This document shows positions 1 to 64,000 of a DNA stretch of 64,000 bases, piece after piece. The translations under genes and the position numbers were made by a program. The DNA comes from Dehalococcoidia bacterium. GTDB taxonomy: Bacteria; Chloroflexota; Dehalococcoidia; Tepidiformales; Tepidiformaceae. The DNA is taken from assembly GCA_009839725.1 (NCBI GenBank), contig VXPF01000102.1:1-64000 (forward strand). Reading direction: 5' to 3'. Below the pieces are notes generated by a model. It was given only the letters and a program-made list of their open reading frames with translations. It was not told where the DNA came from and did not search any database. The stretch's first letter is position 1; each line of letters opens with the position of its first letter.

Positions 1-648
1 GTCGTCGGGGAACTGGAGGCGCTCGCGGTGAATCCAGACGCTGTGGATGCCCGCGCCGCGCGCGCCTCCAATATCGGCGTAGAGGTTGTCGCCAACCATC
101 CAGGCCTCGTGGGGGGCGGCGCCAGCGCCGGCGAGGGCCTGCCGGAAGACCCCGGGATCGGGCTTGCCCCGCCCGAACTCGCTCTCAATGACGATCTCGT
201 CGAAGTAGCGGTCGAGGTTCCAGCGGCCGATCTTCTCGCGCTGGGTGTCGGAGGAGCCGTTCGTGACCATGGCGAGGCGGTAGCCCTGCGCGCGGAGGGA
301 CTCCAGCGTCTCGATGGAGTCGTCGAAGGGGGCGACTCGCTCGAGGTAGCCGCGGAGCGAGCGGCGGGCAATGTCCTCGGCGGGCGACTCGTCGAGGCCC
401 ATGGACAGGAGGGAGAGGCGTACGACGATGGCCCGGGACTCCAGGGGCTTCACCCGGTACTCGGTCACGGTCTCCTCGTCGGCCCAGAAGATGGCGCTCT
501 CGCGGCGGATGGTCTCGCGCAGGGTGGCGGGGTCACAGCCGAGGCCGGGGGCTACGTCGGCGCAGATCTCCTGCCAGGAGCTGTGCATGGCGGAGTACAT
601 GTCGAGGAGGGTGTCGTCCAGATCGAAGAGGATGGCCTTCGGCGTCAT
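1..648 (-). CDS. HAD family hydrolase (partial, C-terminus beyond window edge)
   Basis: Minus-strand reading from ATG at 648: MTPKAILFDLDDTLLDMYSAMHSSW...MVTNGSSDTQREKIG...GKPDPGVFRQAL...MVGDNLYADIGGA; HAD motifs I-IV; ATGA overlap with the ileS stop. Confidence 0.9.
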   Translation of the reverse strand, partial: MTPKAILFDLDDTLLDMYSAMHSSWQEICADVAPGLGCDPATLRETIRRESAIFWADEETVTEYRVKPLESRAIVVRLSLLSMGLDESPAEDIARRSLRGYLERVAPFDDSIETLESLRAQGYRLAMVTNGSSDTQREKIGRWNLDRYFDEIVIESEFGRGKPDPGVFRQALAGAGAAPHEAWMVGDNLYADIGGARGAGIHSVWIHRERLQFPDD

Positions 649-3600
649 GCGTCCCTCCGACGCACGCCGGCCACGACTTCGACGCCGTCGAGCGTGAACG
701 TCGTCCGCTGCGCGTCCTCCGGCGGCGCCTCCGTGAACAGCTCCATGGACAGGGTCTCGGCCTTCACGTAGTCGCCGTGGGCGGCGAGGACGCGGGCGAT
801 GGCCTCGTCACCGGCGCACCAGGTGGTGATGCGGTCGCTCAGCTCGAAGTCCGCCTCGCGGCGTAGGTCTTGGATGCGGCGCACGAGCTCGCGCGCGACG
901 CCCTCGTCGGCGAGGTCGTCGGTGATGGCGGTGGCGACACCGACGGTGTAGCCGGCCTCGGTGACGACGGCGTAGCCCTCGCTCTCGCGCATCTCGACGA
1001 GGAAGTCGTCGGGGGCGAGGTCGTGCCCGGCAACGGTCACGTTGCGGCCGGCGCGGACGGCGGCGGCGACCTCATCCGCATCGAGGGCGGCGAGAGCGGA
1101 GCGCACCGCGCCGACCTCGCGCCCGAGGCGGGGTCCGAGGACGGGGAGGTTCGGCTTCACGTCGAACGTGACGATGCCGGCCTCGTCCTCCAGCGTCCGA
1201 AGGGCCTTCACGTTCAGCTCTTCCAGCAGGAGGGCCTCCTGGCGAGCGAGTACGGCGACTTCGCTGGCGTCGCGGGGGCGGACGAGCACCTCGGCGAGGG
1301 GCTGGCGCACCTTGATGGACGCCTTCGCCCGAGCCGCGCGACCAATGGAGGCGACGCGCTTGACGAGCTGCGTCTCGGCGTTCAGCGACTCGTCCACGAA
1401 CACGTCGCCTCCGGGCACGAGGGCGACGGGCTCGGGCCAGTCGGCGAGGTGCACGCTCTCGGGGGCGTCGCCATCGATGGAGCGGGCGAGGTTGCTCCAG
1501 AGCTCCTCGGCGAGGAAGGGCGTGAAGGGCGCCAGCAACCGCGCGAGGGTCGTGAGCGCCGTGTGGAGGGTGAAGTAGGCGCTGCGCTTGTCGGCGTCGT
1601 CACCGGAGACGCCCCGCCAGAAGCGGCGGCGGGAGCGGCGCACGTACCAGTTCGAGAGGTCATCGACGAACGTCTCGATGGCGCGCGAGGCGACGGTCGG
1701 GTCGTAGTCATCGAGGCCGGCGGTGACGCGCCCGGTGAGGGCGTTCAACTCGCTCAGGAGCCAGCGGTCGAGCTCGGGGGGCTCGCCCTCGGGGCGCTCG
1801 CGCGGGTCGAGGCCATCGATGTTCGCGTAGCTGACGAAGAAGCTGTAGACGTTCCAGAGGGTGAGCTGGAAGCGGCGCAGGCTCTCGTTCATGAGGCGCA
1901 CGCTGAAGCGGCGGGAGGAGCCGACGGGGGCGGAGGCGTAGATGTACCAGCGCACGGCGTCGGCGCCGAGGTCGTCGAGCAGGTCGAAGGGCTCGAGGAC
2001 GTTGCCGCGGCTCTTCGACATCTTGTTGCCCTGCTCATCGAGGATGTGGCCGTGGCAGATGACGTTGCGGAAGCTGATCTCCTCGGGGGTCGCCTCGGAG
2101 GCGTTCAGAAGCGCCGCCTCGGCGTGGAGGGTGTAGAACCAGCCGCGCGTCTGGTCGATGGCTTCGCAGATGAAATCGGCGGGGAAGGCGCGGTCGAACT
2201 CGTCCTGGTTCTCGAAGGGGTAGTGCCACTGGGCGTAGGGCATGGCGCCGCTGTCGAACCAGGCGTCGGCGACCTCGGGGACGCGGCGCATCTCGCCATC
2301 GCAGCCGCCGGCATCGCAGCGCAGGGCGATGGCGTCGATGTAGGGGCGGTGCAGGTCGTCAAGACCCTCGGCGGCGGCGCGGTCGACGGCCAGCTCCGCC
2401 AGCTCGGCCCGTGAGCCGACGACCGTCACCTGCGTGCACCCGTCGCAGACCCAGAAGGGCAGGGGCGTGCCCCAGTAGCGCTCGCGGCTGACGGCCCAGT
2501 CGATGTTGTTCTCGAGCCAGTTGCCGAAGCGGCCACGCTTGATGTGGTCGGGCTGCCAGTTGATGCGCGCGTTGCCGGAGAGCAGACGCTCGCGCTGGGC
2601 GGTAGTGCGGATGTACCAGCTCGGCTTGGCGTAGTAGAGCAGGGGCGAGTCGCAGCGCCAGCAGAACGGGTAGGTGTGGGTGATGCGCTCGCTGCGGAGG
2701 AGGAGGCCGCGCTCATCGAGGTCGCGGATGACCTCGCGATCGGCGTCCTTGGCGAAGAGGCCGCCGCCGGGCAGGCCCTCCGCCATCGTGCCGTGGGTAT
2801 CGATGGGCTGGGCGAAGAGGAGGCCGTACTGCTTGCCGTCCTCGAAGTCCTCGCCACCGAAGGCGGGGGCGATGTGGACGATGCCGGTACCGTCCTCGAG
2901 GGAGACGTGGTCGGCGACGAGGACGCGGCGCAGGCCCTCGGTAGGCTCGCCGGGGTCGAGGGCGCGGAGGTGGCCATCGTCGCCGAAGCGCCGGACCGTG
3001 GCGTCCAGATTCTCGGGCCGGTAGAGGGGCTCGTAGGCGAGGCCGACCATCTCGGAGCCACGGAATGTGCGGAGTGCGCCGCGCTTCTCGCCGAGGACGC
3101 TTTCGGCCAGCGCCTCCGCGACGATCAGGCGCTCGCCCTCGTGCTCGTAGAGGCCGTAGGGGGCCTCCTCCATGACGGCGAGGGCGGTGTTGCCGGGGAG
3201 GGTCCAGGGGGTGGTGGTCCAAGCGACGATGCTCGTGGGCGTCCCGTCGAGCCCGATGCGCTCTCGCGCCTCGGGGGGCAGCCGGAACTTGATGTAGACG
3301 CTCGGGTCGGGGACGTCGTCCTTGTAGCCCTGTGAGAGCTCGTGGTCGCTCAGGCTGGTTTCGCAGCGGGGGCAGTGGGGGGTGCTGCGGTAGTCCTGGT
3401 AGACGAGGCCGTGCTCCCAGAGCTGCTTGAAGATCCACCAGCAGGTCTCGATGTAGTCGTTGTCGTAGGTGACGTAGGGGTTGTTCATGTCGGCCCAGAA
3501 GGCGATGCGCTCGGTGAGCTCCTCGAAGTCGCCGACGTAGCGATTGACGCTCTCGCGGCACTGGGCGTTGAAGCGGTCGATGCCGTAGGCCTCGATCTCC

Positions 3601-3926
3601 GGCTTGGAGCTGAGCCCGAGCTCCTTCTCGACCTCGATCTCGACGGGGAGGCCGTGGGTATCCCAGCCCGCCTTGCGAGGGACGCGGTAGCCACGCATGG
3701 TCTTGTAGCGGGCGAAGAGGTCCTTGATAACGCGGGGCATGATGTGGTGGACGCCGGGGCGGCCGTTGGCCGTGGGCGGCCCCTCGTAGAAGACGAAGAG
3801 GTTGTCCTCGGGGCGCTCCTCGATGCTGCGGCGGAAGACGTCGCGATCACGCCAGAAGTCGAGGATTCCGGTTTCGAGCTCGGGGAAGCTGACGCTGGGG
3901 TCGACGGGTCTGAAGAGCTGGGACAC
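645..3926 (-). CDS. ileS: isoleucyl-tRNA synthetase
   Basis: 1093 aa; class I signature GPPTANGRPGVHH and KMSKSRGN; preceded by a T-box with Ile specifier; GTG start. Confidence 0.97.
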   Translation of the reverse strand: MSQLFRPVDPSVSFPELETGILDFWRDRDVFRRSIEERPEDNLFVFYEGPPTANGRPGVHHIMPRVIKDLFARYKTMRGYRVPRKAGWDTHGLPVEIEVEKELGLSSKPEIEAYGIDRFNAQCRESVNRYVGDFEELTERIAFWADMNNPYVTYDNDYIETCWWIFKQLWEHGLVYQDYRSTPHCPRCETSLSDHELSQGYKDDVPDPSVYIKFRLPPEARERIGLDGTPTSIVAWTTTPWTLPGNTALAVMEEAPYGLYEHEGERLIVAEALAESVLGEKRGALRTFRGSEMVGLAYEPLYRPENLDATVRRFGDDGHLRALDPGEPTEGLRRVLVADHVSLEDGTGIVHIAPAFGGEDFEDGKQYGLLFAQPIDTHGTMAEGLPGGGLFAKDADREVIRDLDERGLLLRSERITHTYPFCWRCDSPLLYYAKPSWYIRTTAQRERLLSGNARINWQPDHIKRGRFGNWLENNIDWAVSRERYWGTPLPFWVCDGCTQVTVVGSRAELAELAVDRAAAEGLDDLHRPYIDAIALRCDAGGCDGEMRRVPEVADAWFDSGAMPYAQWHYPFENQDEFDRAFPADFICEAIDQTRGWFYTLHAEAALLNASEATPEEISFRNVICHGHILDEQGNKMSKSRGNVLEPFDLLDDLGADAVRWYIYASAPVGSSRRFSVRLMNESLRRFQLTLWNVYSFFVSYANIDGLDPRERPEGEPPELDRWLLSELNALTGRVTAGLDDYDPTVASRAIETFVDDLSNWYVRRSRRRFWRGVSGDDADKRSAYFTLHTALTTLARLLAPFTPFLAEELWSNLARSIDGDAPESVHLADWPEPVALVPGGDVFVDESLNAETQLVKRVASIGRAARAKASIKVRQPLAEVLVRPRDASEVAVLARQEALLLEELNVKALRTLEDEAGIVTFDVKPNLPVLGPRLGREVGAVRSALAALDADEVAAAVRAGRNVTVAGHDLAPDDFLVEMRESEGYAVVTEAGYTVGVATAITDDLADEGVARELVRRIQDLRREADFELSDRITTWCAGDEAIARVLAAHGDYVKAETLSMELFTEAPPEDAQRTTFTLDGVEVVAGVRRRDA

Positions 3927-3960
3927 TTCCGGCCTCCCAGGCGAAGGTTGCCGGGACGGG

Positions 3961-3994
3961 TACGAAAAACGCCCGTCCCGATCAGGGACGGGCG
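3961..3994 (-). terminator. Intrinsic (T-box regulated) terminator upstream of ileS
   Basis: Minus strand CGCCCGTCCC-tgatc-GGGACGGGCG followed by TTTTT. Confidence 0.9.
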
Positions 3995-4225
3995 GGATGC
4001 CCGCGGTACCACCCTGGTTCCCGCACGAGGCGGGCGCTCAGCGGAGCGCCATCACGCTCCTGCCCTCGGTAACGGGGGGCTCCGTCCGGGTCTACTGGCC
4101 GGCGTGGCCGGCGTTCGGCCGGAAGCTCGGGAGGGATGTTCGCGTCCGCCTGCAGCGCCCCCTCACACCAACCGGGGCTCGCTGAGCGCAGGAACGGGAC
4201 GCTACTCGTCTCCGTCACAGCCTCT
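3961..4225 (-). promoter_or_regulatory. T-box riboswitch leader of ileS (specifier ATC, Ile)
   Basis: Minus strand contains AGGGTGGTACCGCGG (4015-4001), a Stem I-like GACGAGTAGC, GGTTGGTGTGAG, and GAACATCCCTCCCGAGC with ATC at 4137-4135; followed by the terminator and ileS. Confidence 0.93.
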
Positions 4226-4279
4226 ACCAGCTAGTGAACCAGCGGGTCGGGAACGGGTCAAACAGCGCCCGTGCGAAGG

Positions 4280-4819
4280 TTAGAACTCCTGGATGGAGTA
4301 CTCGGCGGCGCCGAGGCTGACGCCCATGCCCATGACGACGAGCGTGAGGATCAGTCCCGTGATGCTGAGGGACATGGAGGTGATGCGCAGGCGGCGGATG
4401 TCCCTGTCGGGCACGTCCTCGCCCTGGGCGACCCGCTCCATGGCATCGACCTGGCTGGGGCCGACGACGAACATGTGCAGCCCCACGAGCACGATCATCA
4501 CGACGAGGACGATCATCTTCACGACGAAGACGACGCCGTAGATGTAGTCGAAGAAGGCGACGCCCTCGGGGATGTTGTGGTAGTCGCGCCAGGTCATGAT
4601 CAGGTAGGCGCCGCCGATGAGGATGAGCAGCAGGCCGATGCCGCCGATCCAGCCGAAGCGGGTGGTGATGGTGCGCATGGCGGCGACGCGGGTGGGGAGG
4701 TCCTGGATCTGGCGGGAGGCGGGCACCCAGGCGAAGGCAAGGAAGAACTGCGGGCCCACGAAGAGGGCGATGCCGAGGACGTGCAGCCAGACGGCGCCGA
4801 TGTGCAGGAAGTTCTCCAC
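4280..4819 (-). CDS. CopD/DUF4149-like 4-TM integral membrane protein
   Basis: 179 aa, several TM helices, conserved-looking His in HIGAVWLHVLGIALFVGPQFFLAF. Confidence 0.65.
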   Translation of the reverse strand: MENFLHIGAVWLHVLGIALFVGPQFFLAFAWVPASRQIQDLPTRVAAMRTITTRFGWIGGIGLLLILIGGAYLIMTWRDYHNIPEGVAFFDYIYGVVFVVKMIVLVVMIVLVGLHMFVVGPSQVDAMERVAQGEDVPDRDIRRLRITSMSLSITGLILTLVVMGMGVSLGAAEYSIQEF

Positions 4820-4891
4820 GGGGCGTGCCTCCTCCGGGTGTCCCGGGTTGCGAGCTTAGGCAGGCCTTCGACGGGAGCGCAACGGGAGGGG

Positions 4892-5698
4892 TCAGGCCGA
4901 GGCGGCGGCCTCCGCATCTTCAACTTCGGGCAGGGCGGCCACCTCGGCCGGGGCGAGCAGGCGCTCCCGCACCCAGCGAGCGAGTCCCCGCGGCTGTGCG
5001 AAGACGAGCTCGTGGGCGGCGCCGTGGGCGATTCGCAGGGACCAGCCCCGTTCCCGCGCGAGCTCGATCACCGGATCGAGCGGGGTGACGCGGTCCATGT
5101 CCCCGTGGATGAGGGCGACGGGCGTCTCAATACCGGCGGCGAGGCGGGGGGCGTGACCGCCGAAGACGATGTCCACCATCCCCCCACGGTGGGCGGCTTC
5201 GGTGTGGCCGAACATGTCGCGGACCATGGGCAGGGGGTACGTGGGGAGGAACAGGGCGACCACGGGCGCCCAGAGGTAGCGCAGGACGTTGACGGCCCTG
5301 CAGAAGTAGTGCCCTTCGCCGGGGTTCCGCATGTACTGGGAGCGCGTGGAGCTTCTGGAGCCGATGTAGCGGATGCCCTCCTCGACGCCGCCGTACACGG
5401 GGAGCCCCGCGAGGCCGACCCGCTTGAAGCGTTCGGGGTGGCGATGCGCGAGCGCGAGGGCGACGAGGGCGCCCATCGAGTGGCCCAGCACGTAGTCCGG
5501 GTGCACCCTTTCCACGACGCCGTCGAGGGCTTCGGCGACGCCCTCGACCGTATAGGTAGCGGGGTCCGGTTCGGTTCCGTAACCCGGCAGGAGCGGGGCG
5601 AAGGTTTCGACCTCGCCCTCCAGCTCACGCTGCAGGGGCGCCCAGGCCTCGGGGTTCGAGACGTAGCCGTGGATGAGGAGGAGGCGGGGGGGCATCAC
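4892..5698 (-). CDS. alpha/beta hydrolase
   Basis: LLLIHGYVSNPEAW oxyanion region, GHSMGA nucleophile elbow, late His (IAHGAAHELVF). Confidence 0.88.
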   Translation of the reverse strand: MMPPRLLLIHGYVSNPEAWAPLQRELEGEVETFAPLLPGYGTEPDPATYTVEGVAEALDGVVERVHPDYVLGHSMGALVALALAHRHPERFKRVGLAGLPVYGGVEEGIRYIGSRSSTRSQYMRNPGEGHYFCRAVNVLRYLWAPVVALFLPTYPLPMVRDMFGHTEAAHRGGMVDIVFGGHAPRLAAGIETPVALIHGDMDRVTPLDPVIELARERGWSLRIAHGAAHELVFAQPRGLARWVRERLLAPAEVAALPEVEDAEAAASA

Positions 5699-6177
5699 TC
5701 GCCTCCCGCGGCAGTCCGGCGCTCGAAGGCGAGCCTCGCCTCCTCGTGCGAGATGAGGGAGAACTCGGCCTTCGTCGCGCAGCAGAGATGCTCCTCGGCG
5801 TCATGAAGCTCGGCAACCGTGGCGGCCCTGTGCTGCCCGATCTCCGAGATCCAGGCGGTCACGGTGTAGGGCTCACCGGGGCGGACGATGCGGGAGTACT
5901 CGATCTCGCCACGGCGGGTCAACCCGAACGAGCCGCTGAGGACGTTGACGGCCCAGGCCATCGCATCGTCGAGAATGGCGCCGACCACGCCGCCGTGGAT
6001 GACGCCGGGCGCGCCCTCATGCGCGGACGTGGGGGTGTACTCGGCGAGCACGCGGCCTGCTTCCTCGTCGAGGAAGAACTCGATGTGCAGACCGTCCTCG
6101 TTGGCGGGGTCGCACACGAAACAGCAGGTTTCGACTGCGAGGTCGTCCCGGGTCAACCGCCGGCGCGCCATACGCAA
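5695..6177 (-). CDS. PaaI-like hotdog-fold thioesterase
   Basis: GAPGVIHGGVVGAILDDAMAWA hotdog motif; overlaps the next gene by 4 nt. Confidence 0.85.
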   Translation of the reverse strand: MRMARRRLTRDDLAVETCCFVCDPANEDGLHIEFFLDEEAGRVLAEYTPTSAHEGAPGVIHGGVVGAILDDAMAWAVNVLSGSFGLTRRGEIEYSRIVRPGEPYTVTAWISEIGQHRAATVAELHDAEEHLCCATKAEFSLISHEEARLAFERRTAAGGE

Positions 6178-6278
6178 GCTCCCGCGCCAGTCTACAGGGG
6201 GCCATGACGCCGGCGTGTGAGGCGGCGCACCGGGCGGGACGGGCGCTCTCTGGTCCCGGAGAGGCCCTCGGTCGTAGC

Positions 6279-6707
6279 ATGAAGCGCATGAACGAGGACG
6301 AGCGGGAGAGCCTGGCGCGGAAGTCGCAGGCCGATCGGGTGCTGGAGCGCGCGGCCTCGGAGCTCGAGGTCCTGCTGAAGGAGGCGAGCGCGGCGCTGCG
6401 CCCGTTCCCCTCCTTTCCCAACGCCTTCTTCACGAACGCGATCGAGTGCGACCCCGGGCCTGCGGGCGATCCCGATCGGGGGTGCGTGGTGGTGGGGGAG
6501 GACGGCGAGCTGTACGAGCTCGAGTTCGGGGTGGATCACGACGCGGTGGAGCTGACGGGCTCGTGGGACCCGGTGACGGCGCGCAAGGAGGAGAAGCGGC
6601 CGCTGACCCTTCATCCGCGCGACTACGTGGTGTACGCCTACAGCGGGCTGATGGCCGTCACGGAAGCGCTGCTAGAGCGGGCAGCGGAGGAAGGGGAGGA
6701 GTCGTGA
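6279..6707 (+). CDS. hypothetical protein
   Basis: In-frame ATG at 6279 (MKRMNEDERES...), compact operon with downstream TPR gene; no recognised domain. Confidence 0.6.
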   Translation: MKRMNEDERESLARKSQADRVLERAASELEVLLKEASAALRPFPSFPNAFFTNAIECDPGPAGDPDRGCVVVGEDGELYELEFGVDHDAVELTGSWDPVTARKEEKRPLTLHPRDYVVYAYSGLMAVTEALLERAAEEGEES

Positions 6708-7468
6708 AGGGGCTCCTGAAGGCGATCGTCGTCCTGGCGGCGGTGGGCGCGGTGGGGGCGGTCCTGTGGCGGCTGTTCGCGCGGCGGCGGGAGCTTGAGA
6801 GTGGCGATGCGCCGGCGGCGGAGTTCGAGTTCGACGGCGAGATCGACGGGGAAACCCGCCTGCGGACGGCGGCGAGCTACCTGGACGAAGGCAACGTCTA
6901 CTTCAACGTGGGTCAGTACGCGCTCGCGATCGAGCGGTACACGCGGGCGCTGGGGGAGACGCCGGGACTGCCCTCGGCGCTCTACAACCGGGGCACGGCG
7001 CACACGCACCTGGGGGAGTACGACGAGGCGCTGGCCGACTACGACGCCACCATCGAGCAGACGCCCGGCGACATCGACGCGCTCAACAACCGGGGGCTGC
7101 TGCGGCTCTACCGGTCGGAGCCGCGGGAGGCGCTGGCGGACTTCGAGCGAGCGCTGGAGCTGAGCCCGGAGGACGCGACGGTGATCGTGAACCGGGGAGT
7201 GGCGCAGCTGGAGACGACGGCGCACAAGGCCGCGCTCGACAGCTTCGTGAAGGCCACGAGGCTCGCGCCGGAGGACGCCTCCGCGCACTACGGGGCGGCG
7301 CAGGCGGCGGCCGGGCTGGGGAAACGCAAGGCGGCCTTGCGCCACCTGCACGATGCCCTCGAACTCCAGCCTGCGCTGGCTCAAGAGGCGGCAGGCGACG
7401 CCAAGCTGGCATCGCTGGACGGGGACGAAGAGTTCATGAAGCTGTTGCGCCAGACCGGCGAGGAGTAG
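6704..7468 (+). CDS. TPR-repeat protein with N-terminal TM anchor
   Basis: GTG at 6704 overlapping previous TGA; VKGLLKAIVVLAAVGAVGAVLW TM then several TPR units (ALYNRGTAHTHLGEYDEALADYDATIEQTPGD...). Confidence 0.88.
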   Translation: MKGLLKAIVVLAAVGAVGAVLWRLFARRRELESGDAPAAEFEFDGEIDGETRLRTAASYLDEGNVYFNVGQYALAIERYTRALGETPGLPSALYNRGTAHTHLGEYDEALADYDATIEQTPGDIDALNNRGLLRLYRSEPREALADFERALELSPEDATVIVNRGVAQLETTAHKAALDSFVKATRLAPEDASAHYGAAQAAAGLGKRKAALRHLHDALELQPALAQEAAGDAKLASLDGDEEFMKLLRQTGEE

Positions 7469-7471
7469 CCA

Positions 7472-7759
7472 ATGCCCACCACCCGCTTCCTGCTGCTGTA
7501 CGACTACGTCGAGAACGTGGTGGAGAAACGCGCGCCCTTCCGGGCCGACCACCTGGCGCTCGCGAACGGGTACCTGGAGCGCGGCGAGATCGAGATGGCG
7601 GGCGCCTTCGCCGACCCGGTGGACGGGGCGGCGTTCGTGTTCACGGTGGGGGACCGGGCGCGAGTGGAGGCGTTCGTCGCGGCCGACCCGTACGTGGCGA
7701 ACGGGCTCGTATCCTCGTGGCGGATCAAGCCGTGGACGGTGGTGATCGGCGGCGACTAG
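7472..7759 (+). CDS. YciI family protein
   Basis: 95 aa; RADHLALANGYLERGEIEMAGAFADP...FVAADPYVANGLVSSWRIKPW. Confidence 0.88.
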   Translation: MPTTRFLLLYDYVENVVEKRAPFRADHLALANGYLERGEIEMAGAFADPVDGAAFVFTVGDRARVEAFVAADPYVANGLVSSWRIKPWTVVIGGD

Positions 7760-8766
7760 GCGCGCGGCTCGATGCCGAAGGCCTCGGCCAGCAGCTCGTA
7801 GGAACGCAGGCGCTTGTCGTAGTCGTAGGTGATGGTGACGACGACGAAGTCGTCGACGCCGTAGCGCTCGCCCATGGAGAGGAGGCGCTCGCGCACCTGC
7901 TGGGGGTCGCCGTAGATGGAGCGGCGCTTGAGGACGTCGATGTACTCGCGCTCGGGCTCGGTGTACTCGAAGGCGAGGGCGTCCTCGGGCGGGGGGATGC
8001 CACCGCGGCCCGCCTCTCCCATGAGGCGCCAGCCCCAGCGGCTCCAGCTGAGGCGCTCGGCCTCCTCTTCCGTTTCGGCGACGAGCGCGGAGACGGCGAT
8101 CGAGGCGCGCGCCTCGGGAGCGACGGGCGAGGGGGCGAAGAGCTTGCGGTAGGCGTCGAGGGCGCTATCGGCGCGGTGGGAGTTGATGAAGTGGGCGTAG
8201 CAGAAGGGCCAGCCAAGCTCGGCGGCGTAGCCGGCGCTGACGTCGCTGGAGCCGAGCAGCCAGAGGTCGGGCATGGCCTGGGGGCGGGGCATGGCCCTGA
8301 TGCCGTGGTACTCGTGGTCGGGGGGAAAGTCGTCGGCGAGGAAGCCGTAGAGGTCGAGGAGCTGGTTGGGGAAGTCGCGCAGGTCCATGGGCACGCCGCT
8401 GGGAGCGAGGGCGCGGGCGGTGCGGGCGTCGCTGCCGGGCGCGCGCCCGATGCCGAGGTCGATGCGCCCGGGGTGGAGCGTCTCGAGCAAGCGGAAGGCC
8501 TCGGCGACCTTGAGGGCGCTGTAGTGGGGGAGCATGACGCCGCCGGAACCAACGCGGATGCTCTCGGTCTGCATGGCGATCTGGCCGATGAGCACCTCGG
8601 GGGCCGTGGAGGCGAGGGCGGAGGTGTTGTGGTGCTCGGCGACCCAGTAGCGCTCGAAGCCGAGCCGGTCGGCGAGCTGGGCGAGCCGCACGGTTTCGGC
8701 GAGGGCCTCGGCGGCGGTCCCTCCCCTGCGCACGGGTGACTGGTCGAGGACGCTGAGAGTGGTCAT
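7756..8766 (-). CDS. LLM-class flavin-dependent oxidoreductase
   Basis: LADRLGFERYWVAEHHN...VGSGGVMLPHYSALKVAEAFRLLETLHPGRIDLGIGRAPG; luciferase-like monooxygenase family. Confidence 0.93.
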   Translation of the reverse strand: MTTLSVLDQSPVRRGGTAAEALAETVRLAQLADRLGFERYWVAEHHNTSALASTAPEVLIGQIAMQTESIRVGSGGVMLPHYSALKVAEAFRLLETLHPGRIDLGIGRAPGSDARTARALAPSGVPMDLRDFPNQLLDLYGFLADDFPPDHEYHGIRAMPRPQAMPDLWLLGSSDVSAGYAAELGWPFCYAHFINSHRADSALDAYRKLFAPSPVAPEARASIAVSALVAETEEEAERLSWSRWGWRLMGEAGRGGIPPPEDALAFEYTEPEREYIDVLKRRSIYGDPQQVRERLLSMGERYGVDDFVVVTITYDYDKRLRSYELLAEAFGIEPRA

Positions 8767-10343
8767 GGCGGCGGCGCGGGGGTGGCCCCTTCGGGCACCT
8801 CGATGCGTTCCTCCTGGGGGCGCTTGCGGCGGGTGCCCTCGGGCAGGGGCGTGCGGCGCAGCCGTCCGGTGAGGCGGTCGGCCTCGGCGCGGGTGATCTT
8901 GCCTTCCGCCACGAGGGTAGCGGCCTGCACGGGAGAGAGCTCGGCCTGCGCAAGCACGTCGATACGGAGGTTGCGGAAGGCCGGTATCGCCACGAAGACG
9001 ACGGCGAGCAGGCCCAGCAAGACCAGCGACACGACGACAACGGTTTCCTGCGCGCCGAAGCGGTCGGCGGCGTAGGTGATGGGGAGCACGCCGATGGGCA
9101 TGACGCCGAAGGACATCATCATGATGGACATGACGCGGCCGCGAAGCTCCTCGGGGGCGATGGTCTGGACGGCGGTGTTGTTGGAGGACATGAACAGCAT
9201 CTGGCCGATGTTGCTGGCGGCGATGAAGACCATGGCGAAGGCGAAGACGCCAACAGCCCCGAAGGCCGCCAGGAATCCCGCCATGATGATGGCGCCGACG
9301 AACATGATGTGGCCCTTGTTGGGGACGCCATCGAAGTTGGCGGAGACGATCGTGCCGATCAGTCCGCCGACGCCGCCGGCTCCCATGAGCAGACCGAAGC
9401 CCATGCCTCCCGGGCGGTCGAAGACCTCCTCGGCGAAGAGGGGGAGCATGACCTGCACGGGGAAGGCGAAGAACGGCATGAGCATCCCCGCGACGAGGAG
9501 CATGAGAATGACGGGGGTGGAGATGGCGTAGCGGAAGCCGCCGCGAAGCCCATCGATGAAGCTCTCCCCTTCCTCGGATTCGGCCTGCATCCCGTGGACG
9601 GGCAGCCGGAACTCCGAGGCGACAGCGCCCGCGAAGAGCACGAAGGTGAGCAGGTAGACCCAGCCCAGGCCCCCGTGTTCGCCGATGCCGATGAAGCCGA
9701 GGGGGGCGATGAGGATGCCGGCGAGGGCGGGGGCGATGATGCGGGTGAGGTTCATGCCGCTCATCTGGAGGGAGACGGCGTTCATCAGCTTGTGCTGGGG
9801 CACGAGCTGGGGCACGAGTGCCTGCCGCGCGGGCATGTTGAGCGAGAAGATGGTTCCCGCCGAGAAGGCGAGGAGGAAGAGGTACCAGTACTCCATCAGG
9901 TCGGTGAGGATGAGGACCGTCGTAACCAGGCTGATGAGGGCGGCGGCCGTCTGCGTGACGATGAGGAGCGTGCGCTTGTTGACGCGGTCGGCGATGAGGC
10001 CTCCGACGGGCGCGACGAAGATCATCGGAGCGGCCGCCCCGAGGGTGACCAACCCAAGACCGGTAGCCTTCGAGCCCTCTGCGGAGAGGTCGTAGGCGAG
10101 CTGGGCCCGCAGCACGAATTGCATCTGCATGGCCATGAAGAAGGCCGCGTTGCCGGCGAAATACCAGGCGAACTCACGCTCCTGGAGCGAAGAGAGGGTT
10201 CGCTGCAGCGTGTTCCCCGGTCCATACGTCGCGTGACTGCGGATCACCGGGTGGCGCCCCCTCGGGCAGGGCCGCCCGGCTGCCCGGTTGGGAAGGGCGA
10301 GGGCATGGGAATTGAGTGTACACGCGCCGCCCGAGCGCACCAT
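8763..10343 (-). CDS. MFS transporter
   Basis: About 12 TM segments; GGLIADRVNKRTLLIVTQ MFS signature; true start probably downstream of the ORF-track start. Confidence 0.88.
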   Translation of the reverse strand: MVRSGGACTLNSHALALPNRAAGRPCPRGRHPVIRSHATYGPGNTLQRTLSSLQEREFAWYFAGNAAFFMAMQMQFVLRAQLAYDLSAEGSKATGLGLVTLGAAAPMIFVAPVGGLIADRVNKRTLLIVTQTAAALISLVTTVLILTDLMEYWYLFLLAFSAGTIFSLNMPARQALVPQLVPQHKLMNAVSLQMSGMNLTRIIAPALAGILIAPLGFIGIGEHGGLGWVYLLTFVLFAGAVASEFRLPVHGMQAESEEGESFIDGLRGGFRYAISTPVILMLLVAGMLMPFFAFPVQVMLPLFAEEVFDRPGGMGFGLLMGAGGVGGLIGTIVSANFDGVPNKGHIMFVGAIIMAGFLAAFGAVGVFAFAMVFIAASNIGQMLFMSSNNTAVQTIAPEELRGRVMSIMMMSFGVMPIGVLPITYAADRFGAQETVVVVSLVLLGLLAVVFVAIPAFRNLRIDVLAQAELSPVQAATLVAEGKITRAEADRLTGRLRRTPLPEGTRRKRPQEERIEVPEGATPAPPP

Positions 10344-10556
10344 TCAGGCGACGACGGCGGTGAGGATTGCCTCCGCGGGGTCGCCGCCGTCGCCCGTGTC
10401 GACGAGGACGGTGCGGCCGGCGACCATCTCGGCGGGAGGGAGGGCGCGGCTGACGGCGACGCCGCCCAGCTCCATCGAGGCGGAACCGTCAAGCCGGACG
10501 ACGGCCCGGCGGGTGGCAGCGTCGAAGCGCACGAGGCGGCCTCGCAGGGTCGCCAT
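10344..10556 (-). CDS. small hypothetical protein (beta-rich, 70 aa)
   Basis: MATLRGRLVRFDAATRRAVVRLDGSASMELGGVAVSRALPP...; abuts the 662-aa gene; OB/beta-barrel-like pattern. Confidence 0.6.
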   Translation of the reverse strand: MATLRGRLVRFDAATRRAVVRLDGSASMELGGVAVSRALPPAEMVAGRTVLVDTGDGGDPAEAILTAVVA

Positions 10557-12544
10557 CAGTCCATCTCCCCGAGCGCGAGGACGGAGTCGTAGCGGGGTGC
10601 GCGCGCGGGGCGGCGGCTGTACTCCATGCCGAGCTCGACGATGCGGAAGGGGCGCTCCCGCAGGCCGAGGCGCTCGTCCGTGACGGCGATGGCGTCGTAG
10701 AGCTGGAGGCCGGCATGGAAGGGCGCGACGAGGAAGCCGTCACCGCGCTCGCGCCGGTCCCGATCGAGGTAGGCCGCAGCGTGCGCGACGGCCTGCGCGC
10801 CGGCGCCGGTGCCGGCATCCAGGGTGCGGACGAGCTGCAGCCGCTGGCCGTCGCGGTAGATGCTGGCGAAGTCGTGGGCGTCGGCGTCATGGGCCGGTCC
10901 CCGGGCGCGGACCCAGTTGGTGGGGGGAGCGGCATCGCCGAGGCCGACGGCGTCGACGGGGTGGGCGCCGGGGCCGTAACGCTCGGCGATGTCGTCGCCC
11001 GGTACGGAGACGGCGAGGCCCTGTCCGTCGGGGACGACGGCGACGCGGCTCGAGCCGAGGAGGCGGCGGGCGGCGGAGAGGGCGGACTCGCCGGGCGGGA
11101 TGACGAAGGCGGGTGCGCTGCGGGACCAGTCCTCGCCACCCTGGCCGCCCGCGCGGACGCCCACCCGGGCGCAGAGGAGCCAGAAGAGGCTCTCGCGGGA
11201 CAGGTCGCCCGGCGCGGTCTGCCAGACCTGGGAAGCGCGCCAGGAGGCAAGCCGCTCCCAGTGGCCGGAGCACTCCAGGACGACGCGCGCCCTCCCGGCG
11301 GCGCTCTCGCGCGTGACGCGGTCGATCACGACGTTCACCGTGAGGCCGTACTCGGGAGCCTCCCCGGGGGCGGAGCGATAGCCGGGGGAGATGGCGACGG
11401 TGCTTCCCGGCGCGAGTCCGGTCAGGGCGCCGCCTGCATCGTCGAGGACGACGCGGGCGCGGGTTGCGAAGGGAGCGAGCCGCCACGAGGCCTCGACGAG
11501 GGCCTCGCTCAGGTCGAGCCTGGGGGCGAGACGGGCGCGCCAGACGCCGTCGGGAGTCGAAGCCCAGGCGGTGGCGGCGTCGGGCGTGGCCACGGCGAGG
11601 CCGAAGGCGGAGGTGGCCTCGTGGGGCTCGGGCTCCGACCAGCCCTCGGGGTTGCCGAGGACAAAGGCGGGAGGGTGGCTGGTGTAGACGCGGGCGGGCG
11701 TCTCGCTGCCCGCGTCGGTGGCGGAAAAGACGGCGCGCTGATCGACGAGGCCGGGCCGGAAGACGGAGGGGCCGGTGAACTCGCGAGCGGAGGAGGCATC
11801 GGACTCGGCGATGACGTTGAGGCCGGACCAGGAGTCCAGGGGGAAGCGGGTGTCGCCGAGGAAGGCAGCCCAGACGTGCTTCGACCCCGCGGGGTGGGCG
11901 CGGCCGCTCACGATCAAGCGGTAGTCGCTGCCGTCGTGGGTCGCGCCAACGCCGGTGAGGGCGGACACCTCCCCGCCGCGGTTCCAGGCGATCCCGGTGG
12001 CGTCCCAGCTTCCGGCGCGGCGGCGGAGACGCTTCAGCACGGTCGTCCCCGAGATGTAGAAGGCGCAGGCGTCGCCATCGGAGGCGCGGATGGCGAGCGC
12101 GACCCCGCCGATGTCGGCGCTCTCGCGGACGAGGGCCACCGCCGCGCTCCAGGTCGTGCCGCCGTCGGCGCTGCGGTGCAGCTCGAGGGAACGGCCGCCG
12201 CTTGCGACCGAGAGGAGCAGCACCTCGCTTCCGCGGGCGGCGAGGGCGACGCCCGTGTCGGCCTCGACGTCGCCGAGCTTGCTCCAGACGCCCCACGAAG
12301 AGGCGGCGCCGGGGTTCGCGACACGGGAAACGTGGATCGCGCCGCCGTCGTTGCGGGCGCGAACGACGGCGCCGTCGCCGGTGACGGCGAGGGCGTGGGG
12401 GCAGTCGCCTTCGTCGCCAGCATAGAGGCGCTCCCAGGGGAGGAGGGGGACGCCCCAGCGCTCGGCGCGCACGGTGACGCGGACGTGCGGGAGGCGGTCG
12501 GGGCGGCGCTGGTGGTCGCGGAGTGTCGCGCTGATCGGCTTCAT
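10556..12544 (-). CDS. hypothetical protein, BNR/sialidase-like N-terminus with phage-tail/baseplate-like C-terminus
   Basis: 662 aa; Asp-box-like SADGGTTWSAA; C-terminal AHAAAYLDRDRRERGDGFLVAPFHAGLQLYDAIAVTDERLGLRERPFRIVELGMEY resembles tail/baseplate hub proteins. Confidence 0.6.
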   Translation of the reverse strand: MKPISATLRDHQRRPDRLPHVRVTVRAERWGVPLLPWERLYAGDEGDCPHALAVTGDGAVVRARNDGGAIHVSRVANPGAASSWGVWSKLGDVEADTGVALAARGSEVLLLSVASGGRSLELHRSADGGTTWSAAVALVRESADIGGVALAIRASDGDACAFYISGTTVLKRLRRRAGSWDATGIAWNRGGEVSALTGVGATHDGSDYRLIVSGRAHPAGSKHVWAAFLGDTRFPLDSWSGLNVIAESDASSAREFTGPSVFRPGLVDQRAVFSATDAGSETPARVYTSHPPAFVLGNPEGWSEPEPHEATSAFGLAVATPDAATAWASTPDGVWRARLAPRLDLSEALVEASWRLAPFATRARVVLDDAGGALTGLAPGSTVAISPGYRSAPGEAPEYGLTVNVVIDRVTRESAAGRARVVLECSGHWERLASWRASQVWQTAPGDLSRESLFWLLCARVGVRAGGQGGEDWSRSAPAFVIPPGESALSAARRLLGSSRVAVVPDGQGLAVSVPGDDIAERYGPGAHPVDAVGLGDAAPPTNWVRARGPAHDADAHDFASIYRDGQRLQLVRTLDAGTGAGAQAVAHAAAYLDRDRRERGDGFLVAPFHAGLQLYDAIAVTDERLGLRERPFRIVELGMEYSRRPARAPRYDSVLALGEMD

Positions 12545-12602
12545 GCGGGGCGGAGGTTCGGGGCCCGAGCCCCGATCTCCGAGGGGTGGATGTCGCCGGG
12601 GG

Positions 12603-13508
12603 CTAGATGTCGACCATCTCGACGCGGGAGACCTCGGCGCCCGCGGCGGCGATGCGCGTCACGAGGGTGCGGCCGGACATGCCGGCGGCTTCGAGGGTGC
12701 TGAGCATGGCGGCGGCCACCTCGCGGCTCACGCCCTCGGGGGCGAAGGCGGCGACACTGCTGCCGGCGCCGCTGAGCCAGGCGGCGTGCGCGCCCGCGCC
12801 CTTCGCCGCCTCGAAGACGTCGTAGAGGGGAGGGAAGAGGGAGGAGCGCTGGCGCTGGTGGAAGCGATCCTGGGTGGCTTCGTCGAGGAGGTCGGTGCGG
12901 CCCGCGGCGAGGGCGGCGACGAGGAGCCCGAGGCGGCTGCTCGTGTGGATGGCGTCCTGGCGGCTGTAGCTGTCCGGAAGGAGGCGGCGGGCTTCCCTGG
13001 TGGGCATGGAGTGGTCGGGAATGAGGAGGGCGACCTGGAGGTCTCCGGGGTAGCGGCAGCGGACGCGGGCAAAGCCATCGTCGGTGGCGACGCAGGCCTG
13101 CACGCCGCCGAAGAGGGCCGGGCAGGCGTTGTCGACGTGGCCCTCGAGGTCGGCGGCGAGGGCGAGGCAGTCGTCCTCTTCGAGGGGATGGCCCTCGCGC
13201 TCGTTGACGGCGAGGACGCCGGCGACGCGGGCAACGGCGCTGGCGCCGAGCCCCCGTCCCAGGGGAATGGCGACGGTGTAGCGCGCCGAGAGCCCCGCGG
13301 GGCTGGGCCGGCCGATGCGTTCGTAGGCGGCGCGAGCGGCGGAGAGCACCATCTTCTCGCCCACGTCGTTCGTGGGGATCTGCTCGGCATCGCTGAACGT
13401 GACGGTGATGGAGGCGAAGAGGTCGAGGGCGAGGCCGAGGCAGTCGAAGCCCGTGCCGATGTTGGCGCTCGTGGCGGGTACGCGAACCGTGACGGCTGTG
13501 CCTTGCAT
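12603..13508 (-). CDS. thrB: homoserine kinase
   Basis: MQGTAVTVRVPATSANIGTGFDCLGLALDLF and PLGRGLGASA GHMP kinase motifs; start at 13508. Confidence 0.93.
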   Translation of the reverse strand: MQGTAVTVRVPATSANIGTGFDCLGLALDLFASITVTFSDAEQIPTNDVGEKMVLSAARAAYERIGRPSPAGLSARYTVAIPLGRGLGASAVARVAGVLAVNEREGHPLEEDDCLALAADLEGHVDNACPALFGGVQACVATDDGFARVRCRYPGDLQVALLIPDHSMPTREARRLLPDSYSRQDAIHTSSRLGLLVAALAAGRTDLLDEATQDRFHQRQRSSLFPPLYDVFEAAKGAGAHAAWLSGAGSSVAAFAPEGVSREVAAAMLSTLEAAGMSGRTLVTRIAAAGAEVSRVEMVDI

Positions 13509-13589
13509 GGTCGTGCGCCTCCGCGGAGCGATCGATCGTAGCACCTGCCTCCGAGCGCGCGACCCGGGCGGGCGCTACGATCCGGGGGC

Positions 13590-14075
13590 ATGACGGAGCC
13601 CCGCCCTTCCCCTGCCCCGGAGAGCCTGGCCGACCTTGAGCGCGCCCTGCTGGGCGTGCTCTGCGTGGGGCTTCCCCCCGCGCGCTCGGCGGGAAGCGAC
13701 ACCTTCCGCGTCGACTACGTGACGGCGCGGGTGCTCGGCCTGCTGGAGGGGGAGGGGGAGCGGCATCTCGCCGGTGAGCGCGTGACGGAGGCGTTCCGGG
13801 ATCAACTGCGGGAGGCGATCGCGTCCCTCACGGAGGCGGGCATCCTCGCGGACAAGCCGGCGGGAGCGCCGGCGGCGCCCGGGGGATACGAGGAGGGGCT
13901 GGCGATCGACGTGGTCGAGCCGGACGCGCACCCGACGGTGCTGGATCGGTACCTCGCACAGGAGTGCATGGAGACGCTGTTCCAGGTGAAGGCGGTGTAC
14001 CCGTACCTGATGGAGCGGTACTCGGCGAGCGGGGAAGTCTGGCGGCGGCTGCGGGCCGAGGGCTACGGACAGTAG
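13590..14075 (+). CDS. hypothetical protein
   Basis: 161 aa; TACGAT box 8 nt before ATG; precedes the JAMM gene. Confidence 0.65.
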   Translation: MTEPRPSPAPESLADLERALLGVLCVGLPPARSAGSDTFRVDYVTARVLGLLEGEGERHLAGERVTEAFRDQLREAIASLTEAGILADKPAGAPAAPGGYEEGLAIDVVEPDAHPTVLDRYLAQECMETLFQVKAVYPYLMERYSASGEVWRRLRAEGYGQ

Positions 14076-14093
14076 CGGCGGTAGACTGAGACG

Positions 14094-14513
14094 ATGGCTC
14101 CTGTGATCGCGCTGCGCCAGGAACACCTCGACGCGATGATCGCGCACGCGCTGGAGGACGCACCGAACGAGTGCTGCGGCCTGCTCGCGGGGCGCGAGGG
14201 GAGCGTGACGGCGCTGCACCGGGCGGAGAACGCCGAGGCCAGCCCCTACCGTTTCAGCATCGACTTCCGCGAGCAACGGCGCATCGAGGAGGCGATGGAC
14301 GAGGCGGGAGACTCGCTGGCGGGGTTCTACCACTCACACACGGGCAGCCCCGCCCGGCCCAGTCCCACGGATATCCGCATGATGAGCACCTTCTTCGGGC
14401 CGCCCTACGTGCACATCGTGGTCAGCATCGCGAACCGCGAGCGGCCCGACGTGCGCGTCTTCCACATCGAGGACGGGGAGGCGACGGAGCAGGAGTACAC
14501 GCTCGAGCCGTAG
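14094..14513 (+). CDS. M67-family (JAB1/MPN, JAMM) metallopeptidase
   Basis: NECCGLLAG...GFYHSHTGSPARPSPTDI JAMM motif. Confidence 0.93.
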   Translation: MAPVIALRQEHLDAMIAHALEDAPNECCGLLAGREGSVTALHRAENAEASPYRFSIDFREQRRIEEAMDEAGDSLAGFYHSHTGSPARPSPTDIRMMSTFFGPPYVHIVVSIANRERPDVRVFHIEDGEATEQEYTLEP

Positions 14514-14619
14514 GAGGGCCGCCATTCCCGCCTCCTCGCATCCCCCTGCCCGCGCCTACGCGGCACCCGCGCTGACGCTGCGCGACCGGACGTTCGAGTG
14601 GGGCGCGCGTACCTACCTG

Positions 14620-15393
14620 ATGGCGATCGTGAACGTGACGCCCGACTCCTTCAGCGGCGACGGGGTGGGGGCGGACGCGAGCGCGGCGACGGCGCTGGCG
14701 CGGGAGTTCGCGGAGGCGGGGGCGGACATTATCGACGTGGGGGCGGAGTCGACGCGCCCGGATGCGGTTCCCGTGACGATCGAGGAGGAGGCGGGGCGGG
14801 CGCTCCCGGCGGTGGCGGCCGTCCGGGCGGCGACGGACCTGCCGGTCTCGATCGACACGCAGCACGCGGAGGTGGCGGAGGCGGCGCTGGAGGCGGGGGC
14901 GGAGATGGTGAACGACATCAACGGGCTACGCGGCGACGAGCGCATGGCGGGGGTGGTGGCGGCGCGGGGGGCGGCGCTCGTGGCGATGCACAACCAGCGC
15001 GGCCGTCCCGAAGGGGACGTGGTCGGGAACGTGCTCGGGGGCTGGGAGGAGAGCCTGCGGCTGGCGAAGGCAGCGGGCATCTCGCGGGAGCGCATCATTC
15101 TCGACCCCGGCTTCGGCTTCGGCTGGACGCCGGAGGAGAACCTCGAGATCGTGCGCCGGCTGGACGAGCTCACCGTGGCGGGGCTGCCGCTGCTGCTCGG
15201 GCCCTCGCGGAAGTCGACGCTGGGGCTGGTGCTGGACGCCCCGGTCGAGGGGCGGCTGGAGGGGACGGCGGCGGCGGTGGCGATCGCGGTCGCGAAGGGG
15301 GTCGACATCGTGCGCGTGCACGACGTGGCGGCGATGCGCAAGGTGGCGGCCGTGGCGGACGCGATCAGCCGGGGGAGGTGGCACGCGCCATGA
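14620..15393 (+). CDS. folP: dihydropteroate synthase
   Basis: MAIVNVTPDSFSGDG, DPGFGFGWT, GPSRKSTLG motifs; N-terminus may extend upstream (LTLRDRTFEWGARTYLMAIVN). Confidence 0.95.
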   Translation: MAIVNVTPDSFSGDGVGADASAATALAREFAEAGADIIDVGAESTRPDAVPVTIEEEAGRALPAVAAVRAATDLPVSIDTQHAEVAEAALEAGAEMVNDINGLRGDERMAGVVAARGAALVAMHNQRGRPEGDVVGNVLGGWEESLRLAKAAGISRERIILDPGFGFGWTPEENLEIVRRLDELTVAGLPLLLGPSRKSTLGLVLDAPVEGRLEGTAAAVAIAVAKGVDIVRVHDVAAMRKVAAVADAISRGRWHAP

Positions 15394-15884
15394 GCGAAGC
15401 GATCCTGGCGCTGGGCTCGAATCTCGGGGATCGCGCGGCGAACCTGCGGGCGGCGCTGGACCTGCTCGCCGAGCGGGGGGCGCCGGCAGAACGGGTCTCG
15501 TCGGTGTGGGAGACACCGCCCGTCCCGGCCGACCAGCCGCGCTACCTGAACGCGGTCGTGGCGGTGGAGACGGAACTGTCGCCCGAGGACCTTCTGGCCG
15601 TGGCGAAGGAAGTCGAGCACCTGCTGGGGCGGCGTCCTTCGGGACACTGGCGGCCGCGGCCAATTGATATCGACCTGCTGTTCTGCGGGGAGCGCGAGGT
15701 CGCGAGCGAAGCGCTCACGGTGCCCCACCCGCGGATCGCGGAGCGCGCCTTCGTGCTGCTTCCCCTGGCGGAGGTCGTGGAGGGGACGCTTCCCGTGCTG
15801 GGGCGAACGGCGGCGGACCTGCTGGATGGAACGGACACGGGTGGGCACGAGCGCACGGCTGTGCGCCTTCGCAGCGGCCGCTAG
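15390..15884 (+). CDS. folK: 2-amino-4-hydroxy-6-hydroxymethyldihydropteridine diphosphokinase
   Basis: ATGA overlap with folP; ALGSNLGDRAANLRAAL, RPIDIDLLFCG, PHPRIAERAFVLLPL. Confidence 0.96.
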   Translation: MSEAILALGSNLGDRAANLRAALDLLAERGAPAERVSSVWETPPVPADQPRYLNAVVAVETELSPEDLLAVAKEVEHLLGRRPSGHWRPRPIDIDLLFCGEREVASEALTVPHPRIAERAFVLLPLAEVVEGTLPVLGRTAADLLDGTDTGGHERTAVRLRSGR

Positions 15885-15897
15885 CGTTCGGGGAGGG

Positions 15898-16140
15898 TCA
15901 GACCCAGGGGTGGTCGTCCGTGTGGACGCCGCCCGAGAGCTGCACGGCCGCGCCCCAGCCCGCGAGCGCCGCGAGCCCAAGCAGCACCAGGGCAACGGGT
16001 GCGAACAGCCAGCTCGCCTTCAGCACGGCGCGCGCTCCGGCGACGAAGAGGGCGGCGAGGACGAGCAGCCCGCCGCCGTTGGCGACCTGCGTCCAGTGGA
16101 GCGGCTCGGGGGCCGAGGGAGCGGGCTCGGGCGCGTTCAT
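15898..16140 (-). CDS. small 2-TM membrane protein
   Basis: MNAPEPAPSAPEPLHWTQVANGGGLLVLAALFVAGARAVLKASWLFAPVALVLLGLAALAGWGAAVQL. Confidence 0.6.
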   Translation of the reverse strand: MNAPEPAPSAPEPLHWTQVANGGGLLVLAALFVAGARAVLKASWLFAPVALVLLGLAALAGWGAAVQLSGGVHTDDHPWV

Positions 16141-16322
16141 GCCTCGCGCAGCTCCGGGGGCAGGAGGTTGGGGATGCCATCCTCGATGGGGAAGGTCTCG
16201 CCGCAGGCGGCGCAACTGAGAGCACCGGTCAGCACCTCGCCGGCTTCCTCATCGACGACGGTGAGGGTGAGATCGGCCTTGCAGAGGGGGCATGCGAGGA
16301 GGTCCATCAACTCGGGACGCAT
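16137..16322 (-). CDS. Trm112 family protein
   Basis: MRPELMDLLACPLCKADLTL...LSCAACGETFPIEDGIPNLLPPELR. Confidence 0.9.
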   Translation of the reverse strand: MRPELMDLLACPLCKADLTLTVVDEEAGEVLTGALSCAACGETFPIEDGIPNLLPPELREA

Positions 16323-16396
16323 GGGCCAATTGTACGGACGAGTCGGTAAGGAGCCCTGCACGTTCACTAGAGGGCGCTCCCGTACCATCAATCGGC

Positions 16397-16948
16397 GTGA
16401 ACTGGGTCTCCCTCGTCATCGTCGTGGTCCTGGCGCTGCTTACCTGGCGGGCGTTTCGCCGGGGGTTCCTGCGGGAACTGGTGGGCTTGGCGGCGCTGAT
16501 CCTGGCGGTTCCGGTGGCGGGCGTCTTCTACGACGACATGATCCCGAAGGTCGAGCCGATTCTCGACAACAGCACGGCCGCGGCGCTCGCTTCGTTCCTG
16601 GCGATCCTGGTTGGGGTGATCGTGGCGGGCCAGCTCGTCGGCTACCTGCTGCGGCGGAGCGCGGACATCCTCAATCTCGGCGGGCCCGACCGCATCGCGG
16701 GGGCGGCGTTCGGGTTGCTGCAGGGGCTGCTGCTCTGCCAGGTGTTGCTGGTGGCGCTCGTCAACTTTCCCCAGCCCGACGTGCGCGACCACATCGACGA
16801 CTCGCCGGTCGCGACGAGGCTGCTCGATGCGGCTCCGGCCGTGCTTGCGATCCTTCCCGACCAGTTCGACGAGGCGGTCGACCTCTACATGGAGAGCATC
16901 AAGCTGCCGGAAGGCGTGGACCTCGGCGACCTGGACCCGGATCCGTGA
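16397..16948 (+). CDS. CvpA family protein
   Basis: GTG at 16397; VNWVSLVIVVVLALLTWRAFRRGFLRELVGLAALI typical CvpA N-terminus. Confidence 0.85.
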   Translation: MNWVSLVIVVVLALLTWRAFRRGFLRELVGLAALILAVPVAGVFYDDMIPKVEPILDNSTAAALASFLAILVGVIVAGQLVGYLLRRSADILNLGGPDRIAGAAFGLLQGLLLCQVLLVALVNFPQPDVRDHIDDSPVATRLLDAAPAVLAILPDQFDEAVDLYMESIKLPEGVDLGDLDPDP

Positions 16949-17012
16949 GGGCCCGGGTGAGGGCGTGCCGTATCATCCCCGTAACGGCGGGTGAGACCGT
17001 CGGGAGGCACCC

Positions 17013-17327
17013 ATGTTGATGACGTCATCCGACTCGGTACCGGGCCGCGAGATCGCGGAAACGCTGGGCCTCGTCACGGCGAACGCGGTGCGGGCGCGAC
17101 ACGTCGGGCGGGACATCCTGGCCGGCCTCCGGAACATCGTCGGCGGCGAGATCGGCGCCTACCGCCAGTTGCTGGTGGAGTCCCGCGAGCAGGCGCTGGA
17201 GCGGCTTGAGGAGCAGGCGGAGGCGCTCGGGGCGGACGCGATCGTGGCGCTGCGGCTCTCGACGGCGGAGGTCATGCAGGGAGCGGCGGAGATCCTGGTG
17301 TACGGGACGGCCGTGAAGCTTCGGTAG
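17013..17327 (+). CDS. YbjQ family heavy-metal-binding-domain protein
   Basis: VTANAVRARHVGRDILAGLRNIVGGEIGAYRQLLVESREQALERL...GADAIVALRL. Confidence 0.92.
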   Translation: MLMTSSDSVPGREIAETLGLVTANAVRARHVGRDILAGLRNIVGGEIGAYRQLLVESREQALERLEEQAEALGADAIVALRLSTAEVMQGAAEILVYGTAVKLR

Positions 17328-17401
17328 AGTCCCCGCGCCAGGGGCTTGCCTTATACTTTACCGGTACTTTACTTTCGCAAAACCGGTCGAGGAGGTCAGG
17401 T

Positions 17402-18334
17402 TTGGCCCAGATCATCCGAGCCAGCGAAATGGGTTTCTGCATGGGCGTTCGGCGCGCCGTGCAGATCATGGAAGACGAAGCCACGCCCGAGAACCCGATC
17501 GCGAGCGCCGGCGAGATCGTGCACAACCCGCACGTCGTCGAGGAGCTCGAGGCGACGGGCGTGCACCAGCTCCCGGGGCCGGATGACGTGGAGGGGGACT
17601 TCGGCGCCATCACGGCGGCGCGGGTGGGCACCGGCCGGATCGCCATCACCGCCCACGGCGTGGGCGAGCGCGTGCTGAACGACCTGGAGGGCGCAGGCCT
17701 GAACATCATCGACACGACCTGCCCCGTGGTGACGCGGGCGCAGCGCTACGCGCAGAAGTTCGTGCGCGACAACTGGCACGCCCTCATCTTCGGCGACCCC
17801 GGCCACAAGGAGGTGCGGGGCATCATGGGCTGGGCGCTGGACGAGCAGGGCCGCTCGGGCGTGACGGTCGTCGAGCACGCGGACATCGAGCACCTGCGGA
17901 GCGTGATCGAGGAGTTCCCGGGCGGGTTCCCCAACAAGATCGGCGTGATGGCGCAGACGACGCACAAGATCGACGACTTCGCCCGGTTCGTGGGGAACCT
18001 GATGCTGCTGCAGCGCGAGGCGAACTTCGAGATGCACGTGGTGAACACGCTCTGCCACGCCACGACGGGGCAGCAGGCGGCGGCCGCGGAGCTGGCGCAC
18101 CAGGTGGACGTGATGGTGGTAGTCGGCGGGAAGAAGAGTGCGAACACGCGCCACCTGCGGCAGGTGTGCGAGGGAGAAGGCGCGAGGACCTACCACGTGG
18201 AAAGCGCGCACGAGCTCGAGGAAGCCTGGTTCACGGATGCCGAGCGCATCGGGCTGACGGCGGGCGCATCGACACCGGACAGCTCGATCGACGAGGTGGA
18301 GGAGCGACTGGCCGAGCTGGTGGGGGCTGCGTGA
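17402..18334 (+). CDS. ispH: 4-hydroxy-3-methylbut-2-enyl diphosphate reductase
   Basis: GFCMGVRRAVQIMEDE, EIVHNPHVVEEL, DTTCPVV, GKKSANTRHL; first gene of hopanoid operon. Confidence 0.96.
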   Translation: MAQIIRASEMGFCMGVRRAVQIMEDEATPENPIASAGEIVHNPHVVEELEATGVHQLPGPDDVEGDFGAITAARVGTGRIAITAHGVGERVLNDLEGAGLNIIDTTCPVVTRAQRYAQKFVRDNWHALIFGDPGHKEVRGIMGWALDEQGRSGVTVVEHADIEHLRSVIEEFPGGFPNKIGVMAQTTHKIDDFARFVGNLMLLQREANFEMHVVNTLCHATTGQQAAAAELAHQVDVMVVVGGKKSANTRHLRQVCEGEGARTYHVESAHELEEAWFTDAERIGLTAGASTPDSSIDEVEERLAELVGAA

Positions 18335-20304
18335 CAGCCCCGAGCTCCCTCCAGCAGGACCCGGCGCGGGCCGGTTCCGGCATCGACGCCAGCGGCCTTG
18401 ATGTCTGCATCGACCGCAGCGTGAAGCACTTGCTCTCGCTGCAGGCCGAGGACGGCTACTGGTGGGCGGAGCTCGAATCGAACGCGACGATGGCGGCGGA
18501 GCACCTGCTGCTGGAACGGTTCCTCGGCACGACCGAGGAGGAGCGGGAGCAGGGCATCGTCCGCTACCTGCTGGGGCTGCAGACCGAGGACGGGTCGTGG
18601 CCGGTGTACTGGGGCGGCCCGGGCGATGTCAGTATCACCACGGAGGCCTACTTCGCCCTGAAGCTCGCCGGGGTCGACCCCGAACGGGACGAGATGAAGC
18701 GTGCGCGCGAGTTCATCCGTGACAAGGGCGGGGTGGGCGCGACGCGGATCTTCACAAAGCTCTGGCTGGCGCTATTCGGCCAGTTCGAGTGGTCGGCGCT
18801 GCCGGCGATGCCGCCGGAGTCGATCCTGATGCCGGTTTCCTCGCCCCTGAACATCTACATGTTCGCCTCGTGGGCGCGGGCCACGATCGTGGCCATCCTG
18901 GTGGTGTGGGCCTACCGGCCGGTCGTTCCCATCCCCGAGTACGCGCACGTCGACGAGCTCTACCTCGATCCCATGGACCGCCGTTCGATCCCCTTGCGGC
19001 GGGACCGGCAGCCCTTTACCTGGCGCAACGCCTTCCTCGCCATCGACCGGGTGCTGCACGCGCACGAGCGCCTTCCCTGGAAGCCGCTGCGCCAGTACGC
19101 CCTGAAGGAGTGCGAGCGCTGGATCATCGAGCACCAGGAGGCGGACGGGACGTGGGGGGTGATCCAGCCGCCCTCGGTCTACTCGCTCATCGCGCTGCGG
19201 GCGCACGGCTACTCCATGGACGACCCCGTGATGAAGAAGGGGCTCAACGGCTTCCTGGGCGACTTCGCCCTGCGGCGGGGCAATACCTTCTCGGTGCAGC
19301 CCTGCCTCTCGCCGGTCTGGGACACGGCCCTGGCCGTGACGGGGCTGCGCGAGGCGGGAGTGCCCGCCGATGACGAGGCGCTGGTGCAGGCGGGGCGCTG
19401 GATGCTCGCGCACGAGGTGCAGAGCCTGGGCGACTGGGCGCTCACCGTGCCCGGCATCGAGCCGGGCGGCTTTCCCTTCGAGTTCTCGAACGAGCTCTAT
19501 CCGGACACGGATGACACGGCCGAGGTGCTCATCGCCCTGCGCCTGGTCGACGTGCGGGGCAAGGACGGGCCCTTCCATCGCGCCAAGCGCTGGCTGCGGG
19601 CGATGCAGTCGACGAACGGCGGCTGGGGCGCCTTCGACCGCGACAACAACGACGAGTTCGTCTCGCGCATCCCCTTCGCCGACTTCGGGGCCACGTTCGA
19701 CCCGCCCACGGAGGACGTGACGGCGCACATCGTGGAGGCGTTCGCGCTCGAGGGGACGCCCCCGAGCGACGAGATGATCGAGCAGGCGCTCGGCTACCTC
19801 TGGGACACGCAGGAGCCGGACGGCTCGTGGTGGGGACGCTGGGGGGTGAACTACCTGTACGGGCTCGGGGCGGCCGTTCCCGCGCTTGTCGCAGCAGGCG
19901 TCGACCCCGCGGACCCGCGCCTGCAACGCGCGGTGCGCTGGCTCGAACACCACCAGCAGCCGGACGGGGGCTGGGGCGAGAGCTGCGCCACCTACGAGGA
20001 CCCCTCGCTGCGGGGACAGGGGCCGAGCACGGCCTCGCAGACGGCGTGGGCGCTACTGGCGCTGCTGGCGCTGGAGCCACCGGACCATCCCGCGATCGTG
20101 CGCGGCATCGACTACCTGGTGCGCACGCAGACAGACGAGGGCGAGTGGCACGAGCCACATTTCACGGGGACGGGGTTCCCGCGAGACTTCATGTTGAAAT
20201 ACCACCTCTACTGCAACTACTGGCCACTGTGGGCGCTCGGCCGTTACCGGCGCCTGCGCGACGGGAACCCGATCCACCTGCCGGACACGGACCCGCTGGC
20301 ATGA
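18331..20304 (+). CDS. shc: squalene-hopene cyclase
   Basis: GTG overlapping the ispH stop; class II DTDD motif (PDTDDTAEVL); several QW-type repeats (QEPDGSWWGRWG, QQPDGGWGESC). Confidence 0.97.
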   Translation: MTAPSSLQQDPARAGSGIDASGLDVCIDRSVKHLLSLQAEDGYWWAELESNATMAAEHLLLERFLGTTEEEREQGIVRYLLGLQTEDGSWPVYWGGPGDVSITTEAYFALKLAGVDPERDEMKRAREFIRDKGGVGATRIFTKLWLALFGQFEWSALPAMPPESILMPVSSPLNIYMFASWARATIVAILVVWAYRPVVPIPEYAHVDELYLDPMDRRSIPLRRDRQPFTWRNAFLAIDRVLHAHERLPWKPLRQYALKECERWIIEHQEADGTWGVIQPPSVYSLIALRAHGYSMDDPVMKKGLNGFLGDFALRRGNTFSVQPCLSPVWDTALAVTGLREAGVPADDEALVQAGRWMLAHEVQSLGDWALTVPGIEPGGFPFEFSNELYPDTDDTAEVLIALRLVDVRGKDGPFHRAKRWLRAMQSTNGGWGAFDRDNNDEFVSRIPFADFGATFDPPTEDVTAHIVEAFALEGTPPSDEMIEQALGYLWDTQEPDGSWWGRWGVNYLYGLGAAVPALVAAGVDPADPRLQRAVRWLEHHQQPDGGWGESCATYEDPSLRGQGPSTASQTAWALLALLALEPPDHPAIVRGIDYLVRTQTDEGEWHEPHFTGTGFPRDFMLKYHLYCNYWPLWALGRYRRLRDGNPIHLPDTDPLA

Positions 20305-21200
20305 CGGCCCAGACCGGCGACGGCCTGCGGCGGTGGCCGATCGAGCGGCCCACTACCCCGCGAGAGGCCTACCGCTGGTGCGAGCGCTACGCCCGCCAGC
20401 ACGACGAGAACTTCACGGTCGTTTCGTTCCTGCTGCCGAAGAAGCTGCGGCGGCACTTCTTCGCCGTGTACGCCTTCTGTCGCTACACCGACGACCTGGG
20501 CGACGAGGCCGAGGGCGACCGCCTCGCGCTCCTGGATTCGTGGGAACAGGACCTGCACGACGCCGTCGCGGGCGACCCGCGGCGCCCGCTGCTGATCGCC
20601 CTGGCCCGCACGATCGAGCGCTGCGAGATTCCGCTCGACCCGTTCCTGCGCCTGATCGAGGCGAACCGGATGGACCAGCGGGTGTCGCGCTTCGCGACGT
20701 ACGAGGACGTGCTCACCTACTGCAGCTACTCGGCCACGCCGGTCGGCCAGATGGTGCTGGCGGTGCTGGGCTACCGCGACGAGGAGCGCATCGCGCTCTC
20801 CGACCAGACCTGCATCGGGCTGCAGCTGGCGAACTTCTGGCAGGACGTGTCGGTGGACATCAAGAAGGGGCGCATCTACCTGCCCCTGGAGGACCTGGCG
20901 CGCTTCGGCGTCGACGAGCAGCAGATCGTCGACGGGCGCTTCGACGAGCGGTACCGGGAGCTGATGAAGTTCGAGGTGGCACGGGCGCGAGCCTGCTTCG
21001 CCGAGGGGAAGAAACTCGAAGCGCGGGTCTCGCGATCGGTGCGGACGGACATCCGCCTCTACCGCCTCGGCGGCGAGGCCATCCTGAACGCGATCGAGGC
21101 GGCCGGCTACGACACGCTGAGCGCCCGCCCGCGGGTGACCAAGGCCGTGAAAGCGCGGCTGGCGCTCGTGAACGGCGCTCGCATCGCGATAGGAATCTAG
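20301..21200 (+). CDS. hpnC: squalene/phytoene synthase family, HpnC
   Basis: ATGA overlap; FVLPKKLRRHFFAVYAFCRYTDDLGDE-type motif; QLANFWQDVSVDIKKGRIYLP. Confidence 0.92.
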   Translation: MTAQTGDGLRRWPIERPTTPREAYRWCERYARQHDENFTVVSFLLPKKLRRHFFAVYAFCRYTDDLGDEAEGDRLALLDSWEQDLHDAVAGDPRRPLLIALARTIERCEIPLDPFLRLIEANRMDQRVSRFATYEDVLTYCSYSATPVGQMVLAVLGYRDEERIALSDQTCIGLQLANFWQDVSVDIKKGRIYLPLEDLARFGVDEQQIVDGRFDERYRELMKFEVARARACFAEGKKLEARVSRSVRTDIRLYRLGGEAILNAIEAAGYDTLSARPRVTKAVKARLALVNGARIAIGI

Positions 21201-21222
21201 GAGACCAGGGGAGGGGCACGGC

Positions 21223-22143
21223 ATGGCGTTTGATGTGCTGGCAGAGCTGGATGCTCATGCCGATGAGCGTTTCACACCGGAGGAGGCCTACGCCTGGTGC
21301 AAGGCCTACACGAAGGACCGCGCCTCCAACTTCTACTACGCCTTCACGATCCTGCCGGCGGAGAAGCGGAACGCCATCTACGCGGCCTACGCTTTCAGCG
21401 GGTACGTGGACGACATCGCCGACGAGCTAACCGACCGGTCGCGGCAGGAGGCCGAGATCGCGCTCGCCCGGGAGCGGCTGGAGGCGTGCTACGGGGGCAC
21501 CCGCCAGGGGCCGCTGTTCATCGCGCTGGGCGACGCGGTGGACCGCTTCTCGATGCCGCAGCAGCACTTCGAGGAGCTGGTGAACGGTGTGGAGATGGAC
21601 TTCACCATCAACCGCTACGAGACATGGGAGGACCTGCGGCAGTACTGCTACCGCGTGGCCTCGATGGTGGGGCACATCTGCGTGTCGATTTTCGGGGCGA
21701 AACCGCACCCGCGCGCCGAGGAGTTCGCGACGAGCATGGGCATCGGCCTGCAGATCGTGAACATCATGCGGGACGTGAAGGAGGACGCGGAGCGAGGCCG
21801 GGTCTACTTCCCGACAGAGGAGCTGAACGCGCACGGTCTGACGCCCGAGGACATCCTCTCCTGCACCTACGACGAGCGCTTCCGCTCGATGATGGCGGAC
21901 CAGGGGGAGCGGGCGCATCGCTACTTCCGCCGCGGACGCCACCTGCTGCCGCTGCTCGACGTGCGCTCGCGGATGTGCGTGAACGTGCTGCAGGGCGTCT
22001 ATTTCGAGCTGCTCCAGCGGATCGAGGAGCGGAACTACGACGTCCTCACGGAGCGGGTACGCCTGAGCGGACGCGAGAAGGCATCGGCGATCGCGCGCCT
22101 CTGGGGCTCGGCCGCCCTGCTGGGGCCGGCGCGATCGGGCTGA
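21223..22143 (+). CDS. hpnD: presqualene diphosphate synthase, HpnD
   Basis: YAFSGYVDDIADE and GLQIVNIMRDVKEDAERGRVYFP. Confidence 0.93.
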   Translation: MAFDVLAELDAHADERFTPEEAYAWCKAYTKDRASNFYYAFTILPAEKRNAIYAAYAFSGYVDDIADELTDRSRQEAEIALARERLEACYGGTRQGPLFIALGDAVDRFSMPQQHFEELVNGVEMDFTINRYETWEDLRQYCYRVASMVGHICVSIFGAKPHPRAEEFATSMGIGLQIVNIMRDVKEDAERGRVYFPTEELNAHGLTPEDILSCTYDERFRSMMADQGERAHRYFRRGRHLLPLLDVRSRMCVNVLQGVYFELLQRIEERNYDVLTERVRLSGREKASAIARLWGSAALLGPARSG

Positions 22144-22155
22144 CGCGGCACGACC

Positions 22156-23490
22156 ATGAGGGTCGGCATAATCGGCGCGGGGCTGGCGGGGCTGGCCGCG
22201 GGGCTGGAGCTGGCCGACCGGGGCCACGACGTGGAGGTGCTCGAACGGCGTCCCTGGGCAGGGGGCGCGACCTACTCGTTCGACGACGATGAGACGGGAG
22301 ACGAAGTCGACAACGGCCAGCACCTGTTCATGGAGTGCACGACCGCCTACCGCGCGTTCCTGGAGCGGCTCGGCACCCTCCACCTCACCTACCGGCAGGA
22401 GCGACTGCGGGTGCCCGTGTTCGACCAGGACGGGCGGCGCTCGGACCTGTGGGCCTCGAACCTCCCCCTGGGGCTGCACCTGGCGCCGGCGCTCCTGCGC
22501 TACGGGCACCTCTCGTGGCAGCAGAAGGCGGAGATCGTGCGGGCCATGTTGGCGCTCCAGTTCATGCCGGTGCACGAGCGCGGGCGGCTGGAGCACATCA
22601 CCTTCGAGGAGTGGCTGCGGGAACGGGGCCAGTCGGCAGACACGATCCGGGAGTACTGGGACTTTCTCGTGATTCCGACGCTGAACTGCCGCGCACACCA
22701 GGCGAGCGCGAGCCAGGCGCTCTTCGTGCTGGAGGAGGGCTTCCAGAAGAGCCCTTCGGCGGCGGCCCTGGCGGTTCCCGCGGTGGGCCTCTCGAAGCTG
22801 CACGTGGAGCCGGCGATCGGGGCCATCGAGGCGCGGGGCGGCGCGGTCTCGAGACGCGCCGGGGTCGAGCGCATCGAGGTCGAGGAGGGGCGGGTCGCGG
22901 GACTCGTGCTGGGCGGAGATGATCGCCGCAACTTCGACGCCTACATCAGCGCGCTGGCGCCGTGGCGGCTGGCGCCGCTGCTGCCCGAGTCGGTGCGGAG
23001 CGAGGCGCCCTTCGCCGCGCTGGCCGCGTTCGAGCCCGCGCCAATCCTCAACCTCCACCTCTGGTTCGACCGCCCCGTGGCGGACTTCCATTTCGGGGCG
23101 TTCGTCCGCTCCGAAGTGCAGTGGGCGTTCAACCGCAGCCGCATCGGCGGCGAGGACGAAACCGACGGGCAGCGCCTGGTGCTCTCGATCAGCGCGCCGG
23201 GCGAGCTGTTCTCGCTGAGCCAGGAGGAGGTCTGCGAGCGGGTGCTGCCGCAGCTCCGCCGGGCGCTGCCGGCTGCACGCGAGGCGGAGCTGGTGCGCTA
23301 CCGGGTGACGAAGGAGCCGGAGGCGACCTTCGTGCCGGCGCCGGGCCTCTCGCGGCCCGGAACCCGTACGCCTCTCCCGAACTTCTACCTGGCGGGCTCC
23401 TACACCAACACGGGGTGGCCCGCCACCATGGAATCGGCCGTTCGCAGCGGTCTCGTCGCGGCACGAGCAGTGGAGGCGGGCAGTGCATAG
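22156..23490 (+). CDS. hpnE: hydroxysqualene dehydroxylase, HpnE (FAD-dependent)
   Basis: MRVGIIGAGLAGLAAGLELADRGHDVEVLERRPWAGG Rossmann fold; operon context; YTNTGWPATMESAVRSG. Confidence 0.94.
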   Translation: MRVGIIGAGLAGLAAGLELADRGHDVEVLERRPWAGGATYSFDDDETGDEVDNGQHLFMECTTAYRAFLERLGTLHLTYRQERLRVPVFDQDGRRSDLWASNLPLGLHLAPALLRYGHLSWQQKAEIVRAMLALQFMPVHERGRLEHITFEEWLRERGQSADTIREYWDFLVIPTLNCRAHQASASQALFVLEEGFQKSPSAAALAVPAVGLSKLHVEPAIGAIEARGGAVSRRAGVERIEVEEGRVAGLVLGGDDRRNFDAYISALAPWRLAPLLPESVRSEAPFAALAAFEPAPILNLHLWFDRPVADFHFGAFVRSEVQWAFNRSRIGGEDETDGQRLVLSISAPGELFSLSQEEVCERVLPQLRRALPAAREAELVRYRVTKEPEATFVPAPGLSRPGTRTPLPNFYLAGSYTNTGWPATMESAVRSGLVAARAVEAGSA

Positions 23491-23544
23491 CCTTCGCGCC
23501 GTTCGCTCCGTATGCTGTGCCGCCAGTTCCCCGGAGGAATCACG

Positions 23545-24570
23545 ATGGGTATCCCCCTTCGCCAGGCATTCGCCGTCAGCCGCTACCTGCTGAAACAGAA
23601 GCTGCTTCGCAAGGAGCGCTACCCCCTCGTGCTCATGCTGGAGCCGCTGTATCGCTGCAACCTCGAGTGCGAGGGCTGCGGGAAGATCCAGCATCCAGAA
23701 GAGATCCTGAACACGTACCTCTCCCCGGAGGAGTGCTGGGAAGCAGCCGACGAGTGCGGCGCGCCGGTGGTCTCCATCGCGGGCGGGGAGCCGCTCATTC
23801 ACCCCCAGATCGACGAGATCGTGGGAGGGCTGATCGAGCGGAAGAAGTTCATCTACCTCTGCACGAACGCGATCCTGCTCGAGCGCTGGCTGCCGAAGCT
23901 GAAACCCTCGCCCTACCTCACGATCAGCGTGCACATGGACGGGCTGCGGGAGCAGCACGACAAGGCCGTGGACCGCGATGGCGTCTTCGACAAGGCGGTG
24001 AAGGCCATTCGCCTGGCGAAGGAGCAGGGCTACCGCGTGAGCACGAACACGACGGTCTTCAACGACAGCTCGCCCACGGAGATGGGCGACCTGTTCAACT
24101 TCCTGATGGACGACCTGAACGTGGACGGGATGATGGTCTCGCCGGGATACGACTACCCGAAGGCGCCGAACCAGAGCGTGTTCCTGAAGCGCCCGGAGAT
24201 GATCTCGACGTTCAAGTCGATCCTGGATTCTCCCGACCGCCGCCGCTGGCGGTTCTTCCACACGCCGGTGTTCCTCGACTTCCTGCAGGGGAAGCGGGCG
24301 ATGCAGTGCACCGCCTGGGGCAACCCGACGCGGAGCGTGCTGGGCTGGCAGCGTCCCTGCTACCTGATGAACGAGAGCTACGCCGAGAGCTTCGTCGAGC
24401 TGATCGAAGAGACGGAGTGGGAGCGCTACGGCTACGGGCGGGATGCGCGCTGCACGAACTGCATGGCGCATTGCGGCTACGAGGCGACGGCGGTGGGCGC
24501 GACCATGGCGAGTCCGCTCGAGGGCGTCCGCGCAGCGCTGGGCACGATGGGCGGCCGCGGTAGTTCGTGA
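23545..24570 (+). CDS. hpnH: adenosyl-hopene transferase HpnH (radical SAM)
   Basis: MGIPLRQAFAVSRYLLKQKLLRKERYPLVLMLEPLYRCNLECEGCGKIQHP; CxxxCxxC cluster. Confidence 0.96.
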   Translation: MGIPLRQAFAVSRYLLKQKLLRKERYPLVLMLEPLYRCNLECEGCGKIQHPEEILNTYLSPEECWEAADECGAPVVSIAGGEPLIHPQIDEIVGGLIERKKFIYLCTNAILLERWLPKLKPSPYLTISVHMDGLREQHDKAVDRDGVFDKAVKAIRLAKEQGYRVSTNTTVFNDSSPTEMGDLFNFLMDDLNVDGMMVSPGYDYPKAPNQSVFLKRPEMISTFKSILDSPDRRRWRFFHTPVFLDFLQGKRAMQCTAWGNPTRSVLGWQRPCYLMNESYAESFVELIEETEWERYGYGRDARCTNCMAHCGYEATAVGATMASPLEGVRAALGTMGGRGSS

Positions 24571-25247
24571 GCCTGCTCATCGTGGCGCCCACGACGCGCG
24601 AGGCGCGCGCGATCGGGTCCGGGTGCCAGGTCACCGGCACAGGTGAGGCGGGCGAACGCGCCCTCGCGGAGCTGTTGCAGGAGCAGAAGCCGGACACGGT
24701 GCTCATCGCAGGACTCTGCGGCGGGCTCGACCCCTCGCTCCGGACCGGGGACCTGATCCTGGCGCGGGAAGTGCTCGACGAGGCGGGCGAGGGGCTTCAG
24801 CCGCCATCAACGACGTTGTCGAGCGTGCGTCGGGCGATGCGGAACGAAGGCTCGCGGTTCGTCTGTTCGAGGCTCGTGACGGTGGCGAAGCCGGTGGCGA
24901 CGCGCGACGCGAAACGTGACCTCTGGAATGTCCACGGGGCGGCCGGGGCCGACATGGAGACCGCCGCCTTCGCGCGCGTGGCGACCGAGAACGGGGCGGA
25001 CTGGATGGCGCTGCGGGCGATCATCGACCCCGCCGCGATGTCGCTGCCGGGGTCCCTGCATGACTGGGGCGGTGAAGCCGACTTCGGGACGGCGTTGCGG
25101 ATGGCGCTGCGGCCCCAGGACTGGCTCGGGGGCGGGAGGCTGGCGCTGGCCCTGTGGCCGGCGCTGCGGGCGCTGCGCGCAGGCACGCCGATCGTGGCGC
25201 GCGTGGCCCGCGACACGGTCCCGCTCGGCGACGACCTGCTGGCCTGA
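24567..25247 (+). CDS. hpnG: phosphorylase superfamily, HpnG-like adenosylhopane nucleosidase
   Basis: ATVLIAGLCGGLDPSLRTGDLIL-type motif, AAGADMETAAFARVA; directly after hpnH. Confidence 0.85.
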   Translation: MSLLIVAPTTREARAIGSGCQVTGTGEAGERALAELLQEQKPDTVLIAGLCGGLDPSLRTGDLILAREVLDEAGEGLQPPSTTLSSVRRAMRNEGSRFVCSRLVTVAKPVATRDAKRDLWNVHGAAGADMETAAFARVATENGADWMALRAIIDPAAMSLPGSLHDWGGEADFGTALRMALRPQDWLGGGRLALALWPALRALRAGTPIVARVARDTVPLGDDLLA

Positions 25248-26041
25248 TGCCCGCCCCGCTCGTCGTCGTCATCACCGGGGCAAGCTCGGGCATCGGGCGG
25301 GCGACCGCCGTGCGCTTCGCGCGCGAGGGCGCGAGCGTGGTGCTGGCGGCGCGATCACAGGAACGGCTTCAGCGGCTGGCGGAACGACTCGAGGAGCGCT
25401 TCGGGGTGGAGACGCTGGCCCTGCGCTGCGACGTGCGCCGGAGCGAGGACGTGGAGGCCGTGGTGGGAGCGGCGATGGCGAGCTTCGGGCGCATCGACGT
25501 GCTCGTGAACAACGCCGGCTACGGGCTCTACGGCCGAGTCGAGGACACGCCGGAAGAGGCGTTCCGGGACCTGCTGGAGACCAACGTGCTGGGGACGCAC
25601 CAGGCGATCCGCGCGGTTCTCCCCCACATGCGACGACAGCAGTCGGGGCACATCGTGAACGTCGGGTCGGTGGTGGGGAAGCGGAGCTGGCCGTATCACG
25701 GGGCGTACGCCGCCAGCAAGTTCGCGTTGACGGGCCTCACGCAGGCGCTGCGGGGGGAACTGGCGGGGTCGGGCGTGAGCGTGTCGCTGGTGCTGCCGGC
25801 GAGCACGGAGACGGAGTTCTTCGCGAACGCGCGCACGTACTCCCCCGAGTACGTTCCGGCGCCCCTCGGCCCCGTGCAGACCCCGGGCCAGGTGGCGCGG
25901 GCGATCGTGCGTTCGGTGGAACGTCCCTCGACGGAGGTGCACCTGCAGCCGCTGATGCGGATCGCACAGGCGCTCGGCGAGCTGTTCCCGGGCCTCACGG
26001 GATGGGCGAGCGAGCTCCACTACCGCTGGCTGCAGCGCTAG
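25247..26041 (+). CDS. SDR family oxidoreductase (hopanoid-operon associated)
   Basis: VVVITGASSGIGRATAVRFAREGA; YHGAYAASKFAL active site; overlaps hpnG by 3 nt. Confidence 0.92.
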   Translation: MPAPLVVVITGASSGIGRATAVRFAREGASVVLAARSQERLQRLAERLEERFGVETLALRCDVRRSEDVEAVVGAAMASFGRIDVLVNNAGYGLYGRVEDTPEEAFRDLLETNVLGTHQAIRAVLPHMRRQQSGHIVNVGSVVGKRSWPYHGAYAASKFALTGLTQALRGELAGSGVSVSLVLPASTETEFFANARTYSPEYVPAPLGPVQTPGQVARAIVRSVERPSTEVHLQPLMRIAQALGELFPGLTGWASELHYRWLQR

Positions 26042-26110
26042 CGAGCCTGGCGCGGGTTCTGTGTCTCTGGCGGCGTGAGGGACAATCGTTAGATTCTGTA
26101 TTGTTAGCCG

Positions 26111-26647
26111 GTGACAAACGATCCGGCGAGCGAAACCAACTCGATTCCGGGGGCGCGGCTGCTCCTTGAGCAGATGGTGCGGCTGAGCGACTACCAGCAC
26201 CAATCCATTGATGAGTCACGGGTCAAGTCACGCGCGTATCTCAGTGTCGGAGCACTGGCCGTGGCGGCTGGCATCGCCTTCCTGGCCGTTCCGGACACGA
26301 TAGCGGGGGCCGACACTGCAGTTCGGAACGGAGTGGTTGCCGGCGCAGCGTTGGCCCTGCTCTTGTTCGGGCTTTCAGCTGCTTGCGCGGTCAGAGCAGA
26401 GCGAGCCACGCGGCTCCCGGACGCCCCGAGTGGTGACTTCCTGGCCGCCCTTGTGAGTGACGAAGGGCAGGACTGGAGCGACGATCAGCTGGCGCTCTGG
26501 GCCGCGCTGGAGTACCTCGAGTCGGTCGTTCCAGCCGCCGACCAGACGGTCGACAAGATCGCACGCCTCGTTGACCGACAGCTTGTCTTCTTCCTGGTCG
26601 AGATAGGGGTACTCGGCGCTACGCTGATCGCGGCGCTGCTCGCCTAG
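26111..26647 (+). CDS. 3-TM membrane protein, copy A (architecture shared with 45779-46300)
   Basis: YQHQSIDESRVKSRAYLSVGALAVAAGI (helix+TM1), TM2, acidic cytosolic helix, C-terminal TM; stop TAG shares CTAG with opposite-strand ORF stop. Confidence 0.75.
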   Translation: MTNDPASETNSIPGARLLLEQMVRLSDYQHQSIDESRVKSRAYLSVGALAVAAGIAFLAVPDTIAGADTAVRNGVVAGAALALLLFGLSAACAVRAERATRLPDAPSGDFLAALVSDEGQDWSDDQLALWAALEYLESVVPAADQTVDKIARLVDRQLVFFLVEIGVLGATLIAALLA

Positions 26648-26793
26648 TCGCGGCGGGGAGGGGGATACCCCTTCGTCGAAATGTGAGGCGGCTGGTCTGA
26701 CGGGGGCGGAATGTTGGAGGGCCGCGGGACGCGCCTGGTCGGCTGGTCCGTAGAACCCCTTCGGTCCTCGCCGTTGCCTCCGCCCGTGCTCAT
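26644..26793 (-). CDS. putative proline-rich microprotein, copy A (49 aa)
   Basis: Manual translation MSTGGGNGEDRRGSTDQPTRRVPRPSNIPPPSDQPPHISTKGYPPPRRD*; absent from ORF track; convergent with 26111-26647. Confidence 0.45.
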   Translation of the reverse strand: MSTGGGNGEDRRGSTDQPTRRVPRPSNIPPPSDQPPHISTKGYPPPRRD

Positions 26794-26844
26794 GGCATCC
26801 ATGATGCCGTTCCAGGGCCAACATCGCCAGCCCCCTCACGCGAA

Positions 26845-26869
26845 GGAGGGGCGGCCTGGCCGCCCCTCC
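26845..26869. terminator. Perfect inverted repeat, candidate terminator/processing hairpin downstream of the Rieske oxygenase
   Basis: GGAGGGGCGGCC-t-GGCCGCCCCTCC, in the intergenic gap; no T-tract. Confidence 0.5.
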
Positions 26870-26896
26870 GGTCGGATGCGGTGATGGGGCGGGGCG

Positions 26897-28534
26897 CTAC
26901 TCCCGCGAGACCCAGTTCTCGAGCAGCGCGTGGAAGTGGCGGATCTTGGTCTCGCCGTAGTTCCCGAACTGCACGAACTCCTTCTTCGTCGCGTGCAGGC
27001 CGAGCTGCACACGGGGAAGGTTGTAGGTGTCCTGGTTGAAGACGCGGGCGAGCATTCCGAGCTCGGGCGCCTCGGTCCAGTCGTCGTCGACATCGATCCA
27101 GTGGATGGGAGCGGCGGGGGGCCGCTCGCCGTCCTGCGGGTAGGGCGCCAGGTAGAGGCACTCCATGATGCTCTCGTCGGGATTGTTCCCGTTGGGGCGG
27201 AAACGATAGACGATGCGGTTGAACGAGCCCCAGGGGTGGAAGTTGGGGAACAGCGTGAAGTAGATGCTGTCGTTCAACTCCGCGTCGGGGACGTTGTCCA
27301 TGAGGTCGCCGAGGACGGGGCGCAGGCCCTCGCGCATGGCGGCAGCGCCGATCTCACGGACGGAAGCGCCGTTCGAGGGCGCGGCCGTCATCTGCTCCAT
27401 ACGCTTGTCCAGCTCTTCCGCGGCGCTCTCGGCCTCGACGTCGCCGTCGGGATCGTCGCCGGAGGCGCCGTTGCCGCGGCGGTTCTCCCAGTACTGGTCG
27501 TCGGTCTCGAGCTGCTTGCCCGCGAGCCACTGGCACATGTGCGGGTCGGCCTCGCCCAGCTCACCGCTGATCCAGGTGCCGCTCTCGCTGAAGAGGCCGG
27601 TGCGCCCATCGGGGGCGGTGACGAGGACGGTGCTGTCGGGCTGGGTGTCGTAGATGGCGTTGGTGAGGGGGTGCCGCATCTTGAAAGGACTGGTGTCCGG
27701 GAGCGGTTCCTCCTGGACAACGTTGGAGAGGTGGGGGCTGGGAACGCCGTTGGGCGTGATGGCGCGGGCGTAGTTCCCGAACACGTCGTACTTGGAGTTG
27801 GCGTCGCAGATGCCGGCCAGGATCTGGGGGTGGGTGGCGACGACGTGGTAGGCCTCCATGAAGGCTTCCTGCGCCACCTTCCAGTTACACCGCAACACCT
27901 TGGCGACGTGCGCCTCCTTGTAGCGCTTCTCGTAGGGAAGGAGGGTGAAGTGACTCTCCAGGTCGCCCACGAAGTCCTCGAAGGGCTCGGCGTCGGGATC
28001 GGGGTTGATGAAGACGAACCCGCCCCAGCGGGCGACCTTGACCTCGGGGAGCGTCTGCTCGTCCGGGTTCACGTAGGGGAAGTCCCACTGGCAGGGGATC
28101 TCCTTGAGGGAGCCATCGAGGTTCCAGGTCCAGCCGTGGAAGGCGCAGCGAAGGTCGCGGGCGCGCTTGCCGTCTTCCTGGCGGAGCAGGCGACCGCGGT
28201 GGAGGCAGGCGTTGTGGTAGGCCTTGAACTCCTCCTCGGCGACGCGCACGACGAGGTAGGAGAGGTCGGCAAGGTCGTAGACGAGGTAGTCGCCGACGTC
28301 GGGGATGTCGTCCTCGTGGCAGGCCATCTGCCAGACGCGCTTCCAGAGCTTCTCGATCTCGATGTCGTGCCATTCGCGCGAGGTATAGCGCTCGACGGGC
28401 ACGAGGGTTGGCTGGCCCTCCTCGAGCGGGGAGTCGCGGAGCAGGTACTCAGGAACGGGGTGGCTGTCCTCGGCGAGGAGCTGGGTGTAGGGAACACCGG
28501 CGGAGCGGTTGGTACCGGTCAGGGTTTCAGTCAT
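26897..28534 (-). CDS. Rieske [2Fe-2S] aromatic ring-hydroxylating oxygenase alpha subunit
   Basis: CLHRGRLLRQEDGKRARDLRCAFHGWTW Rieske motif; EAYHVVATHPQ mononuclear-iron region. Confidence 0.95.
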   Translation of the reverse strand: MTETLTGTNRSAGVPYTQLLAEDSHPVPEYLLRDSPLEEGQPTLVPVERYTSREWHDIEIEKLWKRVWQMACHEDDIPDVGDYLVYDLADLSYLVVRVAEEEFKAYHNACLHRGRLLRQEDGKRARDLRCAFHGWTWNLDGSLKEIPCQWDFPYVNPDEQTLPEVKVARWGGFVFINPDPDAEPFEDFVGDLESHFTLLPYEKRYKEAHVAKVLRCNWKVAQEAFMEAYHVVATHPQILAGICDANSKYDVFGNYARAITPNGVPSPHLSNVVQEEPLPDTSPFKMRHPLTNAIYDTQPDSTVLVTAPDGRTGLFSESGTWISGELGEADPHMCQWLAGKQLETDDQYWENRRGNGASGDDPDGDVEAESAAEELDKRMEQMTAAPSNGASVREIGAAAMREGLRPVLGDLMDNVPDAELNDSIYFTLFPNFHPWGSFNRIVYRFRPNGNNPDESIMECLYLAPYPQDGERPPAAPIHWIDVDDDWTEAPELGMLARVFNQDTYNLPRVQLGLHATKKEFVQFGNYGETKIRHFHALLENWVSRE

Positions 28535-28698
28535 GGCGGGAGCCCTCGATTCGAGACCGTGATGGGGTCTGCGGTTTCGCGGCGGATCGTAGCAGAGCGC
28601 AGGCGGGAATTGGACCCGCCCGCGGTTCCTTCCGCATGGCGTAGGCTGGCGCGCACGCGGCCTGCTGGCCGCGACGCACGAAGAGAAGGAGGGGCACG

Positions 28699-29481
28699 AT
28701 GCTCCTGGAAGGCAAGGTCGGGATCGTCACGGGCGTGGGGATGGGCATGGGGGAGGCGGTCGCGAGGCGCTGGGCGCGCGAGGGAGCGCGGGTGATCGGC
28801 ACGGACGTGAACGACGAGGCCGGTCACGCAGCCGTCGAGGCGATCACGGCAGCAGGCGGGGAGGCGCACTACGTCCACGCCGATATCGCCAGCGAGAGTG
28901 ACTGGCAGGCCGTCAGCGCCTACGCCGTCAACGAGCTCGGCGGGCTGAACATCATGCACAACAACGCCGCCGTCCACTTCTGGTTCGATTCCATCAACGA
29001 CCCGATGGAGAAGTGGGACCAGATGATGGACATCAACCTGCGCGGCGTGCTGCTGGGCTGCCGCTACGGCATCCGCCACATGATCACGGCGGGCGGCGGC
29101 GCGATCGTGAATACGTCGTCGGTCTCGGCGCTCCACGGCGTGCCCCTGCAGGGGCTGTACGGCTCGACGAAGGCGGGCGTCATCAACCTGACGCGCTCAC
29201 TGGCGCGGGCCTACGGCCCGGACGGCGTGCGCGTGAACGCAATCTGCCCGGGCACGATCGACACGCCCATGCTGCACACGGCGGCGGCGGAGGCGGCGGA
29301 GCTCTACCGCGACCAGGACGAGCCGGTCGGCGGTCGTGGCGGGAGCACGGGCCCGACGCTCGACGGCGGACGCCTGGGCACGCCGGACGAGATCGCGAAC
29401 GCGGTCACGTTCCTCGTGTCGGACGAGGCGTCCTATATCAGCGGTGTCTGGTTGCCGGTCGACGGGGCGATGATGGCCTAG
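28699..29481 (+). CDS. SDR family NAD(P)-dependent oxidoreductase
   Basis: GIVTGVGMGMGEAVARRWAREGARVIGTD; YGSTKAGVINLTRSLA; PGTIDTPM. Confidence 0.94.
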   Translation: MLLEGKVGIVTGVGMGMGEAVARRWAREGARVIGTDVNDEAGHAAVEAITAAGGEAHYVHADIASESDWQAVSAYAVNELGGLNIMHNNAAVHFWFDSINDPMEKWDQMMDINLRGVLLGCRYGIRHMITAGGGAIVNTSSVSALHGVPLQGLYGSTKAGVINLTRSLARAYGPDGVRVNAICPGTIDTPMLHTAAAEAAELYRDQDEPVGGRGGSTGPTLDGGRLGTPDEIANAVTFLVSDEASYISGVWLPVDGAMMA

Positions 29482-30227
29482 GCGCTGGCTTTTGCCGGTT
29501 CCTTGGCCCAGGCGAGGCCGCGGCGCACGAGCTCGTAGAAGACGGGAAGCTCCCAGGAGCCGCGCATGATCGGCGCCTCCTCCACGAGGGGCTGCATGTC
29601 CCACTTGCCGCAGGAATGGCCGAGGGTGAGGTAGAAGACGGCGCCCTCGCCCAGCTCGCGCACGTAGGCGATAAGGCGGGGGTCGTCGTCGGGCCAGTCG
29701 TTCTCGACGTAGCCGGCTTCGAACTTCCCGGTGAAGCGCGTCTCGAGGAGGGGCGTGAGGCCCTCCGAGTAGTCGCACAGATAGATCTCGTCGGAGGCTT
29801 CGAAGGGCTCGATGCCGGCGACGAGGGGGTGATCCGGGGCCGTCACCGTCACCTGGAAGGGCTGGGTGGGCGGGTGGGAGATGAAGCGGCTGCCGAGGGT
29901 CTCCATGAAGGTATCGCAGATGCGGGGCGCGATGATGCCCTCGGGGCCGAAGTCGAGGAGGGCGTTGGTGGCGTGCAGGGCTACCCAGCGCCCGCCACCC
30001 TCGACGAAGGCGCGCAGGGCCTCCTCTTCCTCGGGTTCGGGGCGCAGGTCGCAGGTGTAGGTCACGAGGATGTCGGCGGCGCGGACACCCTCGGTGTCGG
30101 CGAAGGACTCGGCGACGCGGACGCGCACGTCGTCGTCCTCGTGGAGCAGCTTCAGCAGCTCGAGGCGGGCGAAGTCGGTGTCGTGGAAGCGAGCGTTGGC
30201 GACGAGGTAGGCATCGATACGCGGCAT
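29478..30227 (-). CDS. ThuA domain-containing protein
   Basis: DILVTYTCDLRPEPEEEEALRAFVEGGGRWVALHATNALLDFG; FYLTLGHSCGKWD. Confidence 0.85.
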   Translation of the reverse strand: MPRIDAYLVANARFHDTDFARLELLKLLHEDDDVRVRVAESFADTEGVRAADILVTYTCDLRPEPEEEEALRAFVEGGGRWVALHATNALLDFGPEGIIAPRICDTFMETLGSRFISHPPTQPFQVTVTAPDHPLVAGIEPFEASDEIYLCDYSEGLTPLLETRFTGKFEAGYVENDWPDDDPRLIAYVRELGEGAVFYLTLGHSCGKWDMQPLVEEAPIMRGSWELPVFYELVRRGLAWAKEPAKASA

Positions 30228-30248
30228 GGCCGCGATGATACGCCCCCG

Positions 30249-30620
30249 CTACCCGGGGGTTTCCGAGGCGTCCACCTCCTGGACGAACTCCCAGAGGCAG
30301 CCGGAGGGGTCGCGCAGCTCGAAGGAGCGCAGGCCCCAGGGCTTGGTCTCGGGCAGGGCCTCGGGGCGCGCGCCGCGGGCGCACACTTCCCGGTGGAAGG
30401 CGTCGACATCGTCGACGGCGAGGTGCAGATGGAGGTTCTGCTCGTCGGGGGTGGAGCCGCCGACGTGCAGGAGAAGGCGGAACTCGCCTGCGCGAAGCAT
30501 CCGGGCGCGGTCGGAGCGTGTCTCCACTTCGAAGCCCAGAAGGTCCACGTAGAAACCGGCGGCGCGGTCCAGGTCCTCGACGAAGAGGGTGGCGGAGTAG
30601 AGGCCCCGGATCGTCACCAC
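30249..30620 (-). CDS. VOC family protein (glyoxalase/dioxygenase superfamily)
   Basis: SATLFVEDLDRAAGFYVDLLGFEVE; LRSFELRDPSGCLWEFVQEV. Confidence 0.93.
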   Translation of the reverse strand: MVTIRGLYSATLFVEDLDRAAGFYVDLLGFEVETRSDRARMLRAGEFRLLLHVGGSTPDEQNLHLHLAVDDVDAFHREVCARGARPEALPETKPWGLRSFELRDPSGCLWEFVQEVDASETPG

Positions 30621-30627
30621 TGCGGGC

Positions 30628-31806
30628 TTAGCCGATCACGCCCCGGTCGAAGAGGGCGGCGATCTCGTCCTCGGCGAAGTCGAGGTCGCCGAGGACTTCG
30701 CGGGTGTGCTGGCCGAGCATGGGGGCGACCTGCATAGGCACGTCGGAGCCAGAGAGCAGGGCGGGCATGCGCATCACCTTCACCGTCCCGAGCTCGGGGT
30801 GGTCCAGCTCCTCGACGAGGCCCCGCTCGGTGAGGTGGGGGTCGGTGAACAGCTCGTAAGTGTCGAAGGTGGCGGAGCAGGGGACTCCGGCGCTTCCGAG
30901 CTCCTTCATGGCCTCGTACTTGGTGCGATCGAGGGTCCACTCTTTGACGATGTCGTAGAACTCGGCGCCGTGCTCGAAGCGACCGCGCTGGGTCTCGAAA
31001 CGGGGGTCGGCGACCAGCTCGGGCATCCCGATGGTCGTGCAGAAGGCGTCCCACTGGGCGGTGGTCACGACCATGACGAAGAGGTAGTCGTTCTGGCCGC
31101 CGCCCTTGCAGGGGTAGACGTCGGTGCCGGGGCCACGAGCGTTGCCGGTGCGCTCCTGCGGAGACTCGCCCCAGGTGCGCAGCCCGAGCGTGCGCATGAA
31201 GAGGGTGACGGCCTCCTGCATGGAGATCTCAATGAACTGGCCCTCGCCGGTGCGCTGCTTCTGGACGTAGGCGGCGGTGATGGAAAGGGCGAGCTGGGCG
31301 CCGGTGCCGGAGTCGCCGATGGTGGGGCCGGGTCGCGTGGGCGGGCCGGCGGCGTTGCCGGTGACGGAGAAGGTGCCGCCCGCGGCCTGCGCCACCCAGT
31401 CGTAGGAGGGGAAGCCGGAGTAGGGACCGCTCAGCCCGAAGCCCTTGAGGCGGGCGTAGATGATGGAGGGGTTGGCCTCCTTCATGACGTCGTAGGTGAG
31501 GTTGAGCTTCTCGATGACGCCGGGGCCGTAGTTCTCGACGAAGACATCGAAGTCGGGCGCCATGCGGAGGAGGAGGTCGCGCCCCTCCTCGGAGGCGAGG
31601 TCGATGACGATGCTGCGCTTGTTGCTGTTGTAGTTGAGGAAGTACTGGGGGAGGCCCGCGGCGGCTACCACGCCGCGGCCGGGGTCGCCGCGGGGCGACT
31701 CGATCTTGACGACGTCGGCGCCGAGCCAGCCGAGGAGTTGCGTGCAGGAAGTGCCGGCCTCGTACTGGGTCATGTCGAGCACGCGCATGCCATCAAGAGC
31801 GGGCAT
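30628..31806 (-). CDS. CaiB/BaiF CoA-transferase family protein
   Basis: MPALDGMRVLDMTQYEAGTSCTQLLGWLGADVVKIESPRGDPGR...NSNKRSIVIDLASEEGRDLLLRM. Confidence 0.95.
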   Translation of the reverse strand: MPALDGMRVLDMTQYEAGTSCTQLLGWLGADVVKIESPRGDPGRGVVAAAGLPQYFLNYNSNKRSIVIDLASEEGRDLLLRMAPDFDVFVENYGPGVIEKLNLTYDVMKEANPSIIYARLKGFGLSGPYSGFPSYDWVAQAAGGTFSVTGNAAGPPTRPGPTIGDSGTGAQLALSITAAYVQKQRTGEGQFIEISMQEAVTLFMRTLGLRTWGESPQERTGNARGPGTDVYPCKGGGQNDYLFVMVVTTAQWDAFCTTIGMPELVADPRFETQRGRFEHGAEFYDIVKEWTLDRTKYEAMKELGSAGVPCSATFDTYELFTDPHLTERGLVEELDHPELGTVKVMRMPALLSGSDVPMQVAPMLGQHTREVLGDLDFAEDEIAALFDRGVIG

Positions 31807-31901
31807 CCTGTCTCCTCCGGAGCGAGTGGCGCGATGATACTCCCCGGACCCCGGCGGGGGCGTGCGGAGAGCGTTGCCGAGGCGTGTCGTATGCTGGCGG
31901 C

Positions 31902-32591
31902 GTGGCGTCTGGACCAACGACGAACCGGCCAGATGAGGCCCCTGACGACGCGCTTGAGGCCCCCAACCTGCCCGACTTCCGCAAGCTCGCCCACGGCGAC
32001 TTCAGCGCCGTCGACTGGCGCATCTTCTGGAGCCTCCTGCCCCTCGTCGTCTTCCTCGTCCTGAACTCGTTCTGGCCGGAGGACCTCTGGCGCACCCAGG
32101 TCGCGATCGTTGGCTCCTTCGCGGCGTCAACCTGGGTATTCGCGACAAACCGCGATAGCGGCGTCATCCGCTTCATCACCGTGCTCGGCTTCATCGTCGT
32201 CGCGGGGTCGGCAGTGGTGGGGCTGGCGGCGGACAGCGCCAAGGCGTTCGCGGCCCAGAACATCTACAGCGACTTCCTGGTGGCGGCGGTCTGCCTGGGC
32301 AGCATCGCCATCGGCAAGCCCCTCGTCGGAGCAGTCGCCCGCGAGAGCATCCCCGCCCTTCGCACGCTGATGGATCCGAAGCACCGGGTGTTCGTCATCC
32401 TGACGCTGGTGTTCATGACCTACAACATCGGGACGGGGATCTTCCGCATCTTCCTGCTGGGGGAGTTCTCGGCGAACGAGTACGTGATCGTGAGCCGGGT
32501 GACCTCGCCGATCAGCCTGGCCTTCTTCCTTGCCGCCTACTTCATGATCAAGCGGGCGGCGGGGCTGAGCCAGCAAGAATCGCCCACCTGA
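31902..32591 (+). CDS. multi-TM membrane protein (septation protein A/IspZ-like topology)
   Basis: GTG at 31902 with TATGCT 6 nt upstream; about 6 TM segments. Confidence 0.6.
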   Translation: MASGPTTNRPDEAPDDALEAPNLPDFRKLAHGDFSAVDWRIFWSLLPLVVFLVLNSFWPEDLWRTQVAIVGSFAASTWVFATNRDSGVIRFITVLGFIVVAGSAVVGLAADSAKAFAAQNIYSDFLVAAVCLGSIAIGKPLVGAVARESIPALRTLMDPKHRVFVILTLVFMTYNIGTGIFRIFLLGEFSANEYVIVSRVTSPISLAFFLAAYFMIKRAAGLSQQESPT

Positions 32592-32631
32592 CGGGGGCCG
32601 GACCGCGCCCGGCGCTGCGTACAATGTCGGC

Positions 32632-33516
32632 GTGGCGAAGCCGTTCCTGAAGTGGGCCGGGGGCAAGGGGAAGCTTGCCCCGCGCATCGCCGAGCGCGCG
32701 CCTGAGCGGATCGCGCGGTACCACGAACCCTTTCTCGGCGGCGGCGCCGTGTTCTTCGCGCTGCAAGAGCGCGGACTGGTGGGCGAGGCCTCGCTGGCCG
32801 ACCGCAATGCCGACCTGATGGCCACGTACCTGGCCGTGCGGGACGATGTCGAGGGGGTCATCGGGGCGCTGGGTGAGCTGTCGAAGCAGTACCTCGCGAG
32901 GGAGCCCTCGCAGCGGGGGCTCTACTACTACGAGGTGCGGGACAGGCGGCGTCCGCGGACAGCGGCGAGGAAGGCGGCGCGCCTGCTCTTCCTGAACAAG
33001 ACCTGCTACAACGGGCTCTACCGCGTCAACAGCAAGGGGCGCTTCAACGTGCCGCACGGGCGGTACGTACGGCCCGCCATCCTCGACGAGGGGCGGCTGC
33101 GCGAGGCCTCGGCCAGCCTGGCCGGGATCGAGCTGCGAGCGGAGGACTTCGCGGAGGCGTGCGGCCGAGCCAAGGCGGGGGACTTCGTGTATCTCGACCC
33201 GCCGTACCGGCCGTTGAGCGCCACGTCAGCGTTTACGAAGTACACGAGCGCGGACTTCGGGTTTGCGGACCAGGAACGCCTCCGCAACGCGTTCGACGAA
33301 CTGACGAATCGTGGCGTGGCGGCACTGCTCTCGAATTCTTCACATCCAGACATCCACGAGCTGTACCGGGACTACGAGCAGGATCTCGTACCCATGGGGC
33401 GAGCGATCAACTCGAACGGGAAGGGGCGCGCCCCTATCGACGAGTTGCTGGTCAGCAATCTCTCGCTCGTGGAGGGCGGGGTTAGCGGCGCAGCTCCAGC
33501 CCGAAGTAGAGCCTGA
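32632..33516 (+). CDS. DNA adenine methylase (D12/Dam class, N6-adenine)
   Basis: PFLKWAGGKGKLAPRI...EPFLGGGAVFFAL...LFLNKTCYNGLYRVN...VYLDPPYRPL (DPPY motif). Confidence 0.95.
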   Translation: MAKPFLKWAGGKGKLAPRIAERAPERIARYHEPFLGGGAVFFALQERGLVGEASLADRNADLMATYLAVRDDVEGVIGALGELSKQYLAREPSQRGLYYYEVRDRRRPRTAARKAARLLFLNKTCYNGLYRVNSKGRFNVPHGRYVRPAILDEGRLREASASLAGIELRAEDFAEACGRAKAGDFVYLDPPYRPLSATSAFTKYTSADFGFADQERLRNAFDELTNRGVAALLSNSSHPDIHELYRDYEQDLVPMGRAINSNGKGRAPIDELLVSNLSLVEGGVSGAAPARSRA

Positions 33517-33883
33517 GCCAGACTTCCAGGTCGTCGAACGCGATCGCCTTGCCGGTCGAGTCGAGGTAGGCCCGCATGTTCGCGGAGAAGCCGGGTCCTT
33601 CGTAGGCGACGATGCCGTCGATGGGCCAGCTTTCGATGTCGGCGATGACGGCGGGGAGCTTCTCCTGAGTCGTACCGGCGGTCTTCTGGTACTTGCACTC
33701 GATGCCGAGGCGCTGGCCGGTCTCGGGGTCGGTCAGGATGAGGTCGAGCCGTCGCCTCGAACCCCAGAGGCGGCGCCCCACGTATAGCTCCTTGTCGACC
33801 GTGAGGTCGAGGGCTTCGGCGAGTTCGGCGACCTGACCGCGGAACTGGGTTCCGGTCAGCGTCGATTCACCTCGGCCGGGCAC
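33482..33883 (-). CDS. PD-(D/E)XK nuclease-like protein, candidate restriction endonuclease partner of the D12 methylase
   Basis: 133 aa; RRRLDLILTDPETGQRLGIECKYQKT (D-Xn-ECK); 3' ends overlap the methylase by 35 nt. Confidence 0.75.
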   Translation of the reverse strand: MPGRGESTLTGTQFRGQVAELAEALDLTVDKELYVGRRLWGSRRRLDLILTDPETGQRLGIECKYQKTAGTTQEKLPAVIADIESWPIDGIVAYEGPGFSANMRAYLDSTGKAIAFDDLEVWLRLYFGLELRR

Positions 33884-33889
33884 GGTGTT

Positions 33890-34696
33890 CTAGCCCGCGG
33901 GGACGGGGGCGGCGAGGAACTCCGTGATGGCGGCGGCGTAGGCCTGCGGGTGCTCGACGAGGCCGGCGTGGGCGCCGGGGAGCTGCTGGTGCGTTCCGTT
34001 GGGGAGCGCCTCGGCGAGGGCGGCGGCGGCGGCAGGATCGACGAGGATGTCCTCCTCGCCGGAAAGGACGAGGGCGGGGTGCTCGATGGCCGCCAGCTTC
34101 GAGGTGGCGTCGTAGGCAAGGAAGGCCTGGGCCTGGCGGGCGTAGGCGTGGTCCTGGGCGGGATAAGGGTCGTTGGCGCCGCTCGCGATGGCCTGGTTGC
34201 GGCGCTGGGTATCGCCGAGCAGGTCGGGGGTGTAGAGCCAGGGGGCGGTGAGGGCGAACGCCTGCTCGCGGCTGAGGTTCGAGCGGCGGGCGTCGGCCCA
34301 GCCCTCGGTCACGACGGACTGGCGGCCGCCGGGGCGGGCGGAAGTCCCGATGAGGACGAGGTTCTCGACGCGGTCGGCGTTCTCGGCGGCGAGCTCGAGG
34401 GCGATGGCGCCGCCCATGCCGTAACCGGCCACGCTCGCCTTCTCGATATCGAGGCGGTCGAGGAGCTGGAGGGTGTCGTCGGCCATGCCGGCGATGGAGT
34501 AGGGCTTGTCGGGGGCGCTCGTTCGCCCCGCGCCGCGGTTATCGAAGGCGATGGCGCGGCGTCCGAGGGAGAGGGACCGGAGCTGCAGGGACCACAGCCC
34601 GGAGTGGCCGCCGAGTCCAGCGATCAGCAGAAGCGGCGGGCCGGAACCGGCCTCCTCGTAGTAGGCGACGACGTCCCGAAGCTGTACATGCGGCAT
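33890..34696 (-). CDS. alpha/beta hydrolase
   Basis: PPLLLIAGLGGHSGLW, GYGMGGAIALELA, DILVDPAAAAALAEALPNGTHQQLPGAHAGLVEHP. Confidence 0.93.
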   Translation of the reverse strand: MPHVQLRDVVAYYEEAGSGPPLLLIAGLGGHSGLWSLQLRSLSLGRRAIAFDNRGAGRTSAPDKPYSIAGMADDTLQLLDRLDIEKASVAGYGMGGAIALELAAENADRVENLVLIGTSARPGGRQSVVTEGWADARRSNLSREQAFALTAPWLYTPDLLGDTQRRNQAIASGANDPYPAQDHAYARQAQAFLAYDATSKLAAIEHPALVLSGEEDILVDPAAAAALAEALPNGTHQQLPGAHAGLVEHPQAYAAAITEFLAAPVPAG

Positions 34697-34731
34697 GACG
34701 CGGCTAGCCTAGCGGGGCGGCTGGCTATTGG

Positions 34732-35766
34732 CTATTGCGGAGCGGCCGGCCCGACGAGGCCGCGGCGGTCGGCCTCCTCGATGATCTGGATGACGTTGGT
34801 GGCGGCGCCCTTGCGAATGCTGTCGGTGACGGCCCAGAGGGCGATGGCGCCGGGACGGGAGCTGTCGGCGCGGATGCGCCCCACGAGCACGTCGTCGTTG
34901 CCGGCGGCGTCGACGGGGGTGGGGTAGCGCTCGCCGCCGGGCTCATCGACGACGCGGACGCCGGGCATCGCTGCAATCGTTTCGCGCGCCTCGGCGGGGT
35001 CGACGGGGCGCTCGAACTCGGCCCAGATGGCCATGGCGTGGCCGAAGTAGGTGGGGACGCGCACGCAGGTCGCGCTCACGGCGAGGTCGGGTGCGTCGAG
35101 GATCTTGCGGGTCTCGTTCACCATCTTCGTCTCCTCCCTGGTGGAGGCGTCCTCGACGAAGTCGTCGACCTGCGGGACGGCGTTGAAGGCGATCTCGCGC
35201 TTCTGGGTGCCGGAGGGCTCGTGGCGACCGGCGAGGGCGGCGGTGGTTTCGCTGCGGAGTCCCTCAACGCCAGCGGCGCCGGCCCCGGCAACCGCCTGGT
35301 AGGTGCTGACGACGATGCGGCGGAGGGGGTTGTCGCTATGGATGGGGTAGAGCGCCATCACCATGGGGGTGGTGGTGCAGTTGGGCTGGCTGATGATGCC
35401 GCTGTGCGAGGCCATCGCGCCGGCGTTGACCTCGGGGATAACGAGGGGAACGGCGGGGTCCATGCGGAAGGCGCTGGAGTCGTCGATGACGAAGGCGCCA
35501 CGGTCGCGGGCGAGGGGGGCGTACTGGCGGGAGGCGTCGCCGGAGGCGGAGAGGAAGACGATCTCGTCGTCGCCGGAGAAGGACTCGGGGGAGGTCTCCT
35601 CGATGGTGATGGTGGAGCCGCGAAACTCGACGGTGGAGCCGGCGGAGCGCCGGGTGGCGAGGAGGCGCAGGCGCCCGACGGGGACGTCACGCTCATCGAG
35701 GATCTTGAGGAACTCGCGGCCGACGATTCCCGCGCCACCGACGACCGTGATGGCGTAGGGCTTCAT
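34732..35766 (-). CDS. asd: aspartate-semialdehyde dehydrogenase
   Basis: MKPYAITVVGGAGIVGREFLKILDER; SQPNCTTTPMVMALYPI active-site region; TACCAT 7 nt before ATG at 35766. Confidence 0.96.
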   Translation of the reverse strand: MKPYAITVVGGAGIVGREFLKILDERDVPVGRLRLLATRRSAGSTVEFRGSTITIEETSPESFSGDDEIVFLSASGDASRQYAPLARDRGAFVIDDSSAFRMDPAVPLVIPEVNAGAMASHSGIISQPNCTTTPMVMALYPIHSDNPLRRIVVSTYQAVAGAGAAGVEGLRSETTAALAGRHEPSGTQKREIAFNAVPQVDDFVEDASTREETKMVNETRKILDAPDLAVSATCVRVPTYFGHAMAIWAEFERPVDPAEARETIAAMPGVRVVDEPGGERYPTPVDAAGNDDVLVGRIRADSSRPGAIALWAVTDSIRKGAATNVIQIIEEADRRGLVGPAAPQ

Positions 35767-36280
35767 GGAAGGCATGGTAGCGTACGGCCCCGTACCGACT
35801 ATGGAGGAGGCAGGCGTGGACGTGGAAGAGAAGCGGTTCGAGGCGCAGCCCGCGATCGTGATCCGGACGGCCGCCCGTCAGCAGGATATGGGGCCCGCGA
35901 TGAGCGAGCTGTTCCCCGCGGTCCTGGCGTTCGTGCTGCAGAGTGCGGCGGAGCCCGCGGGACCGCCCTTCTGCCGCTATCTCTCGATGGGGGGCGAGGA
36001 GTGGGAGTTCGAGTGCGGGATGGCGGTCACAGATCCGGTGGCGGGGGAGGGACGGGTGGAGGCGACGGAACTGCCGGGCGGGGACGTGGTCACGACGATG
36101 CACGTGGGGCCGTACGAGACGCTGGGGCAGTCGTGGGGGGCGCTTGAGGGCTGGATGCAGGAGAACGGGAGGGTTCCGGGGGGCGCGCCGTGGGAGGTCT
36201 ACTGGACCGACCCGGGCGAGGTACCGGACCCGGCGGAGTGGCGCACGGAACTGGTGATGCCACTCGGGTCGGAGGGGTAG
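35765..36280 (+). CDS. GyrI-like small-molecule/effector-binding domain protein
   Basis: FEAQPAIVIRTAARQQDMGPAMSELFPAVL...GGDVVTTMHVGPYETLGQSWGALEGWM...WEVYWTDPGE. Confidence 0.82.
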   Translation: MEGMVAYGPVPTMEEAGVDVEEKRFEAQPAIVIRTAARQQDMGPAMSELFPAVLAFVLQSAAEPAGPPFCRYLSMGGEEWEFECGMAVTDPVAGEGRVEATELPGGDVVTTMHVGPYETLGQSWGALEGWMQENGRVPGGAPWEVYWTDPGEVPDPAEWRTELVMPLGSEG

Positions 36281-36289
36281 GGGGAAGGG

Positions 36290-36580
36290 CTACTCGACGA
36301 CGGCGGGCTCGCCGGGCTCGGGCTGTGGGTCGAGCTCGACGGCGGGAGCCTCGATAGCCTTGGGCTGGGGTTCCATGTGCTCAAGGCCGGCGATGCTAAA
36401 ACCGAGGTCACCCAGCTCGCAGAGGAAGCTGCAGTAGGTGAGACGGAGGGAGCTGGTCGACTTGGAAGGCACGTATCGAAGCTCGCAGCGGATGCAGCGG
36501 AGCATCTCCTCGCTGTCCGGACCGAAGGCCGGGGCGGGGGGGGAGTCGGGGCCAGATGCATCAACCATCGCAAGGACCAT
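36290..36580 (-). CDS. small zinc-ribbon-like hypothetical protein
   Basis: 96 aa with LRCIRCELRY...LTYCSFLCELGDLGFSI (CX2C...CX3C). Confidence 0.55.
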   Translation of the reverse strand: MVLAMVDASGPDSPPAPAFGPDSEEMLRCIRCELRYVPSKSTSSLRLTYCSFLCELGDLGFSIAGLEHMEPQPKAIEAPAVELDPQPEPGEPAVVE

Positions 36581-36708
36581 GCTAACGCTTCCCGGAGCGA
36601 CCGCAAGCAGAAGCGACTCAATCTAGACGGTTTCTTGAAGGGGCTCGCCGGGGCTGGTAGCCTCGTAGGGCTACGACCCATTCACGCAGCAGGCCTTGGA
36701 GGGAGGCA

Positions 36709-37620
36709 ATGCAGCGCCCGCAGTTTCTCAGCCGCGCTACCACTCACCCCCTGCCCTGGTACCTCGACGTGCGCCGCCTTGGCATCGCCAGCGTGGAGAT
36801 GTTCGGGACCGTGGGGGCGCTGTTCATCTATTTCTTCGTGCGCGGCGGGCGGCCCGACGACATCGAGTCGTCGCTGACGCGGGGGCTCCAGATCATCGAT
36901 CTCGAGCAGCGGCTGGGAATCTTCACGGAACTGCAGTGGCAGAAGGCCTTCCTTCCCTACGACCTCCTGATGGATATCGCGAACCAGGTGTACGCGTGGG
37001 GGCACTACCCCGTGCTCGCGGCGATCGGGACGTGGCTGGCGATCAAGAACCCCTCCCGCTTCCGCTTCATCCGGAATGTGATGCTGCTCTCGGGCGTGGT
37101 GGGTATCGCGGCCTACTGGCTGCTGCCGACGGCGCCGCCACGGCTGATTCACCTCTCGGGCATCGACTTCGGATTCGTGGATACGGTGCACGGGAGCGCG
37201 GACGTGGTATACCTGCAGCCGGCGCCCTTCGTGAACGACTTCGCGGCGCTGCCGAGCTTCCACTTCGGGTGGATCGCCCTGGCCTCGGCCGCCATCTGGG
37301 TGAACACGACCAATCCCTTCCTGCGGGCGTTCGCGGTGGCGATGTCGGTCGTGATGTGGTGGGCGATCGTAGTGACAGGGAACCACTTCTTCATCGACAT
37401 GGTGCTGGGCGGGCTGGTCGTGGCCGTGTCCTGGGTGGCGGTGGCGTACCTGGACCGGATCGGGGTGAGCGCGCGCCTGACCGACCTGCTCTTCGCGGGA
37501 CTGCGGCGAATGCGCCACTGGGTGGTCGCCCGCTTGCGCCCGCGCCTTCCCGATCGCCTGCGCCTGCGGCGGCGCCTCCCCGCCCGCCTGCGCTCGCGCC
37601 TCCCGGACGCCCTGGCGTAG
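36709..37620 (+). CDS. PAP2 superfamily phosphatase / inositolphosphotransferase-like membrane protein
   Basis: LPTAPPRL, ALPSFHFGWIAL, VTGNHFFIDMVLGG motifs; Arg-rich C-terminal tail. Confidence 0.88.
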   Translation: MQRPQFLSRATTHPLPWYLDVRRLGIASVEMFGTVGALFIYFFVRGGRPDDIESSLTRGLQIIDLEQRLGIFTELQWQKAFLPYDLLMDIANQVYAWGHYPVLAAIGTWLAIKNPSRFRFIRNVMLLSGVVGIAAYWLLPTAPPRLIHLSGIDFGFVDTVHGSADVVYLQPAPFVNDFAALPSFHFGWIALASAAIWVNTTNPFLRAFAVAMSVVMWWAIVVTGNHFFIDMVLGGLVVAVSWVAVAYLDRIGVSARLTDLLFAGLRRMRHWVVARLRPRLPDRLRLRRRLPARLRSRLPDALA

Positions 37621-37630
37621 CCTGCCCCTC

Positions 37631-38452
37631 GTGCCCGAACTTGATCGCGGAGACTGGTCGCTCGCGTACGACGTCGCGGGAGCGGCGGAAGCGCCCGTCG
37701 CGCTCCTGCTGCACGACAGCCCGGACGATCGGCGCGTGTGGCGCGCACTCGCTACGGACATGGTGGAGGACTTCCGCACGATCGCGCCGGACTTACGGGG
37801 CTTCGGCGAGAGCGGCCGGCCTCCCGACCCCGAGGCGTCGCCGGCGATGGGGGACTACGCGGACGACCTCAGCGCCCTGCTCGACGGCGAGGGAGTCGAT
37901 ACCTTCGCCGTCATCGGCGCGGGGTTCGGGGCGGAGGTGGCGCTGGAGCTGGCGCTGGGGGCGCCGGAACGGGTGGACCTCGTCGTGTTGAGCGGGGCGC
38001 TGCCCGCCGCCGACCACCCCTCGTACACCGAGGATCTGCGCGCCTACCAGGAGCAGGTCGCGGAGCGGGCACGGCTCGCAGGGCGATTCGGGATGGGGCG
38101 TGCCGGGGTGAACGCGGCCACCGCCATCGAGGGAACGTACCTGCGAGACTCCACGCGACAGCGCTACGGTCGCGTGGATGCGGACGCCTTCGCGGCAGCG
38201 CACGAGGCGTGCGCGAGCCGTGGCGACCTGCTGGCGCGGCTGGCCTCCCTTTCCGTTCCCGCGCTCGTCGTGGCGGGGGAGGACGACCCGCTCCTGCCGG
38301 CAGCGAGGCTGCTGGCGGACACGCTCCCACAGGGCCAGTTGCGCACCATCGAGGGTTGCGGGCGGGGAGCGCCGTTCGTCGCTCCTCGGGCATTCGAGGG
38401 GGCGCTGGGGGCCTTCTTCGGGGACGTGCGGGCGGGCGAAGCGCAGGGCTGA
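37631..38452 (+). CDS. alpha/beta hydrolase
   Basis: ALLLHDSPDDRRVWRALATDMVEDFRTIAPDLRGFGESG; VIGAGFGAEVALELAL (nucleophile position Ala rather than Ser). Confidence 0.85.
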   Translation: MPELDRGDWSLAYDVAGAAEAPVALLLHDSPDDRRVWRALATDMVEDFRTIAPDLRGFGESGRPPDPEASPAMGDYADDLSALLDGEGVDTFAVIGAGFGAEVALELALGAPERVDLVVLSGALPAADHPSYTEDLRAYQEQVAERARLAGRFGMGRAGVNAATAIEGTYLRDSTRQRYGRVDADAFAAAHEACASRGDLLARLASLSVPALVVAGEDDPLLPAARLLADTLPQGQLRTIEGCGRGAPFVAPRAFEGALGAFFGDVRAGEAQG

Positions 38453-38527
38453 CCGTGAGTGCCGGGAGGGTGGGGGCTGCTATACTCGCTTCCGCTCCCT
38501 ACGACTCACCCAAGGGGTTGCCACCGC

Positions 38528-38638
38528 ATGAAGCGCATTCTCGCCCTCCTCGTTCTCCTCGCCGTCGCCGCCTCGGTTGTGGTTGTAATGCGCCGGAGCG
38601 CCGGCGTCGACGACTTTCTTGATGAGGACCTCGACTAG
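38528..38638 (+). CDS. single-TM microprotein (36 aa), in frame with the downstream KS-like gene across a TAG
   Basis: MKRILALLVLLAVAASVVVVMRRSAGVDDFLDEDLD*; TATACT box at 38481-38486 upstream. Confidence 0.5.
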   Translation: MKRILALLVLLAVAASVVVVMRRSAGVDDFLDEDLD

Positions 38639-39820
38639 CTGAGCGACGCGCCGGAATTCCCCACCGAGCCCCTGGCAGGCACCACCGCCGACCCCGTCGT
38701 CACGGGATACGGCGCCGTCAGCGCGCACGGCAGCGGCATCGAGCCGCTGTGGGCGGCGCTGGCGGTGGGCCGGTCACCGGCGACTGACTGGTCCCCGGAC
38801 GACGGTCCCGAGACGTTCCGCGCTGGGCCGATTCCCGACGACTACCGGCCCCACCCACGCATCCCCCGCAACCTCGCGCACTTCCTCGACCGTGGCTCGA
38901 TGATCGGCCTCGACGCCGCCCTGCAGGCCGTGGAGGCGGCGGGGCTGACAGCGGGCATCGCCGACTCCCGCCGCTTCGCCGTGGCGGACGGGCTCGCCTT
39001 CCGGGCGCCGGGCCAGGCGACCCTGTTCGTGCCGTACGGGCAGCTCGTGGCGCGCACGCTCGGGGTACGAGGGACGGTGGCGGGGCTGGCCGGGGCGGAG
39101 GCGAGCGGGCTGGCGGCGATCTCGGAGGCGGCGGCCATCGTCGCGCGGGGGGAGGCGGACGTGGTGGTGGCGGGTGCGGCGCAGGCGCTGCAGGCTCCCG
39201 TGCTCGCGCACCTGGCCCAGCAAGGGGCGATCGCACCGGAGGACGCGCACCCGCTCGACGCGCATCCCGACGGCTGCACTCCGGCCGAGGGCGCGGCCTA
39301 CGTGGTCGTCGAGGCGGAGGCGCACGCGCAAGCGCGCGGCGCGACGGTGCACGCGCGCATCGCGGCGGCAACGCGAACCTTCGACCCGCTGGCGGAGCCG
39401 CTCGACCCGAGCGACCCGGCGGAAGCGGGACGGGCAATGCAGGCGGTGCTGGGGGCGGCGGGCTACCTGCAGAACCAGGTCGACCATGTGGCGTTGTGCG
39501 CGGATGGCCGCGCGACCCGCGACGCCTCCGACGCGGTGGGGCTGACGCGCACCTTCGGGCGGCACGTGTACTACGCGAGCGTGACGGCGCCGGCGGGAGC
39601 GCTCGGGCAGACGCTGGCGGCGAGCGGTCCGCTGGCGCTGGTATACGCGCTGGAGGCGATGCGCCGGCAGCAGGTGGCTCCCGCAGCGGGCTTCCGGGAG
39701 CCTCCGGAGCGCTCGGACCTGAGCGTGGTGCGGGAGACGCGCGACGAGCGCCTCGACTGTGTGCTGGTGACCTCGCTGGGGCTGGGCGGTTCGAACGCGA
39801 GCGTGCTGCTGCAGCGGTAG
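38639..39820 (+). CDS. beta-ketoacyl synthase-like protein, predicted catalytically inactive
   Basis: DPVVTGYGAVSAHGSG...GEADVVVAGAAQAL...GCTPAEGAAYVVVE KS fold; ORF track starts at 38765 but core homology begins upstream; no ATG/GTG/TTG between the TAG and the core. Confidence 0.75.
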   Translation: MSDAPEFPTEPLAGTTADPVVTGYGAVSAHGSGIEPLWAALAVGRSPATDWSPDDGPETFRAGPIPDDYRPHPRIPRNLAHFLDRGSMIGLDAALQAVEAAGLTAGIADSRRFAVADGLAFRAPGQATLFVPYGQLVARTLGVRGTVAGLAGAEASGLAAISEAAAIVARGEADVVVAGAAQALQAPVLAHLAQQGAIAPEDAHPLDAHPDGCTPAEGAAYVVVEAEAHAQARGATVHARIAAATRTFDPLAEPLDPSDPAEAGRAMQAVLGAAGYLQNQVDHVALCADGRATRDASDAVGLTRTFGRHVYYASVTAPAGALGQTLAASGPLALVYALEAMRRQQVAPAAGFREPPERSDLSVVRETRDERLDCVLVTSLGLGGSNASVLLQR

Positions 39821-39871
39821 GCGCGAGCCGATTCCTTCCGCGTTCGGCGGGCCGCCGGTACGATGCGGCCA

Positions 39872-40495
39872 GTGGAGATCAGCTGGCTCGGGCGCACCTG
39901 TTTCCGTCTTCGCGGCCGCGAGGGCGCCGTCCTGACCGACCCGGTGGCGGCTTCGACGGGCTACAGCCTGGGACGCACGACCGCCGAGATCGTGACGCTG
40001 AGCCGCAGCGACGACCCGGCCATCAGCAACCACGACGGCGTACACGGGGACCCGCGGGTCTTCAAGGCGCCGGGCGAGTACGAAGTGCGTGGCATCCTCG
40101 TGACGGGCATCCCCATACCGCGCGAGGACGGGCGGACGATGGCCTTCGCCTGCGAGATCGACGGGGTCAACATCGTCCACCTGGGGTTGCCGGACACGCC
40201 GCCCGATGCCTCCGTGCTGGAGCACTTCGAGAACGTGGACGTGCTGCTGATGCCGGTGGGCGGCGGCGGGTCGCTGTCAGCCTCGGAAGCGGCGGACCTG
40301 ATGCAGCGCATCGACCCCAACATCGCGGTGCCGATGAACTACAGGACGGACCTCGACAGCATGCACCTCGACCCCATCGACCGGTTCCTGAGCGAGGCGG
40401 GGGCGACGCCGGAGCCGCGACCGCGCCTGTCGGTGACGCGGGGATCGATCCCGAGCGAACTGACGGTCGAGGTCCTGAAGCCGCGCGGCAGCTAA
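39872..40495 (+). CDS. MBL-fold (UlaG-like) protein with degenerate metal site
   Basis: VEISWLGRTCFRLRGREGAVLTDP...FKAPGEYEVRGI...VDVLLMPVGGGGSLSASEAADLMQRI; GTG 7 nt after TACGAT. Confidence 0.8.
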   Translation: MEISWLGRTCFRLRGREGAVLTDPVAASTGYSLGRTTAEIVTLSRSDDPAISNHDGVHGDPRVFKAPGEYEVRGILVTGIPIPREDGRTMAFACEIDGVNIVHLGLPDTPPDASVLEHFENVDVLLMPVGGGGSLSASEAADLMQRIDPNIAVPMNYRTDLDSMHLDPIDRFLSEAGATPEPRPRLSVTRGSIPSELTVEVLKPRGS

Positions 40496-40511
40496 CCGCC
40501 GCCCTCTCTCC

Positions 40512-42107
40512 CTACCTGTCGGAGACGAGCGCGCCGTAGGCCGCGGGAACGCGGTCGCGCAGGGCGTGGGTGCCAGGGGCCATGTCCTTCCAGCGGGCGT
40601 TGGCGCGGTTGACCTGTGCCGCCATGGCCACGCCAGTGTCGCCCGGGACGGCCGTGAGGGGCGCGCCGGTGGGAGCGGTGATCGTGCCGCCACCGGTCCA
40701 GGCGGCGGCAGTGTAGACGCGGTTCTCGTCGCTGCGGGTGCGGGCGAGGCGCTCGTTCATGGGGTGGTCGCCGAAGTTGGGCCAGGCGAGCACGTCGGCG
40801 CCCTCGAGGGCAAGGCAGCGCCCGACCTCGGGGGCGAGTCCCTCGTCGCCGCAGAGCAAGCCGACGTTGCCGGCTGCGGTGGGGGTGACGGGCGGGGTCG
40901 ACTCGCCGAGGTCGATGCCGCGGCCGTGGGTGGCGCGGTGCTCGACGGTCTCGTCCGGGGTCACGAGGACGGCGGCCTGCTCCATCGTGCAGCCGCTGGT
41001 GGCGACGGCGAAGGCGAGGGAGCCGCCGTTCGCGCGAACGGCCTTCTCGATGGCGGGCATGGCCGCCTGCCAGCCCTCGCTGCCAGCGCTGCCGCCGAAC
41101 ACGGCGAGGTCGCAGTCCTGGGCGCGGAGCGCCTCGTAGCGCGAGATGAGGGCGCTCGTATCGAAGAGGTCGTCCGAGCCGGGGACGACGGCGATGCGCC
41201 GGTTCTCCTCGGCGGGAACCATCGCCTCTTCGAGCAGGGCCTTCGCGGGGGAGTCCTCCCACGGCTCGGTCAGGCGGCGGTAGAGGCTGGGGCGGCGGGG
41301 AACGGTGGCGGCGGGCGCGGCGGCGGGGTCGATGGTGTAGGTGACGACGGTGTCGCCGGTGCTAGGCGCGGCCACGCGGGTCGCACCCTGGGGGTCGATG
41401 ACGCAGGAGCGGCCGGCGTAGATGAGGGTCTCGTCCTCGGGCCCCCACTTGTCCGCGGCCGCCACCCAGACGCCGTTCTCGAAGGCGCGGGCGGGCATCA
41501 GGTACTCGCACTGGGTGGTGCTGAGCTGCTCAACGGCGCTGGCCCAGGAGACCCAGGCGGTCAGGTCGAGGATGACCTCGGCGCCGTTGACGGCGAGGGA
41601 GCGCGCGATCTCGGGCTGGCGACCGTCGGCGCAGATGAGGACGCCGAAGCGGGCGAAGCCGGCATCGAAGACGGGAAAGGCGTCGCCGCGCCGGAACCAG
41701 AAGTTATCGAAGTGCCAGAGGAAGCCCTTGTCGTAGCGTCCGACCGTGGCGCCGGTGGGGTCGAAGATGACGCCGCTGTTGGTGAGGGAGCCGTTGTCGT
41801 GGGGGACGGCCATGCCGGCGGCGAGCCAGTAGCCGTGCTCGCGCGCCTTCGCGCCGAAGAGGGCGGCCACCTCCGCGAAGGGGCGAACGCCGGGGCGGGC
41901 GTAGGGGTCGGAGTCGCGGACGTAGTAGGCGGGGTAGGCGCACTCGGGGAGGGCGACGAGTTGCGCGCCCGCGTTGCCGGCCTCATCGAGGGCGCGGAGG
42001 AGGCCCTGGAGGTTCTCCTCGGCGTCTTCGAGGTTGAAGGCGCGGACCTGGCAGCAGGCGACGGTGAAGGGTTCCACGGGAGGCTCCAGTCCTACTTTCG
42101 CGCGCAC
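40512..42107 (-). CDS. tandem carbon-nitrogen hydrolase (nitrilase) protein
   Basis: N-domain has Glu (LPECAYP), Lys (YDKGFLWH), Cys (GVLICADGRQPE); C-domain is a divergent repeat (VGLLCGDEGLAPEVGRCLALEGADVLAWPN). Confidence 0.88.
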   Translation of the reverse strand: MRAKVGLEPPVEPFTVACCQVRAFNLEDAEENLQGLLRALDEAGNAGAQLVALPECAYPAYYVRDSDPYARPGVRPFAEVAALFGAKAREHGYWLAAGMAVPHDNGSLTNSGVIFDPTGATVGRYDKGFLWHFDNFWFRRGDAFPVFDAGFARFGVLICADGRQPEIARSLAVNGAEVILDLTAWVSWASAVEQLSTTQCEYLMPARAFENGVWVAAADKWGPEDETLIYAGRSCVIDPQGATRVAAPSTGDTVVTYTIDPAAAPAATVPRRPSLYRRLTEPWEDSPAKALLEEAMVPAEENRRIAVVPGSDDLFDTSALISRYEALRAQDCDLAVFGGSAGSEGWQAAMPAIEKAVRANGGSLAFAVATSGCTMEQAAVLVTPDETVEHRATHGRGIDLGESTPPVTPTAAGNVGLLCGDEGLAPEVGRCLALEGADVLAWPNFGDHPMNERLARTRSDENRVYTAAAWTGGGTITAPTGAPLTAVPGDTGVAMAAQVNRANARWKDMAPGTHALRDRVPAAYGALVSDR

Positions 42108-42133
42108 TCAGGGACGTTGCTAGGATCGATCCC

Positions 42134-42221
42134 GGAGAGGTGTCCGAGTGGCTTATGGTACCGTTCTCGAAAAGCGGTGTGCAGCAATGCACCGGGAGTT
42201 CGAATCTCCCCCTCTCCGCCA
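42134..42221 (+). tRNA. tRNA-Ser (anticodon CGA)
   Basis: ggagagg...ttctcgaaa...gggagttcgaatctccc...cctctccGCCA; long variable arm; encoded CCA. Confidence 0.97.
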
Positions 42222-42340
42222 GCCAGCCTGATTTCCCTCGGTTTCTTCCCCCTGCGAGCCCGTCCCAGCGACCCTCGGGCAGGGCATGAAGTGCTCCCCT
42301 CGCGGCGAAGACCGGAGGGGAGGCGCAACGTGGGTCGGGT

Positions 42341-43111
42341 TCAGGAAAGCATCCGTGCGCGGACGGCGTCGATGGTGGCGGGAGCAAGGCCGAGGGAGCC
42401 CATGTAGCCGGCGGCGGAGCCCCAGCGGCTGCGGATGAAGTCGAGCGTGAGCTCCATGTCGCGGGGCGGCGCGGCCATCATCTTGCGGCCCGTCTCGATG
42501 CTGATGCCGTACTCCTTGAAGCGATCCAGGCGCTCCTCGACGATTGGCTCCAGCTCCGTCGTCGAGAGGGCGTAGTCCTCAATGATGTGCTCGTCCGGTA
42601 CGCCAGCGAGGTCGAGCAGGAGGGCCGCCGCCACGCCCGTGCGGTCCTTGCCGGCGGCGCAGTGGAAGAGCACCGGGCCGGAAACCGTGGCGATGGTTTC
42701 GAAGAGGGTGCGGAAGGCCCTGCCACCCTCGGTCAGGAACTGCCGGTAGGTGGCCGCGTACCCCGGGAAGCTCTCCACGCGGGCGAGTGCGCCAGGGGAA
42801 GCGTCGGTCTGGAACACGGGCGCCTTGATGACGTTGATGTCGGACGCGCTCAAGTCGGGCGTGGGGTACCGCTCATGCTCCACGTCGGAGCGGAAGTCGA
42901 CCACGACCCTGACCCCGAGGGCAGCGAGGGCAACCTGCCCGGCGGCGGTCAGCTCGTGAAGGCTGCCGCTGCGGAAGAGGTCGGTGGCGGTGGTCTTCTG
43001 GCCGCCAGCCGTCGGGTGGCCTCCCAGGTGGCGGACGTTGTGGGCAATTTCGAGGGGGATCTTGCGGTCGGTGGTTTCTCGTTCAGTCGTTGCGTTTGTC
43101 ACGCTCTGCAT
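42341..43111 (-). CDS. tyrosine-protein phosphatase
   Basis: VLFHCAAGKDRTGVAAALLLDLAGV CX5R motif; FRSGSLHELTAAG. Confidence 0.94.
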   Translation of the reverse strand: MQSVTNATTERETTDRKIPLEIAHNVRHLGGHPTAGGQKTTATDLFRSGSLHELTAAGQVALAALGVRVVVDFRSDVEHERYPTPDLSASDINVIKAPVFQTDASPGALARVESFPGYAATYRQFLTEGGRAFRTLFETIATVSGPVLFHCAAGKDRTGVAAALLLDLAGVPDEHIIEDYALSTTELEPIVEERLDRFKEYGISIETGRKMMAAPPRDMELTLDFIRSRWGSAAGYMGSLGLAPATIDAVRARMLS

Positions 43112-43148
43112 GTTGGAGGCCCGCTGTGATCGGCGCGTGAACGGGGGG

Positions 43149-46271
<3,123 letters not shown>

Positions 46272-46300
<29 letters not shown>

Positions 46301-46400
46301 GGCCAATACCCTGCTGCCCGTAGTCCGGAGGCAGCGGGCGCTTCGGCTGCGGGGGCGGCGGACGCTGCCCTTCCCTGGTACTGGGTTTGTCGCTGCTCAT
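46272..46400 (-). CDS. putative proline-rich microprotein, copy B (42 aa)
   Basis: Manual translation MSSDKPSTREGQRPPPPQPKRPLPPDYGQQGIGPMRDSTTRD*; TACACT box 6 nt before ATG; convergent overlap with 45779-46300. Confidence 0.45.
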
Positions 46401-46430
46401 GGATCCAGTGTAGCGCAGCGGGCTGCCGGG

Positions 46431-46528
46431 TGGCGGGAGTGCATGGGAGTCGAACCCACCCCTCGCCGCGCTGGCGACGAGGCGACCGTTTTGAAGACGG
46501 CGAGGACCACCGGGCCCTATCCACTCCC
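46431..46528 (-). tRNA. selC: tRNA-Sec (anticodon TCA)
   Basis: Minus strand GGGAGTGGATAGGGCCCGGTGGTCCTCGCCGTCTTCAAAACGG...GTGGGTTCGACTCCCATGCACTCCCGCCA; 6-bp D stem, long variable arm, 98 nt, anticodon loop CTTCAAA. Confidence 0.93.
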
Positions 46529-46575
46529 CCGGACGGCCATCCTACCGCGCCACGCAAGTGGCGCCCCGACCCCGT

Positions 46576-47517
46576 CTAGACGTACGGCAGGACCTTCTCC
46601 GCGAAGAGGCGGGCGGGCTCGCGCGTGTCGCGGCCGAAGAACTCGACAACGAACATGTCGCAGCCGGCGGCCTGGTTGGCCGCGATCTGGTCGCGGATGC
46701 GCTCGGGGCTACCGGAGAGGGCGAGGGGGCCGGTGGGGTCGCCAAGGTGGCCGCCGAAGATCTTCTGGGCGCGCTCGATCATGGGGGCGGCGGAGGCCTC
46801 GTCCGGGGCGATGGTCACGAGTGTCTGCTGGCTGACCCTGATCTCGTCGGGGTCGCGGCCGATGTCGGCACAGTGCTCGCGCAGAACCTCGACCTTGCGG
46901 GCGAGGTTCGAGTGGTGCCCGGCAAGGTTGTTGTAGATGCCGGCGTGTTGGGCGGCGATGCGCAGGGTGACGCGCTCGCCGGCGCCGCCGATGAGGATCG
47001 GTGGGGTGCGGGGCGGTTTCGGCTCGCAGACGAGGTTCTCGACGCGCACATGCTTCCCCTCGTAGGTAACGGGCTCCTCTTCGCTCCACATGCGCTTGAG
47101 CAGGACGACCGTTTCCTCAAGCTGGCGCAGTCGCTCGCGGGTGGAGAGGAAGGGCATGCCGAAGTCGGTGAACTCGCGTTCCATCCAGCCGCCGCCGAGG
47201 CCGGGGATGACGCGGCCGCCCGCGATCTCGTCCGCCGTGGCGATGACCTTGCCGAGGTGGGCGGGGTTGCGCATGCCGGCGGGCGTGACGAGCGTGCCGA
47301 TCTCGACGCGGTCGGTTACGGCGGCGAGGGCAGCCACGGCGCTCCACGCCTCGAGGATGGGGATCTGGGGAGACTGCGGCCCGTAGAGGTGATCGTTTAC
47401 CCAGATGGAGTCGAAGCCGAGGGACTCGAACTCGAGGGCGGCGGCGCTCGCCTCCTGCCAGGTGCGCTTGATCTGGGGCACGTTCACGCCGAAGTGGGGC
47501 TTGCCGTTGGCTGCCAT
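46576..47517 (-). CDS. LLM-class (F420-type) oxidoreductase
   Basis: MAANGKPHFGVNVPQIKRTWQEASAAALEFESLGFDSIWVNDHLYG; GRVIPGLGGGWMEREF. Confidence 0.93.
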   Translation of the reverse strand: MAANGKPHFGVNVPQIKRTWQEASAAALEFESLGFDSIWVNDHLYGPQSPQIPILEAWSAVAALAAVTDRVEIGTLVTPAGMRNPAHLGKVIATADEIAGGRVIPGLGGGWMEREFTDFGMPFLSTRERLRQLEETVVLLKRMWSEEEPVTYEGKHVRVENLVCEPKPPRTPPILIGGAGERVTLRIAAQHAGIYNNLAGHHSNLARKVEVLREHCADIGRDPDEIRVSQQTLVTIAPDEASAAPMIERAQKIFGGHLGDPTGPLALSGSPERIRDQIAANQAAGCDMFVVEFFGRDTREPARLFAEKVLPYV

Positions 47518-47612
47518 CGGGTTCCCTTCCTGCCGCGGGGGCCGCGACCGGCGCATTCTACGGGCCGTCCGGAGCGGGTCCGTGTTGGGGCGCGGCGATA
47601 CAATCGGAATCG

Positions 47613-48560
47613 ATGGTGGAATTGGCAAGCTACCTGTTCTGGACCGGCCTCGCATTGGCCGCGATCGCCTCGCTGACCTACGTCGCGCACGTGGCCAGCG
47701 CCTCGCTCTCGCTGAGGCGGCTGAGCGCACAGACCTCGGCGGGGACCGTGACGGTCTCGGGCGCCACGGGCACGCCCAATGCCGGCATCGGACGGCTCGC
47801 GACGACGTTCGCGGCGCTGACGGCGACGGCGCTCACTATCTCGCTGATCGCGCGCTGGATCGCAGTCGAGCACGCGCCGCTCTCGAACCTGTACGAGTAC
47901 ACGGTGGCGCTGGCGTGGGGCATCTCCGTCGCATGGCTGGCGTTCGAGCGGACGGCGGGGGCGCGGCGCTTCGGGGTGGTGGCGCTCCCGATCGTGACGG
48001 CTGCGCTGGGCATCGCCACGCTCTTCCCGGACGAGGTCATCCCCCTCATTCCCGCCCTCCAGAACGGCCCTCTGCTCACGCTGCACGTGAGCGTGGTGAT
48101 GGTGTCGTACGCGGTGCTGACGGTGGCGTTCAGCGCGGCGGTCATCTACCTGGTACAGGGCGGCGAGGGTCGGCGGCGGTTCGCCCCGCTGCCGGGCGGC
48201 GAGGCGGCGGGCGACCTCGCGCATCGCGCCGTACTGGTGGGGTTCCCGCTCCTGGCGCTGGGCATCGCGCTGGGGGCGTGGTGGGCAAACAGCGCCTGGG
48301 GTCGCTACTGGGGCTGGGACCCGAAGGAGACGAGCGCGCTGGTAGTGCTGCTGGCGCTGGCGGCCTACTTCCACGCGCGGGCGGGGGAGGGGTCGGTGGC
48401 GGGAGCGCCGATCATCCGCTGGATCATCCCGAGGCGGTTCCAGCGAAGCTGGCGTCCGGACCCGATGTGGTGGCTGGTGGCGATGTGGGCGCTGCTGCTG
48501 TTCACCTATTTCGGCGTGAACCTCTGGATCACGGGTCTGCACAGCTACGCGGGGGTGTAG
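47613..48560 (+). CDS. ccsB: cytochrome c biogenesis protein CcsB/ResC family
   Basis: WWANSAWGRYWGWDPKETSALVVLL tryptophan-rich motif; polytopic. Confidence 0.93.
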   Translation: MVELASYLFWTGLALAAIASLTYVAHVASASLSLRRLSAQTSAGTVTVSGATGTPNAGIGRLATTFAALTATALTISLIARWIAVEHAPLSNLYEYTVALAWGISVAWLAFERTAGARRFGVVALPIVTAALGIATLFPDEVIPLIPALQNGPLLTLHVSVVMVSYAVLTVAFSAAVIYLVQGGEGRRRFAPLPGGEAAGDLAHRAVLVGFPLLALGIALGAWWANSAWGRYWGWDPKETSALVVLLALAAYFHARAGEGSVAGAPIIRWIIPRRFQRSWRPDPMWWLVAMWALLLFTYFGVNLWITGLHSYAGV

Positions 48561-48569
48561 GGGCGGGGG

Positions 48570-49739
48570 TCAGGCGCTCTCGGGTTCGGAAGCGGGCTCC
48601 CGACGACTCTCGACGCGCAGCCGCCAGACGGCGCCGGCGAGGATGGCGAGGTTGAAGGCGTAGGCGGCGGCAAGGGTCGCGATGAGCCAGGTTTCGGTTA
48701 GCAGAAAGGCTCGGCGCCACTCGAACGCGGCTATGGCCCACGGAGTCGCCACTCCGCACATCGCCAGGCCGATCAAGGCAACCCCACCCAGCAGGTGCCC
48801 CATGCCGACGGGGTGCAGAGCGCCTTCGTCGGACATGCCCCTGTTCAGAACCGACCAGAGGAGAGCGACAAGCGGGACACCGGCCACCGCGACCAGGAGC
48901 GGACCGTAGAGCGTGGCTGTGCCCACGGAGCTGACTCCAAGGAGCGCAACGGCGACGAGGTGTCCGGGAGAATCGGATGCTGCGTTCAGGAGGTTCCTCC
49001 GAACCAGCAGGAAGGCCAGCACCGCAACGGGGACGGCCAGGCCGATCCCCAGGGGGATCAGATCGTTGAGGCGGGCCTTCCAACCAAAGTACGCCTCTGC
49101 CTTGGCGGCTGAGATAGCGTACGGAGCCGTGGCGATGGCCAGCATGAGGGCAAGGAGCGCAAGGCAGGCAACCACCTGGACGTTCCGGATGTCCTCACGA
49201 CCGTGCACCGGGGTCCGCCTCAGGCCTTCCAACAGCACCACAAGTGGTACCGCGAAGGAGACTGCAAGGGCCACCAGCCCAGGCGTGTACGAGTTCAGCC
49301 TGCCGAAGTAAACATGGTCAGGCGTCTGGGCATCAAAGATCCCCCGGGCCAGTGCGTGGGTGAGCCGATTGGATTCGTCGAGAGGCGCGAGGTTGTATCC
49401 ATCGGCCCACTCGAAGCTGGCGATCAGGGTGACCATGTTCGGGGAGAGGGCAGTCGCCATGCCGAGTCCGAGGAGACCGGCCACCACGAGGAGCTGTCCG
49501 AACGTGAAGCCTGCCTTGTGTTTGCCGGACCGCATCATCCAGCCCGCGACCGCCAGGGTTCCCAGCGCGAGGGCAAGGGCACCGACGCCAACGAGGATCG
49601 GGCCAGCAGTGGAAGGACCATCCTCAAGCGCCTCCGCGATTGTCATCCACGCCGCAGCAGGACCACAAAGGGTGAGAAACAGCGTGAGGTTGACCACGGC
49701 CGTCACAGCGAGCGCCTGGGGAAAGGTGATGAGTCTCAT
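48570..49739 (-). CDS. polytopic membrane protein of no recognised family (tandem paralogue 2)
   Basis: 389 aa, about 9-10 TM; N-terminus MRLITFPQALAVTAVV parallels MRSITFGQALLAVGLV of next gene. Confidence 0.7.
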   Translation of the reverse strand: MRLITFPQALAVTAVVNLTLFLTLCGPAAAWMTIAEALEDGPSTAGPILVGVGALALALGTLAVAGWMMRSGKHKAGFTFGQLLVVAGLLGLGMATALSPNMVTLIASFEWADGYNLAPLDESNRLTHALARGIFDAQTPDHVYFGRLNSYTPGLVALAVSFAVPLVVLLEGLRRTPVHGREDIRNVQVVACLALLALMLAIATAPYAISAAKAEAYFGWKARLNDLIPLGIGLAVPVAVLAFLLVRRNLLNAASDSPGHLVAVALLGVSSVGTATLYGPLLVAVAGVPLVALLWSVLNRGMSDEGALHPVGMGHLLGGVALIGLAMCGVATPWAIAAFEWRRAFLLTETWLIATLAAAYAFNLAILAGAVWRLRVESRREPASEPESA

Positions 49740-50935
49740 GAGCGTTCGCTCGCTTCCTCGTCAGCCGAGGAGGTCCTTCTCGCGGCCACGGCCAGAACGA
49801 CTCCCTGGATAACGAAGGCGACCGTGAGGATGGCCAGCAGCAAGCCATAGGCGGGGTTTTGCTCCGTCCACAGGGAGAGCGTGTTGATGGCCGGCGGGGT
49901 GAAGACGCCAAGGATCATGAAGTTGGCGAGTACGGCGGCTATCAAGAGGTGTCTTGTCGTCACAGTCGCGGGAGCCGGTCGCGGGTCGGCAGCCCGAGCC
50001 AACGCACCACAGAGGAGGCAAGCGAGCGGCACGCCCAGCCCGACCATCAACAGGGCCCCGGAGTGGGCCCCTGCAGAAGCACAGGCAGCGAGCCCCAGGA
50101 GCGCGGCAAGGACGGGAATCCAGGCCGCGTCCCGTGGGATTTTCCGCCCGCGCCTCCAGGCGAGCAGCAACACAAGCGCGGCCACGGGCACCGCGTATCC
50201 CGCCACCAGGGTCGAGTATTCGGCGATGTACTCGCCGAAGCGGTAGCTGTTGTAGTAGGAGTCCTTGAGTGCAACGTCGAACGTGAGGTAGGGACCGGCT
50301 CCGCAGCCGATGAACAGTGCGAAGAGTGCGCTCGCCACGGCGACCGTGCCCCGCCCCGGAGCACGAGCGGTCTGATCCCCGAGTCGTGCTTCCTTCCACC
50401 CGATCGCGAACCCGATCGCGAGTACAAGGAGGGGAACCACCAGTGAGATTATCTGCACGGCCAGCGCCCCGTCGTATGACGGGGGCGGCCCGAACCCGCT
50501 CACTCGGACCGCGCGCAGCGGCAACACCTGGGAGAGGTTGCGGGCCAATTCGCCGTACCGGTGCTGAATGGCGGCTTCATCGGGGGTGATCCATCCGCCC
50601 AACCACTCTGCCGTCGCCAGCATCAAGAAGGTCTGGGAGGAGGAGGCCGTCACAACAAGGAGGCCAAGCAATCCGGTGGCCACAAGGAGCTGCGAGCGGG
50701 TCAAGGGAGGGGCGCCATCCCCGGCTCCCAGTCCACGGATGCCCGCGACCATCGCCCCGAGCGCGATCGCAACGGTGAGCGCCAGGGCGAGGACGGGGGC
50801 GACGATGGAAGGCCCGCCGCCCGCAGCCTCACCGACGGCGATCCCGGCGGTCACTTCCCAGGCCACCACCAGCACGAACGTGAGGCCAACAAGGCCCACC
50901 GCGAGGAGCGCCTGGCCGAAGGTGATGGACCTCAT
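49736..50935 (-). CDS. polytopic membrane protein of no recognised family (tandem paralogue 1)
   Basis: 399 aa, about 9-10 TM; 4-nt ATGA overlap with 48570-49739. Confidence 0.7.
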   Translation of the reverse strand: MRSITFGQALLAVGLVGLTFVLVVAWEVTAGIAVGEAAGGGPSIVAPVLALALTVAIALGAMVAGIRGLGAGDGAPPLTRSQLLVATGLLGLLVVTASSSQTFLMLATAEWLGGWITPDEAAIQHRYGELARNLSQVLPLRAVRVSGFGPPPSYDGALAVQIISLVVPLLVLAIGFAIGWKEARLGDQTARAPGRGTVAVASALFALFIGCGAGPYLTFDVALKDSYYNSYRFGEYIAEYSTLVAGYAVPVAALVLLLAWRRGRKIPRDAAWIPVLAALLGLAACASAGAHSGALLMVGLGVPLACLLCGALARAADPRPAPATVTTRHLLIAAVLANFMILGVFTPPAINTLSLWTEQNPAYGLLLAILTVAFVIQGVVLAVAARRTSSADEEASERS

Positions 50936-51017
50936 GAGCGGGTGAAACCTAAACCCGTATCTGGTTGACCAGCACGCCAGGAGGACACGCCGGCACGCTA
51001 CCAGAGCGTGGGGGGAA

Positions 51018-52430
51018 TTACGCCATCCCCCCAGCCCCGGGAAGGGGTGGGAAGGGGCGGGACTGCTCGTAGGCGCGGGAGGCGCGCAGGACGAGGTCGT
51101 CGCGGTGGCGGGGGGCGACGATCTGGAGGCCGCAGGGGAGGCCGGCGTCGGTGAGGCCGGCGGGGACGGAGGCGGCGGGGTGGCCCGTGAAGTTGAAGGG
51201 GTAGGTGAAGGCGATGGCGTTCGCCCGCTCGCCCTCGATCTCGCGGGGGATGGGACCGGCGGGGGCGAACGCCTCCGTCGGGAGGGTGGGCGTGAGGAGG
51301 AGGTCGTACCGCTCGAAGAGGCGCGCCGTCCAGGAGATGAGCTCGCCGCGGCGGCGCAGGAACTCCTGGAAGTCCGAAGGGCCGACTTCGAGGGCGCGGT
51401 CGAGCTGGCGGATGTAGCGCGCCGTGAACTCGTCGTGGCGGGTCGAGAAGTTGTCCCACTCCTGCCCCAGCGACTGGAAGGCGGAGACGCGGGCCCACCA
51501 GCCGCCCATCTCGGGAATCTCGTCGCGGTTCTCCTCGACCTCGTGGCCCATGCCGGCGAAGGCCTCGGCGGCGGCGCGGACCTCGCGGAGGACGTCGCGC
51601 TGAACGCGGGTCACGCCGAGGGTCTCGTTGAAGGCGATACGCAGCTTGGGGAGGGGCTCCTCCAGCGTGTCCGTATAGGAGACGTCGGGCGGGGGGAGGG
51701 ACTCGGGGTCCTCGGGGTGGGGTCCGGCGACGACATCAAGGTAGATGGCGGCGTCGCGGACGCAGCGGGTGAGGGGCCCGTAGCAGCTGATGCTGAGCCA
51801 GGTGGGCATGGGCCGGGGGGCGATGGGGGTGCGTCCCTGCGAGGGCTTGAGCCCGTAGAGGCCGGTGTAGCAGGCGGGGATGCGGATGGAGCCGCCGCCG
51901 TCGCTGGCGGTGGCGAGGGGAACCATGCCGGAGGCGAGCGCGGCGGAGGAGCCGCCGCTGGAGCCGCCGGGGGTGCGTTCGAGGTTCCAGGGGTTGAGCG
52001 TCGAGCCGAAGAGCTCGTTATCGGTGAAGGGGATGTGGCCGAATTCGGGCGTGTTCGTCTTGCCCACGACGATGGCGCCGGCGGCCCTGAGCCGGGCGAC
52101 GTGTGCGTCGTCGAAGTCAACGCGGTTGTCGCGGTAGAGGCGGGAGCCCCTGGTGGTGACGAAGCCAGCGGCGTTCTCGAGGTCCTTCACGCCCAGGGGG
52201 AGGCCGGCGAGCGGTCCCACCTCCTCGCCGGCGGCGAGCCGGGCGGCGACCGCCTCGGCCTGCCGCATGGCGCCCTCGGCATCGACCTCGACGAAGGCGT
52301 TGAGGGTGGGGTTGCGCTCCTCGATGCGCCCGAGTGAGCGCTCCATGAGGTCGACGGGGGAGAGCTCGCGGGACCGGATGAGCGCGGCCAGCTCGTGCGC
52401 CGGTGCGAAGTCGAGGTCCAGATCTGGCAC
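51018..52430 (-). CDS. amidase (amidase-signature family)
   Basis: [58 protein letters not shown] at 52430. Confidence 0.95.
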
Positions 52431-52434
52431 GCGG

Positions 52435-52674
52435 TCAGCCGCCCTGCATGTTGATGCGCAGCTCGACGGCGTCGCCATCGGCGATGGGGGTGTCGAGCTG
52501 GGACTGGACATCGTTGATGACGGCGAGGACGGCTTCCTGATCGCGCTCGTTGAAACCCTCGTCCTCGAGGATGGCGGACGCCGTGAGGCCCTCGCGCCAG
52601 TCGAGCTCGAGCATCTCGATCTTGGACTTCGAGAGGTTCTGGAGGGTTGGGAAGAGCTTCACCGTGACCGCCAT
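52435..52674 (-). CDS. MoaD/ThiS-family ubiquitin-like sulfur-carrier protein
   Basis: 79 aa; MAVTVKLFPTLQNL...IADGDAVELRINMQGG with C-terminal Gly-Gly. Confidence 0.88.
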   Translation of the reverse strand: MAVTVKLFPTLQNLSKSKIEMLELDWREGLTASAILEDEGFNERDQEAVLAVINDVQSQLDTPIADGDAVELRINMQGG

Positions 52675-52758
52675 GTGCGCCTCCGGGGGCGCATTCTACG
52701 GCGTGGGGGCTCCCCTCCGTGGCCCGTTCGCGGGGGGCTGGGCTACGATTGCGGGACC

Positions 52759-53745
52759 ATGCTGGTGCTCGCGATCGAGTCATCCTGCGACGAAACGGCC
52801 GCCGCCCTGATCGAGAACGGCACGACGGTCCATAGCTCGATCGTCGCGAGCCAGGTGGACCTGCACGCGAAGTACGGGGGGATCGTGCCGGAAGTCGCGA
52901 GCCGGGAGCACCTGCGCCAGATCACGCCGGTCGTGCGCGAGGCGCTCTCGGAAGCGGATTGCACGCTCGACGACATCGACGCGGTGTGCGCGACGCGGGG
53001 GCCGGGACTGGCGGGGGCGCTGCTCGTGGGCTACAGCACAGCCAAGGCGATCGCCTTCGGGCGGGACCTCCCCTTCCTCGGGGTGAATCACCTGGAGGGG
53101 CACGTGTACGCGAACTGGCTGGTGGAGGGTGAGCCGCCGTCCTTCCCGGCGCTCTGCCTCGTGGTCTCGGGAGGGCACACGGACCTGATCCTGATGCGGG
53201 AGCACGGCCAGTACGAGCGGCTCGGGGGCACGCTCGACGACGCCGCGGGCGAGGCGTTCGACAAGTCGGGACGGCTGCTCGGCCTGCCCTTTCCGGGCGG
53301 TCCGGCGATCGCGAAGCTGGCCGCGACGGCGGGCGCCTCGGCCCTGCGACTGCCCCGGGCGTGGCTGCGAGGCACCTGCGACTTCAGCTTCAGCGGGCTG
53401 AAGACGGCGGTGCTACACGCGGTGCGCGAGGAGCGCGTCTCGCCGGCGGAGATTGCGTGGGAGTTCCAGGAGTCGGTGGCGGACGTGCTGGCGGGGAAGG
53501 TCTCGCGACTGGCGCGGGAGCTGGACGTGGCGGAGGTGCTGCTGGCGGGGGGTGTGGCCGCGAACGGACGGCTGCGGGAGGAGATGCAGGCGCGCAGCCC
53601 GGTGCCGGTGCGCATCCCGCCGCCGTCGCTCTGCACGGACAACGCGGCGATGATCGGGGCCGTCGGGGGGCACCGGCTGGCGCTCGGCCAGCGCAGCGAA
53701 CTGGACGAGGACATCTTCAGCGCGAACGACTGGGCGCGGGTGTAG
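52759..53745 (+). CDS. tsaD: tRNA N6-adenosine threonylcarbamoyltransferase
   Basis: MLVLAIESSCDETAAAL; ATRGPGLAGALLVG; NHLEGH; LLAGGVAANGRLREEM. Confidence 0.97.
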   Translation: MLVLAIESSCDETAAALIENGTTVHSSIVASQVDLHAKYGGIVPEVASREHLRQITPVVREALSEADCTLDDIDAVCATRGPGLAGALLVGYSTAKAIAFGRDLPFLGVNHLEGHVYANWLVEGEPPSFPALCLVVSGGHTDLILMREHGQYERLGGTLDDAAGEAFDKSGRLLGLPFPGGPAIAKLAATAGASALRLPRAWLRGTCDFSFSGLKTAVLHAVREERVSPAEIAWEFQESVADVLAGKVSRLARELDVAEVLLAGGVAANGRLREEMQARSPVPVRIPPPSLCTDNAAMIGAVGGHRLALGQRSELDEDIFSANDWARV

Positions 53746-53799
53746 GGGCCAATTGGCTCCCGATCAACCGCCCGCGAGTGGGAACGAGGTGGGCTGCCG

Positions 53800-54435
53800 A
53801 TGGCATGGTTCCTGAGTGTCATCCTGGCCGGCCTCGTGTGCCTGGTTCTGTACCTCATTGGGTGGATGCGCTGGAGGGAGTGGGGAGCCAGCAGTTCCCA
53901 GGGCAGGATCGGGGGGTTCGTGGCCATCCTGGCCATCGCCGTCTTCCTGGGATGGGCCGGGGGCCACACCGCCTATGCCGGCCTCAAGAGGGTAGAAGAC
54001 GGTCACGTCGCGGTTGTCTACCAGTGGGGCGAAGTCACTGGGATGAAGGGTGACGGGCTCCAGTTCATCGCCCCCTGGCAGCAGATCCGCACGGAGAGCA
54101 CCGGCGTGCAGGAACACACGTTCACCCACGTAAGCGGCTTCTCGGCGGAAGTCCGGGATGTCATCGCGTCCGTCACGGTGGACTACCGTGTCGATCGGGA
54201 GATCGTGCTGCGGCTGTACCGGGAAGTAGGGTCCGACTGGTTCAACATCCTCGTGGAACCGCGGGTCAGACAGTACTTCAAGGCAGAGGTTGTGCTGTAC
54301 GACGCGGACGAGGTCGTGGCCAACGCCGAGGAGATAGAGGGCCGGGTGCGCGATGCGCTGGTGGCGGACATGGAACACTTCGGTGTCGCCGTGGAGGGGC
54401 TGGAGATCAGCGATTGGACGGTCTGGGACAGGTAA
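53800..54435 (+). CDS. SPFH/Band-7 domain protein, short form
   Basis: 211 aa; two N-terminal TM then GHVAVVYQWGEVTGMKGDGLQFIAPWQQIRTESTGVQEHTF; lacks the C-terminal coiled coil. Confidence 0.85.
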   Translation: MAWFLSVILAGLVCLVLYLIGWMRWREWGASSSQGRIGGFVAILAIAVFLGWAGGHTAYAGLKRVEDGHVAVVYQWGEVTGMKGDGLQFIAPWQQIRTESTGVQEHTFTHVSGFSAEVRDVIASVTVDYRVDREIVLRLYREVGSDWFNILVEPRVRQYFKAEVVLYDADEVVANAEEIEGRVRDALVADMEHFGVAVEGLEISDWTVWDR

Positions 54436-54515
54436 GCGGCCGGAAGGGGGCGGCTAACGGCTAAGGCCCCGCCGCCGTACACTCTTCGCTAGCCACCAGC
54501 GTCCCGGGAGTAGTC

Positions 54516-55562
54516 ATGGTCTGGTTTGTCAGTGTCGCCATCGCCCTCATTCTCTGCGGCGTCGCCTTCCTGTTTGGACGGGCGATGCGCAGCGAGGCTG
54601 AGCCAGGTAGTCCCGAATCCGATCGCGGACTGATCGTGATCGTGCTCGCCATCATCGTGTTCGTCCTCTGGGTGGGGGCGCACACAGCACTCTCGGCGCT
54701 CAAGCAGGTCGAGGCCGGCAGCGTAGCCGTGGTGTACCAGTTCGGTGAGATCGTCGGGAGCCGCGGTGAGGGTCTGCAATTCATCGCCCCCTGGCAGCAG
54801 GTGCGAACCGAGAGCATCAAGGTCCAGAGGGCGCGCTTCGACAACGTGAGCGGCTTCTCGAAGGAGACCCAGGACGTCATCATCTCGGCCACCGTGAACT
54901 ACCGGGTGGACCCGGCCGCGGTTGAGGACCTCTACCGCGAAGTTGGCCCCAACTGGTTCGACATTCTTGTCGAGCCGCGCATCAACCAGTTCTTCAAGGC
55001 CGAGACCGTGAAGTACAACACGGTGGACATCGCCCCCAACCGCGAGACCATCCGCAACGACGTGAAGAACGAATTGGCCAAGGATCTCCAGGAGTACTCC
55101 GTTACGGTGGAGGATCTGCTCATCGACAACATCGACTTCACGGACCAGTTCAAGGCGTCGATCGAAGAGAAACAGATCGCAACCCAGAATGCCCTGAGGG
55201 AGCAGGAGCGAGTCGCCCAGAGGGAGGCGGAGGCGCTCCAGCGTGTGGCGGAGGCCCAGGGTCTGGCCGATGCGGAAGTGGCGCGGGCGAATGGTGAGGC
55301 AGAGGCGAGGGTCGTGCGCGCAACAGCGCAGGCCGAGGCCAACCGCCTTCTCAATGAGTCCCTGACTCCGCTGGTCATCCAGTTCCTCGCGGTCGACAAG
55401 CTCTCCCCGAACGTCCAGATTGCGCTCATTCCTTCGGGCCAGGGCATCATCATCGACCCGGCGTCGCTGCTCTCGGGCATCGCACCCGGCGACGAGGACG
55501 GGACCACCTTCACGACGACGGGGTCGTCAACCGCCGGGGCAGGCACGGGGGACGGAAACTAG
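54516..55562 (+). CDS. SPFH/Band-7 (prohibitin-like) domain protein, full-length form
   Basis: 348 aa; SVAVVYQFGEIVGSRGEGLQFIAPWQQVRTESIKVQ; Glu/Ala-rich coiled coil QEREAEALQRVAEAQGLADAEV-like. Confidence 0.92.
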   Translation: MVWFVSVAIALILCGVAFLFGRAMRSEAEPGSPESDRGLIVIVLAIIVFVLWVGAHTALSALKQVEAGSVAVVYQFGEIVGSRGEGLQFIAPWQQVRTESIKVQRARFDNVSGFSKETQDVIISATVNYRVDPAAVEDLYREVGPNWFDILVEPRINQFFKAETVKYNTVDIAPNRETIRNDVKNELAKDLQEYSVTVEDLLIDNIDFTDQFKASIEEKQIATQNALREQERVAQREAEALQRVAEAQGLADAEVARANGEAEARVVRATAQAEANRLLNESLTPLVIQFLAVDKLSPNVQIALIPSGQGIIIDPASLLSGIAPGDEDGTTFTTTGSSTAGAGTGDGN

Positions 55563-55578
55563 CGGGAGCCCCCGTAAC

Positions 55579-56004
55579 CTAGTCGCGCAGGGTCTTGAGG
55601 CTCAGCACGTAGGTCGTGACGCCGACGCCGACGGCGGCGAGGATGGCGTTGAGCCAGACCGGCGACGGCGCAAGCAGCCAGGCCGACAGCGCGAGGCCGA
55701 TCCAGAGCATGGAGATGGTCACGGCCTTCGTGCCGGGCGTGGCGCCGCGGCGCTCGCTGTAGTCGCGCAGGTAGCGCCCGAAGAGGCGGTTGGTCATGAG
55801 CCAGGTGTGGGCGCGCTCTGAGCCGCGGGCGTAGCAGGCGGCGGCGAGCAGGAAGAAGATCGTGTGGGGCAGCAGGGGCAGGACGACGCCCAGCGCGCCG
55901 ATCGCCACGAACAGCGTGCCCAGGCCGATCCAGAGCGCGCGCATCGGAGCCGATGCCGCGACAGGTGGCCGGCTCGCCGGCTGAGAACCTGCCAATTCTG
56001 CCAA
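55579..56004 (-). CDS. YbaN family (DUF454) membrane protein
   Basis: GLGTLFVAIGALGVVLPLLPHTIFFLLAAACYARGSERAHTWLMTNRLFGRYLRDY; start may be 55944. Confidence 0.9.
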   Translation of the reverse strand: MAELAGSQPASRPPVAASAPMRALWIGLGTLFVAIGALGVVLPLLPHTIFFLLAAACYARGSERAHTWLMTNRLFGRYLRDYSERRGATPGTKAVTISMLWIGLALSAWLLAPSPVWLNAILAAVGVGVTTYVLSLKTLRD

Positions 56005-56070
56005 TTGGCTTCCAACCTTAGATTCTGAGAGTTGCGATGGGAGTATAGCGCATCGCGAATGGGCCGCGGA

Positions 56071-56655
56071 CTAGCGCTTTGGGCGGCGCCAGCGGGTCCA
56101 ATCGAAGGGCTCGATGCCGCTCTCGGTGAGCTGCCAGATGGAGGCTTCGGCGCGGCCGTCCTCGATGTCGAGGAAGCCGATCGTGCCGAGCTGGGTGTTG
56201 AGGTTGTGGGGGTAGGTGGGCGAGCCGGGGTTCACGCAGAGGACGTCGCCCACCTGGTCGACGGCCTCGACGTGGGAGTGGCCGTAGACGACGACGTCGA
56301 GGTCGGTGCGGCCGAAGTAGCGCTCCATGGCGCGCTCGACGGTGAGGTGGGGCGGCATCTCGGGGACGGGCATGTCGTGCACGAGGCCGACGGTGACGCC
56401 ATCGAAGTCGAGGGCCCATGCCTCCTGGAGGAGGGGGTGCTCCGGCTGCACGGGACGGCCGCCGGAGCCGTCCTCGCCGTTGCCGCGGGCGGCCCAGAGG
56501 GGGGCAATCTCGGCCAGCTGGTCGAGGAGCCAGACCTCGTGGATATCGCCGCCGTGGAGGATGGCGTCTACGCCGCGGAAGGCGTCGAAGGCCTGGGGCC
56601 AGAGCTCGGCGCGCGACTCCGGGATATGGGTGTCCGAGATCAGGCCGATACGCAC
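56071..56655 (-). CDS. YfcE/MJ0936-type metallophosphoesterase
   Basis: MRIGLISDTHIPE; DAILHGGDIHE; ARGNGED; VYGHSHVEAVDQVGDVLCVNPGSPTYP. Confidence 0.95.
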   Translation of the reverse strand: MRIGLISDTHIPESRAELWPQAFDAFRGVDAILHGGDIHEVWLLDQLAEIAPLWAARGNGEDGSGGRPVQPEHPLLQEAWALDFDGVTVGLVHDMPVPEMPPHLTVERAMERYFGRTDLDVVVYGHSHVEAVDQVGDVLCVNPGSPTYPHNLNTQLGTIGFLDIEDGRAEASIWQLTESGIEPFDWTRWRRPKR

Positions 56656-56700
56656 CGGGGGAGTCTACCGCGAGGGGCCCAGGGTGGCTCGCCTTGAAAT

Positions 56701-56714
56701 AGAACGTACGTTCT
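56701..56714. promoter_or_regulatory. LexA-type SOS operator candidate (AGAACGTACGTTCT)
   Basis: Perfect 14-bp palindrome matching GAAC-N4-GTTC, placed between TTGAAA (56694-56699) and TAGCCT (56717-56722). Confidence 0.75.
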
Positions 56715-56728
56715 GATAGCCTCGAACT

Positions 56729-57352
56729 ATGTCCAGTCACCCCGTCCTCCAGCCAACACTCCTCGGGAACGAGGGGCCCTCCTTCGACCCGTCGTTCGCG
56801 GGCCTGCGACGCACTGAGCTCGCGTACGAGTCGTGGATCGACCAGGCGCAGGGTTTCCTGACGGGCCACCAGGGCGTGTTCGATGCGCTGCGCGACGACA
56901 CGCGCTGGCACGGCCATCAGCGCGTGATGTACGACCGCATGGTCGACGTGCCCCGCCTGACAGCGTCCATCCCGCGGGACGGGCCGGGGCACCCGGTCAT
57001 CCGCGAGATTGCGGACGCGCTGGGCGAGCGCTACGGCGCGACCTTCGACCTGGTGGCGCTGGCGCTCTACCGGGACGGGCGCGACAGCGTGGCGTGGCAC
57101 CGGGACAGGGCGCGCCGGGAACGGCGGGGCCGGGCGCTGGTGGCGACGCTCTCGCTGGGGGAGTCGCGGCGATTCCTCGTGCGTCCGCACGGGGGCGGCC
57201 CCTCGACGGCGTTCTCGGCGGGGTGGGGTGACCTGCTGGTCATGGGCGGGGCCTGCCAGCTGCACTGGGAGCACTGCGTGCCGAAGGCGCAGCAGGCGGG
57301 GCCGCGGATCAGCGTGATGTTCCGGAGCAGCGCGGACTTCGTGCGCTTCTAG
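56729..57352 (+). CDS. AlkB-like alpha-ketoglutarate-dependent dioxygenase
   Basis: ALALYRDGRDSVAWHRDR...LATLSLGESRRFLVR-type, HWEHCVPK, GPRISVMFR. Confidence 0.93.
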   Translation: MSSHPVLQPTLLGNEGPSFDPSFAGLRRTELAYESWIDQAQGFLTGHQGVFDALRDDTRWHGHQRVMYDRMVDVPRLTASIPRDGPGHPVIREIADALGERYGATFDLVALALYRDGRDSVAWHRDRARRERRGRALVATLSLGESRRFLVRPHGGGPSTAFSAGWGDLLVMGGACQLHWEHCVPKAQQAGPRISVMFRSSADFVRF

Positions 57353-57864
57353 AACCCCTGCCCCTGGACGCCCTCCAGCCCCATGAGGGCCGCGATCTCG
57401 CCCTGGTGCGAGGCGACGTGCCAGACCCCAAGGGTGCCGAACACCCACAGCTTCGGTCGCGGCGTCGGGCCGAAGGGCACTTCGGCCTGCAACTCCTCGT
57501 CGGGAGCCGACTCGAGGTAGCCGTCGACAGTGGCGCGGACGGCGGCGGCGTATTCGCGCAGCGGGCCCAACTCGAAGCTGAGGGCGGTGGTGTACTCCTG
57601 GGAGATCACGGGGCTCTCGGGAAGCTCGAACCCGACCCGCTCGCCCACGCCGCTCGTGTGGTAGACGGGCTCCCAGCCCATGAGGCCGCGGACGAGAATC
57701 AGGTCCTGAGTCATGACGGTGTGGGCGTAGGTAGCGCCGATCGGATTCGTGAGCGAGCCCTCGACCGTCTTCGTCAGCAGCTCAGGAGGGCAGCGTTCGA
57801 TTGCCGCCTCGAGGTTGTCCTGGGCCAACTCGTACTGGCTGCGAAGCAGCTCCCGCTCATCCAT
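57349..57864 (-). CDS. DinB-like family protein
   Basis: MDERELLRSQYELAQDNLEAAIERCPPELL...GATYAHTVMTQDLILVR...GTLGVWHVASHQGEIAALMGLEG. Confidence 0.85.
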   Translation of the reverse strand: MDERELLRSQYELAQDNLEAAIERCPPELLTKTVEGSLTNPIGATYAHTVMTQDLILVRGLMGWEPVYHTSGVGERVGFELPESPVISQEYTTALSFELGPLREYAAAVRATVDGYLESAPDEELQAEVPFGPTPRPKLWVFGTLGVWHVASHQGEIAALMGLEGVQGQGF

Positions 57865-57952
57865 ACCGTGCCTCCTGGGCTCATGTCGTATTACGTGGGC
57901 GGCCAAGTGTGAAGCGTGGCGCGCCGGGCCGCCACCACCGCCGCGTCCGGCG

Positions 57953-59692
57953 CTACTCTGCGCCGGCGACTTCGATGACGAGCGTCTCGGGGCCGTGGAT
58001 GCCGCGGACGATGCGCTTCTCGATGTCGGCGGTGCGGCTGGCGCCGGTCAGGATGAGGGCGTCGCCGGCGGCGGCGAGCGCGGGCGCGAGCTCCTGGGGA
58101 TAGCGCACGACGGTGCCCTCGTCGACCTCGACGACGATGCGGCGAGCGTCCATGAGGGGGGCGCGGGCGGCGGCGTCTCCGGTCAGGAGCACGCTGCCGG
58201 TGGAGGCGACGGCAGCGGTGGCGCGCACGCGCCGGTCGCCCTCGCGGGCTTCGGCGGTACCGGTGACCTCTCCGCCGACGACGGCGGCGCGTTCGCGGAA
58301 GTGCGCCACGACGTCCTCCGGCACCGGGGGCGGGGCCGGTTCGGGCTCCGGCTCGATGGTGTGGAGCGGGATGAGCATGTCGGGGTCGCGCGAGGGCTCG
58401 GCGGCGGGGATGGGCCGGGGGTCGGCGACTGGCAATCCGGGGAGGGCGCCTCCCGCGCGCAGGCCGAGGCGGGCGAGCCAGCTGGAGACGCGGCCCTGCG
58501 GTCCGGCGAAGGCGGCCATCCAGGACTTCCAAGTCATGCGCTCGATCACGGAGGGGCCGTTCTCCGCCCCGGCGGCGCGCAGGTCGAGCAGCATGCGGTG
58601 GAGGGGGATGCCCACGGGGCAGACCTCGGAGCAGCGCCCGCAGAGGCTCGAGGCGGAGGGGAGGTCGGCGTGGCGGCCGTCGCGCCAGAGCAGGGGAGAG
58701 ACGACCGCCCCGATGGGGCCCATATAGGGCGAGCCGTAGGCGAGCCCTCCGGCGGCGGTGTAGACGGGGCAGGCGTTCATGCAGGCGCCGCAGCGGATGC
58801 AGCGCAGGACGTCGCGATATCGCTCGTCGGCGAGGATGTCGGAGCGGCCGTTATCGACGACGACGAGATGGCGTTCCTGTCCCTCCCCGGGGGCGCCGAG
58901 GAAGTGGGTGTAGGCAGTCAGGGGCTGGGCGGTGGCGCTGGGCGCGAGCACCTGGAGGACGGCCAGCGCGGCCTCCTCGTCGGCGACCACCTTCTCCAGG
59001 CCGGTGATGGCGATGTGCAGCCGGGGGCGGCTCACGCCAAGGGAGACGTTGCCCTCGTTCTCGACAATGACGATGCGGCCGCTGTTGGCGACGACGGCGT
59101 TGGCGCCGGTGATGCCCGCGTCCACGTCGGCGAAGAAGTCGGCGACGACGTCGCGGACAGCGCGGGAGAGGCGCACGGGGTCGTCGTCGGGGACATCGGC
59201 GCCGGCGCCGGCAAGGAGGTCGCGGATGCGGGCGCGGTTGAGGTGGAGGGCGGGCGCGGTGATGTGGCTCGGGCCGCGGCCCTCGATGTCGACGATGTAC
59301 TCGCCGATGTCCGTTTCGAGCACCTCGCGTCCGCGGGTGCGCAGGGCGTGCGTGAGCCCCACCTCCTCGGCAACCATCGACTTGGACTTGGCGATGCGGC
59401 GGGCATCGCCGAGGAGGCCGAGGACGAGGGCGGTGGCTTCCTCCTCGGTGGCGGCGCGGTGGTAACCGATGCCCTGGCGGGCGCAGGACTCGCGGAGCTG
59501 CTCGTGCAACTCGTCGAGGTGGTCGACGGCGTAGGCGCGCGCCCGCTCGGCGCGGGCTCGCGCGTCGGAGGGGCTGGCGGCGGCGAGCTGATCGCGGCTG
59601 TCATCCACGAGCTTGCGCAGGATTGGGGAAAGCGTGGCCGCCGGCGGCCCCGCCTCGATCTCGGATCGCGCCCGCGCGCGGAAGCCGCTCAT
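57953..59692 (-). CDS. fused LutB-LutC lactate-utilization protein (LUD, 2x[4Fe-4S], LUD)
   Basis: CIRCGACMNACPVYTAAGG and CGRCSEVCPVGIPL; N-terminal LUD domain; C-terminal extra LUD half RTADIEKRIVRGIHGPETLVIEV. Confidence 0.92.
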   Translation of the reverse strand: MSGFRARARSEIEAGPPAATLSPILRKLVDDSRDQLAAASPSDARARAERARAYAVDHLDELHEQLRESCARQGIGYHRAATEEEATALVLGLLGDARRIAKSKSMVAEEVGLTHALRTRGREVLETDIGEYIVDIEGRGPSHITAPALHLNRARIRDLLAGAGADVPDDDPVRLSRAVRDVVADFFADVDAGITGANAVVANSGRIVIVENEGNVSLGVSRPRLHIAITGLEKVVADEEAALAVLQVLAPSATAQPLTAYTHFLGAPGEGQERHLVVVDNGRSDILADERYRDVLRCIRCGACMNACPVYTAAGGLAYGSPYMGPIGAVVSPLLWRDGRHADLPSASSLCGRCSEVCPVGIPLHRMLLDLRAAGAENGPSVIERMTWKSWMAAFAGPQGRVSSWLARLGLRAGGALPGLPVADPRPIPAAEPSRDPDMLIPLHTIEPEPEPAPPPVPEDVVAHFRERAAVVGGEVTGTAEAREGDRRVRATAAVASTGSVLLTGDAAARAPLMDARRIVVEVDEGTVVRYPQELAPALAAAGDALILTGASRTADIEKRIVRGIHGPETLVIEVAGAE

Positions 59693-60408
59693 GCCAGAGC
59701 CCTGTCGAGGAGCTCTGCGAGCGTCCAGGTTTCGAGGGGCTGCTCGGTTGCGCGAGCGGTCGCCTCGAGGTGGGCGAGGCAGGAGAGATCGCCGGAGACG
59801 AGCACGCGCACGCCGCGAGAGGCGACATCGGCGAGCTTCGCTTCGGCCATGGCCACGGACACCTCGGGCTCCTTGAGGGTGAAGGCGCCGCCGAAGCCGC
59901 AGCACTCGGCCTCGTAGGCGAGGCGGCGGACATCGAGCCCCTCGATCTGCTCGAGGAGGCCGACGGCGCCCTCGGTCAGCCCCAGCTCGCGGCGCCCGTG
60001 ACAGGAGTCGTGGTAGGCGACGGCCCCGGGGAGGCGAAGGGCGAGCTCCGCGACATTCGGATGCGCGGCGACGTAGGCGCCGAACTCGATGAAGCGGTCG
60101 CTCATGCGCTTGATGCTCTCGCCGCGGGGTCCCGCCCAGAGGCCGGGGAGGTAGTGCTGGACCATGCTCGTGCAGGAGCCGGAGGGAATGACGATGGTCT
60201 CGTGGCCGCGGGCGGCGCGGAGGAGGGCGCGGCCGACGCTCCTGGCCTCGGAGCGGTAGCCGCTGTTGAAAGCGGGCTGGCCGCAGCAGGGGCCCACGAT
60301 CGTCGAAACCTCATCGCCAAGGCGTTCGAGCACGCGCCGCGCATGGCGCCCGTCTTCGGGGCGCAGGGCGGCCATGTAACAGGGCACGAACAGCGCGACT
60401 CTGCCCAT
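59689..60408 (-). CDS. LutA-like (Fe-S)-binding CCG-domain protein
   Basis: ALFVPCYMAALRPE, GPCCGQPAFNSGY, YHDSCHGRRELGL, ECCGFGGAFTLKEPEVS. Confidence 0.93.
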   Translation of the reverse strand: MGRVALFVPCYMAALRPEDGRHARRVLERLGDEVSTIVGPCCGQPAFNSGYRSEARSVGRALLRAARGHETIVIPSGSCTSMVQHYLPGLWAGPRGESIKRMSDRFIEFGAYVAAHPNVAELALRLPGAVAYHDSCHGRRELGLTEGAVGLLEQIEGLDVRRLAYEAECCGFGGAFTLKEPEVSVAMAEAKLADVASRGVRVLVSGDLSCLAHLEATARATEQPLETWTLAELLDRALA

Positions 60409-60500
60409 TCGTTCACGCTACCGGCCCGCGGGGCGCTGCCGCAAGCGACCCATGCCCTGGTGTCATGGCGCGGGCTGCGCCCGTGCCCTACCGTAGAAGC

Positions 60501-61691
60501 ATGCCCATGCGCGGAATGCGGGTCGCCTCCATCAGGGGAATCGACATCGAGGTGCACGCCTCCTGGTTCCTGATCCTGGGGGTCATCACGTACCTCCTCG
60601 CGGTGGGGTTCTTTCCCGACCGGTACGAGGGAGCGACGGCGACCTACTGGCTCATGGGGGCGGCGGCGGCGGTGTTCGTGTTCGCCACGGTGCTGCTGCA
60701 CGAACTGGCCCACGCGGCGGTCGCCATCCGGCGGGGGGTGCCAGTGCCACGCATCACGGTCTTCATCTTCGGCGGCGTCTCCCACCTCTCGCGGCAGCCG
60801 CGGACGGCGGGCGAGGAGTTCTTCATCGCAGCGGCGGGCCCCGCCGCAAGCCTGGTCCTGGCCGGCATCATCTTCGGCGTAGCGGTGCTGCTGCGGGGCG
60901 CGAGCGCGCCGTTCGAGGCGATGTTCCAGTACGTGGCGTTCGTCAACCTGCTGCTGGCCGCATTCAACCTCCTTCCAGGCTTCCCCCTCGATGGCGGGCG
61001 CGTCCTGCGGGCGATCGCGTGGAAGCGGACGCGCAGCTTCCGCAAGGCGACGCGGATCGCGGCGGGGACGGGCGAGATGCTGGGCTGGGCTGTGATCGCA
61101 GCCGGGGTGGTCTTCCTGTTCATGCAGGAGTGGGCGCCCGGCATCTGGGCAGTGGTCATCGGCTGGTTCCTGCTGAGCGCCGCCCGGAGCGAAGGGAACA
61201 GCATCCGCATGGACACGGTGCTCAACCGGCTGCACGCCCGCGACCTGATGGACCGCACCTTCATCGAGGTCACGCCGGGCACGTCGATCCAGCAGGTCGT
61301 GGACGAGCACATGATCGGGCAGGGCGAGCGCGCGGTCGTCGTCGCGAACGACGACTCCGTGGTCGGCATCGTGACGGTGAGCGACCTGGGACGCGTTCCC
61401 CGGGCGGAGTGGGGAGCAACCCCCGCCCAGCGCATCATGACGCCGCGCGCGCACGTCGCGACGGTCGCGGCGGATGCTCCGGCGGCGGACGTGATGCCGC
61501 TCCTGGCGCAACGCCATCTGAGCCACGTACCAGTCATCGAGGACGGCCGGATGATTGGGATCATCGCGCGACGGGAGTTCCTCGACCGCCTCCAGATCGC
61601 GGAGGAGCTGGCACCAGAGGAGAGCGCTGAGCACGACCCGGAGCCCCCGCCTATCCGGACACCGGGCGGCGACGACCCCAACTCGCCCTAG
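60501..61691 (+). CDS. site-2 protease family (M50) membrane metallopeptidase with tandem CBS domains
   Basis: HELAHAAVAIRRGVPV, NLLPGFPLDGGRVLRAIAW; CBS repeats in C-terminus. Confidence 0.95.
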   Translation: MPMRGMRVASIRGIDIEVHASWFLILGVITYLLAVGFFPDRYEGATATYWLMGAAAAVFVFATVLLHELAHAAVAIRRGVPVPRITVFIFGGVSHLSRQPRTAGEEFFIAAAGPAASLVLAGIIFGVAVLLRGASAPFEAMFQYVAFVNLLLAAFNLLPGFPLDGGRVLRAIAWKRTRSFRKATRIAAGTGEMLGWAVIAAGVVFLFMQEWAPGIWAVVIGWFLLSAARSEGNSIRMDTVLNRLHARDLMDRTFIEVTPGTSIQQVVDEHMIGQGERAVVVANDDSVVGIVTVSDLGRVPRAEWGATPAQRIMTPRAHVATVAADAPAADVMPLLAQRHLSHVPVIEDGRMIGIIARREFLDRLQIAEELAPEESAEHDPEPPPIRTPGGDDPNSP

Positions 61692-61706
61692 GCGCGCAGC
61701 TCGCGG

Positions 61707-62831
61707 TCAGTTCCCGGCGGCAGCCGGGAAGGGGCGGCGGACCCACTCGGTCCAGACGGCCCAGGCCAGCTTGTCGGAGCCATCGCTGAAGCGCAGGCCA
61801 ACGTCGTTGAGCACGGCGGCGCCGCCCTGGCGGCTCTGGACGGGGTCGCGTTCGGCGACCCAGACGACGGCGCTGAAGCCGTTCGCCTCGGCATCCTGCA
61901 ACAGGCGTCCGAGGAACTGCTCCTGCTCGCGCTCGGAGCCGACCCAGGAGTGTCCCTCGATGGTGGCAGAGGCGTAGCCGGCCTCGGTAATCAGGATCTC
62001 GCCCGGGAAGCGGGCCCGTATCTGGGCGTAGTAGTCCTCGGGGATCTCGCGCACGAGCTCGATGGAGGAGGAGAGGTAGGGGTAGGTGGAGATGCCGAGG
62101 GCGTCGATGCGCCGTCCGAAGGCTTCGATCGCCTCCCACTGGGGCGGGTGGGACTGCGTGAGCCTGCCGAGGAGGTCCTCCAGCTGGAAGGTGGGGAACA
62201 CCCTGGTCCCGGGCCGGATCTCCTTCACGGCGTCGTAGACCCGGCGGTAGGCCTCGAGGAAACCGCGGAACTGCTCGGGAGAGCGGGCGCGGAGCATGTT
62301 GATCTCGACTCCGACGGCCAGGTAGCGGGGCTCGTAGTTGGTGACGACGTAGATGGCGTAGGCGACAAGGGCGTCCTGCACGTCCTCCCGCAGGAAGCCC
62401 TCCTCGGTCGGCGGGCCCTCGGGGAGCCCGGCGATGCGCGTGCGCTGGACCGCTCCGTCCGTGGGGTCGATGGCGAAGAGGAGGGAGAGGTCGTACTGGC
62501 GCACGAGGTCGCGCTCGAGCCGCATCAAGGCGTGCGTGTCCTCGGAGACGACGGCGCCGGGGAAGAACTCCTCCCAGGGGGGCACACGGGCGATGCTGAC
62601 GAGGTCGGCGTTACGGGCGGCGTTGGCAAAGGCGCTCACGTAGGCGTTCCGGGTTTCCTCGGCGGGTTGGAGGCCGAGGCCGAGGCGCAGCGCTCGCGGA
62701 GGGCCCTCGGGCGCCGAGCGGGTGACCTCCGGGCCGGGGGTGGGGTTCTCGGGTCCTCCTGCCTCCTGACAGGCGGCGAGGAACAGCGCTGCTACAATCA
62801 GGGCGGCGGGGAACAGGCGCGCGCACTGCAT
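61707..62831 (-). CDS. lipoprotein with TIM-barrel glycoside-hydrolase-like fold
   Basis: MQCARLFPAALIVAALFLAACQEAGG lipobox; LAVGVEINML, ALGISTYPYLS, ILITEAGYAS resembling GH clan A/GH53-type folds. Confidence 0.8.
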   Translation of the reverse strand: MQCARLFPAALIVAALFLAACQEAGGPENPTPGPEVTRSAPEGPPRALRLGLGLQPAEETRNAYVSAFANAARNADLVSIARVPPWEEFFPGAVVSEDTHALMRLERDLVRQYDLSLLFAIDPTDGAVQRTRIAGLPEGPPTEEGFLREDVQDALVAYAIYVVTNYEPRYLAVGVEINMLRARSPEQFRGFLEAYRRVYDAVKEIRPGTRVFPTFQLEDLLGRLTQSHPPQWEAIEAFGRRIDALGISTYPYLSSSIELVREIPEDYYAQIRARFPGEILITEAGYASATIEGHSWVGSEREQEQFLGRLLQDAEANGFSAVVWVAERDPVQSRQGGAAVLNDVGLRFSDGSDKLAWAVWTEWVRRPFPAAAGN

Positions 62832-64000
62832 GACCCTAAGCAGGTTCCTTCTGGCGTCTGTCGTCCTTGGCGTCGTAGCCGGCGTCGTGGCGGGAGGCAT
62901 TGGCATCCTGACCGAGGACGGGGCTGAGCCTGCTCCCACGCCGTCTCCGACCGCGACTCCAGCACCGCAGGGCGAGACCGCGCTGGCCGTGGCCGAGCGC
63001 TTCGCCGCCGCCTGGGCTGCGGGCGACACGGATGCGATGTACGCGCTCCTGGACAGCCGGACGCAGACGGCGCTGCCGGCCTCCGACTTCGCCGCGGCCT
63101 ACGCGAGTTTCCGCGCGGAGGCGGCCGTCACGGGCATTGATGTGTCTGTCTCGGGTGAGGGTGCTCAGGACGTCACCTTCCACGTCCGCCTCAAGACAAG
63201 CTACTTCGGCGTATTGGAGTATGCCACGGTCGTGCCCTTCGTTTCATTGCGGGAAGGGTTCCCGCGCATCGCCTGGACGCCGGCGATGATGCATCCGGAG
63301 CTGGCGCCGGGGAGGCAAATCCGGGGAGATCTGCGACAGGGGCAGCGGGGGACCATCTACGACCGCAACGGGGAGCCGCTGGCGATCACGCTCGACGTTC
63401 GCATGATCGGCCTCGACCGCAGCCGCGTCTTCGACGAGGAGACGGTGACCACGGCCTTCGTCGACTTCGGGTTCAGCGAGGAGCAGATGGCGGCGGCCTT
63501 CGCGAGCCCGCTCGGCCAGCGCCAGCGGGTGCCGCTGGGTGTCGTTCCCGACTCACGCGTGGAGGATGCGGCGCGCTTCGTGGAGGCGGTGCCGGGGGCG
63601 GTGCTGTGGTTCGAGGTGCGGCGCGTGCATCCCCTGGGGCCCGCCGCCGCGCACGTGGTGGGTTACACGCGCGAATACACGGCCGAGGAGATCGAAGAGC
63701 GGGGGCGCAACATCATCATTCCGGGGGACCGGGTAGGGGCCGTGGGCATCGAAGCGGCGATGAACGCCGTGCTGGCGGGGCAGACGGGGGCGCGGCTGGA
63801 GGTGGTCGGAGGCAGCGAGCCAGTCGTGCTCTTCGAGCGCGCGTACGTCCCGGGGCAGGACGTCCACACGACGCTGGACGCTTCGATGCTGCGCGCAGCG
63901 CACGCGGGGCTGGCGGGGCTGCGGGGCGCGGCGGTCGTGATCGACCCGCGCACGAACGCGATCCTGGCGCTCAACAGCTCGCCGTCGTTCGACCCCAACG
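62830..64000 (+). CDS. penicillin-binding protein (NTF2-like N-domain, dimerisation domain, transpeptidase start), partial at right edge
   Basis: MTLSRFLLASVVLGVVAGVVAGG TM; AVAERFAAAWAAGDTDAMYALL NTF2-like; RGTIYDRNGEPLAI; AAVVIDPRTNAILALNSSPSFDPN. Confidence 0.92.
   Translation, partial: MTLSRFLLASVVLGVVAGVVAGGIGILTEDGAEPAPTPSPTATPAPQGETALAVAERFAAAWAAGDTDAMYALLDSRTQTALPASDFAAAYASFRAEAAVTGIDVSVSGEGAQDVTFHVRLKTSYFGVLEYATVVPFVSLREGFPRIAWTPAMMHPELAPGRQIRGDLRQGQRGTIYDRNGEPLAITLDVRMIGLDRSRVFDEETVTTAFVDFGFSEEQMAAAFASPLGQRQRVPLGVVPDSRVEDAARFVEAVPGAVLWFEVRRVHPLGPAAAHVVGYTREYTAEEIEERGRNIIIPGDRVGAVGIEAAMNAVLAGQTGARLEVVGGSEPVVLFERAYVPGQDVHTTLDASMLRAAHAGLAGLRGAAVVIDPRTNAILALNSSPSFDPN

Follow-up and report, generated by a model that had tools for sequence, protein, structure and literature searches.

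We analyzed a stretch of 64,000 nucleotides (here called the window) from a Dehalococcoidia bacterium of the family Tepidiformaceae, together with the rest of its genome (2.83 Mb in 160 contigs). Toward the end of the window lies a putatively leaderless alkB homologue on the plus strand (56729 to 57352), which codes for a 2OG-Fe(II) dioxygenase of 207 amino acids (PF13532, 2OG-FeII_Oxy_2; 63.8 bits versus a cut-off of 31.2), and, divergent from it on the minus strand (56071 to 56655), the gene of a YfcE-type phosphodiesterase. The closest solved structures by sequence are those of human ALKBH2 and ALKBH3, whose iron- and 2-oxoglutarate-binding residues align with those of the bacterial protein, although they are eukaryotic and the significant alignment covers only residues 84 to 200. 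The HxD...H...RxxxxxR motif is intact, with H124, D126, H182, R193, and R199 aligned with their counterparts in human ALKBH3; these residues we take, from established knowledge of the family, to be the iron and 2-oxoglutarate ligands. Judging from them, we infer that the substrates of the alkB product would be N-alkyl lesions.

The promoter elements of alkB can be read directly from the sequence between 56690 and 56731 (cgccTTGAAAtAGAACGTACGTTCTgaTAGCCTcgaactATG). A −35-like hexamer, TTGAAA (56694 to 56699, plus strand), and a −10-like hexamer, TAGCCT (56717 to 56722, plus strand), are separated by 17 nt (56700 to 56716), and this spacer is filled by a perfect 14-bp palindrome, AGAACGTACGTTCT (56701 to 56714), with the core GAACGTACGTTC at 56702 to 56713. 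From the end of TAGCCT to the ATG at 56729 there are 6 nt. A first-pass annotation of this DNA had proposed the palindrome as a LexA operator, and on rereading the sequence its coordinates for both hexamers, the palindrome, the spacer, and the start codon all turned out to be exact. No Shine-Dalgarno sequence was found before the ATG, and among the genes of the window TAnnnT was commonest at −12 from the start (5 of 49 genes), which, with the −10 element 6 nt from the ATG, makes a leaderless alkB transcript plausible. The yfcE promoter has the same leaderless type of layout, its −10 element TAGACT (plus-strand positions 56662 to 56667) being placed 6 nt before a GTG start and conserved in relatives.

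Palindromes of 14 bp are not rare by themselves, as we estimate that about 11 can be expected in 64 kb of DNA with 70% GC. The sequence GAACNNNNGTTC was found three times in the window versus 0.6 expected, and the other two sites fall within coding frames and have poor scores with the matrix described below. Across the genome there were 37 sites with GAAC-N4-GTTC, the LexA motif of Firmicutes and Actinobacteria (PMC3323433), versus 17 for the reversed control pattern.

A canonical LexA is encoded in this genome (TIGR00498 match, E value of 4e-52), with the cleavage site AAGEP (Ala-Gly), the serine in GTSMIED, and the lysine in TLKR all present, and so is RecA. As the observation that would speak against its reading, the first-pass annotation had named lexA and recA promoters with an operator of another kind. 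Both genes carry GAAC-N4-GTTC, and therefore the same type of operator as alkB, with GAACATCCGTTC located 14 nt ahead of the lexA ATG and GAACAGGCGTTC at recA. The automatic call of the recA start at a TTG was discarded as probably too far upstream, since relatives show GGGGAGGG followed by an ATG further down. The motif was also found just upstream of ruvB, dinB, an imuB-like polymerase gene, and the gene of a class II ribonucleotide reductase. We built a scoring matrix from seven boxes (lexA, recA, ruvB, dinB, imuB-like, nrdJ, and a small open reading frame [ORF]), leaving alkB out. With this matrix, the alkB box reached 21.3 bits, the top of the window (the runner-up had 15.2) and inside the range of the training sites (18.4 to 22.8), and it ranked second of the 37 exact sites in the genome. 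The 13 sites with at least 18.3 bits were mostly upstream of genes, while most low scorers were inside frames. It is this score, obtained with a matrix that had not seen the alkB box, rather than the palindrome as such, that is decisive for the operator.

We then compared nine genomes of the genus, apparently metagenome assemblies, with a completeness of 89 to 96%. In all nine, the GAAC-N4-GTTC core ends 15 nt before the alkB ATG, and the invariant columns of the intergenic alignment are essentially TTG (in every member), GAACG...GTTCT, TA...T (the −10 hexamer keeps TAnnnT in all relatives), and the −10 element of the divergent yfcE. There is a 4-nt deletion in the alkB promoter region of L070, owing to which the usable −35 element is probably a TTGCCT further upstream. 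The lexA box is perfect in eight of the nine genomes, the ninth having one mismatch, and that of recA is perfect in five and one mismatch off in four, so that the operator of alkB is conserved no less well than that of lexA and better than that of recA. The close members of the genus, with AlkB identities of 91 to 94%, are not independent evidence, and most of the weight is carried by the two most distant ones (73% and 79%). Given its placement in the −35/−10 spacer in all nine genomes, the operator could block the alkB promoter.

Outside the genus, the gene is patchily distributed: none of the family's 27 other genomes had it, and it turned up in seven others among 400 genomes sampled across the phylum, compared to nine of nine within the genus. 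Of the 39 loci with actinomycetotal homologues (Nocardia, Kribbella, Nocardioides, Acidimicrobiia, and others), 27 had a perfect box in the 150 nt preceding the gene, where about 0.07 were expected (0.065, taken from the rest of the same loci), and its distances from the gene were similar to those in the genus. The lexA upstream regions of the Nocardia and Nocardioides genomes in this set have the same type of motif. No perfect box appeared within the same 150 nt in the 22 loci of the Chryseobacterium group. Two distant Chloroflexota homologues (L160 and L161) have TAGAAT-N4-GTTCTA, one mismatch off. In Myxococcota, the alkB upstream regions contain GTTCAGT elements that, by eye, resemble those before lexA in the same genomes, a likeness that we offer as a lead only.

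The proposal of a LexA operator at this alkB homologue is thus borne out by the rank of the box in the matrix, its fixed position in nine of nine genomes, and the boxes of lexA and recA. We predict, with high confidence, that the core promoter of this gene for an AlkB-family dealkylating dioxygenase contains a GAAC-N4-GTTC LexA operator at 56701 to 56714, and LexA/SOS control of alkB in this genus appears very likely. The box might instead be bound by a LexA-like or phage-type repressor rather than by LexA proper; a second match to PF01726 (LexA_DNA_bind) exists in the genome (contig C11) and in some relatives, the protein on C11 has a further GAAC-N4-GTTC site at a distance of about 0.9 kb, and boxes with the same core are found near mobile-element-like genes on contigs C11 and C64. 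We regard this as improbable, because four of the nine genomes (G002, G003, G004, and G008) have a single LexA-domain protein and still keep the alkB box, whose score falls among those of the lexA and recA operators. Even less probable is that the operator is real and serves mainly the YfcE-type phosphodiesterase, with alkB expressed otherwise. The two divergent genes share a short intergenic region, with 46 nt between the operator core and the start of yfcE, but the box fills the −35/−10 spacer of alkB, whereas relative to yfcE it lies upstream of the promoter, and actinomycetotal alkB homologues carry it at similar distances; an additional effect of the operator on yfcE is possible, if not demonstrable. 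That the palindrome arose by chance in GC-rich DNA could be argued from the frequency of 14-base palindromes at this composition and from the many core sites in coding frames among the 37. We rejected this reading, which is in practice excluded by the conservation at a fixed distance, including two species with AlkB only 73 to 79% identical; the box in 27 of 39 homologues of another phylum and the separation in matrix score of the low-scoring coding sites from the upstream ones speak against it as well.

Several other genes of the genome have boxes of this kind. The frame of the imuB-like gene, a Y-family polymerase (PF00817; L047:536-2051, G000:C118), is preceded at 10 nt by TCGAACATGCGTTCTA, the top-scoring box of the genome. 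Downstream of its own box, dinB (DNA polymerase IV; L049:2009-3192, G000:C122) is split into two frames (2023-2688 and 2725-3192), which may reflect a frameshift, a genuine interruption of the gene, or a misassembly. The palindrome TAGAACTATTGTTCTA (L029:2419, G000:C36) is located 36 nt before the gene of a 101-amino-acid helix-turn-helix (HTH) protein that adjoins ruvB, which has a box of its own, and AAGAACACCCGTTCTA (L048:1992, G000:C119) precedes a DUF5131 (radical-SAM-like) gene by 34 nt. Two large serine recombinase genes (L025:1989 on C14 and L028:2045 on C33) have the operator CAGAACGTCCGTTCTG in common near their 5′ ends, which suggests SOS-controlled mobile elements. Two nearly identical loci of XRE-type regulators (L023:1960 on C11 and L038:2003 on C64) both carry the GAACATCCGTTC box, and the one on C11 is located near the second LexA-domain protein. 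Finally, an ORF of 85 amino acids (MVNTIPTIIVEVLLAGSAVALLGATIRSMLPRR...; L054:2082-2400, G000:C158, about 85081-85399) with one hydrophobic N-terminal stretch is preceded by TTGACA, a spacer with GAACGGACGTTC, and TATGGT; there is also a second near-box, GAACGGATGTGC. This ORF is present in all nine genomes of the genus, with both boxes in the eight that could be read in register upstream, and a PHROG search gave no match for it. Its product is a candidate for a small membrane protein induced by SOS, and it might inhibit cell division in the manner of YneA or SidA.

SOS control of an alkB gene has precedents, so that this wiring is not new. The alkB of Streptomyces venezuelae (vnz_32390) belongs to the core set of LexA targets by ChIP-seq and was induced 11-fold by mitomycin in RNA-seq (PMC9380542); like that of the genus, it is an AlkB repair gene with the operator near the start codon. 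However, the box of this actinomycetotal gene is listed as degenerate (PMC9380542), whereas the Chloroflexota palindrome is perfect. In Mycobacterium tuberculosis, which also has a LexA of the GAAC-N4-GTTC type, the putative AlkB Rv1000c is among the SOS-box genes and is induced by DNA damage (PMC8151990, PMC7911356); we compare the two as AlkB homologues and not as established orthologues. A difference is the additional control by PafBC in M. tuberculosis, where alkB still responded to mitomycin in a recA-deleted strain (PMC8151990). The alkB of Escherichia coli, which belongs to the same enzymatic superfamily and has the same probable repair role, is controlled by methylated Ada and not by LexA, as the first-pass annotation had correctly contrasted. 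The Ada zinc-binding domain (Ada_Zn_binding, PF02805) was found in none of the nine genomes of the genus, with positive results for the E. coli and Bacillus subtilis controls, and at a completeness of 89 to 96% incomplete assembly is an unlikely explanation for an absence common to nine genomes. A literature search for LexA, alkB, and Chloroflexi together retrieved nothing. What is new here is the Chloroflexota instance and its breadth; the LexA motif of Chloroflexota itself is not claimed as new.

With LexA as the repressor, the expected sequence of events would be as follows. In the absence of DNA damage, a LexA dimer would sit over the −35/−10 spacer and exclude RNA polymerase and its sigma factor. 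RecA filaments formed on damaged DNA would then trigger the self-cleavage of LexA and open the alkB promoter, transcription would begin at the ATG or beside it and yield an mRNA for translation, and the enzyme would reverse N-alkyl lesions such as 1-methyladenine and 3-methylcytosine.

As for the origin of the gene, the AlkB of the genus groups in the tree with Myxococcota sequences (support of 99/93), and we therefore rejected a simple assignment of the donor to Actinomycetota. This grouping and the patchy distribution suggest a lateral acquisition by the genus. A tentative scenario, to which we give somewhat less than even weight, is that LexA control is ancestral to, or was repeatedly regained in, one whole AlkB clade found across Actinomycetota, Myxococcota, and this genus of Chloroflexota; after a lateral entry into the genus, the gene would have stayed under SOS control because the LexA of the new host recognizes its operator or readily evolved to do so, and the SOS response would replace the adaptive response in these Ada-less bacteria.

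The box-bearing genes give an initial outline of the predicted SOS regulon in this Chloroflexota genus. With the operator preceding most of the sampled actinomycetotal homologues of this AlkB clade, as well as the alkB of an uncultured, Ada-less Chloroflexota genus, direct reversal of alkylation that is predicted to be linked to SOS rather than to Ada would extend beyond Mycobacterium and Streptomyces.
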